The notes below the pieces were generated by a model, which ran no database searches, was not told where the DNA came from, and saw only the letters and a list, made by a program, of their open reading frames with translations. From NCBI GenBank assembly GCA_020628865.1, contig JAHDEJ010000004.1, positions 99,374 through 163,373 on the forward strand: 64,000 bases of DNA, in the 5' to 3' direction. Each line of letters starts with the position of its first letter. Within the stretch, counting starts at the first letter, position 1. Below are positions 1-64,000 of the stretch, piece by piece. The stretch comes from Acidimicrobiales bacterium. Lineage in GTDB: Bacteria > Actinomycetota > Acidimicrobiia > Acidimicrobiales > SHLQ01. Both the position numbers and the translations under genes were made by a program.

Positions 1-57
1 TTCGCTCGACGCTTCCGGTCGAGGTTCCCACACCGTCGGCGCGGGGCTCGTGTTTGC

Positions 58-927
58 TCAGCCGAGCTTCGGGAAGAAGACCGGGGTGTTGGCCTTGTAT
101 GCCTCGTAGTCGGGTTCGCCACCCCACTTCTTGTCGGCTCGGGCCTCGAGGGCGGGGACGCCGCTGATGCGGTTGAGGAGCACGAACACGAAGACCGGTG
201 AGAGCAGGGTGATGTACTGCCATCCCTGCAGGGCCGGCAGCGCGATGATCGCCATGCCCACCCACAGCGTGAACTCCCCGAAGTAGTTCGGGTGCCGCGA
301 CTTGGCCCACAACCCTTCGGTGATGAACCGGCCGGCGTTGGCCGGGTCGGCTCGGAATGCCGTCTTCTGCCGGTCGGACACCACCTCGATCGCAAAGCCG
401 ACAATCCAGATGATCAGACCGATGAGCGACACGATTCCGAAGTCGGTCTTGGCGCCGGAGGTCATGGCGGCGAGCGCCGCCGCCGCAGTGAAGGTGACCC
501 AGAGTCCCTGGATGGTCCAGAACATCAGGAAGGCGAACGGATCGTGCTTGATTCGGTCGAAGCGTCCGTCCTTGCCGGCCTTCTTCACCCGGGCGAAGAG
601 GAAGCTCCCGAGGCGTCCCGCCCAAGCGAGGATCAACACGGCGATGATGATGGTGCGGGTGTCCCGGTCGGTTGCGGTGAGGAGCGCAATCAGCGTGACC
701 GAGATGTAGGTGATGGAACCGGTCAGGTCGTAGTAGTGCTCGGTTCGCTTGATGAAGGACGGGACGAACACGATCCACTGGATGATGAACGCAATCGCCA
801 CCAGCGCCGTGAAGGTGCGGAGGCTGTTGCCACTGAGGAATTCGCCGTCGTCGGATCCGGCCCACCCGACCAGGGCGCCGAGCACGATCGAAGCGATGAT
901 CCCGAGGATGGTCGTTTGCCGTTTCAT
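58..927 (-). CDS. DUF1295 / steroid 5-alpha-reductase-like membrane protein
   Basis: Integral membrane protein of 289 residues. Hydrophobic segments lie around residues 8-22, 38-55, 72-86, 93-112, 133-155, 164-182 and 220-235. The SRHPNYFGE motif at 210-218 followed by LWVG is the signature of the DUF1295 group, related to steroid 5-alpha reductases and isoprenylcysteine methyltransferases. Members are proposed to act on lipid or steroid-like substrates, but the substrate here cannot be told from sequence. The gene lies downstream of, and on the same strand as, the FAD oxidoreductase at 1044-2468, with 116 nt between them that hold a long palindrome. Length is normal for the family. Confidence 0.85.
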   Translation of the reverse strand: MKRQTTILGIIASIVLGALVGWAGSDDGEFLSGNSLRTFTALVAIAFIIQWIVFVPSFIKRTEHYYDLTGSITYISVTLIALLTATDRDTRTIIIAVLILAWAGRLGSFLFARVKKAGKDGRFDRIKHDPFAFLMFWTIQGLWVTFTAAAALAAMTSGAKTDFGIVSLIGLIIWIVGFAIEVVSDRQKTAFRADPANAGRFITEGLWAKSRHPNYFGEFTLWVGMAIIALPALQGWQYITLLSPVFVFVLLNRISGVPALEARADKKWGGEPDYEAYKANTPVFFPKLG

Positions 928-996
928 GCTGGCGAACCTATCCCCTTCAACCCGGGGCGGTCAGACTCAACACCACACCGTCAGCGCGCACCCCAC

Positions 997-1021
997 CACA
1001 TCCGTACCTGGTACCGATGTG
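997..1021. promoter_or_regulatory. Near-perfect 25-bp palindrome upstream of the DUF1295 gene
   Basis: Arms CACATCCGTACC (997-1008) and GGTACCGATGTG (1010-1021) are reverse complements with one mismatch around a single central base. It sits 70 bp upstream of the DUF1295 start and 22 bp downstream of the oxidoreductase stop. It could be an operator for the DUF1295 gene or a transcription terminator. There is no T-run, and the one-base centre favours a protein-binding site, but this is inference. Confidence 0.35.
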
Positions 1022-1043
1022 AGCGACTGCGCGCGCAGTGTGG

Positions 1044-2468
1044 CTACTTGAGTGTGGTGCTGAGTGCTCGGCTGGCGGCGCCGTAGCCGGCCATGCCGTG
1101 TACGGCGGACCCGGGGGCGGTGGATGCGCTGCCGATGAAGAGACGCGGGTTTGGGGTCGTCCAGGGGTTCATCTGGATCCGTGGCCGGAAGAAGAGTTGC
1201 ATGCCGGCGAAGCTGCCACCGCCCACGTCGCCGCCGACCAGATTCATGTTCTGGGCTTCGAGCGCGGCGGGAGAGCTCACGTGGCGTTCGAGGATGACGT
1301 CCCGGAAGCCGGGAGCGAAGCGCTCGATCTGCGCCTCGATCGCAGCCGTACGATCCACCGTCGAACCGTTCGGCACGTGGCAGTACGCCCACGCCGTGTG
1401 CTTCCCGTCCGGCGCTCTGGTGGTGTCGAAGAGTGAGTGCTGGGCCAGCAGCACGAATGGGTTGTCCGGGTTCTTGCCCGCTGCGACCTCGGCTTCTGCC
1501 GCGACGATCTCGTCGAGCGTGCCGCCGAGGTGCACGGTGGCGGCGGAGGCGACGTCAGGGTCGGCCCAGGGGATCGGTTCGCTCAATGCCCAGTCCACCT
1601 TCCACGCTGCCGCCCCGTAGGAGAAACCGCGCAGGCTGGACCGGTACTTGTCGGGCAGTTCATCGCCGGCGATGTCCACCACCTGACGCGGCGTCAGCGC
1701 GAACACCACCGCCGTCGACTCGGGAATGTCGCTCATGGACCGGACGGGAACGCCGGTGCGGATCTCGCCGCCGAGGCTTCGCAGGCGGGAGGCGAGTGCG
1801 TCGCTGATGGCCTGGGCGCCTCCCTCGGGGAAGGGCCACCCGATTGCATGGACTGACGCACCGAGCAGGAGTCCGAACGCCGACGTGAAGGGGTTGGTCA
1901 GTGGGAGGATCGCATGTGCCGCGTGCCCGGCAAACAGCGCCTGGCCCGCATCGGTGTCGAACACCCGGCGAGCGGTTGTGGCGGCGGGAAGGGCTGCGGT
2001 CGCGCCGAATCGGGCGGCCACCAGTGGGTTCGGTGGAATGCGGAGAAGTGGGTTCAAGGAGAGGTCGGTGAGTGCATCGAATCGATCGACCCAGGTGGAG
2101 TAGTAGCGCCGGTACGCCTGCGCGTCAGAGCCGAGTCGGGAGGCGGCATCCTCGAGGTCGTTCCAGGCAACGCCGGCCGGTCCGTCGTCGAGCGGATGGG
2201 CCACGGCGGCGGGAGGGTTGACCCACTGCAGCCCGTGTTCCTCGAGCGGTTGTGCGCGGAAGAACGGCGACGCCACACCCATCGGGTGGATGGCTGAAGC
2301 GAGGTCGTGACGAAACCCGGGCAGCGTCAGTTCGGCCGTTCGGGCGCCACCGCCGATCGTCTCGTTCGCCTCGAGGACGACGACGGACCGGCCGGCCTCC
2401 GCCAGTGTGATCGCCGCTGCGAGCCCGTTCGGACCGGCGCCCACGACGACGGCATCGAATCGCTCCAT
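1044..2468 (-). CDS. NAD(P)/FAD-dependent oxidoreductase, phytoene-desaturase-like
   Basis: 474-residue flavoprotein. The dinucleotide-binding motif GAGPNG is at residues 10-15, followed by an acidic end of beta-2 (VVVLEA). The C-terminal motif LFIGSASTAPGSAVHGMAGYGA is typical of the phytoene dehydrogenase/CrtI-like group of amine-oxidase-fold enzymes. Substrate unknown; no carotenoid biosynthesis gene is adjacent. The open frame runs further upstream, but MERFDAVVVGAG is the natural start, because the Rossmann strand begins there and the upstream extension would run into the divergent gene at 2511. Only 42 bp separate the two divergent starts, so they share a promoter region. Confidence 0.88.
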   Translation of the reverse strand: MERFDAVVVGAGPNGLAAAITLAEAGRSVVVLEANETIGGGARTAELTLPGFRHDLASAIHPMGVASPFFRAQPLEEHGLQWVNPPAAVAHPLDDGPAGVAWNDLEDAASRLGSDAQAYRRYYSTWVDRFDALTDLSLNPLLRIPPNPLVAARFGATAALPAATTARRVFDTDAGQALFAGHAAHAILPLTNPFTSAFGLLLGASVHAIGWPFPEGGAQAISDALASRLRSLGGEIRTGVPVRSMSDIPESTAVVFALTPRQVVDIAGDELPDKYRSSLRGFSYGAAAWKVDWALSEPIPWADPDVASAATVHLGGTLDEIVAAEAEVAAGKNPDNPFVLLAQHSLFDTTRAPDGKHTAWAYCHVPNGSTVDRTAAIEAQIERFAPGFRDVILERHVSSPAALEAQNMNLVGGDVGGGSFAGMQLFFRPRIQMNPWTTPNPRLFIGSASTAPGSAVHGMAGYGAASRALSTTLK

Positions 2469-2510
2469 GCCAATGACGTTACCGGTGGGCGGGTGGGCAA
2501 GGATGATGCA

Positions 2511-3431
2511 ATGTCGATCGTGCTCAACCCCTACGCGCGGCCGGACGAGTGGATGGCTGCGCTCCACCGGCTCCTGCCGGACGACGAGATCGTCGCCTGG
2601 CCCGACGTCGCCGATCCGGACGCCGTCGAGTTCGTCATCGCCTGGCGATTGCCCCGCGCCGACCTGCAGTCGTATGCCAATCTCCGCGCGATCCTGTCGT
2701 TGGGCGCCGGGGCGGAGCAGTGGCAGCAGCCGGGCGTGCCCGAGGTGCCCGTGGTTCGGCTGGCCGACCCGGCCATGTCCGACGAGATGGCAACCTACGC
2801 GCTGCACTGGGTGATCCGGCTCCAGCGCAACTTCGACGCATCGATTGCACAGCAGCCCGCCAAGGTGTGGGAACAGCCCGGGTATGTGCAGGCCGGCAGC
2901 CACCGTGTGGGCATTCTCGGGTTCGGAACGATCGGGGCCCGCGTGGCCAAAGCGTTCGTCGACCTCGGGTACCCGGTCAACGGCTGGTCGCGGTCGGGTG
3001 GTGAAACCGAAGGTGTGACGCACTACGCCGGCACCGACGAACTCGATGCCTTTCTGGCGAACTCCGACTCGGTCGTCAACGTCCTGCCGAGCACTGCCGC
3101 AACCGCCGGGCTGCTCAACGCCGAACGGCTGGCCAGCTTCGCCCCGAACTCGGTGTTCGTGAACATGGGACGCGGCACCGTGGTCGACGAGTCGGCCCTG
3201 GTCGAGGCGTTGGATTCCGGTCCCTTGCGGGCGGCCGTCCTCGACGTGACCGACCCGGAGCCCCCGGTCGACAACTCACCGTTGTGGACCCACCCAGCCG
3301 TGACCCTCACCCCGCACGTGGCCGGAAGCACCCAGGTTGCGTCCGCCTCGAAGCTCGTCGCGGACAACATCGCCCGCATCCGAGCCGGGGAAGCACCCTT
3401 CCCGCTCCTCGATCGCGCCAGGGGCTACTGA
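2511..3431 (+). CDS. D-2-hydroxyacid dehydrogenase, GhrA-like
   Basis: 306 residues. The NAD(P)-binding motif GFGTIG is at 137-142. The catalytic set of the family is visible: Arg in NMGRGTVVDE, Glu in DVTDPEPPVDN and His in TPHVAGST. It most resembles glyoxylate/hydroxypyruvate reductase A, which reduces 2-oxoacids with NADPH in the cytoplasm. The start at 2511 has AAGGA seven bases upstream, so the longer open frame reaching back into the divergent oxidoreductase is not used. Forty bases separate it from the following amidohydrolase. Confidence 0.9.
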   Translation: MSIVLNPYARPDEWMAALHRLLPDDEIVAWPDVADPDAVEFVIAWRLPRADLQSYANLRAILSLGAGAEQWQQPGVPEVPVVRLADPAMSDEMATYALHWVIRLQRNFDASIAQQPAKVWEQPGYVQAGSHRVGILGFGTIGARVAKAFVDLGYPVNGWSRSGGETEGVTHYAGTDELDAFLANSDSVVNVLPSTAATAGLLNAERLASFAPNSVFVNMGRGTVVDESALVEALDSGPLRAAVLDVTDPEPPVDNSPLWTHPAVTLTPHVAGSTQVASASKLVADNIARIRAGEAPFPLLDRARGY

Positions 3432-3471
3432 CACTGTTGGCGTTGCCCGGGGATGCGCGGGAAGATGGTGC

Positions 3472-4662
3472 ATGACGAATCTCGCGGGTATTGGTGATGA
3501 TCTGCTGCAGGCCGCTCGGGACCTGCGGGACGAAACGGTGGAGCTCCGTCGAGCCATCCACGCGGAACCTGAGATCGGGCTGCAGCTACCGGACACGCAG
3601 GCGAAGATCCTCGATGCGATCACCGGCCTCGACCTCGACATCACCCTGGGCGAATCGACCACGTCCGTGGTTGCCGACCTCGACACCGGTCGCCCCGGCC
3701 CAACCGTCCTCCTGCGTGGCGACATGGATGCGCTGCCGCTCCAGGAGGACTACGTCAGCGACTTCCAGTCGCAGCGCGAAGGCGTGATGCACGCCTGCGG
3801 TCACGACTCGCACGTCGCGATGCTCGCCAGCGCCGCCCGCCTGCTCAGCGAGAACCGGGACGAGTTCAACGGCAAGGTCCGATTCATGTTCCAGCCCGGC
3901 GAAGAGGGCTACCACGGCGCCAAGTACATGATCGAGGAAGGTGTCCTCGACGGGGTCGATCGCGCCTTCGCCCTTCATGTCGTCAGCAACGTGCCCAACG
4001 GGCTCATCGCAACGAAGAGCGGGCCGCTGCTCGCCAGCGCCGACCGGTGGGAAGTCACCGTCCACGGCAAGGGCGGCCATGCGTCGGCGCCGCACGACAC
4101 CATCGACCCGATCCCACCGGCCGCCGCAATGGTCGGCAACTTCCAGACGATCATCTCCCGCGAGCTCGACCCGTCCCAGTCCGCCGTTCTGACCGTCGCC
4201 CACATCGAGTCCGGGACGACGAACAACATCATCCCGGCGTCGGCGTTCCTCGAGGGCACGATGCGGACGTTCGACGAGGGCGTCCGGAACTCGATCCACG
4301 AGAGCTTCCATCGTGTCGCGAAGTCCACGGCCGAGGCCCATCGATGCAGCTGCACGAGCGAGGTCATTCCCGGCTACCCGGTCACGGTCAACGACGCCGC
4401 GCAGGCGCAGCTGACCGGCGACGTCGCCACCGCCCTGTTGGGTGCCGACCAGTTCCTCGTCATGCCGCAGCCCGCGTTTGCGGCTGAGGACTTCAGCTAT
4501 GTCCTGAACGAGGTGCCGGGTGCGATGGCGATGATGGGCGTGTGTCCTGACGACATCAGTCCGGCCGAGGCAGCGCCCAACCATTCGAACTTCATGCGCG
4601 TGAACGAGTCGGCCTTCCACAACGGGGTAGCCCTCTATGCCGGCATGGTGATGGTCGGCTGA
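3472..4662 (+). CDS. M20 family amidohydrolase (peptidase M20D)
   Basis: 396-residue metal-dependent amidohydrolase, related to hippurate hydrolases, IAA-amino acid hydrolases and N-acyl-amino acid deacylases. The metal-ligand motif HACGHDSH is at 107-114, FQPGEEGYHGAK carries the general-base Glu pair, and GHASAPH belongs to the lid/dimerisation domain. The fold is a catalytic domain split by a dimerisation domain. It likely removes an acyl group from an N-acyl amino acid in the cytoplasm; substrate not assignable. Start at 3472 chosen from the conserved N-terminus and a purine-rich GGGAAGA stretch upstream. Convergent with the DUF1697 gene. Confidence 0.92.
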   Translation: MTNLAGIGDDLLQAARDLRDETVELRRAIHAEPEIGLQLPDTQAKILDAITGLDLDITLGESTTSVVADLDTGRPGPTVLLRGDMDALPLQEDYVSDFQSQREGVMHACGHDSHVAMLASAARLLSENRDEFNGKVRFMFQPGEEGYHGAKYMIEEGVLDGVDRAFALHVVSNVPNGLIATKSGPLLASADRWEVTVHGKGGHASAPHDTIDPIPPAAAMVGNFQTIISRELDPSQSAVLTVAHIESGTTNNIIPASAFLEGTMRTFDEGVRNSIHESFHRVAKSTAEAHRCSCTSEVIPGYPVTVNDAAQAQLTGDVATALLGADQFLVMPQPAFAAEDFSYVLNEVPGAMAMMGVCPDDISPAEAAPNHSNFMRVNESAFHNGVALYAGMVMVG

Positions 4663-4686
4663 GCCGACCTGCGTTCCTCGGGTTGC

Positions 4687-5208
4687 TCAGAGGTTCCGCA
4701 GCTTGGCCACGGTCTTGAGGTTGCGACCCGTGACGGACACCCCGGCCGCCTTCTCGAGGTGGGCGAGCGTGAGCTTCGTCTTCGACTGCCCGGCCCCGTA
4801 CTCGACGTAGATCGCGTCGGTGGCACCGACGATCGTGTCGCCCGGGTACCGATCCCGGTCCATCGCAGCCACGCCATCTTCATCGACTGGTCCACTCACG
4901 AAGTAGATGAGCTGGTGCGAGGGATCGCCCTCCCTGAGTGGCCACCGCTCGGCGATGGCGACAAGGTCGTCGCGTTCCAGCGCGACGACGGGAACGTCCA
5001 CCTCGAACGACTCGAGCAGCGTTCCTGCGATGGCGTCGACGATCGTGTCGAGAGGGGCATCGGTCGTGATGCCGATGTTGCCGCTCTGGATGAGCGTGGC
5101 GACATCCTTGAAACCGGCCGCCGTGAGCGCCGCACGAAGGTCGGCCATCGGGACCTTGTTCCGTCCGCTCACATTCACGCCGCGGAGCAGCGCGATCACT
5201 CGTCGCAT
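4687..5208 (-). CDS. DUF1697 family protein
   Basis: 173 residues. The N-terminal MRRVIALLRGVNVSGRNKVPMADLR and the later LIQSGNIGI and SKTKLTLAHLEKAAGVSVTGRNLKTV motifs define DUF1697, a widespread actinobacterial family of unknown function. The open frame extends upstream, but the family always begins at this Met, and the extension would overlap the IclR gene on the same strand. It ends 24 bp from the convergent amidohydrolase. No function is assigned. Confidence 0.88.
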   Translation of the reverse strand: MRRVIALLRGVNVSGRNKVPMADLRAALTAAGFKDVATLIQSGNIGITTDAPLDTIVDAIAGTLLESFEVDVPVVALERDDLVAIAERWPLREGDPSHQLIYFVSGPVDEDGVAAMDRDRYPGDTIVGATDAIYVEYGAGQSKTKLTLAHLEKAAGVSVTGRNLKTVAKLRNL

Positions 5209-5228
5209 GAGGTGGAGCGTAGTTGTCG

Positions 5229-6047
5229 TCAGCTTGCGAGGAGTGCGGCGGCCCGTTCGGCGACGAGTTGGCGGAGGTCGCCGGCCAAGGACGGCCGATC
5301 CTGCGGGTTGAGTCGATAGCTCGGACCGAACAGGCTGATGGTGGCAACGAGCTCGTCGCCGTCGAGGATCGGAACACCCAGGCCGTTGACGCCGATGTCG
5401 AGCTCCTGGTCCGTCCAACACCATCCGTCTGCGCGGATGCGGTCGAGGCGGGCCCGGAGCAACGCAGGATCGGTCATCGAGTGCACCGTGACTGCCGCGA
5501 GGTCTTCGCTCAGGTGGCGGTTTCGTCGCTCTGGGGTCCACCACGCCATCGTGACCATGCCGGGTGCGACGAGGTGATGAGCGTGACGTTGTCCGCTCAC
5601 CTCAGGGACCGAAACGGCGTTGTCGGCGATGGCCTGCGACAGGTAGAGCAACGCGTCGCCATCATCGATGGAGAGCGCCACGTTCTCGCCGAACGACTGG
5701 ACGATCTCGGTGAGGAGTGGCCGCAGCTGGTCGGTGAGGTTCGGCGCGCCGCCCCCGCCTGGCTGCAGTGTGGAAAGCGCACTGCCGGGGATGACCGCTC
5801 CGTCGGCGGTGCGAGCCACCATGCCGAGTTCGGTGAGGATGCCAATGAGCCGACTGACGGTGGAGCGGGGGAGTCCGCTACGTCGGCTCAGCTCGAGCAC
5901 ACCGACCGATTCGCCGGCAGCGACGACGGTCTGAAGGAGTCGGAAGGCGCGGCCGACCGGCGATTCACCCGGCGCGTGTTGCGTCGAGGCGCTGTCGCTC
6001 AAGATTGACTCGCCGGTGCTCGTGCCATACGATGACATCCTACACAT
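5229..6047 (-). CDS. IclR family transcriptional regulator (carnitine cluster)
   Basis: 272 residues: a winged helix-turn-helix at about 30-90 (VGVLELSRRSGLPRSTVSRLIGIL) and a C-terminal IclR ligand-binding domain (ISLFGPSYRL). IclR proteins bind short palindromes as dimers of dimers and respond to small carboxylates. The gene is divergent from the gamma-butyrobetaine hydroxylase gene; the 48-bp gap carries a 17-bp palindrome 7 bp upstream of this ATG, which suggests autorepression and control of the amine genes. Met at 6038 is an alternative start. Ligand not known; carnitine, gamma-butyrobetaine or betaine are reasonable guesses from context. Confidence 0.9.
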   Translation of the reverse strand: MCRMSSYGTSTGESILSDSASTQHAPGESPVGRAFRLLQTVVAAGESVGVLELSRRSGLPRSTVSRLIGILTELGMVARTADGAVIPGSALSTLQPGGGGAPNLTDQLRPLLTEIVQSFGENVALSIDDGDALLYLSQAIADNAVSVPEVSGQRHAHHLVAPGMVTMAWWTPERRNRHLSEDLAAVTVHSMTDPALLRARLDRIRADGWCWTDQELDIGVNGLGVPILDGDELVATISLFGPSYRLNPQDRPSLAGDLRQLVAERAAALLAS

Positions 6048-6053
6048 TGGGAC

Positions 6054-6070
6054 GTCCCGTTCAACGGGAC
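6054..6070. promoter_or_regulatory. Probable IclR operator palindrome
   Basis: The 17-bp sequence GTCCCGTTCAACGGGAC has 8-bp perfect arms around one base. It overlaps a second palindrome, GGGACGTCCC (6049-6058), giving three GGGAC half-sites in 22 bp. It lies between the divergent IclR and butyrobetaine hydroxylase genes. The size and symmetry suit IclR-family operators. Assignment to this regulator is inference from position. Confidence 0.6.
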
Positions 6071-6095
6071 ATGCAAGAAATCCGGTGACCGGTCA

Positions 6096-7298
6096 ATGAC
6101 GACGCTGCCGACACTTCCAACCCCCGACTTCTACGACTACTCGTGGGCGCCGATCGCCGAGGCCCGCCCGGATGGTCGGTTCCTTCACCTCCGATGGCCG
6201 GACGGCGCAGAGCTGGCGGCCTTCGACTGGTGGCTGCGCGAGAACGCGGTCGACGGCGGCGGGGTGGACCTTGCCACCCGCGAGGGAATCCTCGATCCCG
6301 CCGAACACTCCGACGAGACCGAAATGTCGTCGGTGGAGCTCACGGAGCACGGAGCGCTGCGCATCACCTGGGCGCCGGACGGTGTCGTCGCCGACTACCA
6401 CCCCGGTTGGCTGCGTCATGTGGCCGACGGGAATCATCGAGCTGACAGCTGGCTTCCCAAGCCGAAGCCGTGGACGGCTGAGCAGCTCCCCGAGCCGCCG
6501 ACCCACGACGGCACGAATGTGCTTGGTGACGACGAGGCGCTGGGTCTGTGGGTGGCCGACCTCCTGCGCTTCGGTATCGCCCGCCTGCGCGGCTGCCCCA
6601 CCGACCTGGACTTCAACCAGCAGCTGGGCGAACGGATCGGCGCGATCCGGGACACGAACTTCGGTGTGAGCTGGGACGTGAAAGCCGACGTCGAGATGGC
6701 GGGCTCGTCCGACACGAACAGCACGGCGAACACGAATCTTCGACTCGGTCCCCACACGGATCTTCCAACTCGGGAGACACCGCCCGGGTTTCAATTTCTG
6801 CATTGCGTTCTGAACGAGACGGCCGGCGGCTTCTCGACGATGGCCGATGGTGCGGCGGTGGCTGGGGCTCTCGAGGTCGAGTACCCCGAGCACTACGAGG
6901 CGCTCTGCACGCTCAACTGGGTCTTCTTCAATCGTGGTCCGGGAATCGATCACCGCTGGTCCGGGCCGATGATCGACCACGGCGTCGACGGATCGCCGCT
7001 CACCCTCCGCGCCTTCTACCCGGTGCGCGGCTTTCCCGACATGGCGCCGGAGGACATGCCGCGGGCGTACGCCGCCATGCGGGTGTTCTCGCAGCTTGCG
7101 GCGAGCGACCGATTCCAGATGAGCTATCCGTTCGAGCCCGGCGACATCGTCGGATTCGACAACCGGCGCATCCTGCATGGGCGCGACGCCTTCGAGTCGG
7201 GAGGGCGACGCCACCTTCGCGGGATCTACATCGATCACGACGAGGTGCGATCATTCGCCCGGGTGACAAGCCGCCGCCTCGCCGCCAAGCAACCCTGA
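6096..7298 (+). CDS. Gamma-butyrobetaine hydroxylase-like Fe(II)/2-oxoglutarate dioxygenase
   Basis: 400 residues. The C-terminal TauD/BBOX-type domain has the facial triad His220-x-Asp222 (LGPHTDLP) and distal His361 (RILHGRDAF), with an Arg-rich end for 2-oxoglutarate. An N-terminal DUF971-like domain (about 25-125) is recognisable from LHLRWPDG, WWLRENA and WLRHV. The reaction would be gamma-butyrobetaine + 2-oxoglutarate + O2 to L-carnitine + succinate + CO2. The CxCxxC zinc cluster normal in the N-terminal domain is missing (ENAVDGGGVD instead). First gene of the run hydroxylase, BKACE, carnitine dehydrogenase, which supports a butyrobetaine or carnitine role over trimethyllysine. Confidence 0.87.
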   Translation: MTTLPTLPTPDFYDYSWAPIAEARPDGRFLHLRWPDGAELAAFDWWLRENAVDGGGVDLATREGILDPAEHSDETEMSSVELTEHGALRITWAPDGVVADYHPGWLRHVADGNHRADSWLPKPKPWTAEQLPEPPTHDGTNVLGDDEALGLWVADLLRFGIARLRGCPTDLDFNQQLGERIGAIRDTNFGVSWDVKADVEMAGSSDTNSTANTNLRLGPHTDLPTRETPPGFQFLHCVLNETAGGFSTMADGAAVAGALEVEYPEHYEALCTLNWVFFNRGPGIDHRWSGPMIDHGVDGSPLTLRAFYPVRGFPDMAPEDMPRAYAAMRVFSQLAASDRFQMSYPFEPGDIVGFDNRRILHGRDAFESGGRRHLRGIYIDHDEVRSFARVTSRRLAAKQP

Positions 7299-7308
7299 CC
7301 GCCCGCAA

Positions 7309-7440
7309 AGGTGCCTGGCACCTAACCCTCGCGTAGGTGCCTGGCACCAAGTAGACACGAGAATCCGAAAAAGCCAAGAAATTCAACAACATCGAGCGTA
7401 GGTGCCTGGCACCTAACACCCCGTTAGGTGCCAGGCACCT
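7309..7440. repeat. Four copies of the GGTGCC(A/T)GGCACC palindrome
   Basis: Copies at 7310-7322, 7336-7348, 7401-7413 (GGTGCCTGGCACC) and 7427-7439 (GGTGCCAGGCACC). They fill much of the 175-nt gap between the dioxygenase and BKACE genes. Further copies lie at 31915-31927 and 52283-52295, with a degenerate one at 52257-52269, always between genes. This is a dispersed palindromic repeat, REP-like in behaviour. No transposase is linked to it in this window. Confidence 0.85.
7400..7440 (+). terminator. 18-bp perfect stem-loop built from two repeat copies
   Basis: AGGTGCCTGGCACCTAAC (7400-7417) and GTTAGGTGCCAGGCACCT (7423-7440) pair perfectly over 18 bp with the loop ACCCC. It lies 23 nt upstream of the BKACE ribosome-binding site (AGGAG, 7463-7467). 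It may attenuate or stabilise transcript ends between the two genes. There is no T-tract, so intrinsic termination is uncertain. Confidence 0.55.
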
Positions 7441-7473
7441 GGCGGGAACAGAACGAGCAAACAGGAGAATCCA

Positions 7474-8376
7474 ATGCCAGAGAAGAAGCACGACGGAGTG
7501 TTCATCACGTGTGCGGTCACCGGTGGCGGCGCCACCACCCACAAGTCCGACAAGGTGCCGGTCACCCCGGAGCAGATCGCAAACTCGTGCATCGAAGCCG
7601 CCAAGGCCGGCGCAGCGATCACCCACGTTCACGTGCGTGAAGACGACGGCTCCCCGTCCCGAGACATCGGCAAGTACGCCGAGGTCGTCGAACGGGTCCG
7701 CGACTCCGACACCGACGTCGTCCTCAACCTCACCGCAGGTATGGGTGGCGACATCGTCCTCGGCGGCGTCGAGAGCCCACTGCCGCCGTCCGCCGACGGC
7801 ACCGACATGGTCGGCGCAACCGAACGGGTGGAACACGTCCGTCAGCTCAAGCCCGAAATCTGCACGCTCGACTGCGGCACGATGAACTTCGGCGAAGGCG
7901 ACTACATCATGACCAACACGCCGAGCCAGCTCGAGGAGATGGCGAAGCAGATGACCGAGATCGGCACGCGCATCGAGATCGAGGCGTTCGACACCGGCCA
8001 CCTTGCGCACGCCAAGGACCTCGTGCGTCGCGGCATCATCCCCGACCCGGTCATGGTGCAGCTGTGCATGGGCATCCCGTGGGGCGCCCCCGACGACCTC
8101 AACACGTTCATGGCGATGCGCAACAACATCCCTGACGACTGGACGTTCTCGGCCTTCAGCATCAGTCGGAACCAGATGAAGTACGTCTCGCTCGCAGCCA
8201 TGGCCGGCGGCAACATCCGTGTCGGTCTCGAGGACAACATCTACCTCGACCGCGGTGTGCTTGCCACGAACGGCGATCTCGTCGAGCGGGCCGTCACCAT
8301 CCTCGACGCGCAGAACTACACCATCCTCTCGCCCCAGCAGGTCCGCGAGAACCTTCAGCTCACCAAGCACGGCTGA
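7474..8376 (+). CDS. Beta-keto acid cleavage enzyme (BKACE, DUF849), probable dehydrocarnitine cleavage
   Basis: 300-residue TIM-barrel enzyme of the Kce/BKACE family. Zinc ligands are visible as His51 and His53 in the motif THVHVRED and Glu253 in VGLEDN. Family members condense a beta-keto acid with acetyl-CoA, giving acetoacetate and a new acyl-CoA. Beside carnitine dehydrogenase the likely substrate is 3-dehydrocarnitine, giving betainyl-CoA. ATG preceded by AGGAG with 6-nt spacing. Twenty-two nt separate it from the dehydrogenase, so the two are co-transcribed. I see no dedicated betainyl-CoA thioesterase nearby. Confidence 0.88.
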   Translation: MPEKKHDGVFITCAVTGGGATTHKSDKVPVTPEQIANSCIEAAKAGAAITHVHVREDDGSPSRDIGKYAEVVERVRDSDTDVVLNLTAGMGGDIVLGGVESPLPPSADGTDMVGATERVEHVRQLKPEICTLDCGTMNFGEGDYIMTNTPSQLEEMAKQMTEIGTRIEIEAFDTGHLAHAKDLVRRGIIPDPVMVQLCMGIPWGAPDDLNTFMAMRNNIPDDWTFSAFSISRNQMKYVSLAAMAGGNIRVGLEDNIYLDRGVLATNGDLVERAVTILDAQNYTILSPQQVRENLQLTKHG

Positions 8377-8398
8377 CCCGGAGCTTCAGGAGAACGAC

Positions 8399-9445
8399 GT
8401 GAGTGAATCAGCAGAGTCGACCGAGCGAAGCGAATCGCCGATTGCGGGAGTGGGAGTTGACTTCGAGATCACCTCCGTCTCCCGCGCCGCCGTGGTCGGT
8501 TGCGGCGTCATCGGTGCCGCCTGGGCGAGCCGGATGCTCCTCAACGGCGTCGATGTTGCGATCAGCGACCCGAACCCCGATGCCGAGGCGATCCTCACCG
8601 AGGTGCTCGCCAACGCCGTGGCCGCCTACGACGATCTCGGTCTGCGAACCGACCGGCAGGGCAGCTACCGCATCGCAAGCTCGATCGCCGACGCGGTGGC
8701 CGACGCCCAGTTCATCCAGGAGAGCGTGCCGGAGCGGCCCGACGTGAAGGCGGCAGTACTGGCGCAGATCGAGGCGGCCGCACCCACGGACACGATCATC
8801 GGGTCGTCCACGTCAGGTATCAAGCCGTCGACGATGCAGGCCACGATGACCAACCCCGAGCGACTCGTCGTTGGTCATCCGTACAACCCCGTGTACCTGC
8901 TGCCGGTCGTCGAGGTCGTCGGTGGCGAACACACACCGATCGAGGTCGTCCGCAAGGCGCAGGGCATCTACGCGGGCATCGGCATGAAGCCGATCCACGT
9001 CCGGGTCGAGATCGACGCGTTCGTCGGTGACCGTCTGCTCGAAGCCGTCTGGCGCGAAGCGCTCTGGCTCGTGAACGACGGTGTCGCCACCACGCAGGAG
9101 ATCGACGACATCATGACGCACGGCTTCGGCCTTCGTTGGGCCCAGATGGGTCTGTTCGAGACGTACCGCGTCGCCGGTGGTGTGGGCGGATTCCGTCACT
9201 TCGTCGAGCAGTTCGGTCCGACTCTCGACTGGCCGTGGACGAAGCTGATGGACACGCCTGACTTCACCCCGGAGCTCGTGGACACCCTCGTCGAGCAGTC
9301 GGATGATCAGTCCGGCGAGTACGACGTCCGCGAGCTCGAGCGGATCCGCGATCGCAACGTCGTCGGCTTCCTGAAGGTGCTCGAACAGAACGACTGGGCC
9401 GCCGGCACGACGATCAAGCGGGTTCGAGACGCCGGGAGCGACTGA
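8399..9445 (+). CDS. Probable L-carnitine dehydrogenase (3-hydroxyacyl-CoA dehydrogenase family)
   Basis: 348 residues. Rossmann motif GCGVIGAAWASRML near residues 35-48, then the 3-hydroxyacyl-CoA dehydrogenase N- and C-terminal domains (SSTSGIKPSTMQ; VVGHPYNPVYLLPVVEVVGG). This HPYNPVYLLP motif and the 300-350 aa length fit L-carnitine 3-dehydrogenase, which oxidises L-carnitine to 3-dehydrocarnitine with NAD+. The start is the GTG at 8399, set by AGGAG six bases upstream (8388-8392). The larger open frame upstream overlaps BKACE and is a shadow. Together with BKACE this is the known two-step entry to aerobic carnitine breakdown. Confidence 0.85.
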   Translation: MSESAESTERSESPIAGVGVDFEITSVSRAAVVGCGVIGAAWASRMLLNGVDVAISDPNPDAEAILTEVLANAVAAYDDLGLRTDRQGSYRIASSIADAVADAQFIQESVPERPDVKAAVLAQIEAAAPTDTIIGSSTSGIKPSTMQATMTNPERLVVGHPYNPVYLLPVVEVVGGEHTPIEVVRKAQGIYAGIGMKPIHVRVEIDAFVGDRLLEAVWREALWLVNDGVATTQEIDDIMTHGFGLRWAQMGLFETYRVAGGVGGFRHFVEQFGPTLDWPWTKLMDTPDFTPELVDTLVEQSDDQSGEYDVRELERIRDRNVVGFLKVLEQNDWAAGTTIKRVRDAGSD

Positions 9446-9469
9446 CCGCACTTCGCTAGTCTCGACAGC

Positions 9470-10000
9470 ATGTCGCCAACGTCAGCTCTCCTGGTCATCG
9501 ATGTGCAGAACGATGTCGTCGTCAACGCGCATGCGCGCAACGACGTCGTGGGGACGATCGCCGGCCTCGTCGATCGCGCCCGGAACGAGGGGGTTCCCGT
9601 CGTTTGGGTGCAGCACGCGGACGAGGATCTTCCCGAGGGATCCGCCGGCTGGGAGATCGTGCCGGAACTCCCGGTTGCGGAGGGCGAACCGATCGTTCAC
9701 AAGCGCCACCGGGACTCCTTCGACGGCACGACGATGGCCGACGTTCTGGCGGACCTCGACGTGAACCGGCTTGTGATCACCGGGGCACAAACCGACTTCT
9801 GCGTTCGATGGACATTGCATGGCGCGCAGATGCGCGGGTTCGACACCGTGCTCGTCAGTGATGGGCACACGACGGATGACGGTGATGCGGCCATCCCCAC
9901 GGCTGCGCAACTGATCGAGCACACCAACCGCTACTGGACGAACCAGTCCTCCACGGGTCAGACCAACCGGGTCTGCGCAGCCGCCGAGGTTGTCTTCTGA
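9470..10000 (+). CDS. Isochorismatase-family cysteine hydrolase
   Basis: 176 residues. The Asp-Lys-Cys triad of the family is visible: Asp in LLVIDVQND, Lys in IVHKRHRDSF and Cys in GAQTDFCVRWT. Family members hydrolyse isochorismate, nicotinamide, N-carbamoyl compounds or related amides. It begins 24 nt after the carnitine dehydrogenase and is probably in the same transcript. Whether it takes part in amine catabolism, for instance on an amide or thioester intermediate, cannot be said. Confidence 0.85.
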   Translation: MSPTSALLVIDVQNDVVVNAHARNDVVGTIAGLVDRARNEGVPVVWVQHADEDLPEGSAGWEIVPELPVAEGEPIVHKRHRDSFDGTTMADVLADLDVNRLVITGAQTDFCVRWTLHGAQMRGFDTVLVSDGHTTDDGDAAIPTAAQLIEHTNRYWTNQSSTGQTNRVCAAAEVVF

Positions 10001-10395
10001 ACTCGCCACTTCGCCCGGACCCGACCGCTGCCCGTGAGTCGATCACCGAGCGACGCATCCGCGAGGCCCGCGCCCGTGGACTCTTCGACGATCTCCCCGG
10101 CGAGGGCAAGCCGATTGCCGATCTGGACCGACGTCGACCGCCGGGTTGGTGGACGAACCGGTTTCTGAAGCAGGAACGGAGCAAGCTGAAGTTGGCGGCG
10201 CTCGATGATCAGCTGAGCCGGGGACGTGCCCGTCTGTGGCGGCTGCCGACCGAGGAAGCCGTTCGGGCGACGGTCGGCGAGTTCAATCGGCTGATTGCGG
10301 ACTACAACACGGTGACCGGTCTGGAGCCACGTCCGTTGCTGGATGCCGATGAGCACGTGGCCACATGGCGACGTCTGAACCTCGCTGCTGATTGA
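9997..10395 (+). CDS. DUF1992 (DnaJ-C28-like) protein, apparent CTG start
   Basis: The family motif ESITERRIREARARGLFDDLPGEGKPI is near the N-terminus, followed by WWTNRFLKQERSKLKLAAL, as in bacterial DUF1992 proteins of similar length (132 residues here). No ATG, GTG or TTG exists in frame upstream of the motif. The only Met, at 10192, would delete the whole domain. A CTG at 9997 overlaps the TGA stop of the isochorismatase gene as CTGA, with GAGG seven bases upstream (9986-9989), so translational coupling from a CTG is the simplest model. Function unknown. Confidence 0.72.
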   Translation: MNSPLRPDPTAARESITERRIREARARGLFDDLPGEGKPIADLDRRRPPGWWTNRFLKQERSKLKLAALDDQLSRGRARLWRLPTEEAVRATVGEFNRLIADYNTVTGLEPRPLLDADEHVATWRRLNLAAD

Positions 10396-10409
10396 GCGAG
10401 GTTCGCACG

Positions 10410-10445
10410 GGGGGCTGTCCGGGAGGGGAATCTCGAACAGCCCCC
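10410..10445 (+). terminator. Stem-loop terminator after the carnitine-type operon
   Basis: GGGGGCTGT (10410-10418) pairs perfectly with ACAGCCCCC (10437-10445) over an 18-nt loop, 15 nt after the DUF1992 stop. There is no T-run, as is common in high-GC actinobacteria. The rest of the 10396-10686 gap holds the opposing terminator at 10639-10670 and otherwise nothing I can assign. Confidence 0.6.
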
Positions 10446-10638
10446 GTCATGTGCGTGCGACCGGGAGTCCAACCCCGGTCTCGACAGATCGGGAGGGGGT
10501 TGCCGATCCGTCGATGAGGCCAACATAAATCCACACTCGACCCTTGGGAACACCGGAGCGGCTCCCTTCACTCCCTGTTCACACCACGGAAAACTCGCGC
10601 GTGGCGCGCGTCACGCGTCGAGCCCAAAACGACAGCGA

Positions 10639-10670
10639 CCCGGTGCCGAATCCGAAGATTCGACACCGGG
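10639..10670 (-). terminator. 14-bp terminator hairpin with UUCG tetraloop for the minus-strand selenoprotein gene
   Basis: Read on the minus strand, CCCGGTGTCGAATC pairs with GATTCGGCACCGGG through a TTCG loop, a highly stable UNCG tetraloop, with a single G-U pair. The pair is a C-A mismatch on the plus strand, so the structure belongs to minus-strand RNA. It lies 17 nt past the stop of the gene ending at 10687, and a GTTTTG stretch follows. Confidence 0.7.
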
Positions 10671-10686
10671 CCACAGGTCTCGGCGA

Positions 10687-11325
10687 TCAGGGTCGTTCGC
10701 CGAAGTCCGGTCCGACGGTTCGGGTGCGCTTGAGCTCCCAGAAGCCGTCCATCGTTGCCATGGTGACCATCGCATCCCAGAGCGCAAGGCCTTCCTCGCC
10801 TTCCGGCTTGCGGGAGATCACGGGGCCAAAGATTCCCTTGCGGCCCTCCGGGCTGTCAAAAGCGATGATCGGTGTTCCCACGTCGTCGCCGACGAGCGCC
10901 AGGCCGGCATCCATCTTCTCGCGGATGACTGCATCCCAGGATTCGTCGTCGAACGCTGCGGCATGGCTCGTGTCGATCCCGGCAGCTTCGAGGAACGGCG
11001 ATGCGCCGCCGGTCATGACCGCATCCATGTCGGCGTCGCCGGTTGTCCGGTCGTGGTGCAGAACCGAACCGAACTCCCAGTAGAGGGCCTGCGCGGCGGC
11101 CATGCCCTCGGTGGCCTTCACGGACTCGAACACCCGCAGCAATTTGTGGGTGAAGTTCACCGGCGGGAAGTAGTCGGAGTCTTCCGGCGGCTTGTTCTTG
11201 AACAACAGACTGATCGGCTGCCACGTGATGTTGAGATCACGTTCCGGCTCCACAACGTCGACGACCCAACGGGCCGTCATCCAACACCAGGGTCAAATGG
11301 GGTCAATCCAGAATTCGATGTCCAT
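10687..11325 (-). CDS. Selenocysteine-containing DsbA-fold oxidoreductase, Rv2466c (mycothiol-dependent nitroreductase) type
   Basis: 212 residues if TGA at 11295-11293 is read as selenocysteine. The N-terminus is then MDIEFWIDPI-Sec-PWCWMTARWV, matching the FWFDPLCPWCW thioredoxin-like active site of Rv2466c-type proteins with Sec11 in place of the nucleophilic Cys and Cys14 as partner. The rest (VGTPII, FFELKRTRT-like FWELKRTRT end) is typical of that family, which reduces substrates with mycothiol. Starting at Met 11280 instead would remove the active site. A hairpin with a GUU loop (11278-11260) begins 14 nt after the TGA, as in bacterial SECIS elements. AGGG precedes the ATG at 11325, and a strong terminator follows. 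Confidence 0.85.
11260..11278 (-). promoter_or_regulatory. Bacterial SECIS-like hairpin of the DsbA-fold selenoprotein
   Basis: On the minus strand, GACGGCCC (11278-11271) pairs with GGGTCGTC (11267-11260), 8 bp including one G-U, around the loop GTT. It starts 14 nt after the TGA at 11295-11293, and the loop begins 23 nt after it. A G followed by U at the loop start fits the bacterial SelB-recognised element. Confidence 0.7.
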
Positions 11326-11395
11326 GAACGGACCCTATCGACTCAGATGCCGTCACGATGGCCCGGTCGTCGACCAGGCTCGTTTTCCACGATGC

Positions 11396-11418
11396 GGAAG
11401 TGGCTTGCCAGTGCTTCC
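11396..11418. promoter_or_regulatory. Composite palindrome upstream of the second IclR gene
   Basis: GGAAG (11396-11400), the palindrome TGGCTTGCCA (11401-11410), a 3-nt spacer and CTTCC (11414-11418). It ends 21 bp before the IclR ATG at 11440, in the 114-bp gap shared with the divergent selenoprotein gene. It is a candidate autoregulatory operator, differing in sequence from the one at 6054-6070. Inference from symmetry and position only. Confidence 0.4.
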
Positions 11419-11439
11419 ATTCTTGGCGACGATGGTTGC

Positions 11440-12162
11440 ATGACCGTTCAGAGCGTCGATCGGGCGCTCGCACTGCTCGCAATCCTCGGGGACCGACCCG
11501 GCGGCCTCGCGGACGTGTCGACGAGGGCCGAGCTGCCGCTCAGCACAACGTCGCGACTGCTGGACACGCTCGTCGTCGGCGGTGCTGTCGAACGTGGCCC
11601 GGATGGCCTCTTCCGAATCGGGCCGCTCGTCCATCGGCTCGGAGCGGCGTCCTCGACCTCGACCGCGTCGATCGAGTCCCGTGGCGCCGAGACGGTGGCC
11701 GCCCTTGCGGACGAGCTCGACGAAGCGGCCTGCATCTCGGTGCCCATCGGGTCCGAGACGCTCACGATCATGCAGATCGCCGTTCCCAAACCGGTGCAGG
11801 CACAGAACTGGACTGGGCATCGCTGGTCGATCACCGGTGGAGGCTCAGGGGCCGTGATGATGTCGACCTGGCCGACCAGTCGGGTTGAACCGCTCCTGGC
11901 TGCGCTCGACGAACACGAGCGAACCTCGGTGCGCAAGGAGATTCAGAAGGCCCGGCGTACCGGTGTGAGCTGGAGTCACGGCACGTACGTCGAGGGGCTG
12001 TCGAGTGTGGCGGCTCCGATTCTCGATGCGGATGGCATCGCCGTCGCCGCCGTCCTGGGCTACGGCCCGACCTACCGATTCCCCGGAAAGGGAAACGTGC
12101 AATCCGTTGCGGCCGCGGTTGCAACAGCCGGCGCAGAGATCACCCGTCGATTGGAGACGTGA
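11440..12162 (+). CDS. IclR family regulator coupled to an MttB-family gene
   Basis: 240 residues: helix-turn-helix at about 5-65 (SVDRALALLAIL, ADVSTRAELPLSTTSRLLDTL) and an IclR effector domain (SVAAPILDADGIAVAAVLGYGPTYR). The stop overlaps the start of the methyltransferase gene (TGATG), so the two are translated together. This implies the regulator senses a substrate or product of that enzyme. It is the second IclR protein within 6.5 kb. The ATG at 11440 is chosen because the HTH begins at once; the open frame upstream belongs to a shadow. Confidence 0.88.
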   Translation: MTVQSVDRALALLAILGDRPGGLADVSTRAELPLSTTSRLLDTLVVGGAVERGPDGLFRIGPLVHRLGAASSTSTASIESRGAETVAALADELDEAACISVPIGSETLTIMQIAVPKPVQAQNWTGHRWSITGGGSGAVMMSTWPTSRVEPLLAALDEHERTSVRKEIQKARRTGVSWSHGTYVEGLSSVAAPILDADGIAVAAVLGYGPTYRFPGKGNVQSVAAAVATAGAEITRRLET

Positions 12163-13679
12163 TGGCCAGACGAGGACGAGCTCGATCGACGGCGACGGAG
12201 CCCCGGATCCGCCAGCTGCCCTGGCGACAGGTCAAGAACCCCCATGGCACGCTCCCGATCCTCGATCGCGAAGGGGTGGAACGCATCCACGAAGCATCGC
12301 TGCGTGTGCTCGAGGAACTGGGCATCGAGCTGTGGAGCGAGGACGCCCGCAAGCTGTTTGCCGACGCCGGAGCGACTGTGGACGGCGAGGTCGTTCGAGT
12401 CGGACGGGAGGTCATCGAAGAGGCCCTTCGCACGGCACCGAGCGAATTCACGCTGAGCGCCCGAAACCCGGACAAGGTCATCACCCTCGGGGGCAACAAC
12501 CTCGTCTTCGGTCTCGTCGCCGGACCACCGGCCGTGCACGACGAGATCAACGGTCGCCGGCCATCGAACATGGACGACTACGAGCAGTTCATTCGGCTGG
12601 CCCACTACTTCAACGCCGTCCACATCATCGGCAACCAGGTCGCCGCGCCGATGGAACTTCCGGCCAACAACCGGCATCTCGACACCTACCGCGCCAACCT
12701 CACCCTCTCGGACCTGAGCTTTCACTGTTTGGCCATCGGGCGCGGCCGAGCGCTCGATGGCATCGAGATGATGGCCATCAGTCGGGGCATGACCGTCGAA
12801 CAGATGAAGGACTCGCCCGGCGTCATCACCGTGATCAACGTGAACTCGCCTCGACGGTTCGACGAGGAGATGGCCAACGGCCTGATGACGATGGCCGAGC
12901 ACGGCCAGGCCGTTTCGGTCACGCCATTCACGCTGATGGGAGCGATGACCCCGGTGACACTCGGCGCCGGCCTCGTCCAGCAGAACGCGGAGGCGCTGTT
13001 CGGCATCGCCCTCACGCAACTGACGAACCCCGGTGCACCCGTGGTCTACGGGTCCTTCACGAGCAATGTCGACATGCGTTCGGGCGCGCCCGCCTTCGGC
13101 ACGCCCGAACACGCGAAGGCGAATGTGGCCAGCGGTCAGCTCGCCCGGCGCTACGGGCTGCCGTACCGGTCGTCCAACTCGAGTGCATCGAATACGGTCG
13201 ACGCGCAGGCGGCATACGAAACGCAGATGTCGCTCTGGGGATGTGTGCTCGGTGGCACCAACCTGATCTACCACGCCGCCGGATGGATGGAAGGTGGGCT
13301 CCAGGCCAGCTACGAGAAGTTCATCCTCGATGTGGAGATGCTCCAGCACATGATGGAGTTCTTGACGCCGATCGATCTGAGCCAGGACGAGCTCGCCTTC
13401 GACGCGATGCAGCGGGTGCCGACGGGAGGCCACTTCTTCGGCGATGAACACACGCTCGCCCGATACGAGAACGCGTTCTACTCGCCCATGCTGTCCGACT
13501 GGCAGAACCACGGTGCCTGGGTGGAATCCGGCGCCAAGAATGCGACCGAGCGAGCGACCGCACTCTGGCAGACCGCCCTGGACGACTACGCCGAACCGCC
13601 GATGGACGACGCCATCCGCGACCAACTCGACGACTACGTCGCCCGCCGCAAGGAACAGATCGGCGATGGCGATCCCTGA
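12162..13679 (+). CDS. Trimethylamine methyltransferase (MttB) superfamily protein, non-pyrrolysine
   Basis: 505 residues covering the whole MttB fold (HEASLRVLEELGIELWSEDARKLFADAGA near the start; typical family length is about 500). Members transfer a methyl group from quaternary or tertiary amines (trimethylamine, glycine betaine, carnitine, proline betaine) to a corrinoid protein. There is no in-frame TAG, so it is of the non-pyrrolysine branch. No corrinoid protein or corrinoid methyltransferase gene is in the window. GGAG five bases before ATG 12162 supports that start over the GTG at 12159. The adjacent butyrobetaine/carnitine genes suggest a quaternary amine substrate. Confidence 0.88.
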   Translation: MARRGRARSTATEPRIRQLPWRQVKNPHGTLPILDREGVERIHEASLRVLEELGIELWSEDARKLFADAGATVDGEVVRVGREVIEEALRTAPSEFTLSARNPDKVITLGGNNLVFGLVAGPPAVHDEINGRRPSNMDDYEQFIRLAHYFNAVHIIGNQVAAPMELPANNRHLDTYRANLTLSDLSFHCLAIGRGRALDGIEMMAISRGMTVEQMKDSPGVITVINVNSPRRFDEEMANGLMTMAEHGQAVSVTPFTLMGAMTPVTLGAGLVQQNAEALFGIALTQLTNPGAPVVYGSFTSNVDMRSGAPAFGTPEHAKANVASGQLARRYGLPYRSSNSSASNTVDAQAAYETQMSLWGCVLGGTNLIYHAAGWMEGGLQASYEKFILDVEMLQHMMEFLTPIDLSQDELAFDAMQRVPTGGHFFGDEHTLARYENAFYSPMLSDWQNHGAWVESGAKNATERATALWQTALDDYAEPPMDDAIRDQLDDYVARRKEQIGDGDP

Positions 13680-13685
13680 GCCCGA

Positions 13686-14225
13686 TCAGCCGGCGGCTGC
13701 GCCGATAAGATCGGAAAGCGACGGCGTGTTCGGGAGCTGGAAGAGGAAGTAGCGCTTCCCGCCGATCTTCGTTTCTGCGTGCGGACCATCGAGCACTCGC
13801 AGCGCGGGCGGTGCGCCGCCCGGGAGCTTGTCGACCAGCGTTGCGGAGGCGAGCTCGTGTGCGGGAACCGTCATGTTCGCCTTGTGCTGAATCGCCTGCC
13901 GGCCCTGCGCGTCGTAGATCTCCAGATTCGTGCCGATCTCCTGGCGGAACTTCTCGAGGATCTTGTCGCCGGCGATCGCCCCCAACCCCGATCCGGCCAC
14001 GGTGGTGACGTCGAGCGGTGCAACGAACCGTCGCTCATACGGGTTGTTCGGGTTCATCCCATTGGCTGCCATCCCGAGCGCCAGGTAGTCCGGACTCCAG
14101 TGCGCTCCGCCCGGCCCAACCCTGGTGAAGTGCGCCGACGCCCCCTCGAGTTCGACCACGAAGGTGTGGGCCATGCTGGTCATCCCTTTCTTCCAGCCCA
14201 CGAGTGCGGTTCGCATGTCGGTCAT
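13686..14225 (-). CDS. Conserved-looking hypothetical protein
   Basis: 179 residues, not recognised. It has no signal peptide and no strong membrane segment. Features are a Gly/Ala-rich middle (TTVAGSGLGAIAGDKILEKF) and a C-terminus that reads like a beta-sandwich (AETKIGGKRYFLFQLPN). The start at 14225 has AAGGA five bases upstream; further upstream the open frame has no ribosome site. It converges on the methyltransferase gene with a 6-nt gap and is divergent from the glutathione peroxidase gene, with 145 nt between. No function is proposed. Confidence 0.7.
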   Translation of the reverse strand: MTDMRTALVGWKKGMTSMAHTFVVELEGASAHFTRVGPGGAHWSPDYLALGMAANGMNPNNPYERRFVAPLDVTTVAGSGLGAIAGDKILEKFRQEIGTNLEIYDAQGRQAIQHKANMTVPAHELASATLVDKLPGGAPPALRVLDGPHAETKIGGKRYFLFQLPNTPSLSDLIGAAAG

Positions 14226-14344
14226 TTGATTCCTTCCCGCCGTCGCCCACCGCGACGTGCCATGCCATCGTCCCGTGCAACTCGGTGCGTGGTCTGGCCA
14301 CCTGGCGCCAAATGCCACGATTTCTTCGCGGGGAACCAAGCGAG

Positions 14345-14366
14345 AGGAGGCGCCGAGCTACGCTCG
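14345..14366 (+). promoter_or_regulatory. Displaced Shine-Dalgarno plus hairpin in the glutathione peroxidase leader
   Basis: AGGAGG (14345-14350) is 20 nt from the ATG at 14371, too far for normal initiation. Between them CGAGC (14354-14358) and GCTCG (14362-14366) can form a 5-bp hairpin that would bring the effective spacing to about 7 nt. No in-frame start exists nearer to the AGGAGG. A structural role is inference. Confidence 0.35.
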
Positions 14367-14370
14367 CCCC

Positions 14371-14829
14371 ATGAACTTCCACGAACTCACGATGGAGTCG
14401 ATCACCGGTGAATCGATCGACTTCTCCTCCTATGCCGGGCAGCACTGCCTGATCGTCAACGTCGCGAGTCGTTGAGGCGCCACGCCGCAGTACGCAGGTC
14501 TGCGTACCCTCCACAACGATGTCGACGGACTCACCGTCCTCGGGTTTCCGTGCAACCAGTTCGGCGGGCAGGAGCCCGGAACGAATGCGGAGATCCTCGA
14601 GTTCGCCACCTCGAACTATGACGTCAACTTTCCGATGTTCGCGAAGATCGATGTGAACGGCGACGCCGAGGCCGAGCTCTACACGATGCTCAAGGCGGCC
14701 CAGCCCGGGGACATCGGATGGAACTTCGAGAAGTTCCTCGTCGATGGCGACGGCAACGTGGTCGCCCGGTGGGGCACCGGCGACACCCCCGAGGCGATCG
14801 GCGAGCAGCTTCCCTCACTCATGGGCTGA
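14371..14829 (+). CDS. Selenocysteine glutathione peroxidase
   Basis: 152 residues with Sec35 encoded by TGA 14473-14475. The context VNVASR-Sec-GATPQYAGL matches the glutathione peroxidase active site, and the family tetrad is complete: Sec35, Gln67 in FPCNQFGGQEPG, Trp117 and Asn118 in GWNFEKF. The frame stays open on both sides of the TGA, and family motifs continue, so this is not a decayed gene. A hairpin beginning 14 nt after the TGA (14490-14507) has the SECIS-like loop GGTC. The enzyme would reduce hydroperoxides, probably with thioredoxin or mycothiol systems. The stop overlaps the convergent cyclodeaminase-like gene by 11 bp. Confidence 0.88.
14490..14507 (+). promoter_or_regulatory. 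Bacterial SECIS-like hairpin of the glutathione peroxidase
   Basis: GTACGCA (14490-14496) pairs perfectly with TGCGTAC (14501-14507) around the loop GGTC. The stem starts 14 nt after the TGA and the loop 22 nt after it. A loop opening with GG and a U fits the SelB-binding consensus. The spacing is the same as in the selenoprotein at 10687-11325. Confidence 0.75.
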
Positions 14830-15724
14830 GCGGTTCGGCCTCCATCACCAGCTGCGCCATGGCGGCGTCCTGAATTCCGAGGCCGCAGTGATCGGACACC
14901 GTCAGCTGGTTGGCGTCGGATCGGCCACTCGCCCGGCCGGTGAGGATGTCGCCGAGTTCCACGGTGCGATCGTGCGCGCTCGGAACGTGGGCGAGCTCAC
15001 CGACGCGGGAGGTGATGGAGATCTGGTCGGCCACGAACCGGTCGCACCCGAGGACCACGTCCTCGGCAAGCTCACGCTTGCCTTTCATGTCCGATCCCAT
15101 CGCGATCACGTGGGTTCCCGGTGCCAGCATGGAGCGCGTCAGGAGCGGGTCGCGCGATGGCGTGCAGCAGATGACGATGTCGGCATCGGCCACTGCTTCG
15201 TCGGGCGATCCCGCTGCGGTCGCCGCGTTTTCGGCAGCGAAGCGCGCTGCGGTTTCGGGGGACCGGCTCCAGACCGTCACCTGGTCGAGGTCGAACGCTT
15301 CGCGTAGCGCCGCGACCTGATAGGCGGCCTGGATTCCGCCGCCGAGGATGGCGAGCCGCGTCGAGTCGGGCCGGGCGAGCGCCCGTGCACTGACTGCCGA
15401 AGCGGCCGCGGTACGAATCTCGGTGAGCCACCCACCGTCGTCGAGAATGGCGACCGGTGCGCCAGAGTGCGCATCGAGCACGGCCGTGAAGCCGGAGTTC
15501 CCGCCGGCGGGAAATGCGCCGGTGGCCGCCTTGAACGCGAGATGGCCACCGCCGAGGTGGGCGCCTTTCACGTGGAGTTCGCCGCCGTGAGCGAGCGTCA
15601 TGGCGAGCTCGTCCGGGGCGACCACGTTGCCGTCCGACAACGCGCAGAACGCGGCGCGAACCGCCTCGCGGGCGCCGGCGAGCGAAACCCGTGAGCGGAT
15701 GGTGGCCTGGTCGAGTACCTGCAT
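14819..15724 (-). CDS. Ornithine cyclodeaminase / mu-crystallin family protein
   Basis: 301 residues, full family length. The Rossmann motif LAILGGGIQAAYQVAAL is near residue 125-140; HVKGAHLGGGHLAFKAATGAFP and CCTPSRDPLL are typical. Members include ornithine cyclodeaminase, alanine dehydrogenase and ketimine reductases, so the exact reaction cannot be fixed; a role in amino-acid or imine reduction with NAD(P)H is likely. It follows the PLP dehydratase gene with an 18-nt gap on the same strand, suggesting both act on the same amino acid. It overlaps the convergent peroxidase gene by 11 bp. Confidence 0.88.
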   Translation of the reverse strand: MQVLDQATIRSRVSLAGAREAVRAAFCALSDGNVVAPDELAMTLAHGGELHVKGAHLGGGHLAFKAATGAFPAGGNSGFTAVLDAHSGAPVAILDDGGWLTEIRTAAASAVSARALARPDSTRLAILGGGIQAAYQVAALREAFDLDQVTVWSRSPETAARFAAENAATAAGSPDEAVADADIVICCTPSRDPLLTRSMLAPGTHVIAMGSDMKGKRELAEDVVLGCDRFVADQISITSRVGELAHVPSAHDRTVELGDILTGRASGRSDANQLTVSDHCGLGIQDAAMAQLVMEAEPLSP

Positions 15725-15742
15725 CCGCTCAGTATGGAACGG

Positions 15743-16714
15743 TCAGTCGCCGCCGGCCGCCTCGAGCATCGCCTGCAGACCCTCTGCGGAAACGTTCGCG
15801 CCGCAACTCACGGCCACCAACCGGGAGCCGGGATGATGAGCGGCGTAGCTCGTGGTTGCGGCGAGCGCGACGCCCGCAGCCCCTTCGACGAGCTGGTGGT
15901 GATCATCGACCATGTTGCGAACCGCCCGGGCGATGTCCTGTTCGCTCACGTCGATCCATTCGTCCACGAGGTTCCGGCAGATGTCGAACGTGATGGTGTC
16001 GTCCTCGAGCCCGCCGGCCGTGCCGTCGGAGAACGTGGGGAGGAACTCTGGGGTGATGATGGCGTCGGCGACGATCGATGCGGCCATGGCCCGATCGTTC
16101 GCGGCGGACGCACCGATCACGCGAGTGGTCGGGGACTGGGCCTTGACCCATGTGGCGATGCCACTGATCAGCCCGCCACCGCCGACCGCCACGATCAATG
16201 CGTCGGGTAGCGGCCCGTCCTCGAGCAGTTCCTTGCCCGCCGTGCCCTGGCCGGCGACGATCGCCGGATCGTTGTACGGCGACACATACGTGATGCCGGT
16301 CGCCTCGCTGTGCTGCCGTGCGGCCACTTCTGCGGCGTTCGAGTCGGTGTCGTCGACGAACGTGATCTCGGCGCCAAGTCGTCGAATCTGGTCGACCTTG
16401 GACGGCGAAGCGGTTCGCGGCAGAAAGATCGTCGCTTCGATGCCCCGACTCGCCGCTGCGGTGGCCACGCCGATCCCGTGATTGCCCGACGAGGCGGTGA
16501 CCACGCCTCCGGCGGCGGTCCGATCGTCGAGTGAGTGCACGACGTTCGCCGAACCACGAACCTTGAAGCTTCCGGTCCGTTGCAGGTGCTCGCACTTGAT
16601 CGCGATCTCCGCACCGTGTCGTTCCGAGAGCGGCGCCGACTCGAGAAGCGGCGTGCGAAGCACATGTGGCTCGATCCGGACGGCAGCGGCCTCGATCATT
16701 TCCGGGTCGATCAT
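15743..16714 (-). CDS. PLP-dependent threonine/serine dehydratase-like enzyme (fold type II)
   Basis: 323 residues. The PLP lysine lies in RTGSFKVRGSANVV, the phosphate loop is VAVGGGGLISG, and SSGNHGIGVA is the Asn-containing substrate loop. This is the catabolic threonine dehydratase/serine racemase branch, without the C-terminal ACT regulatory domain of biosynthetic IlvA. It deaminates a hydroxyamino acid or racemises serine. The start MIDPEMIEAAA at 16714 is chosen because family alignment begins there; the longer open frame overlaps the upstream membrane protein gap. Upstream partner of the cyclodeaminase-like gene. Confidence 0.88.
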   Translation of the reverse strand: MIDPEMIEAAAVRIEPHVLRTPLLESAPLSERHGAEIAIKCEHLQRTGSFKVRGSANVVHSLDDRTAAGGVVTASSGNHGIGVATAAASRGIEATIFLPRTASPSKVDQIRRLGAEITFVDDTDSNAAEVAARQHSEATGITYVSPYNDPAIVAGQGTAGKELLEDGPLPDALIVAVGGGGLISGIATWVKAQSPTTRVIGASAANDRAMAASIVADAIITPEFLPTFSDGTAGGLEDDTITFDICRNLVDEWIDVSEQDIARAVRNMVDDHHQLVEGAAGVALAATTSYAAHHPGSRLVAVSCGANVSAEGLQAMLEAAGGD

Positions 16715-16760
16715 TTGATGTCCATTCCCCGCCAACTCGAACGCTGTGCCGCCACACACC

Positions 16761-17759
16761 CTATTCGGGCGCCACGTCCGCAGCCCATCCACCGAGTGCG
16801 TGGTAGACGGCCGCCAGCGACGCTGCCTGAATCGCTGCGCTCGCCGCCGCTGCCATCGATCCGAGCAGCGGGCCGATGATCGGGAGTGCAACCTGATCCA
16901 GTGGCATCAGCGCGGTTGCCACCACGCTGCCCGGGAGGACGGCGATCACGACGGCGCGAAGGCCGAATTCCCATTTGCCCGCCACCGCCTGTCGAGCAGC
17001 CGGCAGGACGTACCGGCCCGATGGAGTCAGTGCCACCGCTGCCAGGATGGCCGCCACGTACGGTGCCGCGGTGGCGGCCAGCCCGACGGCAATGGGCACG
17101 GTCAGCAGCGCTGACAACGGTTCTTCGAGAGCAAGAAGGATGATGGCCGCGGCAGTGCCGGCTGCGATGACCCAAAGCGCCGCGTGCACGGCCACGAGCT
17201 GGCCGATTCGAGTAAACGCACCGCGGACGGCCTCGTGGGCACTGATCGGTGCACCAGTTCGCTCCGCGTGAAACAGCCGGATCCATGCGATCTCAAAGAA
17301 TCCGTAGATCGCGAAGAGCACGACGAGGCTGACGGCCATTCTGAAATCGATGAGATCGAGCGGGTTCGTCTGGTCGAACACGTCGAGTCGTTCCGCTGTC
17401 CTGCCGAAGCTGGCACCCGCAGCGGGGGCGGTGCCGACTCGGTTGATTGCTTCCTCAACGACCCCGATGAGGAAGACGGTGAGTCCGAGTGCGATGGCGA
17501 GGGATGCCGCAGGCTTGGCGGAGCGTGTTGCGAGCACGATCGTCGTGTTGAACACGTGTCTCGCCTGTTCGCCGGTCGGGTATTCCGGTCCATCAGCGTT
17601 GGGGACAGGCAGTGGCGGTGGAAATCGCGACGGTGGCGGCGGCAGCGATGGTGGGGGCCATGCCGGTGGCGGTGGGAGCGTGGGAGATTGGCTTGGCGAC
17701 GCACCCACCCCCGTTGGCTTGCGTGGGCGAGGTGGCGGCGTCGGCGGGAAGAGAGACAA
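16761..17759 (-). CDS. Membrane protein with proline-rich cytoplasmic N-terminus
   Basis: 332 residues from a TTG start at 17759, three bases after the amidase stop. Residues 1-60 are nearly half proline (PPPPAWPPPSLPPPPS), followed by about five to six hydrophobic segments (around 85-103, 138-160, 187-213, 218-245, 260-300). It resembles DUF4013/glycerophosphoryl-diester-phosphodiesterase-type membrane proteins only in general layout. I do not recognise the family. The proline-rich tail is common in actinobacterial membrane proteins and may bind partners. Probably co-transcribed with the amidase upstream. Confidence 0.75.
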   Translation of the reverse strand: MSLFPPTPPPRPRKPTGVGASPSQSPTLPPPPAWPPPSLPPPPSRFPPPLPVPNADGPEYPTGEQARHVFNTTIVLATRSAKPAASLAIALGLTVFLIGVVEEAINRVGTAPAAGASFGRTAERLDVFDQTNPLDLIDFRMAVSLVVLFAIYGFFEIAWIRLFHAERTGAPISAHEAVRGAFTRIGQLVAVHAALWVIAAGTAAAIILLALEEPLSALLTVPIAVGLAATAAPYVAAILAAVALTPSGRYVLPAARQAVAGKWEFGLRAVVIAVLPGSVVATALMPLDQVALPIIGPLLGSMAAAASAAIQAASLAAVYHALGGWAADVAPE

Positions 17760-17762
17760 CGG

Positions 17763-19025
17763 TCAGATGGAGCGTTGGGCCGCTTCGAACGCCGTGCCGA
17801 GCGTGAGTACGAGCTCGTCTTCGCCGGATCGACCGGTGAAGAGCATGCCGAGCGGCATGCCGTTGGCGGCCGTGCCGAATGGGACGGTGAGGGATGGCTG
17901 GCCGGTCAGGTTGAAGAGCGCAACGTTGCCGGTCCTGCGATCCCGCGGCTCGTCGGCGACGGTGGCGAGTCGGCTGGCTCCACCCCGCAGGGTCGGGCAG
18001 AGCAGGACGTCGACCGTCTTCTGCTGTTCGGCCACGACCGCCATGATGCGGCGTTGCTCGGCGAGGGCGGCGGCGTAGTCGTCGTCGCTCACGCCTTGGT
18101 AGAAGTCGAGCCAGGTCGAGAATTCCGCCCCGAGCGCTCCGTCCGGCGCCGCTGCGATTTTGTCGCCGTAGATGTCGAACAGGTCGCGTCCGAGCACGTT
18201 GGTGTGTTCATCAGCCGCCGCCAGGTCGATGCCGAGATCCACCTCGGTGACCGAGTAGCACAGCTGCTCGACGAGTCGCACGCCTTCCTCGAATGCGCGC
18301 ACGACATCCGCATCGCAGTGCTCGAGGAAGTCGCCGGTGAGCACGGCCACCTTCAGTTCGGGCGTGAACGTCGGGTCCACCGAGGTATCCGGCCAGCCCG
18401 GGTTTTGGATGTGCACAAGCGCCTGGGCAGCGAGGGGTACGGACGAGGCGATCGGACCGAGATGGTCGAGGTTTCGGGCACACACGCTCATCCCGACATT
18501 CGACACGCGACCGAAGGATGGTTTCAGGCCGACCACGCCGCACGCTGCGGCGGGAACCCGAATCGAACCGCCGGTGTCGGAGCCCAGCGCGAGCGGGGCA
18601 AGGCCGGCGGCGACCGCGATCGCCGAGCCGGAGGAGGAGCCTCCCGGGTGATGCCCGGGATTGTGCGGATTGTGGGCATCCCCGAGATGGGGGTTCAGGC
18701 CGCTCGTGCCACAGGCAAGTTCCGTCATGTGGGTCTTTCCGAGGATGGCCACCCCGGCAGCGCGCAGGCGCCCAACCGCACGAGCATCCGCTGTAGCGGC
18801 CGGTGCGTCGTCGAAGAGCGACGAGCCGTTTCCGGTCGGAAGGCCGGCGACGTCCATGTTGTCCTTCACCGCAACGGTCAAGCCATCGATCGGGCTCCTC
18901 AGCTCGCCAGCCTGGGAACGGTCGGCCGATGCGGCCTTGGCCGCAGCGAAGCCGTCGTGATCGACGTGAACGAACGCGTTGAACTCGTCCTTCTCCACCG
19001 CCTCGAGCAGTTCCTGGTCGTTCAT
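17763..19025 (-). CDS. Amidase (amidase signature family)
   Basis: 420 residues. The Ser-cisSer-Lys triad is visible: Lys in LTVAVKDNMDVAG, cis-Ser in HHPGGSSSGSA and the nucleophile Ser in GSDTGGSIRVPAA. AS-family enzymes hydrolyse amides such as acetamide, indoleacetamide or acyl-amides; substrate undetermined. The start MNDQELLEAVE at 19025 has AAGGA seven bases upstream. The upstream neighbour on the same strand, an LLM oxidoreductase, ends 67 nt earlier. Confidence 0.92.
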   Translation of the reverse strand: MNDQELLEAVEKDEFNAFVHVDHDGFAAAKAASADRSQAGELRSPIDGLTVAVKDNMDVAGLPTGNGSSLFDDAPAATADARAVGRLRAAGVAILGKTHMTELACGTSGLNPHLGDAHNPHNPGHHPGGSSSGSAIAVAAGLAPLALGSDTGGSIRVPAAACGVVGLKPSFGRVSNVGMSVCARNLDHLGPIASSVPLAAQALVHIQNPGWPDTSVDPTFTPELKVAVLTGDFLEHCDADVVRAFEEGVRLVEQLCYSVTEVDLGIDLAAADEHTNVLGRDLFDIYGDKIAAAPDGALGAEFSTWLDFYQGVSDDDYAAALAEQRRIMAVVAEQQKTVDVLLCPTLRGGASRLATVADEPRDRRTGNVALFNLTGQPSLTVPFGTAANGMPLGMLFTGRSGEDELVLTLGTAFEAAQRSI

Positions 19026-19092
19026 ACCGCCATCCTTGTCCGTGGTCCGCCGGGCGACGCCGATGCGTCGTCTTTCCATCGGCAGCGAACGG

Positions 19093-20010
19093 TCAGGACT
19101 TCAGGGCGGTGGCGATGTCGCCTGCGGCCTCCACCGAGGCGGCAACGTCTTCCGCAACGACCTTCATGTTGATGATCGACGCGCCGGCCTCGGCATATGG
19201 GCGCATCGCGTCGGCCACGTCCTGCGCGGTGCCGTAGGGCGTGTACTTCTCGAACGCTTCGAACGGCACCTTGTAGAAGGCCTCCATCTCGGCGGCCACG
19301 AGCTCTCGAGCCCGGGCGGGAGTATCGGCCACGCCCACCCATGGTTGGTAGCCGTGGACCCAGGGAACATCGATCCGACCCGCCGTCGCCGCCATTTCGT
19401 CGACCATGGCGAGCGCTTCGGTGAACCGGCGAACCGAGCACCACGCGGCGATCCACCCGTCGCCGATTCTGGCGGTCCGGGCCAGTGCCGCATCGGAGCG
19501 GCCGCCGATGAGGATCGGGATCGGTGGGTCGATGGCCGGCCGGATCTGGGCCTCGTCCACCTGGAAGAACTCGCCGATGCTCGTCACCGGAGCGCCGGTG
19601 GCCAGTTGGCGAAGCAGCGTCAACGACTCGTCGGTTCGGCGACCCCGGGTTTTCGGATCGACGCCGCACACCTCGATCTCGTGACGGTCCTCGCCACCGA
19701 CGCCGACGCCCAGCAGGATGCGGCCGGGAGCGATCGTGTTCAACGTGGCGAGCTGGCGGGCGACCGGCAGCGGGTGACGCAGCGCCAGCAGGTACACGCT
19801 GATCATCACGTGCATTGTCGGGTGGGTCTGCGACAGCGCGGCGATCTCCACGACGCCGTCGGTGCCGGACCCGTCCCGAAAGGAGACATGGTCGGCAATG
19901 AAGACCTGGTCGACGCCGCCGTCGGCGAGCCGACGCATCATGGCCTGCTTGTCGTCGAAGCTCGCCGTCCAGAAGTCGGTTGGTGTTGCGCAGCCGACCC
20001 GCAGCGTCAT
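19093..20010 (-). CDS. LLM-class (probably F420-dependent) oxidoreductase
   Basis: 305 residues of the luciferase-like monooxygenase TIM barrel. GRILLGVGVGGEDRHE and PPIPILIGGRSDAALARTARIGDGWI are characteristic of F420- or flavin-dependent members. No flavin reductase is adjacent, and the organism type uses F420, so F420 is the likelier cofactor. The start at 20010 overlaps the stop of the carotenoid oxygenase gene by 4 bp (ATGA), indicating translational coupling and a shared pathway. Confidence 0.88.
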   Translation of the reverse strand: MTLRVGCATPTDFWTASFDDKQAMMRRLADGGVDQVFIADHVSFRDGSGTDGVVEIAALSQTHPTMHVMISVYLLALRHPLPVARQLATLNTIAPGRILLGVGVGGEDRHEIEVCGVDPKTRGRRTDESLTLLRQLATGAPVTSIGEFFQVDEAQIRPAIDPPIPILIGGRSDAALARTARIGDGWIAAWCSVRRFTEALAMVDEMAATAGRIDVPWVHGYQPWVGVADTPARARELVAAEMEAFYKVPFEAFEKYTPYGTAQDVADAMRPYAEAGASIINMKVVAEDVAASVEAAGDIATALKS

Positions 20011-21515
20011 GCGTGCGTCTCGAGGTCTTCGAGTGGAGCCCAGGTGGAATGCGTGCCGCTCGAGATTCGTTCGGGCAGCCGGATCCGGGCGACGGGGCCA
20101 TCGGCCGGTGCTGCAGCATCGAGGACGACGCACTCCGAGACGTCGTTGACGAGGTCGCTCGTGAACGTGACGAGGTAGCCGTCGTCTTCGGCCGTGGACC
20201 CGGCGCGCGGTGCCATGACCGTCTCTGAGACGAATGTGCCTTCGGCAAACTCGACGAGTTCCTCGGTTCCGGCATCCACGTCACGTTTGACCAGCGCATC
20301 GAAGGCGAAGAGGCCATGGGTGCATCGCGCCTCGTAGGAGTAGCGGTGGCGTCGACCGGCGTGGCGGCCGTTGATCATCGGAAACTCGAGACACCGGTCC
20401 GACAGTGACTCCTCCCGGCATTCCCCGGTGGCCAGGTTGAACCGCCACCGATGCGGGCGAGCCTCGAGCACGTTCATGTCGAGTGTTTCGAAGCCCTTGT
20501 GCTGGCCAGCGAACCGATCTGCCCCACGGGCGGTCGGGTTGTGTTGGAAGAAGCCGTCGAGTACGACTTCGTCGCCGTCCTCGTAGGCGTTGGTCCAGTG
20601 CAGAACGAATGTGGGGTCGGCCTCGAACCAGCGAATGTCGGCCGTGGTGCCATGGCGCGGGATGAGTGCGAAGCGGCTCGGCAGGTCGCGGTTGAAGGTG
20701 TTGGAGTAGTAGCCGTCGGCGAGCGCCTGCGGCTCCCAATAAAGCGGCAGGTCGTTGAGGATCGACCAGTTCTCGGTGAACGCCATGTCGTGGGGGAGGC
20801 GTGGGCCGGGGAGCGGAATGTCCTCGTAGGTCACGAGCTCGCCGGAGGCGTCGACGACGCCGTAGTGCATGTGGGGGGCCTCTGCCGAGTAGTTGAAGAA
20901 GAGGAGGTCGCCCGTGTGCTCGTCGATCTTCGGGTGGGCAGAGATCCCTTCGCTCGGGAATCCCCGGCCCCACTCCGGCCGAACGGCCGGCCCGGTCCAG
21001 TCGGTGCGTCCCTGGGGGTCGAGGGATCGGGGGTCCATGGCCCAGAACTCACCGCATTGGTAGAAGCTGGCCAACGCCTGCCCACGATGAACGATCACGT
21101 CGGTGCTGCCGTTGTCCTTCATCATCGTGCGGGCGCCGGACCCCTGCTCGGCGATTGCGTTCGAGGGGTGTTCGGTGATGCCCGCCCACAGGCTGCGGGC
21201 TGCTTCCTGCTCGGCGAGGAAACCGTCGGTTCGCACGAACCGGCTCGTGTAGCGGGCGGTTCCGGATTCGAACGACATGGCGTGCATGAGCGCATCGCCG
21301 TCGAACGGGTGGTACCGCTTGATGGGTTCGAAGAGGGCCGTCTCCGTGTTTCGAAGGTAGACGCCGTTGAGATCGGACGGGATCTCGCCTTCGACCACGT
21401 CGAGGTCCCATGCGTCGTACTCGTTGACCTGCGGGCGCCAGACGCCCGTGCGGTAGGGATGATCGTCGTCCGGCGGAAGGGCGGAGTCCGCCGTGCCGAG
21501 GATCTGGACCTGCAT
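20007..21515 (-). CDS. Carotenoid cleavage oxygenase family protein
   Basis: 502-residue retinal-pigment-epithelium-65-type beta-propeller. All four iron-binding histidines can be placed: ISAHPKID, RLPHDMAFTENW, FVLHWTNAYEDGD and SSGTHSTW near the C-terminus. Enzymes of this family cleave carotenoids, apocarotenoids or stilbene-type lignin dimers with O2. The neighbouring CoA ligase and thiolases favour breakdown of the cleavage product over pigment synthesis. Start MQVQILGTADSALPP at 21515; divergent from the TetR gene with 60 bp between starts. Confidence 0.93.
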   Translation of the reverse strand: MQVQILGTADSALPPDDDHPYRTGVWRPQVNEYDAWDLDVVEGEIPSDLNGVYLRNTETALFEPIKRYHPFDGDALMHAMSFESGTARYTSRFVRTDGFLAEQEAARSLWAGITEHPSNAIAEQGSGARTMMKDNGSTDVIVHRGQALASFYQCGEFWAMDPRSLDPQGRTDWTGPAVRPEWGRGFPSEGISAHPKIDEHTGDLLFFNYSAEAPHMHYGVVDASGELVTYEDIPLPGPRLPHDMAFTENWSILNDLPLYWEPQALADGYYSNTFNRDLPSRFALIPRHGTTADIRWFEADPTFVLHWTNAYEDGDEVVLDGFFQHNPTARGADRFAGQHKGFETLDMNVLEARPHRWRFNLATGECREESLSDRCLEFPMINGRHAGRRHRYSYEARCTHGLFAFDALVKRDVDAGTEELVEFAEGTFVSETVMAPRAGSTAEDDGYLVTFTSDLVNDVSECVVLDAAAPADGPVARIRLPERISSGTHSTWAPLEDLETHA

Positions 21516-21575
21516 TTGGCCTCCCGGGTCTCGTGCGTTGCGCTCGGCAACATTTGCAAGTGCTACTCTACAAAC
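21516..21575. promoter_or_regulatory. Divergent promoter/operator region of the TetR locus
   Basis: 60 bp between the carotenoid oxygenase and TetR genes. TTTGCA (21553-21558) and TACAAA (21569-21574) form a loose inverted repeat abutting the TetR start, a common place for TetR autorepression. The stretch is locally AT-rich. The operator assignment is weak. Confidence 0.35.
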
Positions 21576-22292
21576 ATGCAGGTCGATCTGTCGACGACTG
21601 CGACGGACACCGCCCCGCCCGGCGACCCGATCGACCGCCACGACGGCCCTCGCACGTCGGTCGACGACCTGCTCGGCTCCGCACGAACCGGAACGGCACG
21701 CACCGAACGCAGCCGCCGCACGCGCGCCGCCCTCGTAGCGGGCGTGCGCGAGGAGCTTCGGCAAACCGGCGCCTTCACCGCCGACACCGTCGCGGAACGG
21801 GCCGCGTGCTCACCCGCCACCTTCTACGGGCACTTCGCCACGAAGGACGACGCACTCGCCTCCGCATTCGAACTGGTCCTCGTCGAACTTGCGACCGTTC
21901 CCGAGCAGACCCTCACCGTCGAGGCGCTTCAACGCAACGGACTCGACCACACCATCGATGCCTGGGTGAACCGCCAGGTCGCGTTCTTCCGAGATGAGAG
22001 CCTCGTCTTCCGGGCCGCCCTTGCTCGCCTTCCCTTCCACCGGGGCATCCGCCACGCCTACCGAGAGGCCGAGCGCGTCGCGCTCCACCAACTGGTCGGA
22101 TTCGTCGCCGGCGGTCAGTCGCTCGGGCTGATTCGGACGGAGGATCCGGACCAGCTCGCCGAAGCGTTTCTCGTCCTTTCGCAGGGGCTCAACAACCCAC
22201 ATGCGTTGCGGCCCGAAGCGGCGCACGTGCGCACACACCTCGGCCGCGCCCTCGTCGCCAGCCTCGAGCCCCGCAAGGAGCATCGATCATGA
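21576..22292 (+). CDS. TetR family transcriptional regulator
   Basis: 238 residues. The helix-turn-helix is at about 45-90 (SRRTRAALVAGVREEL, FTADTVAERAACSPATFYGHFATKDDAL), followed by an all-helical ligand domain. An unusually long, probably disordered N-terminal arm of about 40 residues (MQVDLSTTATDTAPPGDP) precedes the HTH. It sits between the two divergent arms of the locus, and its stop overlaps the CoA ligase start as ATGA. It probably represses both arms and is relieved by an acyl-CoA or aromatic intermediate (inference). Confidence 0.9.
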   Translation: MQVDLSTTATDTAPPGDPIDRHDGPRTSVDDLLGSARTGTARTERSRRTRAALVAGVREELRQTGAFTADTVAERAACSPATFYGHFATKDDALASAFELVLVELATVPEQTLTVEALQRNGLDHTIDAWVNRQVAFFRDESLVFRAALARLPFHRGIRHAYREAERVALHQLVGFVAGGQSLGLIRTEDPDQLAEAFLVLSQGLNNPHALRPEAAHVRTHLGRALVASLEPRKEHRS

Positions 22293-23890
22293 CCGGACTC
22301 GACAGTTGGCTGTCGGCGGCGATCGCCGCTCGGCCTGACGAACCGGCGCTGGTCGATGCGCCCAACCGATCCACGTTCTCGACCGGCGACGCACGGTCTC
22401 TCACCTGGCGGGAGGTCGATCGGTCCGTCAATTCGCTGGCCGCCGGATTGCAGGCCAACGGTGTCGGCGTGGGCGATGCGGTCGCCATGCAACTGCCGAA
22501 CGTGGTCGAACTCCCGCTCGTCATCCTCGCCTGCATTCGTATCGGCGCCGTCGCCGTGCCGTTTCCTGTGCAGCACCGCGAGTATGAGCTGCGCCACGGG
22601 TTCGGTGCCGCGAACGTCCGAGCGTTCGTGACGTCACCTCGCGACGATCGGCCCGACTGGGTCAACGTCACTGCGCAGATCTGTGCGGAACACGCCGCCC
22701 GGCAGTTGCTCCTCGGCGACGAGACGAGCGACGGTCACGTCACGATTGCCGATGAGGGAGTCAGCCCGGTCGCGCATGCGGCGAAATCGACCGACGTCGC
22801 AACGGTCTGTTGGACCTCCGGCACGACGGGCACGCCGAAAGGGGTGCCGCGCACGCACGCCATGTGGCAGGCAACATCGGGCTTCCAGGTGGATGAGCTC
22901 GGCCTTGGTCCGGACGAACGAATCCTCTGTCCGTTCCCGCTCGTGAACATGGGTGGCATCGGCGGCATGCTCGTTCCCTGGCTCGAGACCGGGTCGATGC
23001 TCGTGCTGCACCACCCGATCGACCTACCGGTCTTCCTCGGTCAGCTCGGATCGCACGCGATCACCTACACCGTTGCACCGCCGCCATTGCTCAACATGCT
23101 GCTCCGCAACGATGCGCTCCTCGAGGGCGTGGACATGAGCAGCATCCGGGCGATCACGTCCGGCTCGGCGCCGTTGGATCCCTGGATGGTGGCCGGTTGG
23201 GATGAGCGCGGCATCGAGATCGTGAACGCCTTCGGCTCGAACGAAGGAGCATCGCTCCTGTCGACGAAGGCCACCGTCCCGAATCCCGAGGAGCGTGCTC
23301 GCTACTTCCCCATGCCCCAACGTGACGGCGTCGCCGTGCGTCTCGTGGACCTCGACTCCGACGAGGAGATCGATACGACCGGTCAACCAGGCGAGCTGCG
23401 ATTCCGCGGGCCCAACGTCTTCACCGGCTACCTCGGTTCCGACGGTTCCGAGTTCGACGCCGACGGCTGGTACCGGACCGGAGACGTCTTCGAGTACGGC
23501 GCGTCGGTCGACGGCGACCGGCTCCTGCGGTTCATCGATCGAGCGAAGGACATCATCATCCGCGGCGGCATGAACGTGTCCGCCGCCGAGGTGGAAGCGT
23601 TGCTGTCCACCCACGACGCCGTCACCGAATGCGCCGTCGTCGGCTACCCCGACCCGGACCTCGGCGAGCGGGTCGGCGTCTTCGTCGTTCCGGCCGAGTC
23701 CGCGTCGCCAACGGTTGACGACCTCACCGCACACCTGCGCACGCTGGGAGTCGCCAGCTACAAACACCCCGAGCTCGTCGAGCTGATCGACCCGTTGCCA
23801 CGCAACCCCGTCGGCAAGGTCGTGAAGCCCGAATTGCGAGCACGGTTGACCGAACAGATCGAGAACCCGACCCGAACAGACAGGACCTGA
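22289..23890 (+). CDS. AMP-forming acyl-CoA ligase
   Basis: 533 residues of the ANL superfamily. The AMP-binding P-loop is TSGTTGTPKGVP near 172-183, the adenylate motif is FGSNEGAS, the hinge is DRAKDIIIRGGMNVSAAEVE, and the C-terminal catalytic Lys lies in NPVGKVVK. It activates a carboxylic acid to its CoA thioester, either a fatty acid or an aromatic acid. The ATGA overlap with the TetR gene and the two thiolases downstream place it at the head of a beta-oxidation-like sequence for the acid produced by this locus. Confidence 0.93.
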   Translation: MTGLDSWLSAAIAARPDEPALVDAPNRSTFSTGDARSLTWREVDRSVNSLAAGLQANGVGVGDAVAMQLPNVVELPLVILACIRIGAVAVPFPVQHREYELRHGFGAANVRAFVTSPRDDRPDWVNVTAQICAEHAARQLLLGDETSDGHVTIADEGVSPVAHAAKSTDVATVCWTSGTTGTPKGVPRTHAMWQATSGFQVDELGLGPDERILCPFPLVNMGGIGGMLVPWLETGSMLVLHHPIDLPVFLGQLGSHAITYTVAPPPLLNMLLRNDALLEGVDMSSIRAITSGSAPLDPWMVAGWDERGIEIVNAFGSNEGASLLSTKATVPNPEERARYFPMPQRDGVAVRLVDLDSDEEIDTTGQPGELRFRGPNVFTGYLGSDGSEFDADGWYRTGDVFEYGASVDGDRLLRFIDRAKDIIIRGGMNVSAAEVEALLSTHDAVTECAVVGYPDPDLGERVGVFVVPAESASPTVDDLTAHLRTLGVASYKHPELVELIDPLPRNPVGKVVKPELRARLTEQIENPTRTDRT

Positions 23891-23894
23891 AGCC

Positions 23895-25112
23895 ATGAGC
23901 ACCAGCGCTGTCCGCATCCTTGGCGGCCACCAGACCGACTTCGCCAACAACCTCGCCAAATCCGGTGGTGGCGTGGAGTCCCTTGTCGAAGAGACGGTCA
24001 CGGCAGCCGCCGCCGATGCGTCGATCGACCTCGGTGACATCGAGTCCATCCATGTGGGCAACGCCTTCGGCCAGCTCTACACGGGCCAGGGCCATCTCGG
24101 TGCCATGCCCGCCACCGTGCTCCCCGAACTCTGGGGCGTACCGTCCATGCGTCATGAAGCTGCCTGCGCCTCGTCGTCCATGGCGACGCTCTCGGCGATG
24201 GCCGAGATCGAGAGTGGTCGCTACGACTGCGTTCTCGTGCTCGGCGTCGAGCAGGAGAAGACGATGCCCGGTGCCGAGGCGGCGGCCGTGCAGGAAGCTG
24301 CCGCCTGGATCGGCCACGACACCGAGGGCGTCACCTTCATCTGGCCGGAGACCTTCGACCGGATCGCCGACGAGTACGACGCCCGCTTCGGCATCGACGA
24401 CGTGCACCTCCGCGCCATCGGCGAACTGAATCTGCGCAACGCGAAAGACAACCCGAACGCCCAGACCCGGGGATGGGAGCTGAGCTCCGACACGTGCAGC
24501 GCCGACGATCGGGTCAACCCGATCATCACCGGCCGGCTTCGCCGCAACGACGTCACCCAGATCACCGACGGTGCCGCGGCGATCATTCTCGTGTCGGATC
24601 GTTGGTTGGCCGAGCGCGGCCGCACCGGGCGGTCCACGATCGCCGGCTGGGGGCACCGCACCGTGGGCCTCGGCCTGCAATCCAAGTTCGACCGCTACGA
24701 CGGCGAGACGTATGTGATGCCCCATGTGCGCGACGCAATCACCGATGCGTTGGGCCGGGCCGGCGTGGCTGACGTCGACGGTCTCGATGCGATCGAAACG
24801 CACGACTGCATGACGCCGTCGGAGTATTTGGCCATCGACCACTTCGGCATCACGGCGCCGGGCGAGAGCTGGAAGGCTGTCGAAGACGGCTCGCTCGAAC
24901 GCGACGGCCGCATCCCGATGAACCCCAGCGGCGGCCTGATCGGCGGCGGTCACCCAGTCGGCGCCACCGGCGCCCGCATGCTGCTCGACGCCACCAAGCA
25001 GGTGTCGGGCACCGCCGGCGACTATCAGGTCGACGGTGCCCGGCGTGCCGCCACCCTGAACATCGGCGGTTCGATGGCGACGACGGCGTGCTTCGTCGTC
25101 GAGTCGGCCTGA
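23895..25112 (+). CDS. SCP2-type thiolase / acetyl-CoA acetyltransferase-like protein
   Basis: 405 residues. The acylation Cys lies in RHEAACASSSMATLSA, and the C-terminal GGGHPVGATGARM motif carries the catalytic His. The overall pattern is that of the lipid-transfer/SCP2 thiolase subfamily used in sterol and side-chain degradation in actinobacteria. Starts 4 nt after the CoA ligase stop. No MaoC-type DUF35 partner is adjacent, unlike many SCP2 thiolases that need one. It is followed within 7 nt by a second thiolase. Confidence 0.9.
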   Translation: MSTSAVRILGGHQTDFANNLAKSGGGVESLVEETVTAAAADASIDLGDIESIHVGNAFGQLYTGQGHLGAMPATVLPELWGVPSMRHEAACASSSMATLSAMAEIESGRYDCVLVLGVEQEKTMPGAEAAAVQEAAAWIGHDTEGVTFIWPETFDRIADEYDARFGIDDVHLRAIGELNLRNAKDNPNAQTRGWELSSDTCSADDRVNPIITGRLRRNDVTQITDGAAAIILVSDRWLAERGRTGRSTIAGWGHRTVGLGLQSKFDRYDGETYVMPHVRDAITDALGRAGVADVDGLDAIETHDCMTPSEYLAIDHFGITAPGESWKAVEDGSLERDGRIPMNPSGGLIGGGHPVGATGARMLLDATKQVSGTAGDYQVDGARRAATLNIGGSMATTACFVVESA

Positions 25113-25119
25113 ACCGACC

Positions 25120-26313
25120 ATGACCGGGGTCCACATCTTCGACGCGGTTCGCTCGCCGCGGACGAAGGGTCGGCCCGGCGGTGCCCTGGCCACGGTCCGG
25201 CCACACGAGCTCGTGGGACAGCTGGTCGACGCACTGCGGGATCGCACCTCCTCCGACGCTGTCGATGCAGCCGACGGCCTGCACCTCAGCTGTGTCGGTC
25301 AGGTCGGCGCGCAGGGAGGAAACCTGGCGCTGGTGGCGAAGTTGGAAGGGGGCCTTCCTGACGCTTGCGCCACTCGAACCATCAACAACTATTGCGTCGG
25401 TGGCATCACCGCAATCGCGTCCGGTGTCGGCGCCATCGCATCCGGTCAGGCCGAGCTTGTCCTCGCCGGCGGTGTCGAGATGATGTCGCAGGTTGCCTTT
25501 CTCGCCGACGACGCCAGCCTCTACACCGACCCCGAGGTCGCTGCGAAGTTCCGATGGGCGCCGGTCGGTGTGTCCGCCGACCATCTCGCCGTCGCCGACG
25601 GCATCGAGCGCGCCGAGCTCGATCGTCTTGCGCTCGAGTCGCATCGGCGTGCTGCCGAGGCCTGGGACGCCGGTCGCTACGACCGGCAGGTCGTGCCCAT
25701 CACCACGCCCGACGGCACCGTCGTCGATCGCGATGAGACCGTGAAGGCCGGCTTCACCGCCGAGAAGCTGGAGTCGCTCGACCCGGTGTTCGAGGCGATG
25801 GGTCGAGCGCAGTACGACGAAGTGCTCTCCGGTTCAGCCGAACCCATCGACCATCGGCACACCATCGCGCACTGCCCGCCGATTGCCGACGGCGCGTCGC
25901 TCCTCCTGCTCGGCTCGGCTGCTGCGGGCGAACGATTCGGCCTGACGCCGCTGGCGCACATCGACGCCGTTGCCGAGGCGGGTGGTGATGCGGTCGTGCA
26001 GCTCGATGCAGGGGAGCGGGCGATGCGGTCGGTGCTCGAGCGGTGCAACGCCTCGCTCGACGAGATGGACGTCATCGAGTTCATGGAGTCGTTCGCCGCC
26101 GTACCCGCGCGCTTCCACCGCACGCATCGGGTCGCTGCCGACAAGGTGAACCCGAACGGTGGACACCTCGCCATGGGGCACCCGATGGGCGCCACCGGGG
26201 CGATTCTCGCCACGGCGCTCACGCACGAGCTCATTCGGATCGACGGCGCACGCGGCATCGCCGTCGCCACCGGCGGGTCCGGCACCGGGGCGGCGTTGAT
26301 CGTCTCGCGCTGA
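25120..26313 (+). CDS. Acetyl-CoA C-acyltransferase (thiolase II-like)
   Basis: 397 residues. The nucleophilic Cys is in TINNYCVGGITA and the His is in GGHLAMGHPMGATGA. The third motif, normally CxGGGxG with the second catalytic Cys, reads ATGGSGTG here, so that Cys appears to be Thr. The gene may encode an altered-activity thiolase or a Claisen condensation/cleavage enzyme that uses another proton carrier. It is the last gene of the TetR-CoA ligase-thiolase run and converges on an amidase. Confidence 0.88.
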   Translation: MTGVHIFDAVRSPRTKGRPGGALATVRPHELVGQLVDALRDRTSSDAVDAADGLHLSCVGQVGAQGGNLALVAKLEGGLPDACATRTINNYCVGGITAIASGVGAIASGQAELVLAGGVEMMSQVAFLADDASLYTDPEVAAKFRWAPVGVSADHLAVADGIERAELDRLALESHRRAAEAWDAGRYDRQVVPITTPDGTVVDRDETVKAGFTAEKLESLDPVFEAMGRAQYDEVLSGSAEPIDHRHTIAHCPPIADGASLLLLGSAAAGERFGLTPLAHIDAVAEAGGDAVVQLDAGERAMRSVLERCNASLDEMDVIEFMESFAAVPARFHRTHRVAADKVNPNGGHLAMGHPMGATGAILATALTHELIRIDGARGIAVATGGSGTGAALIVSR

Positions 26314-26318
26314 GCCGA

Positions 26319-27716
26319 CTACAGGGGTGCCCGCAGATGGTGCTGCGGGTTGGCCGCCTCCATCGCCGACGCAATCTCGAGCAACTGGCGTTCGTGACCG
26401 CGCCGGGCGACGAGCTGGAGGCCGACGGGTCGCCCGTCGCCGGTGAAGCCCGCGGGAATCGAGATGGCCGGGCAGTCGGTCGGTGTAATCATGCAGACGG
26501 CCATCATCCACCCGAGATAGTCCCGCATCTCCACGCCGTTCACGTGGGTCGGATACTCGGTCTCCACCGGGAACGCGGCAACGGCAGCCACCGGCAGTGC
26601 CAGAACGTCGTACCGGTCAAAGAACGCCGTCATGCGCCGATGCAGCTCCGCCTTGTGGGCCTCGGCCGCCAACACGTCGGGCAACGTCAGCGTCTGGCCA
26701 TAGGCGATGTTCTCGCGGACGGTCGCCTTGATCAGATCATGCTGTTCCTCCGGAATCTGCCACCCGGCACCCGCGTACCCCATGCCCCGCAGCACCCGGA
26801 AGACGAGCTCGGCGTGCTCCATCTCGGGGTGGTCCTCGGCAAACGTGCCGCCGGCTGCCGTCACGGTCTGTGCCGCCGTGCGACAGATCGCCAGGAGCTC
26901 CGGATCGCACTCGAACAGGCCGCCGAGCGTGCCACCCCAGGCGACGGAGGCGTCGGTCGTGGTCGGTAGCGGCGGTGCGAACGCAGCGCCCGGCTCCGGT
27001 AGCGAGCGTGGGTCTCGGGGATCCGGTCCGGCGAGCGCCGTCATCAGCAGCGCCGTGTCGGCAACCGTGCGCCCCATCGGCCCGCTCACACCGAGTCGAA
27101 GATGCGTGGTCAGAGCGTCGGGAACGGCGACCCGCCCGACGCTCGGTCGCAGCCCGACCACGTTGCACATGTGCGCGGGGTTGCGGAGCGATCCGCCCAG
27201 GTCGCTCCCGTCGGCGATCGGCAACATGTGGGCGGCCAGTGCCGCCGCCGCTCCGCCGCTGCTGCCACCGGCAGTGCGCCCGAGGTCCCACGGGTTGCGA
27301 GTCACGCCGAAGACCTCGTTGAACGTGTGGGAGCCGGTACCGAACTCCGGCGTGTTGGTCTTGCCCACGATGATCGCACCCGCGGCCCGCAGCTTCGCCG
27401 CCACGTGGCCGTCGTGCTCCACCGGTCGGTCGCTCGTCGTGAGCGAACCGGCGCGGGTCGGGAGACCGGCCACGTCCTCCAGATCCTTCACGGCGATCGG
27501 CAGGCCGTGCAGCGGACCGACCGGCTCCATGGCGTCGGCGGCTGCGGCGTCAGCCAGGACGTCGGCGCGGTCACGTCGCAGGATGATCGCGTTGACGTCG
27601 CCGTTGACTGCATCGATCCGATCGAGGAACGCGGTGACCACATCGACGGACGTCAACTCGCGGTTGCGGATCGCCGCAGCCAGGTCGACGGCGGATCGGT
27701 AGATCAACTCATCCAT
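26319..27716 (-). CDS. Amidase (amidase signature family)
   Basis: 465 residues with the AS triad: Lys in LPIAVKDLEDVAG, cis-Ser in RTAGGSSGGAAAALA and Ser in DGSDLGGSLRNPAHM. It is related to Asp-tRNA amidotransferase GatA, but there is no gatB/gatC nearby, so it is a stand-alone amidase. Only about a third of residues match the amidase at 17763-19025 by eye, so the two are not recent duplicates. The start MDELIYRSAVDLAA at 27716 is chosen over an upstream in-frame Met because the family begins here. Confidence 0.92.
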   Translation of the reverse strand: MDELIYRSAVDLAAAIRNRELTSVDVVTAFLDRIDAVNGDVNAIILRRDRADVLADAAAADAMEPVGPLHGLPIAVKDLEDVAGLPTRAGSLTTSDRPVEHDGHVAAKLRAAGAIIVGKTNTPEFGTGSHTFNEVFGVTRNPWDLGRTAGGSSGGAAAALAAHMLPIADGSDLGGSLRNPAHMCNVVGLRPSVGRVAVPDALTTHLRLGVSGPMGRTVADTALLMTALAGPDPRDPRSLPEPGAAFAPPLPTTTDASVAWGGTLGGLFECDPELLAICRTAAQTVTAAGGTFAEDHPEMEHAELVFRVLRGMGYAGAGWQIPEEQHDLIKATVRENIAYGQTLTLPDVLAAEAHKAELHRRMTAFFDRYDVLALPVAAVAAFPVETEYPTHVNGVEMRDYLGWMMAVCMITPTDCPAISIPAGFTGDGRPVGLQLVARRGHERQLLEIASAMEAANPQHHLRAPL

Positions 27717-27838
27717 CGCCAGAGTGTAGAGACCGCGGCGACCCCCACCCGAAGGCAGCGAAGGGCCCGAATTTCGGCGGCCGGCAAGGAAAGCTCCGGA
27801 GATCTGCAACACAACACGTCATCTCTGCGCCGTAGGCA

Positions 27839-28321
27839 ATGATGGAGAACGTGCTGAGAAACCAGCTTCGCAGAAGGGGTACCAGCACGCTCGACGCGCT
27901 GTTCCGAGCGGAATACGCACCGATGGTCCGGCTGGCGTACACGCTCGTCGGAAACAACGCGGAGGCCGAGGAGCTCGTGCAGGACAGCTTCGCCGAGGTG
28001 CATCGCCGCCTGGGTGAGATTCGCGAGCCAGGGGCGTACCTGAGGACCTGCGTCGTGAGCCGTTGCCGGTCGCTTCTTCGACGGCGGCGAGTGATGCAGC
28101 AACACCCACCGGAACCACCGGACGACCTGCCTGGTGGCGCCGGCGAGCTCTGGGACGTTCTCTCTGAGTTGCCGGAGGACCAGCGGGTGGCCGTTGTACT
28201 CCGGTATTACGGCCAATACCGGGCATCCGAGATCGCACAGATCATGGACATGCCCGGGGCAACGGTTCGATCACACATCAAGCGCGGGCTGGCGACTCTT
28301 CGAAGGGAGCTCAACGCATGA
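27839..28321 (+). CDS. ECF RNA polymerase sigma factor (SigE/SigM type)
   Basis: 160 residues: region 2 (LDALFRAEYAPMVRLAYTLVGNNAEAEELVQDSFAEVHRRL) and region 4 (LPEDQRVAVVLRYYGQYRASEIAQIMDMPGATVRSHIKRGLATLRREL). It directs transcription of an extracytoplasmic-stress regulon. The ATGA overlap with the following membrane protein marks that protein as its probable anti-sigma partner. Two consecutive ATGs (27839 and 27842) are possible starts. I could not find a convincing autoregulatory promoter upstream. Confidence 0.92.
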   Translation: MMENVLRNQLRRRGTSTLDALFRAEYAPMVRLAYTLVGNNAEAEELVQDSFAEVHRRLGEIREPGAYLRTCVVSRCRSLLRRRRVMQQHPPEPPDDLPGGAGELWDVLSELPEDQRVAVVLRYYGQYRASEIAQIMDMPGATVRSHIKRGLATLRRELNA

Positions 28322-29943
28322 CGAAATTCGATGATCGGCTCCGCGTAGACCTCGAGCACGTCGCAGAACGAGCAACTCCATCACCAATCACAGCGTGGGA
28401 CGCAATCCAAGCCCGGATCGCGGATCAGGCGGACCAACCACAGATGGAGATCACCATGTTGCAGCCAGACATCAGAGACGACCGACCCGTGAACGCAAAG
28501 CTGCTCGCAGCCGTGGCGGCAGCGGTCGTTCTTCTCGCCGGACTCAGCTTCATGCTGTTCGCCGGCGGCGATTCGAACTCACTCGACGTGACAGACACCG
28601 ATGTCACCACGACGGTGCCTGCGCCGACCACGACGCTCGTCGTGTCGACCACGGAGGTACCGGCGGAAGCCACCGGCGACGCGGCTGCCGTGCAGGTCGC
28701 CTTCGACTTCCTGGGCGCACGCTCCATCTATGACGGCGAAGCGGCCGGAGCACTGATCGCGCCGGATGCGCAGATCTTCGACAGGCAGCTCGTTGGCGAG
28801 GAAGGCGAGACCGACTTCTTGTCCGTCGATGAGATCGACTTTGTTGCCAATGCCGACTTCGAGCGGGTGACCGGCGTCGAATTCGGCGACGTCCAATGCG
28901 AGGCCACAGAACCCGGCCGAGTGACGTGCACCTTCGGCTGGGAGAACGACGTAAGTCGATCGACCGGCGACGGGCAGTACACGGACATCGTCATGCGCTT
29001 CGAAGTGGGTGATGGGCTCATCACAAGGATCGATCACAGCTTCGTCGCACTACCGGTTCGAAGCCCCGGTGCTGACGTGGTCCACGTCTACTGGACGTGG
29101 TCGGACTGGCTGATTGCCAATCACGCGGACGATGTCGCTGAGATGATGAATGCGAACATCGTGCCGCTTCGCACGGCGGAAACCATCGATCGGTGGGAGC
29201 AGTACACGGCCGAGTTTGTCACCGAGGCTCTGGTGCCGATGGCGGTCACCAACGCGGAGGAGGACGGCGAACTCGTCGCCTTCTCCGAACCTGGCAGCTC
29301 GGGCGAGCGGGTGCGTTCCATCTTGCCGTTCTCCATGGATCTGGCTGTCGTTCCAGGACCTGGACAGGAGGCCGACGGTTCGACATGGATGCAGGTGCTT
29401 TCTGCCGATGCCCGCGACCTGAATGGATGGGTGAACACAGCGTCATTGATCGCGGTCGAGGGTGAGATCGAACAACCGAGGCCGCTCTTCGAAATGGCGT
29501 CATCCGTTCGGAACGCGCTGCTCCAGCCCATGCCGGCCAACCGGCTCGCGGACCGGACCAACGAACTTCGGGTGTCGATCGATGGCCCTCTCGATGCGAG
29601 TGACCCCGTCTACCAGGCCCAGGACCTCAGCACGTCGGCCGTCGTTGCTGCGGTCATCGAGGAGTTCGGGGCCACGAACGCGCTGTCGGCGACCGATCGC
29701 ATCTCGATCAACACACCGATCAGAACGACAGAGAACCAGGACACGATTGCCGCGCTGTTTCCCGAGGCGACAGTCGTCGAGCTTCACTACAGCGGAGACG
29801 CAGGCGACGAAGACGCGACATGGGAAAGCGTGCTCATGATCCTCGTGCCAAACCTGAACGTCGGGACCACCGCGACGGACATCGTGGAGGACAGCACCCA
29901 GTTCAAGATCGCTGCGCTTGCCCTCTTCACTGCCACATCGTGA
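28318..29943 (+). CDS. Single-pass membrane protein, probable anti-sigma partner with SH3-like domain
   Basis: 541 residues. The cytoplasmic N-terminus is 60 residues, short and charged, with no zinc-finger CHCC motif. A transmembrane helix at 61-82 leads to an exterior of about 450 residues. A Thr-rich linker (TTTVPAPTTTLV) follows the membrane, and a stretch around 315-385 ending in DLNGWVNTASLI reads like a bacterial SH3 domain. The translational overlap with the ECF sigma gene and the membrane topology suggest an anti-sigma factor that senses the cell wall. It is far larger than classical anti-sigma factors, and the remaining domains are unassigned. Confidence 0.75.
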   Translation: MTKFDDRLRVDLEHVAERATPSPITAWDAIQARIADQADQPQMEITMLQPDIRDDRPVNAKLLAAVAAAVVLLAGLSFMLFAGGDSNSLDVTDTDVTTTVPAPTTTLVVSTTEVPAEATGDAAAVQVAFDFLGARSIYDGEAAGALIAPDAQIFDRQLVGEEGETDFLSVDEIDFVANADFERVTGVEFGDVQCEATEPGRVTCTFGWENDVSRSTGDGQYTDIVMRFEVGDGLITRIDHSFVALPVRSPGADVVHVYWTWSDWLIANHADDVAEMMNANIVPLRTAETIDRWEQYTAEFVTEALVPMAVTNAEEDGELVAFSEPGSSGERVRSILPFSMDLAVVPGPGQEADGSTWMQVLSADARDLNGWVNTASLIAVEGEIEQPRPLFEMASSVRNALLQPMPANRLADRTNELRVSIDGPLDASDPVYQAQDLSTSAVVAAVIEEFGATNALSATDRISINTPIRTTENQDTIAALFPEATVVELHYSGDAGDEDATWESVLMILVPNLNVGTTATDIVEDSTQFKIAALALFTATS

Positions 29944-30048
29944 GCGCGTCGGGCGGGCCGCTGACCGTTCGAGCATTCCGTTCGCGATGTCGAACGGTTG
30001 CAGTTCCGGGTTGGGATCCTTCAAGTCGATGCTGCGAGACTCGGCCCC

Positions 30049-30564
30049 ATGGCCGACCTCTCCGCAGTTGAGTTCTCCACCGCATTGCTGGTGTTTCGAG
30101 TGATCTTCGGCTTTGTCTTTGCGCTGCACGGCTGGGGCAAGGTCAAGGGCGGGATCGCCGGAACCGCAGGATGGTTCGATTCGATGGGCATGAAGCCTGG
30201 CAAACTGCACGCCTGGGCGGCGGCCATCACCGAGATGGGAACCGGCGTGATGATCATGCTTGGGCTTCTCACGCCGTTCGCGGCCGCAGGCATGGTTGGC
30301 GTGATGGTGGTGGCGGGCTGGACGGTGCACCGCAACAACGGCTTCATGATCGTCAAGGACGGCTGGGAGTACACGTTCATCGTGGCGACGACGGCGATCT
30401 TCATCGCCTGGCTTGGCCCAGGCGAATACTCGCTTGACCATGCCTTCGGCATCGCCGAGTCGCTGAACGGCTGGACCGGGCTGTTGATCGCCGACCTGTT
30501 GGGCGGGGCCGCAGGAATCGCAACTCTTGCGATCTTCTACCGGCCTCCGGCGGCCGAGAGCTGA
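30049..30564 (+). CDS. DoxX family membrane protein
   Basis: 171 residues with four hydrophobic segments (about 8-25, 58-78, 82-95, 108-125) and the DoxX signature LVFRVIFGFVFALHGWGKVKGG and PLLTPF-like LGLLTPFAAAGMVGVMVVA. Family members include subunits of quinol oxidases and proteins of redox stress complexes. Start at 30049 (MADLSAVEF) chosen because the family begins there; the upstream region is not coding. Followed 2 nt later by the MmgE/PrpD gene, so probably co-transcribed. The 105-nt gap before it shows nothing notable. Confidence 0.88.
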   Translation: MADLSAVEFSTALLVFRVIFGFVFALHGWGKVKGGIAGTAGWFDSMGMKPGKLHAWAAAITEMGTGVMIMLGLLTPFAAAGMVGVMVVAGWTVHRNNGFMIVKDGWEYTFIVATTAIFIAWLGPGEYSLDHAFGIAESLNGWTGLLIADLLGGAAGIATLAIFYRPPAAES

Positions 30565-30566
30565 CG

Positions 30567-31913
30567 ATGACGACGCCGTCCACCACCCCGACGGCTGTTC
30601 TCGAATTTCTGCACGACACGTCGTTCGACGACTTGCCCGCCGAAGCGGTCGCCGCGGCGCACCGGTGGTTGCTCGACCTGCTCGGCGTGGCGGCCGCCGG
30701 CACGACGACCGATCTCTCGGCCATCATCCGATCGCACGTCGTCGAACACTTTGCGGCCGGGGGCCGATCAGCTTCGCTGCTGTTCGATGGCCGACCCGTG
30801 AGCCCTGCCGGTGCCGCGCTTGCGAACGGTATGACCATCGACTCGATCGATGCGCACGACGGCCACAACCTCACCAAGGGCCACACGGGATGTCACCAGC
30901 TGCCCGCGCTCCTGGCCCTTGCGCAGGCCGAGGGCGAGATGGACACGAAGTCGTTCGTTGCCGCGCTCGTGGTCGGCTACGAGTTCGCCACCCGTGCTGG
31001 GATCGCGCTGCATGCGTCCGCGTGCGACTACCACACGTCGGGCGCATGGGGAGCGGTGGGCTGTGCCGGCCTGGGTGCCCGGGTACTCGGGCTGGATCAC
31101 GAGCGGACGTTCGAGGCACTCGGCATCGCCGAATACCACGGCCCTCGCAGTCAGATGATGCGGGTGATCGACCATCCGACGATGCTGAAGGACGGCAGCG
31201 GTTGGGGTGCGATGGCCGGAGTGTCCGCCGCGTACTTGGCCGCCGACGGCTTCACCGGGGCACCGGCGGTCACCGTCAACGATCCGGCGCTGGACCACCT
31301 CTGGTCCGACCTCGGGTCGCACTGGATCATCGGCGATCAGTACTACAAGCCCCATCCGGTCTGCCGGTGGGCCCAGCCGGCGGTGGAGGCAGCGTTGACG
31401 TTGCGACGGACGCACGACATCACAGGTTCCGATGTGGAGCGGGTCGAGGTGGCCACCTTCCACGAGGCAGCCCGGCTGGCGACTGCGCTCCCGGCAACGA
31501 CGGAGCATGCGCAGTACAGCCTTCCGTTTCCTGTGGCCGCTGCCCTCGTTCGTGGTCGGCTCGGCTCGGAGGAGATCACCACTGGCTTGCTGGATGACGA
31601 CATTCGATCATTGTCGACCCGGGTCGTGATCACCGAGGACGAGGTCCACAACGACGAGTTTCCGGCACGTCGGTTCGCCCGAGTCACGCTGCAGTTGCGT
31701 GATGGTCGGCGGCTGACGTCGGAAGACACGGAGCCGCGCGGTGATCCCCGTGGCGAGCTGGCGGTCGGTGACGACGAGGTCCGCATGAAGTTCCGCGAAC
31801 TCGCCGGGCCCGTGCTGGGTTCAGATCGTGCCGCCGAAATCGAAGGCGCCGTCGACACGCTCCTCGACACCGGCCTTCAACCGCTCCTCGCCCAGATCCT
31901 CCCGACCCCCTGA
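30567..31913 (+). CDS. MmgE/PrpD family protein
   Basis: 448 residues. Typical family blocks: WLLDLLGVAAAG, the HDGHNLTKGHTG region, TFEALGIAEYHGPRSQMMR, YYKPHPVCRWAQPAVEAAL and VEVATFHEAARLA. Members include 2-methylcitrate dehydratase and cis-aconitate decarboxylase. There are no methylcitrate synthase or lyase genes here, so a methylcitrate-cycle role is not supported; a decarboxylase or dehydratase of another dicarboxylate is possible. Its stop codon lies within a copy of the GGTGCCTGGCACC repeat that may act as terminator. Confidence 0.87.
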   Translation: MTTPSTTPTAVLEFLHDTSFDDLPAEAVAAAHRWLLDLLGVAAAGTTTDLSAIIRSHVVEHFAAGGRSASLLFDGRPVSPAGAALANGMTIDSIDAHDGHNLTKGHTGCHQLPALLALAQAEGEMDTKSFVAALVVGYEFATRAGIALHASACDYHTSGAWGAVGCAGLGARVLGLDHERTFEALGIAEYHGPRSQMMRVIDHPTMLKDGSGWGAMAGVSAAYLAADGFTGAPAVTVNDPALDHLWSDLGSHWIIGDQYYKPHPVCRWAQPAVEAALTLRRTHDITGSDVERVEVATFHEAARLATALPATTEHAQYSLPFPVAAALVRGRLGSEEITTGLLDDDIRSLSTRVVITEDEVHNDEFPARRFARVTLQLRDGRRLTSEDTEPRGDPRGELAVGDDEVRMKFRELAGPVLGSDRAAEIEGAVDTLLDTGLQPLLAQILPTP

Positions 31914-31930
31914 AGGTGCCTGGCACCTTC
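31912..31930. repeat. GGTGCCTGGCACC palindrome between convergent genes
   Basis: GAAGGTGCCTGGCACCTTC, a 9-bp perfect inverted repeat with one central base, in the 22-nt gap between the MmgE/PrpD stop and the methyltransferase stop. It overlaps the last bases of the TGA codon. It is well placed to act as a bidirectional terminator. Same family as the copies at 7310-7439 and 52257-52295. Confidence 0.8.
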
Positions 31931-31935
31931 GGTCG

Positions 31936-32511
31936 TTACGTTGCCGACCAGCTGAAGATGCCGAGGGATTCGCCTTTCGTCGGCACGACCTCGAGACGTT
32001 CCACGGACAACCCGCTGAGCTCAGCAAGCCGATCGCCTTCCTCCGCAGGCCAGCCGATCAGGGCACGGTTCGCATAGGTGGACACCTGCCGTCCGAACCG
32101 TTCGACCATGTCGGGAGACGACAGCGTGAGGTCGTCCGATGCATCCACCTCGTAGGGCGGATTCATGACGATCAGATCGAACCACTCGCCCCAAACCGGA
32201 TCGAACAGGTCGCCGGCCCGAACCTCGACGTCGAGTCCCTTGAGATTCTTCGTTGCGTCCTTCACCGCCCGCTCGCTGATGTCGGTCGCCACGACCATGC
32301 GAGCGACGCGGGTCAGCGCTGCGGCAAGCACCCCGGTGCCCGTACCGAGATCGAGCACCTTCGCCCGCTCGGGCAACATCGGTTGGGCGATGTCGGGAAG
32401 CGCGTCGGCGAACGCGAGCCCCGACAGGTGCTTCTTGGGATCGAACACGCCTCGATGGACGACGAACGTTCGCCCCTGGCTCCGGAACGTGCGTTTGCGG
32501 AGCAGGTTCAG
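31936..32511 (-). CDS. SAM-dependent methyltransferase, apparent CTG start
   Basis: 191 residues. The SAM-binding motif KVLDLGTGTGVLAAAL, post-motif FDLIVMNPPYEVDASD (NPPY as in PrmC/HemK and TrmN-like enzymes) and GVFDPKKHLSGL before motif I point to an N-methyltransferase acting on protein, RNA or DNA amide or amino groups. No ATG, GTG or TTG precedes the conserved N-terminal block. A CTG at 32511 overlaps the TGA of the Lin0512 gene as CTGA, the same arrangement as at 9997. A GTG within GVFDPKK would truncate the conserved part. Confidence 0.75.
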   Translation of the reverse strand: MNLLRKRTFRSQGRTFVVHRGVFDPKKHLSGLAFADALPDIAQPMLPERAKVLDLGTGTGVLAAALTRVARMVVATDISERAVKDATKNLKGLDVEVRAGDLFDPVWGEWFDLIVMNPPYEVDASDDLTLSSPDMVERFGRQVSTYANRALIGWPAEEGDRLAELSGLSVERLEVVPTKGESLGIFSWSAT

Positions 32512-32852
32512 TCCTCGTCGGTGAAGCTGACGAGGATCGCCGCGTTGGCGATCACCATCAGATCCACACCGTTCGGCGCCGGCACGTCCAGACCGCCCGC
32601 CATCGGTGTGACCGTGACCGTGCCGTACGGGACCTCTGCGGCGATTGCGTCCACGTCGACTTCGTCCGGCTTCTGGACGGCGACACGAACCTCGATCTGC
32701 ATCTGCTCTCTGGTCTTGCCTGCGGCTTGGAAGAAGTTGAGGCTGCTGTGGCGCAACGCATCGAAGACGGCACGGCGCCCAGCCTTCGTGTAGTCGCCGC
32801 CATGGACGTCGACGCCCATACCCATTTCCGTGAGCCAACGTGTGGAGGTCAT
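32508..32852 (-). CDS. Lin0512 family protein
   Basis: 114 residues, full family length. Conserved blocks: MGMGVDVHGGDYTKAGRRAVFDALRHSSLNF and PYGTVTVTPMAGGLDVP. Lin0512 proteins are small, widespread and of unknown function; they are thought to form ring oligomers. The start MTSTRWLTEMGMG at 32852 is the family start. Coupled to the methyltransferase through a CTGA overlap. Confidence 0.85.
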   Translation of the reverse strand: MTSTRWLTEMGMGVDVHGGDYTKAGRRAVFDALRHSSLNFFQAAGKTREQMQIEVRVAVQKPDEVDVDAIAAEVPYGTVTVTPMAGGLDVPAPNGVDLMVIANAAILVSFTDED

Positions 32853-32880
32853 GGCAGTCACGGTAGCGGCGCGACAGCGC

Positions 32881-33369
32881 CTAGTCGGACTCGGCGGGTG
32901 GGTTGAGCAACTCTTCCAATCGCGCCGAGATGGTCTCGTAGCTCTCGGGTGATCGTCCGAAACCGGCGTCGATGTGCGCATCGTTTCCCTTGTCCGAGAG
33001 ATCGGCGATGTACATCACCTTCGTTTCGGTCTGCATCGCATCGTCGCTCATCTTCGGGATGGCATCGTGGGGCGGAATCACGTGACCGCCCCAGAAGGTC
33101 CGTGTGCGCAGGTCGGACTTGCGTCGAGTGAAGCGGGCGTCTGGTCGATCGATCCGATGCGTCGTGATCAGGTTCCGCACCTCCACCTCGTTCTCATCCA
33201 TGAAGACCCCGAGGCGAAGGAGTCGCCACACGGCCGGGACGGCAACCGCAAGCGCGGAAAGCGAGGTGGCGGTGTCCCAGGCAACCAACGAACGAGCGAT
33301 GATGAGCAGGGCGACACCCACTGCGAGCTTCGCGAGAAGGGGTGGGCCGAGGATCTTGATCTTGGTCAT
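32881..33369 (-). CDS. Membrane protein with cytoplasmic domain, function unknown
   Basis: 162 residues. Two hydrophobic segments near the N-terminus (about 8-27 and 36-50) are followed by a soluble domain with alternating charged residues (MDENEVEVRNLITTHRIDRPDARFTRRKSDLRTRTFWGGHVIPPH), a layout like small PH-domain (bPH2-like) membrane proteins of actinobacteria. I am not certain of the family. It ends 28 nt before the Lin0512 gene on the same strand and is divergent from the PPOX gene. Confidence 0.7.
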   Translation of the reverse strand: MTKIKILGPPLLAKLAVGVALLIIARSLVAWDTATSLSALAVAVPAVWRLLRLGVFMDENEVEVRNLITTHRIDRPDARFTRRKSDLRTRTFWGGHVIPPHDAIPKMSDDAMQTETKVMYIADLSDKGNDAHIDAGFGRSPESYETISARLEELLNPPAESD

Positions 33370-33444
33370 GCCATTCGAAACCTATTGCCTGGACGTCGGC
33401 TGCACACGAGCCGTGGCTCGAAGGCGGGGAGTAGGGTCGCAGAC

Positions 33445-34083
33445 ATGGACAACGACCCCCACATGATCAGCGATCAAGCCTCGCTCCGAGCGATGTACGG
33501 CGAGTCGGCGGTGGAGGCGAAGAAGGTGCCAGCGCTCACGCCTTCCACCGTTGCGGCCCTGGAGCGGGCCCCGTTCTTCGTGCTGTCCACCTCGGATGCG
33601 AACGGCCGCTGTGATGCGAGCCCCCGTGGCGGACCACCCGGACTCATCCAGATCCTCGGCGATTCCACGGTTGCCTTCCCCGACCTCCCCGGCAACCGAC
33701 TCATCGATTCGCTGCAGAACATCGTCGACAACCCACACCTCGGGATGCTCGTGGTCACGCCAGGCAAGGACGACACGATCAGAATCGACGGCCGTGCGCA
33801 CCTGACGACCGACCCCGAGATCCTGGCTCGTTGGGACGGCGTGGTGCGCAAGGCGAAGCTTGCCGTCGTCGTGTCGATCGACGCCGTGTTCGTCCACTGC
33901 GCGCTCGCCTTTCGTCGCAGCGAGCTGTGGGATCCGAGGACGTGGCCGGACTACGAGGCAACTCCCGACCTGATCGAGTTGTTCAGCGAGATGACCGGCC
34001 TCGACATGGATGTGAACGACTCGCGCGCGTCACTCGAGAACGAATACGCGCAGACGCTCGCGGAGGAACGCGCCGAGCAATGA
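33445..34083 (+). CDS. Pyridoxamine 5'-phosphate oxidase-like flavoprotein (MSMEG_1061 type)
   Basis: 212 residues. The split-barrel flavin-binding pattern is clear: FFVLSTSDANGRCDASPRGGPPG, FPDLPGNRLIDSLQNIVDNPHLGMLVVTPG and FVHCALAFRRSELWDP. This subfamily binds FMN, F420 or heme and is annotated from mycobacteria as MSMEG_1061. It probably reduces a small organic molecule. The stop overlaps azlC by 4 bp (ATGA), an unusual pairing with an amino-acid exporter. Start at 33445 chosen from family alignment. Confidence 0.88.
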   Translation: MDNDPHMISDQASLRAMYGESAVEAKKVPALTPSTVAALERAPFFVLSTSDANGRCDASPRGGPPGLIQILGDSTVAFPDLPGNRLIDSLQNIVDNPHLGMLVVTPGKDDTIRIDGRAHLTTDPEILARWDGVVRKAKLAVVVSIDAVFVHCALAFRRSELWDPRTWPDYEATPDLIELFSEMTGLDMDVNDSRASLENEYAQTLAEERAEQ

Positions 34084-34772
34084 CGACTGCCGAAGGCGGG
34101 ACGACGTCGCCGACGCGGCTGTCGCTGGCGGACTTCGCCACCATGTCCATCACCTTCTTCTCGCTCGGCGTGACCTTGCAGGTGGTGCTGATCGACACGG
34201 GAACGTCGCCGCTTCGTGCGTTCGTTGCGTCGTCCGTCATCTTCTCGGCCACGTCGCAGTTCGCCTATCTGGCGGTTCGGGACGCCGGCGGTGGCGACTG
34301 GGCGGCGATTCTCGCTGGGCTCGTGGTGGCGACTCGGTTCGGCATCCTTGCCGTCAGCCTCAGCCGCAAGCTTCCGGAGGGGGCGATGCGTCGAGCGTTG
34401 GCCGCCGTCAATGCGTTCGACCCGAACGTCGCTGTCGCTGTGCAACAGCCGACGGCGGAGACGGCCGAGCGGGAGTTCTGGAGGACCACAGCCGGGATGA
34501 TGCTCGGCTGGTTCATCGGGATCGCGGTGGGTACGTGGTTGGGGGATGTGCTGGGCGACACGCAGCGGCTCGGTCTGGACGCGGTGTTTCCGGCAGCGCT
34601 GCTGGCGATCATCGGCAACCTGCTGCGATCGCCGGACGGCCGCACCGCCGGGCTCGCTGGCGGACTGCTCTGCCTAGTTCTCCTCCCGTTCGTTCCCGCC
34701 GGGCTTCCCATCATCCTGAGCCTCTTCGGGGTGCTCATCGCGGTGGTCACCGTGAAGGAGCCGGGTCGATGA
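34080..34772 (+). CDS. azlC: AzlC family branched-chain amino acid exporter, large subunit
   Basis: 230 residues with about seven hydrophobic segments. The N-terminal FATMSITFFSLGVTLQ and SSVIFSATSQFAYL blocks match AzlC/YgaZ, where SATSQF corresponds to the conserved G-AGQ-F region. With AzlD (next gene, ATGA overlap) it forms a two-component exporter of branched-chain or related amino acids in the plasma membrane. The substrate here is not certain. Confidence 0.85.
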   Translation: MTTAEGGTTSPTRLSLADFATMSITFFSLGVTLQVVLIDTGTSPLRAFVASSVIFSATSQFAYLAVRDAGGGDWAAILAGLVVATRFGILAVSLSRKLPEGAMRRALAAVNAFDPNVAVAVQQPTAETAEREFWRTTAGMMLGWFIGIAVGTWLGDVLGDTQRLGLDAVFPAALLAIIGNLLRSPDGRTAGLAGGLLCLVLLPFVPAGLPIILSLFGVLIAVVTVKEPGR

Positions 34773-35071
34773 CCGTTCTCGCCATCGTGGCGCTCACGAT
34801 CGGGGTCTGGGGCCAACGGCTCGCCGGCGCCTTCATCGTCGGTCCGCTGTTGGATCGCCGACCGGGCTTCGCTCGCGCCGCCGGGCTGATCCCAGCCGCG
34901 GTCGTGATGGCGGTGATTGTGCAACTCACCGTTGCCAACGGCCGCGAGCTCGTCGTGGACGCTCGGCTTGCCGGAGTTGCTGCCGCCGCGGTGCTGGTGT
35001 GGCGGCGAGCGCCGTTCATCGTCGTGGTGCTCACCGCTGCAGCTGTGACCGCGCTCATTCGGGCGCTCTGA
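34769..35071 (+). CDS. azlD: AzlD family branched-chain amino acid exporter, small subunit
   Basis: 100 residues with three to four transmembrane helices (1-14, 38-54, 61-75, 80-97). The RRAPFIVVVLTAAAVTALIRAL end is the AzlD pattern. It starts inside the azlC stop (ATGA). The partner subunit is required for export. Ends 15 nt before the convergent serine hydrolase. Confidence 0.85.
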   Translation: MTVLAIVALTIGVWGQRLAGAFIVGPLLDRRPGFARAAGLIPAAVVMAVIVQLTVANGRELVVDARLAGVAAAAVLVWRRAPFIVVVLTAAAVTALIRAL

Positions 35072-35086
35072 TCAGCACCCCCAAGT

Positions 35087-36151
35087 TCAGGCGATGACGG
35101 GGAACGTCCGCCGTACGGACTCGATCCAGGAATCGACCTCGGGCGCCTTTGCGATTTCGGTCTTGCCGAGCCGCACGATCACCAGGTCCCGTTGCGGGTC
35201 GACCAGGATGCGCTGTGTCTCGTATCCGGCGGCGTAGAAGACCGACTCATCCGGCGGCCAGATCCACCAGTGTGCGCCGTAGCCGACCCCTTCGTCATTG
35301 CGAGCCTGCATCGTCCGGGCATGGTCGACCCATCCTTCGGGAAGCAGCCGTGCGCCATCCCACACACCGTCGCGTAGGTACAACAGGCCGATCTTGGCGA
35401 AGTCTCGGGCCGTCGCATGGAGGTAGGACGAGCCGACCCAAGTGCCGCGGTCGTCGAACGTGAGCGCCGCGTCCATGCCGAGCGGCTGGAACAGGCGGCG
35501 CTGCGCCCACGATTCGAACGTGTCGCCTCGTCCGACCAGGTCACCGATGATTCCCGTCAGCAGATTCGTGGTGCCGCTCGAGTAGTTGAAGCGCGTCCCG
35601 GGTGGGGCTTCAGCCGGAAGTTCGGCGACGTAGGCGGCCATGTCGTGGCGTCCTTCGCCAAAGAGCATTTCGAGGCAATGGCTCGTGGCGTCGTCGACGT
35701 AGTCTTCGACGAAGGTCGTGCCGGACACCATGTGCAGCAGCTGCTCGATGGTGATGTCGTGCCGGGGATCGTCGCTGTCCGACCACTCCGGAACCGGGGC
35801 GCGGTCGGCCAGGGTCAGGACGCCGTCGGCGACCAGCAGACCGATCATCGTCTGGGTGATGCTCTTTGCCATCGACCACGAGATCAGTGCTTCGTCGATT
35901 CCGGCGGTCGGACCGTACCGTTCGTCCACGATCTGGCCGGCTTGGACGGTGACGAAGGCGAGCGATTGCCCGAGTGGTCCGGATTCGTCGAGGTTTCCGT
36001 TCGGAGAGAACACGGCGTCCAGCAGTTCCCGGCGCACGGTTGTCTCGCCGATGTCGGAGGCCGTCGTGGGCCATTCTGCGGTGGGCCAGGGCGTTTCGGG
36101 CGCCTGCGTCGGCAGCGGCACGGTGGGCGGAACGGGATCGAACACCTGCAT
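35087..36151 (-). CDS. Serine hydrolase, class C beta-lactamase family
   Basis: 354 residues without an obvious signal peptide. The catalytic SxxK is SMAK in ALISWSMAKSITQTMIGLL, and YSS in FNYSSGTTNLLTG replaces the usual YxN. VFYAAGYETQRILVDPQRDLVIVRLG is the conserved C-terminal block. Such proteins act as esterases or peptidases (6-aminohexanoate-dimer hydrolase-like) more often than as true beta-lactamases. A cytoplasmic esterase is the best guess. Confidence 0.9.
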   Translation of the reverse strand: MQVFDPVPPTVPLPTQAPETPWPTAEWPTTASDIGETTVRRELLDAVFSPNGNLDESGPLGQSLAFVTVQAGQIVDERYGPTAGIDEALISWSMAKSITQTMIGLLVADGVLTLADRAPVPEWSDSDDPRHDITIEQLLHMVSGTTFVEDYVDDATSHCLEMLFGEGRHDMAAYVAELPAEAPPGTRFNYSSGTTNLLTGIIGDLVGRGDTFESWAQRRLFQPLGMDAALTFDDRGTWVGSSYLHATARDFAKIGLLYLRDGVWDGARLLPEGWVDHARTMQARNDEGVGYGAHWWIWPPDESVFYAAGYETQRILVDPQRDLVIVRLGKTEIAKAPEVDSWIESVRRTFPVIA

Positions 36152-36311
36152 GTGTGCCTCCTCAGCGAATCGTTGCGCACCCTAGCAAGGGGTCATGCAG
36201 CTCCGGAACGTGGTATTCGGCGTTGGCGCGGCCGCCGATCGTGAGCGGGGTGGGCGGAGTTCCACCCGCCGTTGCGCACGTGGTCGTACGTTCACTCTCA
36301 AGGGAGGGACG

Positions 36312-36632
36312 GTGAGCGACACCTGGGTGGCGCCCGGCTGGTGGCTGGCCAGCGATGGGCGGTGGTACCCGCCGGCTACGGCGGAAGGCGACACGGTCGA
36401 GGCCGACACGAACGGCATCGAACGGGGTGTCGACGCGTACGTGGTGCTGGATCTTCGGACGAGCGAACCGACGATCGAACTCGCGGCCAAGCCAGTGATG
36501 ACGCCTCCGCCCATTCCCGCGCCTGCAGCGCGGCCGGCTTCGGCCCACGACCGTTCGCGGGGCGTCGGCGGCACCCGATGGGGTGGCCATCGACGAATAG
36601 CTCCGCCGATCGGCACGAGCCCCGCGGACTGA
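36312..36632 (+). CDS. Small protein with Acidimicrobiia-type PGWW..DGRWYPP tag
   Basis: 106 residues from a GTG start with AGGGAGG four bases upstream (36301-36307). The N-terminus VSDTWVAPGWWLASDGRWYPP is a short Trp-rich motif seen at the start of many proteins in Acidimicrobiia, related to the DUF2510 tag. The rest is low-complexity, rich in Ala, Pro and Arg. No function is known. It ends 30 nt from the convergent coiled-coil gene. The 160-nt gap before it (36152-36311) holds nothing else I recognise. Confidence 0.7.
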   Translation: MSDTWVAPGWWLASDGRWYPPATAEGDTVEADTNGIERGVDAYVVLDLRTSEPTIELAAKPVMTPPPIPAPAARPASAHDRSRGVGGTRWGGHRRIAPPIGTSPAD

Positions 36633-36662
36633 TGGACCGGCGACCTCGGTCGCCGGTTCAGA

Positions 36663-39062
36663 TCACGGGCGACGGAACCGTCCGCGCGTCTTGTCCTTCT
36701 TGGCGTAGGAGGCGACGAACCAGTCCGAGCCGTCCTTCGGGGTGAGGCGCTCTTCCTTGGTCGTCTCGCCGATCACGTCGGCAACACGGAGGCCACCGTC
36801 GGAGCGCGGTTCCGGCTCGGGTGTCGGAGCGGGCGCCGGAGCCGGCTCCGCGGGCTCGACCCGTTCGCCGGACGAGAACGTGAGCGGTCGGCCACCGGCG
36901 GCGCCTTCGAGCTCGGCGATGCGGCCGTTCGCGTCATCGAGCAGGGCTCGAAGCGACTGAATCTCGCGGGTGTTCTGCTCCAGTGCGGCGACCATGTTCG
37001 TGACCGAGTCCGACAGCGTGCTTTCCGACGATGCCGTCTCGTCGAGGCGGGCCTCCACGGCCGACAAACGTTGGGCGTCGAGCGGATTTGCCGGCGCGAG
37101 GCCGAGTTCGCCGCTGGGCTTCGCCGCCAGCGAAACGATCGTCGTCTCCAGGTGCTCCAGCCGGGCGTCGGTGTTTCCGTTTCCTGCCTCTGCGGCAGTG
37201 ATGCGTTCGTCGAGGGCAGCGTTGGTGGACTGTTGCTCGTCCGTTGCAGCCATATTGGCCTGCTCGAGTTCGCCGAGCCGCACGGCCTGGCCTTCGAGCT
37301 CGACCTGGATCGCCTTGACCAAGTCGGTCTGCAGGACCCGCAGGTTCTCGGAGAAGTGCTGGGATTCGATGGCGATGCTCGTCGCACTGTTTGCCGTCTC
37401 GTCCACCGCTTGCAGGCGCTCTTCGAGCGCAGCGAGTGCTTCGGCGGTACTGGTGTCGTCCGCTTGTTCCGTGAGGAGCTGTCGTGCCTCGGCGACCTGC
37501 GCCGCCAGTTCTTCCTCGATGGCGCCGACCTGCGTGGCCATGGCCTGCTCGGTTGCCTCGAGTTTCGCAGCGAGTTCGGCCTGCGACTCCTGCTGCTGAT
37601 CGGCGAGGAGCTCGCGTGCTTCCTTGATGCGCTCGGCCAGACGATTCTCGGATGCGTCGACCCGTTCGTCGATGCGTGCGTCGACGGCGTCGGCATGCTG
37701 CTGGACGGTGTCGAGCTGTTCCTGGACGGCGTCCAGTTGACCCAACCGCTCTTCGGTGGCGGCGACCCGGTCGGCCACCTCAGCAGTCGCTTCGGTGGCG
37801 CGTTCCTCGACTTCGTCGAGACGAGAGTGGGCGTTGTCGACCCGGGCGTTCATGCCATCGAGCTGGGCGGTGAGTTCATCGGTGTTCGTGGCTGCAGCGA
37901 CTTCGTCGATGCGGGCGTGAACGTCGTTGACACGACCGTCGATCTCGCTGACACGACCGTCGATCTCGCTGACGCGGCCATCGGTCTCGCTGACGCGGCC
38001 ATCGGTCTCGCTGATTCGACCGTCGATCTCGTTGACACGACCGTCGATTTCGCTGATTCGACCATCGACCTCGCTGACGCGAGTGTCGACTTCACCGATG
38101 CGGCCGTCGGTGTGATCGACGCGACCGGTGAGGTCGCCGATGCGGCCGGCGACGTCGTCGTTGTGACCCGTCAGCTCGTCGATGCGAGCGTGGGTGTCGT
38201 TCACTCGGTTGTCGACGTGGTCGATGCGTCCGCTGAGTTCGTCGGTGTTGGCGATGTCGTCGATGCGGCCGTGGACGCCCTGAAGCTGGTCGCTGAGTTC
38301 GTCCACCCGACCGGCGACACCATCGACGCGCTGGTCGACGGCTTCGAGGGCATCGGAGGATGCGCCGGAGTCCAGGTCGGCCATGTTGGCCTGCAGGCGT
38401 TCCTCAGCCTGCTGAACCTGTGCGGCGAGCTGTTCGCGCGCTTCGGCGACGTCGGCCGCGAGGTTGTTCTCGACCTCGGCGACCTGGCTCTCGAGCACAC
38501 CGCGGACTTCGCCGACCTGGGCTGCGAGCTGGGACTCGGCGGCGCCGACCTGGGCGCGGAGGCCCTCTTCGTTCTCCACCAGCCGCGAGGACAGTTCGTC
38601 GAGCCGGACAAACGCCTGCTCGAGGTAGCTCATCAGCTGGTTGACTTCTTCGCTGTCCCGGACTCGACCGGACTCGACGGCTGCCATCCGCGAGTCCAAC
38701 GACAGCAGTGTCTCGTTGCTGACGGTGGGTTCGGCGGCGGGTGCGGTCGCCTGCTGTTCCAACCGTGCGCTCGTCTGTCCGATGAGGGAACGAAGGTCGA
38801 CGACCTCCTGGGCGAGCTGCTCGGTCCGATCGTCGGTCTCTGGAGCGCTGCTGCTCTGACCGGTGGCCAGGCGGGTCTCCACCTCGAGCAGCCGGGCGTT
38901 CATCGCCTGGAGCTGAGACGAGAGCTCGAGCACGCGGCCATCGGTGCTTGCTCGTTGCGTATCGAGGGTGATGGAGCGGGCCACCGTGCGAGCAGAGGTG
39001 ATGTCACTTGACATCTCTGGCCAGAGCGGGGCGGGCTCATCCGTGACTGATTCGTTGTCCAT
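36663..39062 (-). CDS. Long coiled-coil protein with heptad repeat array
   Basis: 799 residues, predicted almost wholly alpha-helical coiled coil from about residue 35 to 715, rich in Ala, Glu, Asp, Gln, Arg and lacking a signal peptide or membrane segment. Residues about 310-380 contain tandem DGR(V/I)(S/N)E(I/T/V) heptads. The C-terminus has a Pro/Glu linker (PAPAPAPTPEPEPRS) and a basic tail (KKDKTRGRFRRP). It could be a cytoskeletal, polar-scaffold or DivIVA-like protein; no family is recognised. A plus-strand open frame of 646 codons lies over it but is a codon-bias shadow. Confidence 0.85.
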   Translation of the reverse strand: MDNESVTDEPAPLWPEMSSDITSARTVARSITLDTQRASTDGRVLELSSQLQAMNARLLEVETRLATGQSSSAPETDDRTEQLAQEVVDLRSLIGQTSARLEQQATAPAAEPTVSNETLLSLDSRMAAVESGRVRDSEEVNQLMSYLEQAFVRLDELSSRLVENEEGLRAQVGAAESQLAAQVGEVRGVLESQVAEVENNLAADVAEAREQLAAQVQQAEERLQANMADLDSGASSDALEAVDQRVDGVAGRVDELSDQLQGVHGRIDDIANTDELSGRIDHVDNRVNDTHARIDELTGHNDDVAGRIGDLTGRVDHTDGRIGEVDTRVSEVDGRISEIDGRVNEIDGRISETDGRVSETDGRVSEIDGRVSEIDGRVNDVHARIDEVAAATNTDELTAQLDGMNARVDNAHSRLDEVEERATEATAEVADRVAATEERLGQLDAVQEQLDTVQQHADAVDARIDERVDASENRLAERIKEARELLADQQQESQAELAAKLEATEQAMATQVGAIEEELAAQVAEARQLLTEQADDTSTAEALAALEERLQAVDETANSATSIAIESQHFSENLRVLQTDLVKAIQVELEGQAVRLGELEQANMAATDEQQSTNAALDERITAAEAGNGNTDARLEHLETTIVSLAAKPSGELGLAPANPLDAQRLSAVEARLDETASSESTLSDSVTNMVAALEQNTREIQSLRALLDDANGRIAELEGAAGGRPLTFSSGERVEPAEPAPAPAPTPEPEPRSDGGLRVADVIGETTKEERLTPKDGSDWFVASYAKKDKTRGRFRRP
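37926..38136 (-). repeat. Tandem 21-bp repeats encoding DGR(V/I)xEx heptads
   Basis: About ten consecutive 21-bp units of the type gaccgtcgatctcgctgacac (plus-strand reading, one unit shown in part) encode heptads such as DGRVSEI. Units vary at a few positions and keep frame. Array edges are approximate. It is likely to expand and contract by slippage. Confidence 0.75.
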
Positions 39063-39189
39063 CTATCTCACCGGTCGTCGGAGGGTCTACGCAGATCTGT
39101 CGGCTCGGGGGCAGGCGACATTAGGCCGAATGCATCACTGCAGGATTCGGTTGGCAGGGAGGACGGCCCAGACCACCGAGGGTGAGATT

Positions 39190-40728
39190 TCAGGCGAGTC
39201 GTTCGCAGCTGGGTCGTGCGACATCGCTGCCCGGGCCGCCGACGCAGGTGTCCGTGCCGCGGCCGCCGAACATCGTGTCGTTCCCGTCGTCGCCGTAGTG
39301 GCGGTCGTTTCCGCCCCCACCCTGGAGAATGTCGTTTCCGCCCTTGCCCGTGAGTGCGTCGCGGCCGGGTCCTCCGATGAGGGTGTCGTCACCACCGCCG
39401 CCGACCACGCGGTCACGTTGTGCCCCGCCGTCGAGGTGGTCCTTGCCGTTGCGGCCGAGGAGGCGGTCGCGTCCGTCGTCTCCGAAGATCCGGTCGTGTC
39501 CGGTGCCGCCGATGAGTCGATCGTTTCCGTCGCCGCCACAGATGACGTCGTTGCCGCCGAGTCCATCGATGGTGTCGTTGCCTCCGCCGCCGACGATCAC
39601 GTCCGCGCCGTCGGTTCCGACGAGACGGTCGGGTCCGTTGGTGCCGACGATCGTTGCCCGGCGCCCGTCGCAGGTGCTGAGCGGGTTGGCGTCGTCGAAC
39701 CGGATCGTCTGGAAGAACGGGTCCTGCGCCAGCTCGCGGGCCGCCTGCAGCGACGTGCCGCTGGTGTCGAGCCACCATTCGCAGTCGGTGCCCTGCACGG
39801 TGTCTTCATGGTTGTCGTGGAAGTAGAGGATTGCGGCGAAGCGTTCCCGGAATTCTCCCTGCTTCATCAGTGACCGCACGTCGCGCAGCCATTGGGCTTT
39901 CTCGCCCGGGCCACCTTCGGCGGACCCGAACTCGGGCAGCACGAGCTTCTTGTCGGGATGTTGGCGGGACCATTCGAGGAACGGGGTGATCGTGTCTTCG
40001 AGCGACTCCCATTGTTCGTTCGGGTTCCCGCGGCATTCGTTCCAGTTGTAGGGATCGGCGCCGAGGAAGTCGACGTAGGCATCGCCCGGATACCAGAGTT
40101 CGGCGCGGCGACGATCGGTCGGGTCGATCCGCGCCACCTCGAAGCTCCAGGAGGTCATGGTCCAGATCCACTTGACGTTGGCGCCTTCGGCTTCAAAGAC
40201 GCCGTGGAGTCGGCGCCATGCGTCGATGAAGTCGTCGTCGGTGCCGAGCGCCTGGTTGAAGGAGGCTTCCGGTTCGTGGCTGAAGACCATCCAGACGTCC
40301 CCGTCGAGGCGTTTGGCCGACTGCGCCAGGTCGATCATCTGGTCGTGGATGGTGGATCCGGCGGGTGCGTCGGCGATCTCGCGCCACGTGAGCTTCCGGC
40401 CGTCGGCACGGCGGGTGTTGACGCCGGCGACCACGATCCGTCCGCCCTCCGACGCCCATCGGTTGAAGTTGCTGTCGATCGGGGTGTCGAAGCGCTGGAA
40501 CGACCGGACAATCGGCAGGGTCGTGCCGAGATCCCGTTCGAGGGCTTCGATTGCTGCTTGCGCGTTCTCGTTGCCGCGGGGTTGGGCGTAGGCCCCGAAC
40601 AGCACGCCCGAGTCGAGTGCCTCGGCCGGCCGAGCGGAGGTCGAGAGCAGCGAGCCGAGGACACCACAGACCAGCAGCGCCATCAGGGCGATGCGGTGCA
40701 GCGGGCGGGGGAGCGGGGGAGTGTGCAC
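39190..40728 (-). CDS. Secreted GH26-like glycosidase with RTX (hemolysin-type) calcium-binding repeats
   Basis: 512 residues. A signal peptide occupies residues 1-38 (LHRIALMALLVCGVLGSLLSTSARPAEA). Residues about 40-315 form a GH26-like TIM barrel, with the acid/base Glu in VFSHEPEA and the nucleophile Glu in LVLPEFGSAEG. About 140 C-terminal residues are RTX nonapeptides (GGGGNDTID, GGDGNDRLI). Cleavage of a beta-mannan-type or similar exopolysaccharide is inferred. The catalytic part is clearly paralogous to 60803-62320 (shared AEALD(S/N)GV(L/A)FGAYA and TMTSWSFEV/IMTSWAFEV). RTX tails usually bind Ca2+ outside the cell, but no type I secretion genes are present. Confidence 0.85.
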   Translation of the reverse strand: MHTPPLPRPLHRIALMALLVCGVLGSLLSTSARPAEALDSGVLFGAYAQPRGNENAQAAIEALERDLGTTLPIVRSFQRFDTPIDSNFNRWASEGGRIVVAGVNTRRADGRKLTWREIADAPAGSTIHDQMIDLAQSAKRLDGDVWMVFSHEPEASFNQALGTDDDFIDAWRRLHGVFEAEGANVKWIWTMTSWSFEVARIDPTDRRRAELWYPGDAYVDFLGADPYNWNECRGNPNEQWESLEDTITPFLEWSRQHPDKKLVLPEFGSAEGGPGEKAQWLRDVRSLMKQGEFRERFAAILYFHDNHEDTVQGTDCEWWLDTSGTSLQAARELAQDPFFQTIRFDDANPLSTCDGRRATIVGTNGPDRLVGTDGADVIVGGGGNDTIDGLGGNDVICGGDGNDRLIGGTGHDRIFGDDGRDRLLGRNGKDHLDGGAQRDRVVGGGGDDTLIGGPGRDALTGKGGNDILQGGGGNDRHYGDDGNDTMFGGRGTDTCVGGPGSDVARPSCERLA

Positions 40729-40835
40729 GGCTGCCGATGATAGATCGTCGTCATCGAATCGTCACATAGGGGGTCGATTCCGCCCACACCGTGTCAGAGT
40801 CAGCAGAAAATGACCCGCACGGTGGTTGTGTCCAA

Positions 40836-40860
40836 GAAATCTTCGAGATGCGGAGATTTC
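40836..40860. promoter_or_regulatory. Inverted repeat in the 40729-41022 intergenic region
   Basis: GAAATCT (40836-40842) and AGATTTC (40854-40860) form a 7-bp inverted repeat with 11 nt between. The 294-nt gap is AT-richer than its surroundings and separates the divergent GH26-like and DUF2510 genes, so it must hold two promoters. Nothing else is assigned in it. Confidence 0.3.
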
Positions 40861-41022
40861 GCAACGAGCACGAACATCGCTGAATGTTGCGATCGATGCG
40901 CCGATTCACCGCGGTCGGTGGTCGTCTTGCTGGCGCGCACATCGAGGTGGCGAATGGTCGAGAATCTGGTACCCCAACACCACTCCGCGTGAAATTGAAT
41001 TGATCAAAGGCGCTGATCCAGC

Positions 41023-41496
41023 ATGCTCGCCATGGTCCCACAACTGGCTCTGGTCGACTGGGTGGCGCTCGTCATTGCCGCCGTCCTCCTCGCCGCAGTC
41101 GTCGCCGCGCTCGTGATCGCCTGGATCGCCTCCCGGCACAAGCGCAAGGTCGAGCGACTCGGAACCCCATCACGCACCGGACGGACGACCGTTCGACGGT
41201 CCACGCCCGAGCGCGCGAAAATCATCGACATGATGCCGCAGGAGTCAACCGACGACGCCGACGCCGCTGCGAGCCGGCCACCGGTGCCGGAGACCCGGCC
41301 GAACAGCCTGCTCGACGCCCCACCCTCGGCCAAGGCTCCCGTGCTTGCCAATGGTGTCGCCGGCCACGGCTTCGCCCTCCGCCAGCCCGGCTTCTTCGAA
41401 GACCCGATCGGCCGGCACGAACAGCGGTACTGGGACGGCGCCCGGTGGACCGAGTACGTGAAGGAACAGGGTCAGCGTTTCATCGACCCGCTCTAG
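41023..41496 (+). CDS. Membrane protein with C-terminal DUF2510 motif
   Basis: 157 residues. One transmembrane helix at about 10-35 (DWVALVIAAVLLAAVVAALVIAWIA) is followed by a basic cytoplasmic stretch and a C-terminal DUF2510 motif PGFFEDPIGRHEQRYWDGARWTEYV. DUF2510 is an actinobacterial tag of unknown function, usually joined to membrane proteins. It ends 18 nt from the convergent PilZ gene. Confidence 0.8.
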   Translation: MLAMVPQLALVDWVALVIAAVLLAAVVAALVIAWIASRHKRKVERLGTPSRTGRTTVRRSTPERAKIIDMMPQESTDDADAAASRPPVPETRPNSLLDAPPSAKAPVLANGVAGHGFALRQPGFFEDPIGRHEQRYWDGARWTEYVKEQGQRFIDPL

Positions 41497-41514
41497 GGGC
41501 CTGCTGAGCCTGCG

Positions 41515-41949
41515 CTACGCAGCGTCCAGATGGACCGGCTGCGTCGACGCATCCACAAACGGGTCGTGGACGGCCAGGAGACGCGACGATTGCGCGACCG
41601 CGTTCTCGAGTGCATCGGCAACGAGTTCCTGCAGTTCCAGTCCGAGGCTCTTGAACGCAACGCCGATCCGAAGGCGCCCGCCCTCGATCGCCACCGTGTT
41701 CCGGACCTCGATGATGCCCGTGTAGTCGTCGATGATCACCCGGAAGCGCTTCTTCTCCCGAATTCGCTCATCCGCCATCATGACCATCGCCGCGCCACCC
41801 TGTGACAGGTCGACGAGGACGGCGTCGGTGCGGTCGGGCTGACGGAACAGGCCGTTGCCGAGCTCGATCATCATCGGAATCGCGAACGAGTAGCGGGCCG
41901 TCTCTCGGACGGCCTCGGCGGCAGGTGGGGGCATCGGTTCCCGAGACAT
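41515..41949 (-). CDS. PilZ-domain protein
   Basis: 144 residues from MSREPMPPP. The pattern RYSFAIPMMIE..., VDLSQGGAAMVM and GVAFKSL resembles PilZ c-di-GMP receptors, with D-SxGG retained (DLSQGGA) while the RxxxR motif is only partly recognisable. It may respond to cyclic-di-GMP. A longer start (42012) overlapping the EcsC gene is possible but lacks a ribosome site. Same strand and 31 nt downstream of the EcsC gene. Confidence 0.72.
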   Translation of the reverse strand: MSREPMPPPAAEAVRETARYSFAIPMMIELGNGLFRQPDRTDAVLVDLSQGGAAMVMMADERIREKKRFRVIIDDYTGIIEVRNTVAIEGGRLRIGVAFKSLGLELQELVADALENAVAQSSRLLAVHDPFVDASTQPVHLDAA

Positions 41950-41980
41950 GCCGTTCAATCGGCGACTCGGGGTGATTTGT

Positions 41981-42796
41981 TTAATCCGCTGGGCCCGGCC
42001 GCCCGTGTACATCGATGGCCTCCGCCCGTTGCGCCGGGGTCGGGTGCGCCATGCCGAGGACGAAGTCCCGGTCGTAGTTCGTGAAGAAGCGGTCGGCCTG
42101 CTTGGCGAACTCGCGGATCATCATGAAGTTGACCGAACCGCCCACGGCGGCACCGACGCCGAAGGGCAACAACTTGCCGACGGTTGCGGCGCCGCGGCGG
42201 GTGCCCCACTTCTTGAGCACCTGCGTGACGAGCGTGGTGTTGATGCGGCGGAGCGCGTCGATGGTCGCCATCTGGCCCCCGCCACCAACGATCGCGTCGT
42301 TGGCGATGTCCAATGCGCGTCCGTCGGACACACGCAACCCCATGTCTCGGGCAAGCGTCGCGAATTCCTCGGCGGCGTCGTCACCGAAGGCGAGGACCGC
42401 GAGGACCCAGGCTCGGCGTTCCTCGGGGCCAGCGTCCGTGTGGCCATGGGCTGCGCCGATCGCCATGACGAGATCGGTGGTCTTGAGCGCCACCACGCCG
42501 AGTTCGGCCACCAGCGTGCTGACGGCCACACCCGTGCCGACGCCGGGCGCGGCAGCCGTGGCGCCGGCGGCTGCGCCGAGCGCGGTCAGTCGCTTGCGGA
42601 TCGGAGCGGCGAGCGCCCGGGACTTCGCCTTTGCGTCCCGTCCGGGAGCCGCCTCGGCCTCGGCGATCGCACGATCCCAACGGGTCTCGACCGCGCGGTC
42701 GACGCCTTCGATGAGGGCTTTGCCCGCGGCATCGAGGACGGGTGTCGGCACCCGTTCGACCGCCTTCTTTTCCAGATACTTCTTCGCTATGCCCAC
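41981..42796 (-). CDS. EcsC family protein
   Basis: 271 residues of the EcsC family: RLTALGAAAGATAAAPGVGTGVAVSTLVAELGVVALKTTDLVMAIG forms the hydrophobic core region, followed by AAVGGSVNFMMIREFAKQADRFF. EcsC-type proteins are membrane-associated, of unclear function, and named from the Bacillus ecs ABC transporter locus. No ABC transporter genes are adjacent. A possible SigR-type promoter lies about 60-85 bp upstream. Confidence 0.83.
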   Translation of the reverse strand: MGIAKKYLEKKAVERVPTPVLDAAGKALIEGVDRAVETRWDRAIAEAEAAPGRDAKAKSRALAAPIRKRLTALGAAAGATAAAPGVGTGVAVSTLVAELGVVALKTTDLVMAIGAAHGHTDAGPEERRAWVLAVLAFGDDAAEEFATLARDMGLRVSDGRALDIANDAIVGGGGQMATIDALRRINTTLVTQVLKKWGTRRGAATVGKLLPFGVGAAVGGSVNFMMIREFAKQADRFFTNYDRDFVLGMAHPTPAQRAEAIDVHGRPGPAD

Positions 42797-42854
42797 TACG
42801 GCAGTCTCGCAGGTTTCGTGGGCGCATCGGTTCGGCGCCGGGTCCGACCCACCA

Positions 42855-42879
42855 AACGTCTCAGGATCGTTGATATTCC
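42855..42879 (-). promoter_or_regulatory. Possible SigR-type promoter for the EcsC gene
   Basis: On the minus strand GGAAT (42879-42875) and GTT (42857-42855) are separated by 17 nt; the SigR/SigH consensus is GGGAAT, 18-19 nt, GTT. It lies about 60 bp upstream of the EcsC start and in the gap shared with the SigR-like gene itself. The spacing is one base short, so the assignment is weak. Confidence 0.25.
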
Positions 42880-42931
42880 GCGCCGGCGCCCCGTCGTGTC
42901 ACGAACGAGCTCCGCGCCTTAGGCTCGGAAG

Positions 42932-43540
42932 ATGGCAGACCAAGCCACTTTTGCTGATGCGGCGATGCCGCTCATGGACCAGCTCTACTCGGCGGCGATG
43001 CGCATGACGCGCAACTCGGCCGACGCGGAGGATCTCGTCCAGGAGACGTACCTCAAGGCGTACCGCGCGTACGACCGTTTCGAGGAAGGCACGAACCTGA
43101 AGGCGTGGATGTATCGCATCCTCACCAACAGCTACATCAACCGCTACCGGGCCAAGCAGCGTCGCCCGGACGAGTCCGACATCGCCGACGTCGAAGACAT
43201 GTATCTCTACCGCAGGCTCGGCGGCGAGAACTCCGAACTCGGCTCCAGCGCCGAAGACGCCTTCCTCGAATCGGTCACCGACACGCAGGTCAAGGCGGCG
43301 CTCGAGGCGATTCCCGACAACTTCCGGATGGCCGTTCTGCTCGCCGATGTCGAGGGTTTTGCGTACAAGGAGATTGCAGAAATTCTCGACGTGCCGATCG
43401 GAACCGTGATGAGTCGCATCCATCGGGGAAGAAAAGCGCTCGAGAAGCAGTTGCACGACTACGCAGGCGAGCGGAATCTCTTGCCTGACGCCGAGGAAGA
43501 CACAGATTCGAGCACCGACGGGGAGGTCGTTGTGCCATGA
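42932..43540 (+). CDS. ECF sigma factor, SigR/SigH type
   Basis: 202 residues. Region 2 ([56 protein letters not shown]) and region 4 ([52 protein letters not shown]) match the actinobacterial SigR/SigH group controlling thiol-oxidative stress. The following gene encodes a zinc-type anti-sigma factor and overlaps by ATGA, the standard SigR-RsrA arrangement. Its regulon would normally include mycothiol-linked oxidoreductases, relevant to the selenoproteins in this window. Confidence 0.93.
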
Positions 43541-43929
43541 GCATGCAACAAGAACCCAGTGAGAACGACATCTTTGCGATGTCCGATCCCTTCTCCGGAG
43601 CAGCCGCCCAGGCGTTCTCCGGAGTGGATGCATTTTCGCCCGGAGGGCCGATGCCGGTCTTTGCGACGGCGGCCAATGCACCGATCGAGCTACCGGATGC
43701 CGTCCACGCGTCCTGCCTCGACGTGCAGAACAGCATCCCGTTCTTCCTGGACGGCGAACTCACGCCTGTTCAGCAGCAGTCGGTGAAGAACCACGTGGAC
43801 CTCTGCCCGCCCTGCCAGCGCGCCCAGCTGTTCCAGTCCCAACTCCGCACGGTGGTCGCCGAAAAGGCGATCGACCCGATGCCGGAAGACGTTCGGGCTC
43901 GCATCACCCGAGCACTCGGCTTCGACTGA
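43537..43929 (+). CDS. Zinc anti-sigma factor (RsrA-like)
   Basis: 130 residues. A zinc-finger anti-sigma motif lies in the second half: Cys60-type [18 protein letters not shown] followed by HVDLCPPCQ (H-x3-C-x2-C). In RsrA the two Cys of the CxxC and the upstream Cys act as a thiol switch. A 55-residue Ala/Pro/Phe-rich N-terminal extension ([21 protein letters not shown]) is longer than in RsrA. It binds the preceding sigma factor in the cytoplasm. Confidence 0.88.
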
Positions 43930-43950
43930 CCGGCGGCTACACTTCACACC

Positions 43951-44094
43951 ATGATCGCTGTCGTCTGGCATTTCTGGATCGCCCCCATCCTCGTGATCGG
44001 CGCGATTCTCACCATCGGAGCCATCGTGGCCGGCTATCTCGGCACGGTCACGGCCAAGCAGTACCCGCCGCGGAGCCAGCGGAAGAAGAAGTGA
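43951..44094 (+). CDS. Small single-pass membrane protein (47 aa)
   Basis: MIAVVWHFWIAPILVIGAI is followed by TIGAIVAGYLGTV and a basic tail (PPRSQRKKK), giving one or two membrane segments and a positive cytoplasmic end. It starts 21 nt after the anti-sigma gene, and its TGA overlaps the GTG start of the metalloprotease gene (GTGA). It is too short for most gene finders. Coupling at both ends argues that it is real. Function unknown. Confidence 0.75.
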   Translation: MIAVVWHFWIAPILVIGAILTIGAIVAGYLGTVTAKQYPPRSQRKKK

Positions 44095-45167
44095 GCGAAG
44101 CGGGCGCCGTCGACTGGGACCTCGCGCGCACGATCGCCGCAAAGGTCAGTCGTAACGAGCCCGAACTCGAGGGCGAAGAGCTCGCTCGCGTCGAGGCGGA
44201 CTTCGCTGAATTCACCGCGCTCGCCGAGGAACTCGTCGGCGCCGAGACCGGCCTGCATTCCCTCGCCGGCGCTGCTCGTGGTCGGGTGGCAACCCGGGCC
44301 GACTGGGTCGATGCCAACATCCGATCCTTCCAGCGCCTGCTGAAGCCGCTGCTCGAGCAGATGGACGACGGCAAGACCGGGCCCATGGCCTCGGTCGGTC
44401 GCAAGGCGGCCGGTGTCGAGGTCGGCGCCATGCTCGGCTGGATGTCGACACGGGTGTTGGGCCAGTACGACCTGCTCGTCATCGAAGACGAGGAGCCGGA
44501 GAAGCAGGACATCGTCTACTACGTGGGCGCCAACGTGGCGGCGCTCGAGAAGCGCTTTGCGTTTCCCGAGCGCGACTTCCGTCTGTGGTTGGCGCTGCAC
44601 GAGGTCACCCATCGGGCCCAGTTCACCGGTGTGCCCTGGATGCGCGACCACTTCCTCAGCCTCGTCAACCTCACGATGGAAGACGTCGACCCGGACCCCA
44701 AGCGGTTCATCGACGGTCTCCAGCGGGTGGTCGAAGCGCGCCGAGCCGGCGAGGATCCGCTGGCCGACGGTGGGCTCACCGGCGTGTTCGCCACCGAGAA
44801 GCAGCGCGAAGCGCTGGAGAAGATCGGTGGGCTCATGAGCCTGCTCGAGGGCCACGGCGACACCACCATGGATCGGGCCGGCATCGGCTACGTCCACAAC
44901 GCCGAACGCTTCGGACGCATCCTGCGCCAGCGTCGCCAGAACGCCTCGAAGTTCGTCCTGCTGCTCCAGAAGCTCGCCGGCATCGAGGCCAAGATGAAGC
45001 AGTACGCGCAGGGCGAGGCCTTCATCGAGTCGGTCGAAGAACACGGCGGACGCGAGCTCATGGATCGGGTGTGGGAAGGTCCGACGCTGTTGCCGGCCCT
45101 CACCGAGATCAAGGAACCGCAACTCTGGATCGATCGGGTGGCAGCACCCGAACCGGTCGTTGCCTGA
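44091..45167 (+). CDS. Zinc metalloprotease-like protein, DUF2342 / F420-associated family
   Basis: 358 residues from a GTG overlapping the preceding stop. The zinc motif HEVTH is at 170-174 (LALHEVTHRAQF), and ARADWVDANIRSF, VGVEVGAMLGWMSTRVLGQYDLL and ERFGRILRQRRQNAS are conserved in the actinobacterial family annotated as 'coenzyme F420 biosynthesis associated'. The gene order metalloprotease-tilS-hpt-ftsH is conserved in actinobacteria. Its precise substrate is unknown. The last 8 bp overlap tilS. Confidence 0.88.
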   Translation: MSEAGAVDWDLARTIAAKVSRNEPELEGEELARVEADFAEFTALAEELVGAETGLHSLAGAARGRVATRADWVDANIRSFQRLLKPLLEQMDDGKTGPMASVGRKAAGVEVGAMLGWMSTRVLGQYDLLVIEDEEPEKQDIVYYVGANVAALEKRFAFPERDFRLWLALHEVTHRAQFTGVPWMRDHFLSLVNLTMEDVDPDPKRFIDGLQRVVEARRAGEDPLADGGLTGVFATEKQREALEKIGGLMSLLEGHGDTTMDRAGIGYVHNAERFGRILRQRRQNASKFVLLLQKLAGIEAKMKQYAQGEAFIESVEEHGGRELMDRVWEGPTLLPALTEIKEPQLWIDRVAAPEPVVA

Positions 45168-46074
45168 GCACAGCGCACTCGCCGACCTGCTCGGCGACTT
45201 CCTTCCGCTCACGACCTTTCCTGCACCGGGTGCTCGGCTGCGCTGCGGTGTTTCGGGTGGAGCGGACTCACTTGCGCTCCTCGCCCTCGGCGTGGCTGCT
45301 GGTTGTGACGTGACCGCCGTGCACGTGGACCACGGTCAGCGGGAGGGATCGGCGGATGAAGCGGCACTCGTCGTCGAGGCAGCCGCGCAGATCGGTGCGG
45401 CAATCGAGACCGCCCGCGTCGACGTCGAACCAGGCCCAAACCTCGAAGCCCGGCTGCGCACGGCTCGCTACGCCGTACTCGGCGAGGCGGCGGCGACCGG
45501 CCACACCGCCGACGACCAGGCGGAGACGATGCTCATCAACCTGCTGCGAGGCGCCGGGCTCGTCGGGTTGGGGGCGATGCAGCCCGGACCGCGACGACCG
45601 ATCCTGGCGTTGCGCCGCGAGGACACGCTGGCGGTGTGCGCCCGACTCGGATGGACGCCCTTCGCCGATCCGTCGAACCGGGACCCGGCGTTCGTACGCA
45701 ATCGGATCCGGCACGAACTCCGACCGCTCCTCGACGACATCGCCGGCCGCGACGTCACCCCACTGCTTGCAAGAACCGCCACCCACATGCGATCGACAGC
45801 GGACCTGATCGACCGGCTCGCCGACGATGTCGACCCGACCGACGCACGAGCCATCGCGGCCCAGCCGGAAGCCGTCGCCGTCCGTGCGCTGCAGCGATGG
45901 ATCCGTGAAGAACTCGAGGAACCGCACCCGATCGACACCGCTGGCCTCCTACGCGTGCTCGCCGTCGCTCGAGGCGAGGTGCAGGCGACCGAGGTGACCG
46001 GAGGCATCCGCGTGTATCGCTCCCGGCAACGCCTTCATGCCGAACAGATCGACGCCGGCCCGCCCGCCGACTGA
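45160..46074 (+). CDS. tilS: tRNA(Ile)-lysidine synthase
   Basis: 304 residues. The PP-loop ATPase motif GVSGGADSLALLAL is at about 29-42, and HVDHGQREGSADEA, TGHTADDQAETMLINLLRGAGLVGL and DPSNRDPAFVRNRIRHELRP are TilS hallmarks. It modifies C34 of tRNA-Ile2(CAU) to lysidine and is essential in bacteria. The TTG at 45160 overlaps the metalloprotease stop. Slightly short, lacking most of the C-terminal TilS domain, as is usual in actinobacteria. Confidence 0.95.
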   Translation: MPEHSALADLLGDFLPLTTFPAPGARLRCGVSGGADSLALLALGVAAGCDVTAVHVDHGQREGSADEAALVVEAAAQIGAAIETARVDVEPGPNLEARLRTARYAVLGEAAATGHTADDQAETMLINLLRGAGLVGLGAMQPGPRRPILALRREDTLAVCARLGWTPFADPSNRDPAFVRNRIRHELRPLLDDIAGRDVTPLLARTATHMRSTADLIDRLADDVDPTDARAIAAQPEAVAVRALQRWIREELEEPHPIDTAGLLRVLAVARGEVQATEVTGGIRVYRSRQRLHAEQIDAGPPAD

Positions 46075-46127
46075 CTTGGGGAACGGGTTCTTGCAGCGGC
46101 CGACGCAGCGGCTACCCTTCGAGGCGC

Positions 46128-46700
46128 ATGGATCACGACCTGCCCAACGTCCCATCGACCGGCAAGGCCCCCGATGGGGAACTCGGCGGCATCCTCGTGA
46201 CGGAGGAACAGATCGCCGTCCGAGTCCGTGAGCTCGGTGCACAGATCACCGAGGACTACGCCGGCAAGAACCCCCTGCTCGTGGCCGTCCTGCGGGGCGC
46301 CTACGTGTTCATGGCCGATCTGGCCCGGGCGATCGACCTACAGGTCGAGGTCGACTTCATGGCCGTCTCGTCCTACGGAAACTCGACCAACTCGTCCGGT
46401 GTGGTTCGGATACTGAAGGACCTCGACGAAGATCTCGAAGGCCGCCACGTCATCGTGGTGGAGGACATCATCGACAGCGGCCTGACCCTGTCCTACCTCC
46501 GACGCAATCTGAAGAATCGCAGCGCTGCGTCGGTCGAGGTCTGTGCGCTTCTCGTGCGAGAGGGACGCCAGAAGGTCGACCAGGACCTTGCCTATGTCGG
46601 CTTTGAGCTGCCGCCGGACTTCGTGGTCGGCTACGGGCTCGACGTGTCCGGCAAGTACCGCAACCTCCCATTCATCGCGCAGTTCGTCGGATCTGCCTGA
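46128..46700 (+). CDS. hpt: Hypoxanthine phosphoribosyltransferase
   Basis: 190 residues. The PRPP-binding motif VIVVEDIIDSGLTLSYL and the VAVLRGAYVFMADL loop are diagnostic. It salvages hypoxanthine and guanine to IMP and GMP. The N-terminal 20 residues (MDHDLPNVPSTGKAPDGELGG) extend beyond the core. The tilS-hpt-ftsH-folE order is a widely conserved actinobacterial cluster. Confidence 0.96.
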   Translation: MDHDLPNVPSTGKAPDGELGGILVTEEQIAVRVRELGAQITEDYAGKNPLLVAVLRGAYVFMADLARAIDLQVEVDFMAVSSYGNSTNSSGVVRILKDLDEDLEGRHVIVVEDIIDSGLTLSYLRRNLKNRSAASVEVCALLVREGRQKVDQDLAYVGFELPPDFVVGYGLDVSGKYRNLPFIAQFVGSA

Positions 46701-46748
46701 ACACCTGCGGCGGGCGCTGGTGTCCGTCGCTGAACTGAAGAGTTTCTC

Positions 46749-48659
46749 GTGAAGAAGTTGTCTCGAAACTGGCTCGTTCTGATCGGTGGTCTGGTGCTGG
46801 TCGCCGTCATCATCACCTCGGTGCTCACCGGCGAGCCCGAACCGACGGAACTCACCTTCTCGGAGCTCGAGGACCGGATTGCCGAAGGGGTGATCACCGA
46901 GGCCACCATCCTCGACCGGTCGCACGAGGTCGAAGGCCTGCTCCAGAGCGGTGAACGTTTCGTTGCGAGCTTCCCGGCCGAGGCCACCGACGAACTGTTC
47001 GCCGAGCTCCGTGCAGCGGAGCCCGAGATCGCGCTCGACACGGATCGGCAGCAGGAGAGCCTCTGGGTTTCGCTGCTGTTCAGCCTTCTCCCGATTCTCC
47101 TGCTCGTCGGCATTTTCCTATTCTTCATCAACTCGATGCAGGGTGGCGGCCGGGGTGTCATGCAGTTCGGCAAGGCCAAGGCCCGCAAGATGTCGAAGGA
47201 CCAGCCGCAGGTCACCTTCGCCGACGTTGCGGGAGTCGACGAGGCGGTCGAAGAGCTGACCGAGATTCGGGACTTCCTGGCGGACCCGGAGCGCTTTCAG
47301 AAGATCGGCGCACGAATCCCGAAGGGCGTGCTGCTCTACGGCCCGCCCGGAACCGGGAAGACGCTGCTCGCCCGAGCCGTCGCCGGGGAGGCGGGCGTTC
47401 CCTTCTTCACCATCTCCGGGTCGGACTTCGTGGAGATGTTCGTGGGCGTTGGTGCCAGCCGTGTGCGCGATCTCTTCGAGCAGGCCAAGGCGGAGGCGCC
47501 CGCCATCATCTTCGTCGATGAGATCGACGCGGTCGGCCGGCATCGTGGCGCCGGCCTCGGGGGCGGACACGACGAGCGCGAGCAGACGCTCAACCAGCTG
47601 CTCGTCGAAATGGACGGCTTCGACGTGGCCAGCGGCGTCATCCTCATCGCCGCCACGAACCGTCCCGACATTCTCGACCCGGCCCTGCTGCGGCCCGGCC
47701 GCTTCGATCGTCAGATCGTGGTGGATCGCCCCGACCTCGAGGGCCGTCGCCGCATCGCCGAGGTGCATGCCAAGGGCAAGCCGCTCGACGACGATGTGTC
47801 TTCCGAAGTCATCGCCCGTCGCACCCCCGGGTTCACGGGCGCCGATCTCTCGAACCTATTAAACGAGGCTGCCCTCCTCGCCGCCCGCCGCGACAAGAGC
47901 ACCGTCTCGCAGCTCGAGATCGAAGACGCCATCGACCGCGTGATTGCCGGGCCCGAGCGCAAGACACGTGCGATGTCAGAAGACGAGAAGGCGATCATCG
48001 CCTACCACGAAGCCGGACACGCCATCGTCGGACACGTCCTCCCGAACACCGACCCGATTCACAAGGTGTCGATCATCGCCCGGGGTCGCGCGCTGGGTTG
48101 GACGCTCGCGCTGCCGGAACAGGACAAGTACCTCAAGTCGCAGTCGGAACTCACGGACGAGATGGCGATGCTGCTCGGCGGCCGGACCGCCGAGGAGATC
48201 ATCTTCGGTGACCCCACCACCGGCGCCGCCAACGACATCGAGCGGGTGGCCGACATCGCTCGGGCGATGGTCACCGAATACGGCATGAGCGACCAGCTCG
48301 GTCCGCAGAAGCTCGGCCACAAGGGTGGCGAAGTCTTCCTCGGCAAGGACATGAGCCACGAAGCCAACTACTCGGACGAGATCGCGGCGCTGATCGACCG
48401 CGAGGTCCGCGGCCTCGTGGATCGGGCGCACGACGAGGCCCGGGAAATTCTGACCATCCACCGATCGGTGCTCGATCGACTCGCCGAGGCGCTGATCGAG
48501 CATGAGACACTCGACGGGAATGAACTGGACGCAATTCTTGCTGGGGCTGGTGGCGGGTCACCCGGCACCGTCGGGACAGCCACGGCTTCCGGGCCGATGC
48601 TGGACACGCCACAACCCGCCGAGCAGATGCGTACCGAAGGAATGGACGGACCCACATGA
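46749..48659 (+). CDS. ftsH: ATP-dependent zinc metalloprotease FtsH
   Basis: 636 residues from a GTG. Two membrane helices (about 8-25 and 105-128) flank a periplasmic segment. The AAA+ Walker A GPPGTGKT is at 198-205, Walker [12 protein letters not shown] follows with an SRH region ([21 protein letters not shown]), and the protease zinc motif HEAGH is at 420-424. It degrades membrane and short-lived proteins as a hexamer. Its stop overlaps folE (ATGA). Confidence 0.97.
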
Positions 48660-49264
48660 GTGAAGCCGAAGACGTCGAGATGAGCCCGAAGGCAAACGAA
48701 GTCGACCACGCGAAGATCGAAGCTGCCGTACGGGACATCCTCGAAGCGATCGGTGAAGATCCGGACCGCGACGGACTGCTCGACACACCCGCTCGGGTCG
48801 CCCGTATGTACGCCGAGATCACCGGCGGCCTGCGTGAAGACCCCGTCGAGCACCTCTACAAGGTTTTCGACGTCGACCACGACGAAATGATCATGGTGCG
48901 TGACATCCCCATCTACTCGATGTGTGAGCACCACCTCCTCCCGTTCTACGGCACCGCCCACGTCGCGTACATCCCGAAGTCCGGTGGTCGCATCACCGGC
49001 CTGTCGAAGATCGCCCGGTTGGTCGATGGCTACGCCCGACGCCCCCAGGTCCAGGAGCGGCTCACCCGTCAGGTTGCCGACGCGGTGCAGGAAGCGCTCG
49101 ATCCGGCCGGCGTGCTCGTCGTCGTCTCCGCAGAGCACATGTGCATGTCGATGCGTGGTGTCCGCAAGCCGGGCTCGTCGACCGTCACGTCCGCCGTCCA
49201 CGGCACCTTCCGAGAGAACGTCTCCACGCGTCTGGAGGCGATGCGGTTCCTCGAAGGCCGCTGA
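48656..49264 (+). CDS. folE: GTP cyclohydrolase I
   Basis: 202 residues. Zinc-binding [20 protein letters not shown] and the C-terminal [16 protein letters not shown] and [15 protein letters not shown] (second zinc Cys) are diagnostic. It converts GTP to 7,8-dihydroneopterin triphosphate, the first step of folate synthesis. It overlaps ftsH by 4 bp and folP by 1 bp (TGATG), so translation is coupled. Confidence 0.97.
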
Positions 49265-50079
49265 TGACTCCGGCGCCACGGATTCCCGAGGTGCTCGACT
49301 CGCCCGGACCACTGGTCATGGGCATCTTGAACACCACGCCGGACTCGTTCAGCGACGGTGGCAACTGGACCACGGTGGATCGAGCAGTCGCCCACGCGGA
49401 ACGGATGTTGCTCGAAGGCGCAGACATCATCGATGTTGGCGGAGAGAGCAGCCGACCGGGCGCCGCTCCGGTGAGCCTCAGCGACGAACTCGACCGCGTC
49501 ATCCCGGTGATCGAACGGCTGGCCGGGCGTTGCGTCCTCTCGATCGACACGGCCAAGCCCGAGGTGGCGGACGCAGCCATCCGAGCGGGCGCCACGATCG
49601 TCAACGACATCACGGCCCGCCTCGAGGACGTGGCCGGACACCACGGTGTCGGATGGATTGCCATGCACATGCTCGGCGAGCCCCGAACCATGCAAAATGA
49701 CCCGACCTACGGCGATGTCGTCGCCGAGATCCGGACGGCGCTTGAAGACGCCGTGGCCCGCGGAAACCGGGCTGGAGTACCCAGAATGTGGGTGGATCCG
49801 GGAATTGGGTTCGGAAAGACCACAAAACACAACCTGAACCTGCTCCGGGATGTCGATTCTCTGACTACCATCGGCCACAGGATGGCTGTCGGAGTAAGCA
49901 GAAAACGATTCATCGGCGAACTGCATGCAGCGAGCGATGGAGTCGAGGAGGTCGACACGATCGACCGGCTCGAGGGTTCTGTACAAGCTGCGGTCTGGTC
50001 GATGCGGGCGGGTGCCCACATCGTCAGAGTCCACGATGTCCGCCCGACCGCCCTGGCTGCACGCCTGATCGCAGCCTGA
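49264..50079 (+). CDS. folP: Dihydropteroate synthase
   Basis: 271 residues of the pterin-binding TIM barrel: GILNTTPDSFSDGG, DVGGESSRPGA, VNDITA and GFGKTTKHNLNLL, plus the phosphate-binding SRKRFIG near residue 215. It joins para-aminobenzoate to the pterin. The start is ATG 49264, inside the folE stop; the longer upstream open frame is not used. Sulfonamide target in bacteria. Confidence 0.96.
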   Translation: MTPAPRIPEVLDSPGPLVMGILNTTPDSFSDGGNWTTVDRAVAHAERMLLEGADIIDVGGESSRPGAAPVSLSDELDRVIPVIERLAGRCVLSIDTAKPEVADAAIRAGATIVNDITARLEDVAGHHGVGWIAMHMLGEPRTMQNDPTYGDVVAEIRTALEDAVARGNRAGVPRMWVDPGIGFGKTTKHNLNLLRDVDSLTTIGHRMAVGVSRKRFIGELHAASDGVEEVDTIDRLEGSVQAAVWSMRAGAHIVRVHDVRPTALAARLIAA

Positions 50080-50110
50080 CCACACGATTCGACGAGAGAG
50101 ACGACAACAC

Positions 50111-50641
50111 ATGGCAAGCAGTCAGCGCCTGAAGGGAAAGTGGGCGCTCGGAATCGAGCCCCGGCACTTCACATGGGTGCTCCGTGATCGCCTTGCGGTC
50201 TGCGAGCGTCCCGGCGGTTACGGCGACGCGCACCGCCGCGTCCGCCGGCAGGAAGAGATCATCTGGGTACGCGTGAACGGCTTCGACCGCATCGTGTCCC
50301 TCATCCCGAACGCCGCGAACCTCCACAACTACGACGAAGAGGACGTGGCCTGGATCCACCGGCCGTTCCGTGGGCCCGAGGACGGCATCAAAAACCTGAG
50401 CAGCATCTACGCCGATCTGCACACGCTCACCACCCAGGGCTTCCGTCTCCTCATGCACCGCGAAGAGCTCGGTGACCACGTCGCCGGTCTCGTGGCCGGC
50501 TATCTCGTGTGGACCGGCATGGTGCCCGATGAGCCGAAGGCGATCGTCACCGTCGAGCAGCTGCTGTCGCGCCAGATGGGTCCGCTCGCACGTGAGATCG
50601 TGGCCGTTGCCGGCAGCGAGCCCCGGAACCGCATCGGCTGA
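50111..50641 (+). CDS. DSP-like protein lacking the catalytic cysteine
   Basis: 176 residues, not a known folate enzyme. The sequence has the layout of dual-specificity protein phosphatases: FDRIVSLIPNA, a YDEEDVAWIHRPF strand, and a P-loop-like FRLLMHREELGDHVAGLVAGYLVW at 111-134. The expected HC-x5-R signature reads HREELGDH, so the nucleophilic Cys is replaced by Arg117 and the P-loop Arg is lost. It is probably a pseudophosphatase that binds a phosphorylated ligand or partner. The position between folP and folB, with short gaps, implies a link to pterin metabolism. Confidence 0.72.
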   Translation: MASSQRLKGKWALGIEPRHFTWVLRDRLAVCERPGGYGDAHRRVRRQEEIIWVRVNGFDRIVSLIPNAANLHNYDEEDVAWIHRPFRGPEDGIKNLSSIYADLHTLTTQGFRLLMHREELGDHVAGLVAGYLVWTGMVPDEPKAIVTVEQLLSRQMGPLAREIVAVAGSEPRNRIG

Positions 50642-50642
50642 C

Positions 50643-51002
50643 GTGTCCGATCAGATAGAACTTCGTGGCCTGCGGGTCATGGCCTACTGCGGCATCCTCC
50701 CCGAGGAGGTCGAGCGGCGCCAGCCATTCGAGATCGACGTGGACGTCGAGTGCGATCTTCGCGCCGCAGGCCAGTCCGACGACCTGAACAACACCATCGA
50801 TTACGGCGGCCTCGTCGCTGCGATCGAGGCGCTGGCCGTCAACAATCGGTACGGCCTGCTCGAACGATTCGCCTCCGATGTCGCCGCGGCCGTCCTCGTG
50901 CCGGATCTGGCGACGGCCGCCACGGTCTCGGTTCGGAAACTCCGACCACCGGTTCCCCAGGATCTCGCCAGCTCCGGCGTCACGATCCGGAGAACGGCAT
51001 GA
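50643..51002 (+). CDS. folB: Dihydroneopterin aldolase
   Basis: 119 residues from a GTG two bases after the previous stop. RGLRVMAYCGILPEEVERRQPFEIDVDVE and the NTIDYGGLV and LLERFASDVAA blocks are the family pattern of this small octameric aldolase, which releases glycolaldehyde from dihydroneopterin. The catalytic Lys is in VRKLRPPV (Lys near residue 100). Overlaps folK by 4 bp (ATGA). Confidence 0.95.
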   Translation: MSDQIELRGLRVMAYCGILPEEVERRQPFEIDVDVECDLRAAGQSDDLNNTIDYGGLVAAIEALAVNNRYGLLERFASDVAAAVLVPDLATAATVSVRKLRPPVPQDLASSGVTIRRTA

Positions 51003-51457
51003 CGCGTCGGGCATTCCTCGGCCTCGGATCCAACATCGGCGATCGGGAAGGCCACCTTCGGCATGCCATCGACCGGATCCCGGACGTCGTTCGCGTCTCT
51101 GCATTCTGGGAGACACTGCCAGTCGGGGGCCCGGAGCAGGACAATTTCCTGAACTGTGTGGTGCAGCTCATGACCGACCGAACCGCTCGTCAGCTGCTGG
51201 CGGTGTGCCGGGAGCGCGAGGCCGACGCGGAGCGGATTCGGGTCGAACGTTGGGGCCCGCGGACGCTCGATGTCGATGTGTTGTGGATCGACGGCGAGAC
51301 CGTCGACGAGCACGACCTCGTCGTGCCGCACCCTCGGATGTTCGAGCGGGCCTTCGTCCTGACACCGCTTCGTGAGCTCGCCCCCGACGTGGTCCCCGAC
51401 GACTACGTGGATGCGCCGCTGTCGGACGTCTGGCCGTACGCGCCGACGGAGGGATGA
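50999..51457 (+). CDS. folK: 2-amino-4-hydroxy-6-hydroxymethyldihydropteridine pyrophosphokinase
   Basis: 152 residues. LGLGSNIGDREGHL is the N-terminal signature, and RWGPRTLDVDVLWIDG and HPRMFERAFVLTPL are the two metal- and pterin-binding blocks. It pyrophosphorylates hydroxymethyldihydropterin for folP. Translationally coupled to both neighbours. Confidence 0.96.
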   Translation: MTRRAFLGLGSNIGDREGHLRHAIDRIPDVVRVSAFWETLPVGGPEQDNFLNCVVQLMTDRTARQLLAVCREREADAERIRVERWGPRTLDVDVLWIDGETVDEHDLVVPHPRMFERAFVLTPLRELAPDVVPDDYVDAPLSDVWPYAPTEG

Positions 51458-52179
51458 GCCCGACCTTTTCGCTGATCGGCCGCGGCCGGGCGGGAGGGTC
51501 GATGGCGTTGGCGTTGGAGGCTGCGGGCTGGCGATTGGAGCAGACGTTTGGCCGCGGCGACGACATCTCCGCAGCTGCGGCCGGTGTCGACGTCTGTGTG
51601 ATCGCCACGCCGGATGCCGCGATTGCCGAGGTCGCTGCGGCCGTGCATCCGAGTGATGGCGTGCTGCTGCATCTGTCGGGCGTGACCGGACTCGATGCGT
51701 TGGCCGGACACCGGGCTGCGGCCCTGCATCCGCTGGTGGCGCTGCCCGACGAGGAGGCTGGCGCTGCCGCGCTCGCGAGCGCCTGGTTCGCCGTGGGCGG
51801 AGACCCGATCGCGATCGAGATCGCGGAGTTGCTCAGCGGCAACTGGTTCGTGATCGCCGACTCGGATCGCACGCTCTATCACGCGGCCGCGGTGGTGGCG
51901 TCGAATCATCTTGTCGCGTTGCTCGGACAGGTCGAGCGGATCGCCGCATCGATCGATGTTCCGAGTGCCGCCTTCCTTCGGCTCGCCGCCGGAGCCCTCG
52001 AGGATGTGGAGCGGTTGGGGAGCGCTGCAGCCCTGACCGGTCCGGCTCGACGCGGCGACGAGGCAACGATCGACGCCCATCGCCAGGCGCTCGCCGAGCG
52101 TCTGCCCGACGAGCTCGCGGCCTACGACGCACTCCTCGCCGAGGCCCGCCGCCTCCTCCCACCCGACGAACCCACCTGA
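51454..52179 (+). CDS. Rossmann-like / DUF2520 domain protein
   Basis: 241 residues. SLIGRGRAGGSMALALEAAGW is a dinucleotide-binding start, VCVIATPDAAIAEVAAAV follows, and LHPLVALPDEEAG and VASNHLVALLGQVERIA belong to the DUF2520 C-terminal helical domain. The family resembles pyrroline-5-carboxylate and ketopantoate reductases and sits beside panC in many bacteria. In such genomes it may supply ketopantoate reductase activity, but that is inference. It overlaps folK by 4 bp. Confidence 0.88.
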   Translation: MSPTFSLIGRGRAGGSMALALEAAGWRLEQTFGRGDDISAAAAGVDVCVIATPDAAIAEVAAAVHPSDGVLLHLSGVTGLDALAGHRAAALHPLVALPDEEAGAAALASAWFAVGGDPIAIEIAELLSGNWFVIADSDRTLYHAAAVVASNHLVALLGQVERIAASIDVPSAAFLRLAAGALEDVERLGSAAALTGPARRGDEATIDAHRQALAERLPDELAAYDALLAEARRLLPPDEPT

Positions 52180-52184
52180 CCCCC

Positions 52185-52227
52185 CACGCTCCGCGCGCAC
52201 CCCCTCACAAGTGGGGGCAGCCCCCAC
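52185..52227 (-). repeat. 43-nt repeat, copy 1 (inverted relative to 62477-62519)
   Basis: Read on the minus strand it starts GTGGGGGCTGCCCCC and ends TGCGCGCGGAGCGTG. By eye it matches the copy at 62477-62519 (plus strand) at 37 of 43 positions. It lies in the 139-bp gap between the DUF2520 and panC genes. Together the two copies form an imperfect inverted repeat 10.3 kb apart. Confidence 0.7.
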
Positions 52228-52234
52228 TTGTGAG
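52204..52234. repeat. 15-bp perfect palindromic stem-loop
   Basis: CTCACAAGTGGGGGC (52204-52218) and GCCCCCACTTGTGAG (52220-52234) are perfect reverse complements around one A. It lies 24 nt after the DUF2520 stop and before panC. It could terminate the fol transcript. It overlaps the 43-nt inverted repeat. Confidence 0.7.
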
Positions 52235-52256
52235 TGCTTGGCCACACAGCGTGAAT

Positions 52257-52295
52257 GGTGCCAGGCTCCGTTCGGGGTTGAAGGTGCCAGGCACC
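52257..52295. repeat. Two GGTGCCAGGCACC repeat copies upstream of panC
   Basis: GGTGCCAGGCTCC (52257-52269, degenerate) and GGTGCCAGGCACC (52283-52295), the latter 23 bp before the panC ATG. Same dispersed palindrome as at 7310-7439 and 31915-31927. Confidence 0.8.
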
Positions 52296-52318
52296 ATTGG
52301 CGGCGGCAGACTGGCGCG

Positions 52319-53185
52319 ATGGAGATCATTCACACCGTGGCCGAGCTGCGGGAACGGCTCGACGGACACCGGGCCAACGGTGAAACCGTCGGGTTCGCCC
52401 CCACGATGGGTGCCCTCCACCACGGCCACCGGAGCCTCATGGCCGCGGCCGCCGAGCACAACGATGTCGGCGTCATGTCCATCTTCGTGAACCCGCTGCA
52501 GTTCGCCGCCGATGAAGACCTCGACACCTATCCGCGCATGCTCGAAGCCGACACGGCGATGGCCGAATCCGTCGGCGTCCGCTACGCCTTCGTCCCCTCG
52601 GTCAACGAGATGTACCCCGAGGAGAACTGGACGACGGTGTCGCTCCGGGTCGTCACCGAACCGTGGGAAGGCGACAGCCGACCGACCCACTTCGCCGGCG
52701 TCGCCACCGTCGTGACCAAGCTCTTCAACATCGTCGGGCCATGCCGGGCCTACTTCGGGGAGAAGGACTACCAACAGCTCGCCATGCTCCGCCGAATGGC
52801 CGCCGACCTCAACCAGCCGGTCGACGTGATCGGCATGCCGACCATTCGCGAGGACGACGGCCTCGCCATGTCGAGCCGCAACCTGCGGCTACTGCCAGAA
52901 CACCGAGCCCAAGCCCACGTCGTGTCGGCGGCCCTTCGAGCAGGGATCGCCGCGATCGACGCAGGCGAACGAAACCCGGATGCCGTCGAGTCCGTCATCC
53001 GTGCGCACCTGACCGAAGCCACGCACGCGGAGGACCCCGACTACGTCGCCGCCGTCGACGCATCGTCGCTCCTCGTGCCGGAACAGCTGAGTGGGGACGT
53101 GCGAGTCCTCACCGCCGTCCGATTCGGCGACGTCCGACTGATCGACAACATGGGCACCACGATCGCGGGAGAACCCAACACATGA
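52319..53185 (+). CDS. panC: Pantothenate synthetase
   Basis: 288 residues. GFAPTMGALHHGHRSLM (HxGH ATP-binding), FVNPLQF, YFGEKDYQQLAMLRRM and the KMSKS-like MSSRNLRL motif are diagnostic. It joins pantoate to beta-alanine using ATP. The start is ATG 52319; the longer frame upstream covers repeats and is not used. Its stop overlaps the CobW gene (ATGA). panD is not adjacent. Confidence 0.96.
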   Translation: MEIIHTVAELRERLDGHRANGETVGFAPTMGALHHGHRSLMAAAAEHNDVGVMSIFVNPLQFAADEDLDTYPRMLEADTAMAESVGVRYAFVPSVNEMYPEENWTTVSLRVVTEPWEGDSRPTHFAGVATVVTKLFNIVGPCRAYFGEKDYQQLAMLRRMAADLNQPVDVIGMPTIREDDGLAMSSRNLRLLPEHRAQAHVVSAALRAGIAAIDAGERNPDAVESVIRAHLTEATHAEDPDYVAAVDASSLLVPEQLSGDVRVLTAVRFGDVRLIDNMGTTIAGEPNT

Positions 53186-54093
53186 ACCAGGACGACGAAG
53201 AGATCACGTTCGTCGAACCCGTCTACGCACCGTGGGACGGTCGGCGGGTCCCCGTCGTTTTGTTGAGCGGCTACCTCGGGGCCGGCAAGACCACCATCAT
53301 CAACGAGATGCTTGGGCGCACCGACGTGCCGATCGCCGTCCTCGTCAACGATGTGGGCGCCATCAACATCGACGCCAAGCTCATCCAGAAGCAGGACGGC
53401 GACACCCTCGACCTCACCGGCGGCTGCGTCTGCTGCAGCCTCAAGAACGGATTCCTCGAGGCCTTCGACCAGCTCCGGGCCCGACCGGAGCCGCCCGAGC
53501 TCGTCGTGGTCGAGCTCAGCGGGGTCGCCGACCCGCGTTCAGCCGTTTCGATGTGCTCAACGACCGGCTTTCACGCCGACGGCATCATCACCGTGATCGA
53601 CCTCGAACAGTTCCCCGAGCAGTCCATCGCCGAGAACATCATGGGTGATTCGGTGCGGGCCCAGGCCGTGGCCACCGACCTCTTCATTCTGAACAAACGC
53701 GACCTCGTCGACGAGGGGCGTGTCGACCTCGTGGTCTCGCGCCTCGGCGAACTGGCGCCGGGGGTGCCCACCGTGCTCGCCGATTCTGCGTTTTCTGCGG
53801 CCGGCCTCATCAACCTCGCAGCCCGGCGCCCGGTTCAGGAACTCGACGCCGGCCTCACGCTGTTCGACCAGCACACCACTCGCATCATTCCGATTCCCGG
53901 CGCCATGCGTCTCGCCGAGCTGCAGGAGCTGGTCGACGGACTTGGCCCGGAAGTCGTCCGGGCCAAGGGGATCGTGCAGATCGAGACCGGTCAGATGATG
54001 CTTGTCCAGGTCGTCGGCCACCGACGAACGATCGAACCGCTGCCGATGGCCGAGCTGACCGATCCAACCGATCTGGTGGTCATCTCCGTCTGA
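53182..54093 (+). CDS. CobW/P47K-family GTPase (metallochaperone-type)
   Basis: 303 residues. Walker A is GYLGAGKTT near residues 30-38, the metal-binding motif GGCVCCSLKNGF near 80-91 has the canonical CxCC, and ILNKRDLVD is the guanine-specificity NKxD. COG0523 GTPases deliver metals such as zinc, cobalt or iron. It is coupled to panC by ATGA; pantothenate or folate enzymes needing metal (FolE is zinc-dependent) are possible clients. The usual His-rich insert is absent. Confidence 0.93.
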   Translation: MNQDDEEITFVEPVYAPWDGRRVPVVLLSGYLGAGKTTIINEMLGRTDVPIAVLVNDVGAINIDAKLIQKQDGDTLDLTGGCVCCSLKNGFLEAFDQLRARPEPPELVVVELSGVADPRSAVSMCSTTGFHADGIITVIDLEQFPEQSIAENIMGDSVRAQAVATDLFILNKRDLVDEGRVDLVVSRLGELAPGVPTVLADSAFSAAGLINLAARRPVQELDAGLTLFDQHTTRIIPIPGAMRLAELQELVDGLGPEVVRAKGIVQIETGQMMLVQVVGHRRTIEPLPMAELTDPTDLVVISV

Positions 54094-54096
54094 GGG

Positions 54097-55503
54097 TTAC
54101 TGCGAGACGTCGATCGCTTCGGTCGTGTCCTCGAACCAGCTCACCGGCGAAGTCACCAGGGACTTGATTGCCCCGAAGGCCTCACCGATCGGCTCGGTCA
54201 CTGCCGGAATGACGCCGGACCCATCGTCCTCTTCGACCACGGTGGTCGGTGCTGTCGACGACGAGGTCGGAGCGGTCGAACTGCTCGAGGACGCCGGCAT
54301 CGATGTGGTCGTGGTGGACGTCGTGGTCGAGCTCGTTGTGGTGGACGACGTGGGAGACGGCGCAGCCTCGCCCTCATCGTCTTCGACCACGACCGGTGCG
54401 ACCCGGTCCTGCGTTCCCGGCGTCGCCGGACGAATCAGTGGTGCCGGCAGGTTGGGAAGAGCGGCAGCCTCGCCGACCTCGGGTACCCAGGGAAGCGTGA
54501 TGTCGATTCCATCGTCCTCGGACTCCGGCGTGGCCGGAGCATCGACATCGGCGTCGGTCGTTCCCGCCGTCGAGGTGCCGCCACCGTTCACCGTGACGAT
54601 CGGGGCCTTGGGACCTTCGTCAGCGTCTTCGGTGGCTTCGGTCGGGAGCTGACCCGTGGCCAAGCCGCGGAGGAGATCGTCGAGAAGCTGTGCCTGGGGT
54701 GTCTTCGTGGGCACGGTCACCGTCGTGGAGATGCCGGCGACCTCGGTCGTCGGCTCGTTCTTGCGGACTTCCTTCGCTCCGCCTTCTCCAGGTTCCTCGG
54801 TTTCCACGATGAGGGGCGCACCGTTCTCGGCTGCGCCATCGCCGTCGGCGGGGAGTTCGCCGATCTCGGATGGGAGGTCGTCGCTGATCACCGGGCCACG
54901 TTCGGCCTGTTCGGTGGCGAAGCGAACGCCAAGCAGCACCAACAGGACCACGACGACTGCTCCGACGACCTGTCGGAGGGTGGCCAGGCCGCGGCGCTGC
55001 AGCGCGTTGATTGCCGGCACGGACTTGCCCGTGAGCTCCGCGGTTTCCTTCACCGAGTATCCGTCGATGAAGCGCAGCTCGAGAACTTCCGCCTGCTCTG
55101 GCTTGACCTGCGTCAAGAGGTCCGCAGCCATCAGGCCGTCGAACACGACGTTCTCGGCGGAAGGTGCCGCGTTGTTCAGATCGAGATCGATCGGCTCATC
55201 GACGAGGTCGATCGTGACGCGGCGTTCGCGGGTGCGGAACTCGTTCTTCGCCTGGTTTCGGGCAATGGCGTAGAGGAAGGCGCGGAAGGCCGGGCCGCTG
55301 TCGATTCGGTCGCGGTCGCCCTTGCGGATTGCACGTTCGAGAGCATCGTTGGCGGAGCTCTCCGGATCGTGGGCGCCGCGGCGTTCGAAGAAGGCCGTCA
55401 GTGGACCGAAGTAGTCGTCCACCAAGCCCTGGGTGGCGGCTTCGCAGCCCTCCTGGGCATTTGCGAATTTCTGACCGAACTGGTCAAGAGATGGTGCGTG
55501 CAT
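54097..55503 (-). CDS. ECF sigma factor fused to a transmembrane helix and extracytoplasmic tail
   Basis: 468 residues. Sigma region 2 is at about 25-95 (DDYFGPLTAFFERRGAHDPESSANDALERAIR, FLYAIARNQAKNEFRTRERR) and region 4 at 125-178 (VKPEQAEVLELRFIDGYSVKETAELTGKSVPAINALQRRGLATLRQ). A membrane helix (VVGAVVVVLLVLLGVRFA, 179-196) follows directly after region 4. The remaining 270 residues are acidic, Pro/Thr-rich and disordered-looking, with a long Ser/Thr tract near 410-445. The sigma factor would thus be membrane-tethered and need proteolysis, or act at the membrane. No separate anti-sigma gene is adjacent. It is divergent from a delta-60 protein gene. Confidence 0.82.
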   Translation of the reverse strand: MHAPSLDQFGQKFANAQEGCEAATQGLVDDYFGPLTAFFERRGAHDPESSANDALERAIRKGDRDRIDSGPAFRAFLYAIARNQAKNEFRTRERRVTIDLVDEPIDLDLNNAAPSAENVVFDGLMAADLLTQVKPEQAEVLELRFIDGYSVKETAELTGKSVPAINALQRRGLATLRQVVGAVVVVLLVLLGVRFATEQAERGPVISDDLPSEIGELPADGDGAAENGAPLIVETEEPGEGGAKEVRKNEPTTEVAGISTTVTVPTKTPQAQLLDDLLRGLATGQLPTEATEDADEGPKAPIVTVNGGGTSTAGTTDADVDAPATPESEDDGIDITLPWVPEVGEAAALPNLPAPLIRPATPGTQDRVAPVVVEDDEGEAAPSPTSSTTTSSTTTSTTTTSMPASSSSSTAPTSSSTAPTTVVEEDDGSGVIPAVTEPIGEAFGAIKSLVTSPVSWFEDTTEAIDVSQ

Positions 55504-55683
55504 TCGTCCCCAAAAGTCATCGCATGTCGTGTGAAAACGAGTGTGGCGCTGCGGTCGTCGCCGTCGGAAGGGTCGTGCGACCCAGATCCCCATAGGGAGG
55601 GTGCGAACGTCCCGATGCGTGGGTCCAACGCCCCACCAGAAATGGGTCTCAGGTGCCGTTGCGCAAACACCGAACTTTTGTGG

Positions 55684-57852
55684 GTGAACGTATTTCGGAG
55701 ACTTGGAGCGACAGGCGGCGTCGCAGTATTGATCGCGCTGGTGGTTGCCGCCGTCTCCGTGGGGGACCGTTCGGAGGATCCTGGCGCTGCGGCGCAACCG
55801 ATCGCGCATGGCGCGCTCGTGCCGGACAGCCCGGAGCGAGACCTTCCGATCGTCATCGGTACGAGCAACGATCAGCAGGTTCTCGCCGCCGAACAGGTGG
55901 GGCGGGCGATCGTTGTGGGCGGATCGTTCACACAGGTGGAGACCGTCGACGGCATCACGTTGGCCCAGCCGTTCTTCGCTGCGTGGAGCATCGACACCGG
56001 CGAGATGATCTGTCCGGGGCTGTTGCAGTTCGACGATGAGGTTCTGGCGATCGAGCCGGGTCCGACCGAAACCCAATTGTGGGTGGGAGGTCGGTTCGAC
56101 AAGGCCACCGGAGCGGACGGAAAGATCCGTCCACGAAACAAACTGGCGCTGGTCGATCTGTCCGACTGCAGCGTCGACCGCATCTTCGCTGCGACCGGCG
56201 CAAACGCAAAGGTCTCCGAGATCGTCTACGTGAATGGCCGACTGTTCGTCGGCGGCGATTTCACGAGCATCGGCGGCGTCGCCCAGTCGGTGCTTGCCGA
56301 GGTCGACCCGGTGACGGCGACGGTCAACACGTCGTTCTCCCTGCAGTTCAGCGGCGGCATGGCGTCGTCGAAGGTGCGCGGCATGGGGGCGAACCCCGAA
56401 GGAACCCGCCTGATCGTCGGCGGCCGCTTCGGATCGATCAGCGATGGCGTGACCACGGTGGCGAACAGCGCAACGGCAGTGATCGACATCACCGCAGCGT
56501 CGCCACGCGTCACGGCCCACTCCTGGACCCAGCCACACGCCGAGTGGGGCAACCGTCAGCTGGGTCAGAGCCTGCAGGATGTCTCCGTGTCCTCGGACGG
56601 CACGCTCATCGGGCTTGCGTTCGGTACGGCCACCATTTCCGACTACGTCTACCTCGTGCCGGCGGTGGAAGCGCCGACGAGCCACCGTTGGCAGCACTAC
56701 ATGCGGGACTCGTCGTTCTCGATCGCCGTGTCCGACGCCGCCGTGTACGTCCAGGGTCATTTCTGCAAGATCGACGACGGTCCTGGGGCCACCGAGGTCA
56801 TGGAGAAGCGTCTCGACTTCCGGTGCACGGGCGATGGATTCGCCGGCGGAGCGTTCCGCACACAGATCGCGGCACTGTCGCTCACCGATGGCACCCCGCT
56901 GGCCTGGAACCCCGGTGTCGACGCGTTCAACGGCGGCCGCGTGCTCACCGTGACCGAGCGCGGTCTCCTTGCCGGGTTCGACGGCAACCGGGCCAACGGT
57001 GTCCGCACCGGCTCGCTGGCGTTCTTCGACTTCGGTATCGGGGTCGAGGACATGCAGGCTCCGAGCATGGTGGCCGTCGACGGCGTCGAAACGTCGGAGG
57101 TCGATCCGGGCCCGGTCGTCGTGCGTGGCTCGGCCACCGACGACCTCGGTGTCGAACGGTTCGACCTTGCGTACCGTCTGGACGGCAGCTGGCTGCAGCC
57201 CGACGGTTCCCTGGGAGCCGACTATGTGGAGTTTGCGATCGCCGCGACCGACGGCACGTTCGAGCACGCCACGACACTTCCGGCCGGCGACTGGAAGGTG
57301 CAGGTGCGCGCCGTCGACCTGGCCGGTCGCACGTCACCAGATTGGACGGTGTCGGCATTCACGACCGGTATTGCAGCGCCACAACCCGAGTGCTCCCATG
57401 TTCGAGTGGGAACGGCCCGAGTCGTCACGTGGACGCCGATCGAGGGCGAGGACGACTTCCATCAGGTCCGCGTCGATGGTTCCTGGGTTGCCGACGTGCC
57501 GGTCGGGACCAACACCTGGACGCACGAGACTCCGGGCGAAGACGCGCAGTACGTCATCCGAAGCCGCGAAGCCGGCCTCACGACCGAGGTCGAATGTGAG
57601 GACCTCGGTGGCGACCCTGCTCCCGCTCCGCCGGGCTGCCGAGTCGACGTTGCCGCGGACGGGTCCACGACGCTGACGTGGGATGCGGTCCCGGGTGAGG
57701 ACGACAGCTATCTGATCCGAGTCGACGGTGTCTACCGCGAATCGGTCGGTGTCGATGCCGAACGAACCTGGTCTGCCGACCCGGGTGACGGAGCGACGTT
57801 CCTGGTGCGTAGCCGGGAGGGTGGCGTCAACACGGATCTCGTCTGTGCGTGA
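55684..57852 (+). CDS. Secreted delta-60 (DUF5122)-type propeller protein with two C-terminal modules
   Basis: 722 residues from GTG 55684 (VNVFRRLGATGGVAVLIALVVAAVSVG, a signal peptide or N-anchor). TTG 55678 and ATG 55615 are alternative starts. The middle contains delta-60-like repeats (AIVVGGSFTQVETVDG, LFVGGDFTSIGGVAQS), a beta-propeller type found in surface proteins. An Ig-like stretch (about 470-560) follows, then two copies of a Cys-bounded module at 570-638 and 652-721. Paralog of 58914-60719 by overall layout. Its divergent position to the tethered sigma factor suggests it is that factor's target or signal partner. The 180-nt gap before it holds the divergent promoters; nothing else is assigned. 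Confidence 0.78.
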   Translation: MNVFRRLGATGGVAVLIALVVAAVSVGDRSEDPGAAAQPIAHGALVPDSPERDLPIVIGTSNDQQVLAAEQVGRAIVVGGSFTQVETVDGITLAQPFFAAWSIDTGEMICPGLLQFDDEVLAIEPGPTETQLWVGGRFDKATGADGKIRPRNKLALVDLSDCSVDRIFAATGANAKVSEIVYVNGRLFVGGDFTSIGGVAQSVLAEVDPVTATVNTSFSLQFSGGMASSKVRGMGANPEGTRLIVGGRFGSISDGVTTVANSATAVIDITAASPRVTAHSWTQPHAEWGNRQLGQSLQDVSVSSDGTLIGLAFGTATISDYVYLVPAVEAPTSHRWQHYMRDSSFSIAVSDAAVYVQGHFCKIDDGPGATEVMEKRLDFRCTGDGFAGGAFRTQIAALSLTDGTPLAWNPGVDAFNGGRVLTVTERGLLAGFDGNRANGVRTGSLAFFDFGIGVEDMQAPSMVAVDGVETSEVDPGPVVVRGSATDDLGVERFDLAYRLDGSWLQPDGSLGADYVEFAIAATDGTFEHATTLPAGDWKVQVRAVDLAGRTSPDWTVSAFTTGIAAPQPECSHVRVGTARVVTWTPIEGEDDFHQVRVDGSWVADVPVGTNTWTHETPGEDAQYVIRSREAGLTTEVECEDLGGDPAPAPPGCRVDVAADGSTTLTWDAVPGEDDSYLIRVDGVYRESVGVDAERTWSADPGDGATFLVRSREGGVNTDLVCA

Positions 57853-57868
57853 TCCGGCCGCCGGCTGA

Positions 57869-57985
57869 TCAGAGCAGGTCGTCCTCGGGAACGAGGCCGA
57901 GGGCCGTCGCAAGCTCGTGCAGCGTCGCGTGCCACTGTGCGAATCGGCGGCGCACGGGACGTATGGCAGTCCTCACGCTGGTCAT
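57869..57985 (-). CDS. 38-residue basic/amphipathic small ORF
   Basis: MTSVRTAIRPVRRRFAQWHATLHELATALGLVPEDDLL. AGGAAGGA lies 8 nt upstream of its ATG on the minus strand (57994-58001), which is a strong ribosome site for this gene-poor gap. Five of the first 14 residues are Arg or Lys-like, and the rest forms an amphipathic helix with an acidic end. No family is recognised. It lies between the delta-60 gene and the aldose epimerase gene. Confidence 0.5.
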   Translation of the reverse strand: MTSVRTAIRPVRRRFAQWHATLHELATALGLVPEDDLL

Positions 57986-58007
57986 GGGGGGTGTCCTTCC
58001 TGCCGAG

Positions 58008-58039
58008 TGAACCGGCCGGCGGTGGGTCCGGCCGATTCA
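58008..58039 (-). terminator. 12-bp stem-loop after the aldose epimerase gene
   Basis: On the minus strand TGAATCGGCCGG pairs with CCGGCCGGTTCA, 12 bp with one G-U pair and an 8-nt loop. It is 74 nt downstream of the epimerase stop and just before the 38-aa ORF. The G-U pair is a mismatch on the plus strand, so it fits minus-strand RNA. Confidence 0.5.
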
Positions 58040-58112
58040 CTCTGCTGTTATAGGTACACGCGACCCTGGGCGAATGATCCTCGATTGCGAGGATGAGGCG
58101 AACGGCCCGGGA

Positions 58113-58886
58113 TCACCAGCGCAGCGTGAACGAGGTCGTCAGCGTCTCGCCGGCGTCCAGGACCTCGGGAGCGCTGTTCACGCCATTCGGAGGGCCGGTC
58201 TGGGGCTCCACACAGATGGCGTGGTCCGGCCGGTCGTAGACGACCCAGTGATCGGCGTCGGCCGAGAGCGCGAGGGTGAGGTCGCCCCATCGAAGCACGG
58301 GCTCGTGCGAGAGTGCCGTGAAGCAATCGTCCCAGGGGCCTGGGGGCGGGGTGATCAGCTCGCCATCGGGAATCCCGTCCGACCCCAGCCGGTACATCGA
58401 GGCGGCCGGCAGTTCGAACTCGAGGGCGCCCGCCGCAGTTTCCCGCTGGAACCAGGGATGCCATCCCACCTGCATGGGCTGACGTTGGTGCGCCAGAACC
58501 TCCATGGTGACGGTCAGATGACGCTCGGCCAGTTCGAAACGCTGGATGGCGCGGCCGGTGAACGGCCACGGCTCGGTGAAGTTCCATTCGATGGCGTTGT
58601 CGTCCAGACGATGCCATTCGCTCGTGAAGCCGTAGCCGTGAATCGCGTGCGGGCCGAGCGTGCGAGGAAGCGCATGGGTGGCACCGTCGAACCACAGCGA
58701 TCCGTCCCGCAGTCGTCCGGCGAACGGCACCATCGGGTAGCAGCCCCAGTTGAGCGGATTCGGATCGACGGCTTGGGGAACGATCAGCTCGGCGTCACCG
58801 ATCGAGAAGGAGCTGATGCGACCGCCGGCGACAAGATCCACGGTGAGGTGGGCGTCGCCGGCGTTCAGGGTGAGGAGGTCGATCAC
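58113..58886 (-). CDS. Aldose 1-epimerase family protein
   Basis: 257 residues. The galactose mutarotase fold is indicated by LVAGGRISSFSIGDAELI, YPMVPFAGRLRDG, HAIHGYGFTSEWHR (His pair) and QVGWHPWFQRET. It interconverts sugar anomers; in this setting it may process sugars released from surface polysaccharide. The gene is 27 nt downstream of the delta-60 gene at 58914-60719 and likely shares its transcript. Confidence 0.88.
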   Translation of the reverse strand: MIDLLTLNAGDAHLTVDLVAGGRISSFSIGDAELIVPQAVDPNPLNWGCYPMVPFAGRLRDGSLWFDGATHALPRTLGPHAIHGYGFTSEWHRLDDNAIEWNFTEPWPFTGRAIQRFELAERHLTVTMEVLAHQRQPMQVGWHPWFQRETAAGALEFELPAASMYRLGSDGIPDGELITPPPGPWDDCFTALSHEPVLRWGDLTLALSADADHWVVYDRPDHAICVEPQTGPPNGVNSAPEVLDAGETLTTSFTLRW

Positions 58887-58913
58887 GTCGTTTTCCGGGA
58901 TGTCGGGCGTCGG

Positions 58914-60719
58914 TCAGACGCAGGTGCGGTCGGTGGAGGCTCCGCCGCTCCAGGTGCGGATGACCCACGTGGAGCCCGCCGGCTCGTTGGTTCGAGTGAA
59001 GGTGGAGATTCCCGCTCCGGGGCTGGCCACCCACCGGTCGTTTCGCCGAATGACGTGTGATCCACCGTTGTCCGCCCAGGTGAGGGTGATCGTCGTGCCG
59101 TTCTGCGACAGGGTGCAGCCATCGACGGGCGGGGGTGGGGGCGGCTCGGGATCGCCGTCGGCGACGCAGTTGCGGTCTGTGACGACGCCATTGTTCCGGG
59201 TGCGGATCACGTAGGTGGCGCCCGCCGGTGCGTTGTTGTCTGTGTAGGTCGCGACGTCTCGTCCGGGTGTCGCCAACCACGAGCCGTTGCGGCGGACGAC
59301 GTGGCGGCCGCCGTTGTCGTCCCAGTCGAGCGTGACCGTTGCGCCGGTTCTGGTGGCGATGCATCCGTCGTCGCCCGGAGGCGGCGGTGGTGGTGGTGGC
59401 GGAGGCGGCGGAGGTGCCACGTCGCCGGTGTCGAAGAAGGCGAAGCGGCCGATCGTCTGGCCGCCCCACTGATCGCCGTCGCTGCCACCGAGCAGGCCCC
59501 GGTCGGTCGTGACCAGCATCCGGACGCCGTTCAGCCCGTTGGCGGTCGGGTCCCAGGCAAGTGCCTTCCCGGTCGCCGGGTCATGAGCCGCGATCTGATC
59601 GCGGAAGACGGTCTGCGGAACGAACCGTCCGGCGTTGCGGTCCGTTGCACAGCTGTGGTCCGTGCCGACGGGGCCCGGCCATGGGTCGTCGGCGAGGGGC
59701 CCCTCGACCCAACAGAAGTGACCGCCGGTGTAGACGGCGGCATCGCTGACGGCAACGCCATAGACCGAATCGAAGTGGCGAGAGATCCAGAGCGGTTGGA
59801 CCAGGCCGTTGCCGGCGGTCGGGAGTGCGATGACGGTGTCTCGGCTCGGTGGCACGTCCGCACCGGCATTCGCCAGCACGAAGAAGGATCCGTCGGGCGA
59901 GATGTCTGCGTCGTGGAGGACGACCTGGATGTCGCTCGGATAGATGTCGGTTCGCCACCCGCTGAGCGTGCCGCCTCCCGCGGTGAGGTCGACGATGGCG
60001 GCGGCCCGACGGACCTGGCCGGCAATGGTGGCAGCTCGGTGCGCCACGATCAGTCGCTGGCCGTTCGGCGTGACCATGAGCTCGCGGACGACCGGTCCGC
60101 CGTTGCCGAGGTCACCGTTCAGGTTCATCGTGAAGCCGCTGTTCACGTTGCCGGTGCTCAGGTCGATCTCGGCGAGTCCGACCTTGGCGAGTCCGTCGAT
60201 GGTGGTGAAGTCGCCACCGACGAACAGCCGGGATCCGGTTCGCGTCAACGCGGTCACTCGCGAGTTCGCGTTCGGGTTCCAACCGTGATCGACCGCGCCG
60301 GTCACCACGTTGATTCGAGCGAGTCGACCGTGGAACGTGCCATCCACTTGGGAGAACGCGCCGGCGACGATCGCCCAGTCGCCCCCGGCGGCCTCGATGT
60401 CGTACACCGTGCCGGAGATGGACGGCACGGCCGAGCGGAGCGCCCCGGTGGTGGCATCGAAGGCGAGGAGGCCCGACCGGCTCTGATTGACGCCGTTCAC
60501 GCGGATGGTGGTGAAGGACCCGCCGACGACGATCGTGTTGCCGACCTGGGCTGCGCCGTGCAGGCGGCCGTTGACCACCTGGGGCACGTCGGTCCGCGGC
60601 GTTTCGGGGACGGTGCCGCCGTGAACCCCTTCGACCGATGCCGCCGCGATCCCGCCGCCGAGGGTGAGCACCAGCATTGCAACCACCAACATGACCAGGA
60701 CCCGACCACCGCGCTGCAT
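58914..60719 (-). CDS. Secreted delta-60-type propeller protein with two C-terminal modules
   Basis: 601 residues. Signal peptide MQRGGRVLVMLVVAMLVLTLGGGIAAA. Residues about 40-430 hold repeated GGSFTTIRVNGVNQSR / GGDFTTIDGLAKV units, a delta-60-like propeller. A run of 13 prolines separates this from two copies of the Cys-bounded module (residues 453-518 and 535-600). Both modules begin GC and end near RxC or RTC. Same architecture as 55684-57852, with different linkers. Secreted or cell-surface; ligand unknown. Confidence 0.8.
   Translation of the reverse strand: MQRGGRVLVMLVVAMLVLTLGGGIAAASVEGVHGGTVPETPRTDVPQVVNGRLHGAAQVGNTIVVGGSFTTIRVNGVNQSRSGLLAFDATTGALRSAVPSISGTVYDIEAAGGDWAIVAGAFSQVDGTFHGRLARINVVTGAVDHGWNPNANSRVTALTRTGSRLFVGGDFTTIDGLAKVGLAEIDLSTGNVNSGFTMNLNGDLGNGGPVVRELMVTPNGQRLIVAHRAATIAGQVRRAAAIVDLTAGGGTLSGWRTDIYPSDIQVVLHDADISPDGSFFVLANAGADVPPSRDTVIALPTAGNGLVQPLWISRHFDSVYGVAVSDAAVYTGGHFCWVEGPLADDPWPGPVGTDHSCATDRNAGRFVPQTVFRDQIAAHDPATGKALAWDPTANGLNGVRMLVTTDRGLLGGSDGDQWGGQTIGRFAFFDTGDVAPPPPPPPPPPPPPGDDGCIATRTGATVTLDWDDNGGRHVVRRNGSWLATPGRDVATYTDNNAPAGATYVIRTRNNGVVTDRNCVADGDPEPPPPPPVDGCTLSQNGTTITLTWADNGGSHVIRRNDRWVASPGAGISTFTRTNEPAGSTWVIRTWSGGASTDRTCV
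58920..59363 (-). repeat. Two copies of a ~65-residue Cys-bounded module
   Basis: Encoded at 59166-59363 and 58920-59117. Consensus as I read it: C, then T-x-TxxW-x-DNGG-H-V-RRN-x-W-A, a turn, T-x-N-x-PAG-T-V-IRT, then D-R-x-C. Related copies lie at 61034-61222 and 60809-61006, and more distant ones at 57391-57597 and 57637-57846. Terminal cysteines suggest a disulfide-closed beta-sandwich. I know no family with this pattern. Confidence 0.7.
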
Positions 60720-60802
60720 ATCCGCAACCTAGTTGGCAGCTCCATCCGAGGCCGCGATTTCCGCGGACCCGACCCCGGTGGGGGTCGGGTCCACGAGTGC
60801 GA

Positions 60803-62320
60803 TCAACCGCAGGGTGTGTCGATGCGTTCCTGTCCGGTGTGGGTGCGAAGCTCGTAGGTCGCACCGTTCGGAGCGTTGCGGTCGACGAAGTTGTCGACCC
60901 CACGTCCGAGCGTGGCCAGCCACTTGCCGTTTCGACGGATCACGTGCCGGCCGCCATCATCGGTCCACTCGAGGCGGACCGTGTCGCCGTCGCGTGCCAC
61001 CACGCAGTCCGGCGTGTTGCCGTCGCCCTCGACGCACGCGCGGGTCGTGACACCACCGCCACGAATGACGTAGGTGGCACCCGCCGGAGCATTCAGGTCG
61101 ACGTAGCTGGTGGTTCCGTTCGTGAGCGTGGTGAGCCAGGAACCGTTTCGGCGGACTGCCGGGGTCCGTCCGTCGTCGCTCCAACTGAGCGTCACGGTGT
61201 CGCCGGTTCGCGTGGCCGTGCAGCCGTCGCCAACCGGGGTGGGCACTGCCGGGGGCGCCGGGTCGGCTCCGCCACCGTCACCGTCGTTGCCACCGCCACC
61301 ACCGCCAGCGACGATGTCTGCCCGATAGAAGTTGTCGTTGGCGAGGCGGGTCGCCGCACTCAGCGCAGAGCTGCTCGAGTCCAACCACCAGTCGCAGTTG
61401 TTGTTGCCGTTCGGGCTGTCGTCGTAGTGGAAGTAGAGGATCGCCGCGAAGCGATCCTTGTACTCGCCAGACTTGAACAGGGCACGGGTCTCGTCGAGCC
61501 ACTGTGCCTTCTGTCCGTTGTTGCCCTCGGGTGTGCCGAACTCGGCGAGGATCAGCTGCTTGGAGGGATGCTTGCGGGCGAATCGCATGAACGGTTCGAG
61601 GCCTTCCTCGAGGGTGTCCCAGCTGTCGTTGTTGTCGCGGCAGGTGGCCCAGTTGTACTCCTGGACCGAGATGTAGTCGACGACGTCGTCGCCCGGGTAC
61701 CACTTCTCTGCGATGCGACGGTCGTTCGGGTGGATGTCGCCGACCTCGAATGCCCAGGACGTCATGATCCAGGCGAAGCGCACGTTGTCCACGCCCTGCT
61801 GTTCGAACACGTCGTGGAGTTTGCGGAATGCGGCCTTGTAGTCGGAGCTCGTGCCGAAGCCCAGGTTCTTCTTGTGTTCGGGTTCGTGATGGAAGCCCAG
61901 CACAACGGTGTCGCCGTAGCGCTTCACGCCGCTCGCCAGCGCCAGCATTTCGTTGTGGATCTTCGAACCGGGTTGGGCGTTGGCGATGTCGCTCCAACGG
62001 ACTTCCTGGCCGTTGCCTCGCTGCGGCTTGATCGATGCCATGAGCTGGCGGTCGCCGTCACGGATCCAGCGATGGAACTTCTTGTCCTCGCCGATCGAAT
62101 CGTCCCACTTGCTGAAGGTGCGAACCATGGGGAGGGTGGTGCCGAGTTGTCGCTCGAGCCTTTCGATTGCCGTCGTGTTGGTGAGCCCGTCCACCGGGGC
62201 GGCGTACGCCCCGAATGCGACTCCGTTGTCGAGTGCTTCCGCTTCGCCGACGAGCCCTGTTGTCAGAGTGCCTGCGACCATCAGGAGTGCGAGCACGCAC
62301 CCCGTCGTCATTGTTTTCAT
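60803..62320 (-). CDS. Secreted GH26-like glycosidase with two C-terminal modules
   Basis: 505 residues. Signal peptide (MKTMTTGCVLALLMVAGTLTTGLVGEAEA). GH26-like barrel at about 35-330, with the acid/base Glu in LGFHHEPEHKK and the nucleophile Glu in LILAEFGTPEGNNG. After a Gly-rich linker come two Cys-bounded modules at 367-429 and 439-504. The catalytic part is paralogous to 39190-40728, whose tail is RTX repeats instead. GGGAGG five bases before ATG 62320 fixes the start. Likely cleaves an extracellular polysaccharide. Confidence 0.85.
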   Translation of the reverse strand: MKTMTTGCVLALLMVAGTLTTGLVGEAEALDNGVAFGAYAAPVDGLTNTTAIERLERQLGTTLPMVRTFSKWDDSIGEDKKFHRWIRDGDRQLMASIKPQRGNGQEVRWSDIANAQPGSKIHNEMLALASGVKRYGDTVVLGFHHEPEHKKNLGFGTSSDYKAAFRKLHDVFEQQGVDNVRFAWIMTSWAFEVGDIHPNDRRIAEKWYPGDDVVDYISVQEYNWATCRDNNDSWDTLEEGLEPFMRFARKHPSKQLILAEFGTPEGNNGQKAQWLDETRALFKSGEYKDRFAAILYFHYDDSPNGNNNCDWWLDSSSSALSAATRLANDNFYRADIVAGGGGGGNDGDGGGADPAPPAVPTPVGDGCTATRTGDTVTLSWSDDGRTPAVRRNGSWLTTLTNGTTSYVDLNAPAGATYVIRGGGVTTRACVEGDGNTPDCVVARDGDTVRLEWTDDGGRHVIRRNGKWLATLGRGVDNFVDRNAPNGATYELRTHTGQERIDTPCG

Positions 62321-62476
62321 GTGTGCCTCCCACACCGCGCCGGACCACACACTAGGTGGTCGTAACGAAAATGCAACATCATGTCGAGTGGGTTACAGCG
62401 ATGTAGTTTGTCAACGATCGCGCCCGCCGTTGCCTCGCCGCGATCAACACCACATTCCGCGGTCACTTCACTACAG

Positions 62477-62519
62477 GTGGGGGCAGCCCCCGGATGTGAG
62501 GGAGTGCGCGCGGAGGGTG
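62477..62519 (+). repeat. 43-nt repeat, copy 2 (inverted relative to 52185-52227)
   Basis: Starts GTGGGGGCAGCCCCC (with the core palindrome GGGGGC-A-GCCCCC) and ends TGCGCGCGGAGGGTG, 42 nt upstream of the nadC start. It marks the right end of the segment bracketed by the inverted pair. Confidence 0.7.
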
Positions 62520-62561
62520 CTGATGGCGGAGGGTGTGCAGGCCAGGAAGTAGCGTGGAGGC

Positions 62562-63437
62562 GTGTCCCGGTACCTTGATCCTCCCTTGCACGAGGTGCGC
62601 GACGTCGTCACCCGTGCGCTCGCTGAAGACCTGACGCCGCTGGGCGACCTCACCGCCACGCTCCTGCCCGACGGCGTGACCGCAACGGCGTCCTATGTCG
62701 CACGCGACGCCGGAGCCATCGCCGGTGCCGCCTGCGCCAAGGAGACCTTTCGCCAGGTCGACGCCGACCTCGTGGTCGACTGGCGGGTGGCCGACGGCAC
62801 GGTGGTGGAGCCGATGACCACCATCGCCACGGTGCGTGGATCGCTCGAGTCCATCCTCATCGCCGAGCGGACCTCCCTGAACTTCCTCATGTATCTGAGT
62901 GGAATCGCCACCAACACCCGACGGTACGTCGATGCGGCCGACGGTGGCGCCCAGGTGTGGGACACCCGCAAGACGACTCCCGGACTGCGATCCCTCGAGA
63001 AGGCGGCGGTGCGATCGGGCGGCGCCCGCAACCATCGCGGCAACCTCAGCGACTGGATCATGCTGAAGGACAATCACCTCATGGGTCTCCCGATCGCCGA
63101 CGGCGTCGCCCTGTCCCGCGAGCGATGGCCGGGACGGACCGTGCACGTCGAAGCAGACCGGCTCGAACAGGTCGAAGCGGCGGTGGAAGCGGGCGCCGAC
63201 GCGATCCTGCTCGACAACATGGACGTCGAGACGCTGCGTGCGGCGGTGGCCCGGGTCGATGAACTCGTCGACGGTGGACGCCGCCCCCTGCTCGAAGCCA
63301 GCGGCGGCATCGACCTCACCACGATCGGACCGATCAGCCACACGGGCGTCGACATGATCTCGACGTCGAAGCTGTCGTTCGGCGCCCCAACGCTCGACAT
63401 CGGGCTCGACATCACCCCGGACCAGGTCTCCGCCTGA
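62562..63437 (+). CDS. nadC: Nicotinate-nucleotide pyrophosphorylase (quinolinate phosphoribosyltransferase)
   Basis: 291 residues from a GTG. The family blocks ALAEDLTPLGDLT, ERTSLNFLMYLSGIAT, DTRKTTPGLRSLEKAAVRSGGARNHRGNLSDWIMLKDNH and LLDNM are all present. It converts quinolinate and PRPP to nicotinate mononucleotide. nadA and nadB are not in the window, which is unusual for the gene set. Its stop overlaps coaX (TGATG). Confidence 0.96.
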   Translation: MSRYLDPPLHEVRDVVTRALAEDLTPLGDLTATLLPDGVTATASYVARDAGAIAGAACAKETFRQVDADLVVDWRVADGTVVEPMTTIATVRGSLESILIAERTSLNFLMYLSGIATNTRRYVDAADGGAQVWDTRKTTPGLRSLEKAAVRSGGARNHRGNLSDWIMLKDNHLMGLPIADGVALSRERWPGRTVHVEADRLEQVEAAVEAGADAILLDNMDVETLRAAVARVDELVDGGRRPLLEASGGIDLTTIGPISHTGVDMISTSKLSFGAPTLDIGLDITPDQVSA

Positions 63438-64000
63438 TGGGGGCCAGCTACCTCCTCGCCATCGACGTCGGGAACACCCAGACCACCTTCGGCCTGTTCG
63501 ACCTCGACGCAGGAGGGGTGACCGCAGACGACGGCCTCGTCGATCACTGGAAGGTCGCCACACAACTCGGGCGCACCGACGACGAGCTCGCAGGACTCGT
63601 CGGAAGCTTCTTCCGCCTGGCTCGCGTCGACCTCGACGACCTCGGTGGCGTCGCCGTGTGTTCGGCCGTGCCGCGGTTCCTCACCACCATCACCGGCATG
63701 GTCGAACGCTTCACCGATCTCGCCCCGACCGTGATCGGGCCGGGCGTGAAGACCGGCATGCCCATTCGATACGACAACCCACGCGAGGCCGGTGCGGACC
63801 GCATCGCCAATGCCGTCGCTGCGTACGAGCTCTTCGGCGGGCCGGCGATCGTCGTGGACCTCGGTACGGCGACCAACTTCGACATCGTGTCGGATCGGGG
63901 AGAGTTCCTCGGCGGAGCCATCCAGCCCGGCCTCGAGATCTCGCTCGACGCCCTCACCCGCAGCGCGGCCGCTCTCGCCGACGTCGAACTTCGGGTGCCG
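63437..64000 (+). CDS. coaX: Type III pantothenate kinase (5' part; cut by window end)
   Basis: The first 188 codons run to the window edge without a stop. AIDVGNTQTTFGLF is the phosphate-binding motif, GPGVKTGMPIRYDNPREAGADRIANAVAAYELFG and IVVDLGTATNFDIVS are CoaX signatures. It phosphorylates pantothenate as the first step of CoA synthesis and pairs logically with panC upstream. Start ATG 63437 lies within the nadC stop. The C-terminal third is outside the window. Confidence 0.95.
   Translation, partial: MGASYLLAIDVGNTQTTFGLFDLDAGGVTADDGLVDHWKVATQLGRTDDELAGLVGSFFRLARVDLDDLGGVAVCSAVPRFLTTITGMVERFTDLAPTVIGPGVKTGMPIRYDNPREAGADRIANAVAAYELFGGPAIVVDLGTATNFDIVSDRGEFLGGAIQPGLEISLDALTRSAAALADVELRVP

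Follow-up and report, generated by a model that had tools for sequence, protein, structure and literature searches.

Gene organization at the locus

We studied a 64,000-nucleotide stretch of the genome of an uncultured Acidimicrobiales bacterium (contig JAHDEJ010000004.1; called here the window), in which a minus-strand gene is predicted to encode a selenocysteine (Sec) version of an Rv2466c-like oxidoreductase. The features of the gene were the following:

10687-11325, minus strand: predicted Rv2466c-like (PF22234) DsbA-fold selenoprotein gene, 212 residues, Sec being residue 11
11293-11295, minus strand: in-frame UGA, predicted Sec, aligned with the nucleophilic Cys19 of Rv2466c (from the alignment and the conserved TGA)
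11284-11286, minus strand: TGT codon for Cys14, which aligns with Rv2466c Cys22, the resolving residue (U-P-W-C)
11259-11279, minus strand: predicted bacterial SECIS hairpin, stem 11278-11271/11267-11260 plus an outer U-G
10689-10687, minus strand: terminal stop of the gene, also TGA
10687-11280, minus strand: shorter ORF from standard ORF calling, beginning past the active site

Under table 11 the shorter ORF had 197 aa and started at an internal Met, downstream of the active site, as an earlier note on this DNA had said of the frame opened by Met 11280. Extended upstream on the minus strand, the frame opens at ATG 11325-11323, reads MDIEFWIDPI-TGA(11295-11293)-PWCWMTARW and ends at TGA 10689-10687. 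The proposal of the same note that reading through the first TGA would restore a thioredoxin-like active site, with Sec at the nucleophilic position, was borne out by the alignment: a U-P-W-C motif was recovered, and the TGA fell exactly on Cys19 of Rv2466c.

Translated through the TGA, the window protein matched PF22234 (E 1.5e-34; 120.1 bits, above the gathering cut-off of 27) and presented the CP[W/F]C redox site of this family, with the predicted Sec for the first Cys and Cys14 as the second. Solved Rv2466c chains matched it at an E of about 1e-34, placing the TGA on Cys19 and Cys14 on Cys22. An AlphaFold model, built on relatives, had a mean pLDDT of 95; in the PDB, its ten best matches were M. 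tuberculosis Rv2466c and the M. leprae homolog (top match, 4zil). The Rv2466c-type DsbA-fold identity put forward earlier thus agreed in profile, chain and fold. The protein also reached PF01323 weakly (27.6 bits), and no NCBIfam model matched it. It shares with Rv2466c/Mrx2 of M. tuberculosis (PDB 4NXI, 4ZIL, 5XUR), a mycothiol-dependent reductase of stress defence that has no oxidase activity, the family and fold, the DP-x-[U/C]-PWCW site, the resolving Cys and the VGTP loop; the predicted difference is Sec in the place of the nucleophilic Cys19. In Rv2466c, Cys19 is the nucleophile, Cys22 the resolving residue and mycothiol the reductant (PMC11841060, PMC8280269).

The SECIS hairpin

A SECIS-like hairpin had been noticed after the TGA, and our analysis located one that covaries among relatives. 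It consists of an 8-bp stem closed by the loop GUU (11270-11268), 22 nt after the UGA, with an MFE of -13.7 kcal/mol; none of 200 dinucleotide shuffles was as stable (z -3.36). These values fall within all the bacterial SECIS criteria published in PMC13188914 (3-nt loop starting with GU, 8-bp stem, 22-nt spacing), among which is an MFE below -7.5. The 52-nt stretch taken alone had an ordinary MFE (z -0.48), and an Rfam scan of the region gave no SECIS family match; it is the compact hairpin, together with its conservation, that carries the signal. Among 34 distinct hairpin sequences 97.4% of cells were paired, with two-sided compensatory changes in three pairs. Slid registers collapsed, and none of 500 shuffles, which ignore kinship among the sequences, reached this pairing. 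RNAalifold independently gave the same hairpin.

Since the hairpin lies in coding sequence, synonymous codons were shuffled. The mean hairpin z was -1.83 in Sec genes versus -0.10 in Cys relatives (p 3.5e-8). At the loop codon, Arg was encoded by CGC or CGA in none of 60 distinct Sec sequences versus 20 of 37 Cys sequences (p 6e-11); all 60 used CGU, CGG or AGG, although CGC serves for Arg more often than any other codon in these genes. The hairpin is under strong synonymous constraint in Sec genes and not in Cys-encoding relatives.

Selenocysteine machinery and proposed decoding

A search for selA, selB, selD and tRNA-Sec, recommended in the earlier note, found all four in the host genome: a tRNA-Sec (65.1 bits, anticodon tca), selA (379.7 bits) with selB adjacent, and selD, which has its own in-frame UGA in the catalytic UGCK motif. 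Across the class, selA was found in 54 of the 57 genomes with the Sec gene (see below); the three genomes with no selA match were two that are less than 75% complete and G310, at 96%.

Our reading, to which we assign a probability of about 0.93, is that the product of the gene is a functional selenoprotein belonging to the Rv2466c/Mrx2 family of DsbA-like mycoredoxins. SelB with Sec-tRNA would bind the hairpin just past the UGA, which would be decoded as Sec, and the second TGA at the gene end would still terminate. In the folded enzyme, Sec would be the attacking residue of U-P-W-C and the Cys three residues on its resolving partner.

As a separate observation, selD of the window genome (G000:C106:117069-117992, L071) is itself a selenoprotein gene (GAG-U-GCK).

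Putative redox partner

By homology, the enzyme would most likely reduce disulfides or S-mycothiolated substrates: the selenolate would attack, a mixed selenenylsulfide or an internal Se-S bond would form, and the enzyme would be regenerated by mycothiol, itself recycled through mycothione reductase with NADPH. We regard the mycothiol step as probable. Mycothiol dependence is likely from homology, from the mycothione reductase of the host genome, which passes NF005884 (615 versus 501 bits) and not TIGR03452, and from the best MshC candidate, which at 427 bits is under the 485.1 cut-off, so that mycothiol synthesis is likely and not certified. Note that the window genome has two adjacent CysS/MshC-like ligase genes in tandem (G000:C73:6582-8934), the better of which is the one with 427 bits for MshC.

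Sec could also be served by thioredoxin or by an F420-linked partner, such as an FrhB-type protein, in place of mycothiol. FrhB/FdhB-type F420 hydrogenase/dehydrogenase beta-like genes were found upstream of the Sec gene in 27 of the 78 named loci (see below), in most cases no more than about 200 bases from the Sec codon, and the window genome has an 80% identical copy:

L122:1790-2989 (and 26 other loci), same strand as the Sec gene: upstream FrhB/FdhB-type gene
G000:C44:335518-336687: FrhB-type homolog of the window genome

This arrangement suggests a lead to an F420-linked partner, and the C. glutamicum homolog NCgl2478 also takes electrons from thioredoxin (PMC8280269). Nevertheless, the FrhB-type gene of the window genome is on another contig, the nearest of the characterised relatives are linked to mycothiol (PMC11841060, PMC8280269) and the genome has mycothione reductase with a likely MshC, which makes a partner other than mycothiol rather unlikely; mycothiol is the reductant that we prefer. 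A TGA reported for this FrhB-type gene turned out to be its terminal stop.

Conservation of the UGA codon

TGA occurs at the Sec codon in 131 loci (57 genomes plus 74 loci, from two partly overlapping collections), all of them from Acidimicrobiia wherever the lineage is given. The 57 genomes, read across the class, have TGA at exactly this position. In the named collection, whose record titles give Acidimicrobiia, or just Actinomycetota or bacterium, 74 of 78 readable loci had TGA and four had TGC. Within the taxonomic family of the host, a homolog containing a single in-frame TGA was present in 15 of 19 genomes, and fragments with the TGA in two others. When 396 genomes were drawn from across the phylum, the Sec form was seen solely in Acidimicrobiia. 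TGAs were also reported for homologs that lie outside the main Sec branch; six of these were checked (four in other classes of Actinomycetota, two in the same order), and each was the natural terminal stop of a protein with Cys in its active site.

These data bear on whether the TGA is a true stop, either in a pseudogene or through an assembly or sequencing error. Standard ORF calling does stop there and most relatives are metagenome assemblies, but the codon recurs throughout the class, including two single-contig (closed) genomes, G020 and G175, and the single-cell genome AG-410-G14 (L138), which argue against metagenome error. In addition, the frame is intact on either side of the TGA and the hairpin covaries, with a constraint limited to the TGA versions; we consider a true stop highly improbable. 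Sequencing error, named in the earlier note among the things that could overturn the Sec reading, is contradicted by the many independent assemblies that show TGA. The alignment of homologs recommended there gave Cys at this position in related proteins, as well as in three nested clades that have reverted (see below). That the real protein is the short product from ATG 11280, with a function independent of the active site, is just as improbable: with the standard code its ORF is the longest, but ATG 11280 is not conserved (most relatives have GTG, Val, there) and W, D and P before the TGA are invariant in the 131 loci while synonymous sites vary, a protein-level constraint that an untranslated leader would not show. 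A genome-wide reading of TGA as Trp was rejected because the gene itself ends in TGA and the genome has a tRNA-Sec for UGA.

Probable gain and loss of selenocysteine in the family

In a FastTree phylogeny of 126 proteins, for which the Sec residue was masked, Sec lay deep in the main branch and Cys returned in three nested clades. This topology fits one early gain of Sec followed by about three reversions to Cys, the number of changes being approximate because the deep forks are weakly supported. The hairpin codons were lost in most of the reverted Cys genes. L096 (G045:C1:127100-128100), a Cys-encoding ortholog, retains the hairpin codons ACG GCC CGT TGG GTC GTC and looks like a recent Sec-to-Cys reversion.

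The monothiol-like CPWA/CPFA paralog has no resolving Cys. Here TGA stands at the nucleophile position in seven genes, each from a different genome of a single family:

L203, the same as L091 (G384:C14:9605-10234): UPWA/UPFA Sec gene
L212 (G949): UPWA/UPFA Sec gene
L233-L237 (G870, G871, G873, G872, G272): UPWA/UPFA Sec genes

A hairpin lies at the same offset in all seven, with a U-U mismatch in the stem and a mean z of -2.36, versus -0.10 in 42 Cys versions; selA was present in G384, the one genome of this set examined for the machinery. The tree of this branch requires about three further changes. With these seven Sec genes, the Rv2466c-like family appears to recruit Sec repeatedly at the nucleophile. 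A broader proposal, to which we give somewhat less than even odds, is that Acidimicrobiia have a selenium-based mycothiol (or F420-linked) redox branch, in which Sec would have been recruited at least four times at the nucleophile, in the dithiol (UPWC) as well as the monothiol-like (UPWA/UPFA) subfamily, with the SECIS in the same place each time.

Relation to known selenoproteins

Bacterial Sec-thioredoxins and Sec-glutaredoxins belong to other families of the thioredoxin fold, which lack the helical insert of DsbA. They have in common with the predicted window selenoprotein the UxxC motif and SelB/SECIS decoding (PMC13188914). DsbA-like UxxC selenoproteins were predicted earlier from the Sargasso Sea (COG2761) and as GOS DsbA 1/2 (PF01323), and reviews list them, a DsbA-like form 1 selenoprotein appearing in PMC13188914. 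Like the window protein, these are DsbA relatives of the thioredoxin fold in which Sec takes the first position of the active site; what defines their sets is the broad DSBA domain or COG2761. Some of the ocean DsbA-like sequences may belong to the Acidimicrobiia branch; AACY01178397 and NIP15863.1 are examples from the Sargasso and GOS sets. The portions of the 2026 review PMC13188914 used here contain no mention of PF22234, Rv2466c, mycothiol or Acidimicrobiia, and literature searches by title and abstract gave nothing relevant on Rv2466c with selenocysteine, or on Acidimicrobiia with selenoprotein or selenocysteine. The earlier statement that a Sec version is not well described hence stands in part: DsbA-like UxxC selenoproteins are already catalogued, and what appears undescribed is that the protein is of the Rv2466c type and that Sec is used repeatedly and throughout the class.

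On this reading, the known selenoproteins of Actinomycetota would be joined by a class-wide one, from a family that has been studied for activating a tuberculosis prodrug. Standard annotation probably truncates such genes past the active site, and the selenoproteome of Acidimicrobiia is therefore likely undercounted. The family would also offer a natural experiment, within one gene family, on Sec gain, Sec-to-Cys reversion and SECIS decay, and it raises the question of why selenium repeatedly benefits a mycothiol-type redox enzyme.

Genomic surroundings

The conserved neighbours of the window copy are common to near relatives only. On the plus strand, positions 6096-13679 of the window hold genes for a TauD-like dioxygenase, BKACE, a 3-hydroxyacyl-CoA dehydrogenase-like protein, an isochorismatase-like protein, IclR and an MttB-type methyltransferase (Pfam assignments). 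Judged by these domains, the cluster around the selenoprotein gene forms a putative pathway resembling a carnitine or quaternary-amine degradation island.

Follow-up and report, generated by a model that had tools for sequence, protein, structure and literature searches.

A predicted selenocysteine-containing GPX4-like peroxidase and a UPWC selenoprotein neighbour in an Acidimicrobiales bacterium

The locus described here raises the question of whether a TGA that interrupts a glutathione peroxidase (GPx) gene of an Acidimicrobiales bacterium is a stop or a codon for selenocysteine (Sec) and, if the latter, how the resulting enzyme would work. The gene lies on the forward strand at 14371..14829 of the window, i.e., the whole 64,000-nucleotide stretch of DNA that was analysed. 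It begins with ATG at 14371 and ends with TGA at 14827-14829; the sole internal stop is the TGA at 14473-14475 (forward strand), residue 35 of a predicted 152-amino-acid selenoprotein. This codon occupies the peroxidatic position and starts the sequence UGAT, an instance of the UxxT motif. The read-through protein matches the Pfam GSHPx family (PF00255) over residues 3-108 (E 7.2e-39, 132 bits versus the gathering threshold of 27), and its match to GPx structures spans residues 3-150. The earlier note on this DNA had put the TGA exactly on the catalytic residue of a GPx with no other stop and with Gln67, Trp117 and Asn118 intact, in a high-GC actinobacterium. The coordinates and the frame are correct, the source belongs to the Acidimicrobiales, and neither residue 35 (U or C) nor the three other residues vary among 25 aligned sequences.

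The fold was predicted by AlphaFold from the window protein, with the Sec position entered as Cys, together with 24 relatives. The model (pLDDT 92.7) has a thioredoxin-like GPx fold. Its best matches in the PDB are all GPx proteins (poplar GPX5, Schistosoma GPx, human GPX8, GPX4 and GPX7), with TMq values of 0.93 to 2p5q and 2v1m and 0.91 to GPX4, and TM of about 0.9 to GPX4, GPX7 and the Schistosoma GPx.

The earlier note had called bacterial Sec-GPx known but uncommon. The first part stands; within this lineage the second does not, since exactly one internal TGA is present in the GPx match of 55 of the 397 genomes of the order and of all 17 genomes of the family that have a match, namely, all nine genomes of the same genus (the one studied here included) and all eight others. 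The alignment with Cys- and Sec-containing GPx that the same note had proposed as a check placed the TGA at residue 35 in all 30 loci fetched from the 55 genomes and, codon by codon, in 42 of 42 TGA loci examined (37 distinct downstream sequences), while the other 68 GPx homologues have a Cys codon at this position. In 396 genomes sampled across the phylum, UGA-GPx was found in 6 of the 28 genomes of the order with a GPx match and in none of the 48 genomes with a match outside it. Downstream of the TGA, pN is 0.08-0.12 versus pS of 0.49-0.77, which means that the part beyond the "stop" is under protein-level selection. A sequencing error, or a pseudogene ending at 14475, is thus ruled out, its probability being negligible, by the recurrence of a single internal TGA in 55 genomes, its location on the catalytic codon wherever examined, the purifying selection past it, and the SECIS conservation and Sec machinery described below, even though TGA also serves as an ordinary stop codon here, in a genome where selD, the MttB gene and the GPx gene itself all end with it. 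The UGA in the GPx gene is genuine.

The machinery that would decode such a codon, which the earlier note had suggested looking for elsewhere in the genome, was found: tRNA-Sec with anticodon tca (65.1 bits, Rfam cut-off 47), selA (380 bits, cut-off 268), which adjoins selB (298 bits, cut-off 242), and selD (365 bits, cut-off 125). With tRNA-Sec and selB both present, the objection foreseen in that note, a complete genome with neither of them, does not apply. Across the order, tRNA-Sec was detected in 52 of the 55 genomes with UGA-GPx versus 184 of the 342 others (Fisher P 5e-10, a value computed over related genomes that are not independent). The three genomes with UGA-GPx and no tRNA-Sec are fragmented MAGs, and two of them have a SelB-like match (one over the cut-off, the other short); no SelB-like match was found in five comparison genomes negative for tRNA-Sec. 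In total, tRNA-Sec is present in 236 of the 397 genomes, far more than have Sec-GPx, and other selenoproteins must therefore maintain the trait in the order.

A separate observation concerns selD of the same genome, which has an in-frame TGA (L020 1531-1533) at its catalytic Cys, in the motif GAGUGCK, and is thus a third selenoprotein gene. Its hairpin scored low in our scan; by eye, an 8-bp hairpin, TGGCGCAC-GTG-GTGCGCCA, can be recognized, with a loop G at +34.

Directly past the UGA, the GPx gene reads GGCGCCACGCCGCA-GTACGCA-GGTC-TGCGTAC. The latter part forms a bSECIS-like hairpin (14490..14507, forward strand; +15 to +32 after the UGA) with a perfect 7-bp stem and an apical-loop G at +22. 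The hairpin core, GCAGGUCUGC, is found in E. coli fdhF too, and so is the decamer GCAGGTCTGC, which in that gene forms the apical portion of the SECIS. SECIS-like hairpins with a score of at least 14 were found in 36 of the 37 distinct UGA GPx genes versus 2 of the 68 Cys genes. Codons +5 to +10 (CAG TAC GCA GGT CTG CGT) show near-zero synonymous variation in UGA genes, whereas the same codons of Cys genes vary by ca. 1-2 bits at most sites; pS of the codons flanking the element in UGA genes is 0.44-0.83. Judged from the single sequence, the hairpin is unlikely only to a moderate degree (an equally good one is reached by 0.66% of synonymous recodings), and the weight of the argument therefore rests on the cross-species comparison. 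Searched for across the whole genome, the GPx SECIS core gave 7 matches, one being GPx itself, no more than the 7 of the reversed control. A scan of the window for further UGA genes yielded 21 candidates over the score threshold, selected by score only, and both the GPx gene and the neighbouring gene considered below were among them.

Recoding of the GPx UGA as a residue other than Sec (Trp, or Cys by suppression) has in its favour that homologues have Cys at this position, so that an inserted Cys would also function. Such recoding is very improbable given the tRNA-Sec with anticodon tca, SelB and the SECIS-like hairpin; moreover, the UGA genes are devoid of the resolving cysteine (CysR) that a Cys enzyme normally needs. 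As judged from these sequence features, UGA codon 35 is almost certainly read as Sec.

The earlier note had also taken the gene at 10687-11325, beside GPx, as a sign of a working selenoprotein system, and this agrees with what was found. The gene (10687..11325, reverse strand) codes for a putative second selenoprotein of the Rv2466c-like family with a DsbA fold (PF22234, E 1.5e-34; PDB 5xur, 3e-33). The predicted protein starts with MDIEFWIDPI-U-PWCW, i.e., has a UPWC active site, its U corresponding to the in-frame UGA at 11293..11295 (reverse strand). A bSECIS-like hairpin, GACGGCCC-GTT-GGGTCGTC, is located at 11260..11278 (reverse strand), with an apical-loop G 23 nt past the UGA. By itself, this hairpin is not significant (9% of synonymous recodings give an equally good one), and its support therefore comes from compensatory changes across species: one base pair is seen as GC, AU, CG, GU and UA, and 97.5% of cells are paired versus at most 58% in slid controls. 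At 29 of 30 Rv2466c-like loci the TGA is present; the remaining one (L151) has a Cys codon. Of the order's genomes, 83 have the gene with one TGA among the matches listed, and 77 of these have tRNA-Sec. UGA-GPx and UGA-Rv2466c occur together in 39 genomes (P 2e-18, related genomes again not being independent). With tRNA-Sec, selA, selB and selD in the genome and SECIS-like hairpins in both genes, a working selenoprotein system is supported.

Between the two selenoprotein genes lie an IclR-family regulator (11440..12162, forward strand), an MttB-superfamily methyltransferase gene (12162..13679, forward strand), which has no in-frame TAG and is therefore of the non-pyrrolysine type, and an ORF with no family match between MttB and GPx (13686..14228, reverse strand). 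The order Rv2466c-like, IclR, MttB, GPx is conserved in part of the genus (G328, G027, G145 and G376), and in two genomes (G171 and G196) the two selenoprotein genes are close together without MttB. Elsewhere in the window, at 7474-9445, a gene for a beta-keto-acid cleavage enzyme precedes one that resembles carnitine 3-dehydrogenase (479 bits, cut-off 592); with the IclR and MttB-family genes at 11440-13679 nearby, this suggests carnitine or betaine breakdown.

In a tree of 105 sequences, all 37 UGA GPx copies form one group (SH-aLRT 99), which takes in Acidimicrobiales, Myxococcota and gammaproteobacteria, and transfer of UGA-GPx between phyla is possible. Since the UGA copies are monophyletic, the association of Sec with a missing CysR counts as one evolutionary event and not as 37 independent ones. 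Descent of the bacterial Sec-GPx and the animal GPX4-type Sec-GPx from one Sec-containing ancestor, as opposed to independent gains, would fit the absence of CysR from both, and a tree constrained to a joint clade was not rejected (p-AU 0.68 and 0.87). The free tree, a quick search with two animal sequences and ca. 157 columns, placed the animal GPx nearest to Cys-GPx, and in a phylogeny from 2005 at least some members seemed to have evolved independently (PMC1088965); common ancestry is, in our estimate, improbable.

How would the enzyme complete its catalytic cycle? Of the 68 Cys GPx homologues, 67 have the resolving Cys; the UGA copies examined all lack it, the site being taken by Ala, Val or some other non-Cys residue. 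The one exception among the Cys homologues is an archaeal (Poseidonia) Cys-GPx (L091) with Thr at this site. In the window protein, Ala occupies the resolving-Cys site of the EIxxFC motif (EILEFATSNY), which sets it apart from 2-Cys (thioredoxin-type) CysGPx. Human GPX4 and the Schistosoma GPx likewise have Ala/Val at the CysR site, and the window protein further resembles these animal enzymes in its active-site Sec, QEP motif, WNF and monomer-like fold; it differs in that its gene has a bacterial SECIS inside the coding region. Where GPX4 has Lys48 and Lys135, the window protein has Ala37 and Gly116. With no resolving Cys in the UGA copies, the selenenic acid form of Sec-GPx is probably resolved by an external or small thiol.

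The genome, which is ca. 96% complete, has an MshA-like match (398 bits, cut-off 462), far over other glycosyltransferases, and an MshC-like match (428 bits, cut-off 485) to a protein that scores 340 with the cysteinyl-tRNA ligase model, both matches thus being under the curated NCBIfam cut-offs. The MshC-like gene adjoins a separate, longer ORF (514 aa) that resembles true cysS, the pair lying at L162 102-2658, and a place near it gives a weaker match to the MshC model (287 bits). No glutathione synthetase over the cut-off was found in the genome, the best match having 73 bits versus 299. From the presence of MshA-like and MshC-like genes and the lack of a clear glutathione synthetase, we infer that mycothiol is the likely reductant of Sec-GPx, and "glutathione" peroxidase is probably a misnomer as regards the reductant here.

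The usual thioredoxin route in GPx proceeds through an intramolecular disulfide formed via the resolving Cys. This route is removed from every UGA copy examined by the missing CysR, which speaks against the same Sec enzyme being reduced not by mycothiol but by a protein thiol, whether that of thioredoxin or, by way of a redox relay, that of a protein-Cys substrate. Several reductants, thioredoxin included, have been described for bacterial GPx (PMC8614756), and we regard a protein thiol as an unlikely reductant, though one to be reckoned with. Reduction by mycothiol matches the description of actinobacterial Cys-GPx as mycothiol peroxidases (PMC9241694). These CysGPx-like MPx enzymes of Corynebacterium and Streptomyces share with the window protein the actinobacterial GPx family and a likely mycothiol context; they are, however, Cys-based (C38, C66 and C84 in S. 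olindensis), unlike the window protein, with its Sec35 and no resolving Cys (PMC9241694).

Taken together, the comparative sequence data lead us to the reading, with a probability of roughly 0.88, that the locus encodes a monomeric GPX4-like Sec-GPx that would be decoded through SECIS and SelB and would probably depend on a small thiol, mycothiol being the likeliest, for resolution. The hairpin at +15 to +32 would direct SelB and Sec-tRNA-Sec to decode UGA codon 35; within the site made up of Sec35/Gln67/Trp117/Asn118, the selenol would reduce hydroperoxides to alcohol or water and become selenenic acid; mycothiol would convert the latter to Se-S-mycothiol, and a second mycothiol or a mycoredoxin-like protein would reduce this adduct. 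The UPWC Rv2466c-like neighbour would be a natural candidate for the last step. Of its closest known counterparts, Rv2466c and NCgl2478 of the mycothiol-dependent DsbA-Mrx1 cluster, the C. glutamicum protein NCgl2478 draws on MSH/Mtr for the electrons with which it reduces S-mycothiolated disulfides (PMC8280269); the window neighbour differs from both in having Sec for the first active-site Cys, and UxxC DsbA-like selenoproteins are already known (PMC13188914, a 2026 review). Sec decoding, the GPx fold, the catalytic residues and the missing resolving Cys are strongly supported by the sequence comparisons; mycothiol as the reductant, the role of the neighbour and the peroxide activity of Sec-GPx are what we infer from them.

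Reports of bacterial Sec-GPx that combine UxxT with a bacterial SECIS date from 2005 (PMC1088965) and 2008 (PMC2398784), and the 2026 review lists such proteins in a table (PMC13188914). Bacterial Sec-GPx has thus been known since 2005 at the latest, and here it is a conserved lineage in Acidimicrobiales. The reported proteins have in common with ours the PF00255 family, Sec in UxxT and a SECIS just past the UGA; they are metagenomic sequences or table entries, whereas here a complete decoding genome is at hand, along with a clade that extends across Acidimicrobiales families, Myxococcota and gammaproteobacteria and in which CysR is systematically missing. A literature search for Acidimicrobiia linked to Sec-GPx found no report; in a study of sponge symbionts, most symbiont bins, which came from various phyla, had SelA/SelB (PMC5649159). 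A search for a characterised Sec-GPx of Alkaliphilus led to a single paper, on the genome of Clostridium sticklandii.

A selenium-dependent mycothiol peroxidase and a UPWC de-mycothiolating partner may constitute a two-selenoprotein peroxide-defence module of presumably aerobic Acidimicrobiales, in which Sec would have been traded for the resolving Cys as in animal GPX4; we offer this as a tentative proposal that has somewhat less than an even chance of being right. In many Acidimicrobiales genomes, standard ORF calling would truncate the Sec-GPx gene. A multi-selenoprotein lineage is documented here in Acidimicrobiales, an order for which no such report was found in the literature. It has been proposed that Sec makes CysR unnecessary (PMC8614756), and the occurrence of bacterial Sec together with a missing resolving Cys makes this link testable outside animals.

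Follow-up and report, generated by a model that had tools for sequence, protein, structure and literature searches.

Probable SECIS hairpins downstream of in-frame TGA codons in a glutathione peroxidase gene and an Rv2466c-like gene of an Acidimicrobiales bacterium

The window (the whole 64-kb stretch of DNA that was analysed) includes a glutathione peroxidase (GPx) gene and an Rv2466c-like gene of the DsbA fold, each with an in-frame TGA followed by a hairpin. The features of these genes, together with the TGA-bearing redox genes noted elsewhere in the genome, include:

14371..14829, + strand: probable GPx selenoprotein gene with an in-frame TGA as codon 35; PF00255 matches across the TGA, and 24 homologs in the class carry TGA
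14473..14475, + strand: predicted Sec TGA of GPx (NVASRUGATPQY), aligned with the Cys codon TGC of homologs L043-L048
14490..14507, + strand: probable SECIS element of GPx, a 7-bp hairpin with the loop GGTC, based on folding and conservation
10687..11325, - strand: probable Rv2466c-like (DsbA-fold) selenoprotein gene with a UPWC motif; PF22234 match, 44 TGA loci
11293..11295, - strand: predicted Sec TGA of the Rv2466c-like gene; the homologs L055, L060, L063 and L096-L098 have Cys at this site
11260..11278, - strand: probable SECIS element of the Rv2466c-like gene, a hairpin of 8 bp (9 if 11279/11259 is counted) with the loop GTT, based on folding and conservation
Beyond the window (G000 L248, L250, L252, L255, L257, L258, L259, L261 and L262): nine more redox genes that carry TGA; their motifs include WAPWUPTC, YRGDWUPYC and CPTULEAH

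The GPx frame starts at the ATG of 14371 (+) and matches PF00255 across the TGA (E 7.3e-39, 132.1 bits, cut-off 27). Its stem is formed by arms 14490-14496 and 14501-14507 (7 bp), which enclose the loop GGTC (14497-14500); 14 nt separate the TGA from the stem, and the loop starts at +22. The Rv2466c-like frame starts at the ATG of 11325 (-) and matches PF22234 over the full profile (1-180/180; E 1.5e-34, 120.1 bits, cut-off 27) and, more weakly, PF01323. Its TGA takes the place of the first Cys codon of the CPWC motif, and relatives have Cys forms. The stem spans 11278-11260 with 8 bp, one being G.U, and the loop GTT starts at +23. Coordinates, stem lengths and loops, including loops that open with G and then G or U, are exactly those of the original prediction. 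The identical 14-nt spacing that was also predicted holds for GPx and for the 8-bp form of the Rv2466c-like stem; strictly, the latter starts 13 nt past the TGA, because an extra U.G pair (11279/11259) lengthens it to 9 bp.

Folding favours the GPx hairpin throughout and the Rv2466c-like hairpin in part, as in a 48-nt context the former appears in both the MFE and the centroid structure, whereas the latter appears in the centroid and is displaced from the MFE by another fold. When the first 11 nt past the UGA are omitted, as presumably covered by the ribosome while at the UGA, each hairpin is the MFE structure (-9.5 kcal/mol for GPx and -13.7 for the Rv2466c-like gene). The Rv2466c-like hairpin also belongs to the MFE of a 78-nt stretch. 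In isolation, the hairpins have energies of -8.5 (GPx) and -12.2 kcal/mol (Rv2466c-like).

The stem of the Escherichia coli fdhF SECIS has a bulged U, which is absent here, the GPx and Rv2466c-like stems being fully paired. The fdhF element (NC_000913.3, b4079) has the same GGTC loop as the GPx hairpin, shares with it the ten identical bases GCAGGTCTGC and likewise lies within the reading frame past the TGA, as do both hairpins of the window; its loop starts at +19, compared to +22 (GPx) and +23 (Rv2466c-like). The bSECIS model, as given in the accessible text of a 2026 review (PMC13188914), has a loop of 3-9 nt, a stem of 4-16 bp, a spacing of 16-37 nt from the UGA to the loop, a G among the first two bases of the loop (G[G/U] in most cases) and an MFE of -7.5 kcal/mol or lower. 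Both hairpins fit every constraint of the model in that text, with nothing outside it: loop and stem sizes are 4 nt and 7 bp (GPx) and 3 nt and 8-9 bp (Rv2466c-like), the UGA-to-loop spacing is 21 and 22 nt, respectively, and the loop G and the energy limit are found in both.

Matching geometry in the two genes had been regarded as improbable by chance, a view that the window itself does not bear out. After 13 of the 1465 TGAs of the window (both strands), a stem of 7 bp or longer with a loop of 3-5 nt starts at the exact 14-nt offset, and after 95 of them such a stem starts at one of the offsets 8-21; thus, equal spacing is no more than mildly unusual. Of 1464 window TGAs, 181 precede a bSECIS-like hairpin with an energy of -7.5 kcal/mol or lower, and the identical Rv2466c-like stem arises in 385 of 3000 synonymous recodings (with the codon usage of six window ORFs), hence is not rare. 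These two counts favour the reading that the hairpins are functionless by-products of the protein sequence and of GC-rich codons. By the same recoding, the GPx stem recurs in 48 of 3000 sequences. As a hairpin with suitable spacing is frequent among the window TGAs, it does not make a strong case alone, and the strength of the assignment comes from conservation.

When hairpin and coding signals were combined in a scan of the 1464 window TGAs, the GPx and Rv2466c-like TGAs ranked as the top two, and the filter passed one further TGA, whose downstream score is weaker and whose upstream score is negative. In the window, sixteen TGAs are followed by a stem of 7 bp or longer at the 14-nt offset or by a GG/GT loop at +22/23; judged by eye from their context, those beyond the two genes gave no selenoprotein. 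An Rfam scan of the window, with a family set that may include no bacterial SECIS model, returned no match at gathering thresholds. At 60805 (-), a long open frame ends in a TGA with a GC-rich hairpin (GACCCGACCCCCACCGGGGTCGGGTC) directly past it, which looks terminator-like by eye.

Conservation was examined in 395 genomes of the class, the named relatives being mostly Acidimicrobiales or Acidimicrobiia MAGs. For GPx, the 24 best matches each carry one TGA, and the subsequent matches among those listed have none. The Rv2466c-like sample comprises 44 TGA loci and 6 Cys loci; five TGA rows of lower identity (G190, G217, G366, G119 and G385) were left out. The nearest Rv2466c-like locus, from an uncultured Acidimicrobiales bacterium, has 97% identity. 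The GPx stem is paired in 165 of 168 cells (7 pairs, 24 TGA loci) and the Rv2466c-like stem in 351 of 352 (8 pairs, 44 TGA loci), compared to at most 121/168 and 244/352 in a control in which one side of the stem was slid by 1-3 nt. The GPx stem has single-side changes only, with no double compensatory change among the 24 loci, and one A-C mismatch in 3 of them; a compensatory exchange is found in two Rv2466c-like loci. All 24 TGA loci of GPx have the loop GGTC. The Rv2466c-like loop, taken as five bases, is CGTTG in 20, CGGTG in 15 and AGGTG in 9 of the 44 loci, such that a GTT, GGT or AGGT core is present in all. A second contig set, which overlaps the first genome set, has TGA in 74 of 80 loci; the TGA loci retain 7/7 core pairs in 69 cases and 6/7 in 5, and 2, 2, 3, 4, 4 and 6 core pairs are left in the 6 Cys loci.

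The synonymous codons of the stems are likewise constrained. Within the 28 codons past the TGA, synonymous codon identity in GPx is 0.90 in the stem vs. 0.53 outside (3/20000 permutations); in the Rv2466c-like gene, it is 0.81 vs. 0.52 (80/20000). For two other TGA-bearing genes of the genome, it is 0.94 vs. 0.53 (FdhA; 5/20000) and 0.72 vs. 0.49 (SelD; 1010/20000, a weak signal). These permutation figures are not strict probabilities, because the sequences are related. All 24 GPx loci share codons that are rare in the window ORFs, GCA (0.14 of Ala) and GGT (0.13 of Gly), which argues against by-products of coding, as do the paired cells near 100% and the Cys homologs of both families, which are much alike in protein sequence and lack an intact stem (at most 3 contiguous stem pairs in the 12/12 examined). 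Hairpins without function are thus extremely unlikely. Among the GPx loci, that of G305 (L030) has Ser in place of the Gly directly after the Sec TGA (ASAUSLTPQY) and retains the hairpin. The distance between the GPx and Rv2466c-like genes is about 3 kb here (window 10687-14829), about 13.6 kb in G368:C15 and 9.4 kb in G387:C28, and in other genomes the two are frequently on separate contigs.

The default meaning of TGA is all that speaks for the TGAs being genuine stop codons, errors of sequencing, mutations in pseudogenes or codons for another amino acid. The identical TGA is found at the catalytic Cys position in dozens of genomes, the frame is open on either side of it, TGA terminates other genes of the window (e.g., 12159-13679), and a tRNA-Sec is present, all of which tell against this group of explanations. 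It can be given next to no probability.

The genome (an Acidimicrobiales MAG of 5.36 Mb in 113 contigs, completeness 95.88) encodes a full Sec gene set: selA adjoins selB, and selD and a tRNA-Sec with anticodon UCA are present. The TGA at the catalytic Cys position, the conserved stems and loops, the synonymous constraint, the Cys homologs without a stem and this gene set form the observed basis on which the hairpins, predicted to be SECIS-like, are very probably SECIS elements. Both are almost certainly genuine bSECIS of real selenoproteins.

Other genes of the genome bear on the suggestion that the 14-nt spacing defines the SECIS consensus of the lineage. The selD gene itself has a TGA (HGAGUGCK), and its best hairpin has the loop GTG at +34, with 24 nt ahead of the stem; fdhA also has a TGA, with the loop GGTCT at +19 and 12 nt ahead of the stem, and its hairpin (-6.8 kcal/mol) falls short of the published -7.5 kcal/mol cut-off. 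TGA-bearing matches make up most of the best rows listed in the SelD and FdhA searches over the 395 genomes. Of these TGA matches, a subset was analysed (30 loci fetched per family): the SelD hairpin is paired in 203/203 cells with 8 double-change cells (29 TGA loci), and the FdhA hairpin is paired in 180/180 cells with the loop GGTCT in 30/30 loci. In one genome (G083), SelD has Cys (TGT; L128), yet a GGTCG loop with 5 contiguous stem pairs is still found where the SECIS would lie, which may be left over from a recent Sec-to-Cys change.

Two family searches added the nine TGA genes beyond the window, as 7 of 14 AhpC-TSA and 2 of 3 CMD matches. The loops of their best hairpins start at +17 (L252), +19 (L261), +21 (L257 and L259), +22 (L248) and +27 (L255 and L258). 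The hairpins of L248, L252 and L258 do not reach -7.5 kcal/mol, and a simple hairpin test found no convincing hairpin for L250. L262 (G000:C105, around 80353) has two TGAs in one thioredoxin-like active site, WAPWUPFU (UxxU), and a weak GGTC hairpin. With GPx, Rv2466c-like, SelD and FdhA, the candidate selenoprotein genes of the genome that carry TGA number at least 13, four of them backed by conservation.

Hairpin position is fixed in relatives inside each of the four families (GPx, Rv2466c-like, FdhA and SelD) and differs between families. A lineage rule could draw on the spacing common to GPx and the Rv2466c-like gene and kept within each family, and on L257, where the stem also starts at +15. 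The loops at +17, +19, +21, +27 and +34 in L252, FdhA, L259, L255/L258 and SelD, respectively, count against such a rule, as do the SelD and FdhA hairpins conserved at other offsets; no single UGA-to-stem distance holds for all selenoprotein genes of the genome. A rule of this kind is therefore very unlikely, and the 14 nt shared by the two genes is taken as coincidence, because other TGA genes of the same genome place their loops elsewhere. The recurrent feature is the loop, often GGU(C), rather than the spacing: it is found in E. coli fdhF (+19), FdhA, GPx, L255, L258, L261, L262 and some SelDs. Taken together, it is highly probable that both hairpins are coding-region SECIS elements, for a Sec GPx and a Sec Rv2466c-like protein, at a distance from the TGA that is equal by coincidence.

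The mechanism is ordinary and the element of a known kind. By analogy with established knowledge of SelB binding, Sec insertion and the enzyme activities, the ribosome would reach the UGA, and SelB with Sec-tRNA(Sec) would bind the G[G/U] apical loop about 22 nt downstream, such that Sec would be inserted instead of termination. The two genes are predicted to yield a glutathione peroxidase with Sec and a thiol oxidoreductase of the Rv2466c family and DsbA fold, likewise with Sec (UPWC). Each gene family keeps its own UGA-to-hairpin distance.

GPx is a listed selenoprotein family, and DsbA-like UxxC selenoproteins (COG2761/PF01323) are also listed, in the accessible text of three papers (PMC1088965, PMC2398784 and PMC9312934). 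The family listed there is PF01323, whereas the gene described here matches best to PF22234; the published DsbA-like selenoproteins may nonetheless belong to this same group. An Rv2466c family member with Sec was not found in the open-access literature searched and is unnamed in the accessible parts of the published selenoprotein family lists. Among the open-access papers listed on selenoproteins of Acidimicrobi-/Ilumatobacter and on selenoproteins with mycothiol, none appears to describe these genes. In the accessible text of a 2016 survey (PMC5029168), organisms count as selenoprotein-rich at six genes and are mostly Deltaproteobacteria, Clostridia and Synergistetes; the actinobacterial MAG examined here has at least 13 TGA candidates.

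A guess made by eye thus becomes two well-supported selenoprotein assignments, for which loop sequence and codon freezing, not spacing, are diagnostic. There is perhaps an even chance that a broader picture holds in full, in which the Acidimicrobiia are an under-described, selenoprotein-rich actinobacterial class, a widespread Sec (UPWC) form of Rv2466c replaces the Cys form, and unrelated genes carry near-fdhF GGUC loops at family-specific distances, such that SelB here may recognise the loop by its sequence and accept it anywhere between about +17 and +34. The findings point to a clade in which Sec use is common and in which such genes are easily annotated as truncated.
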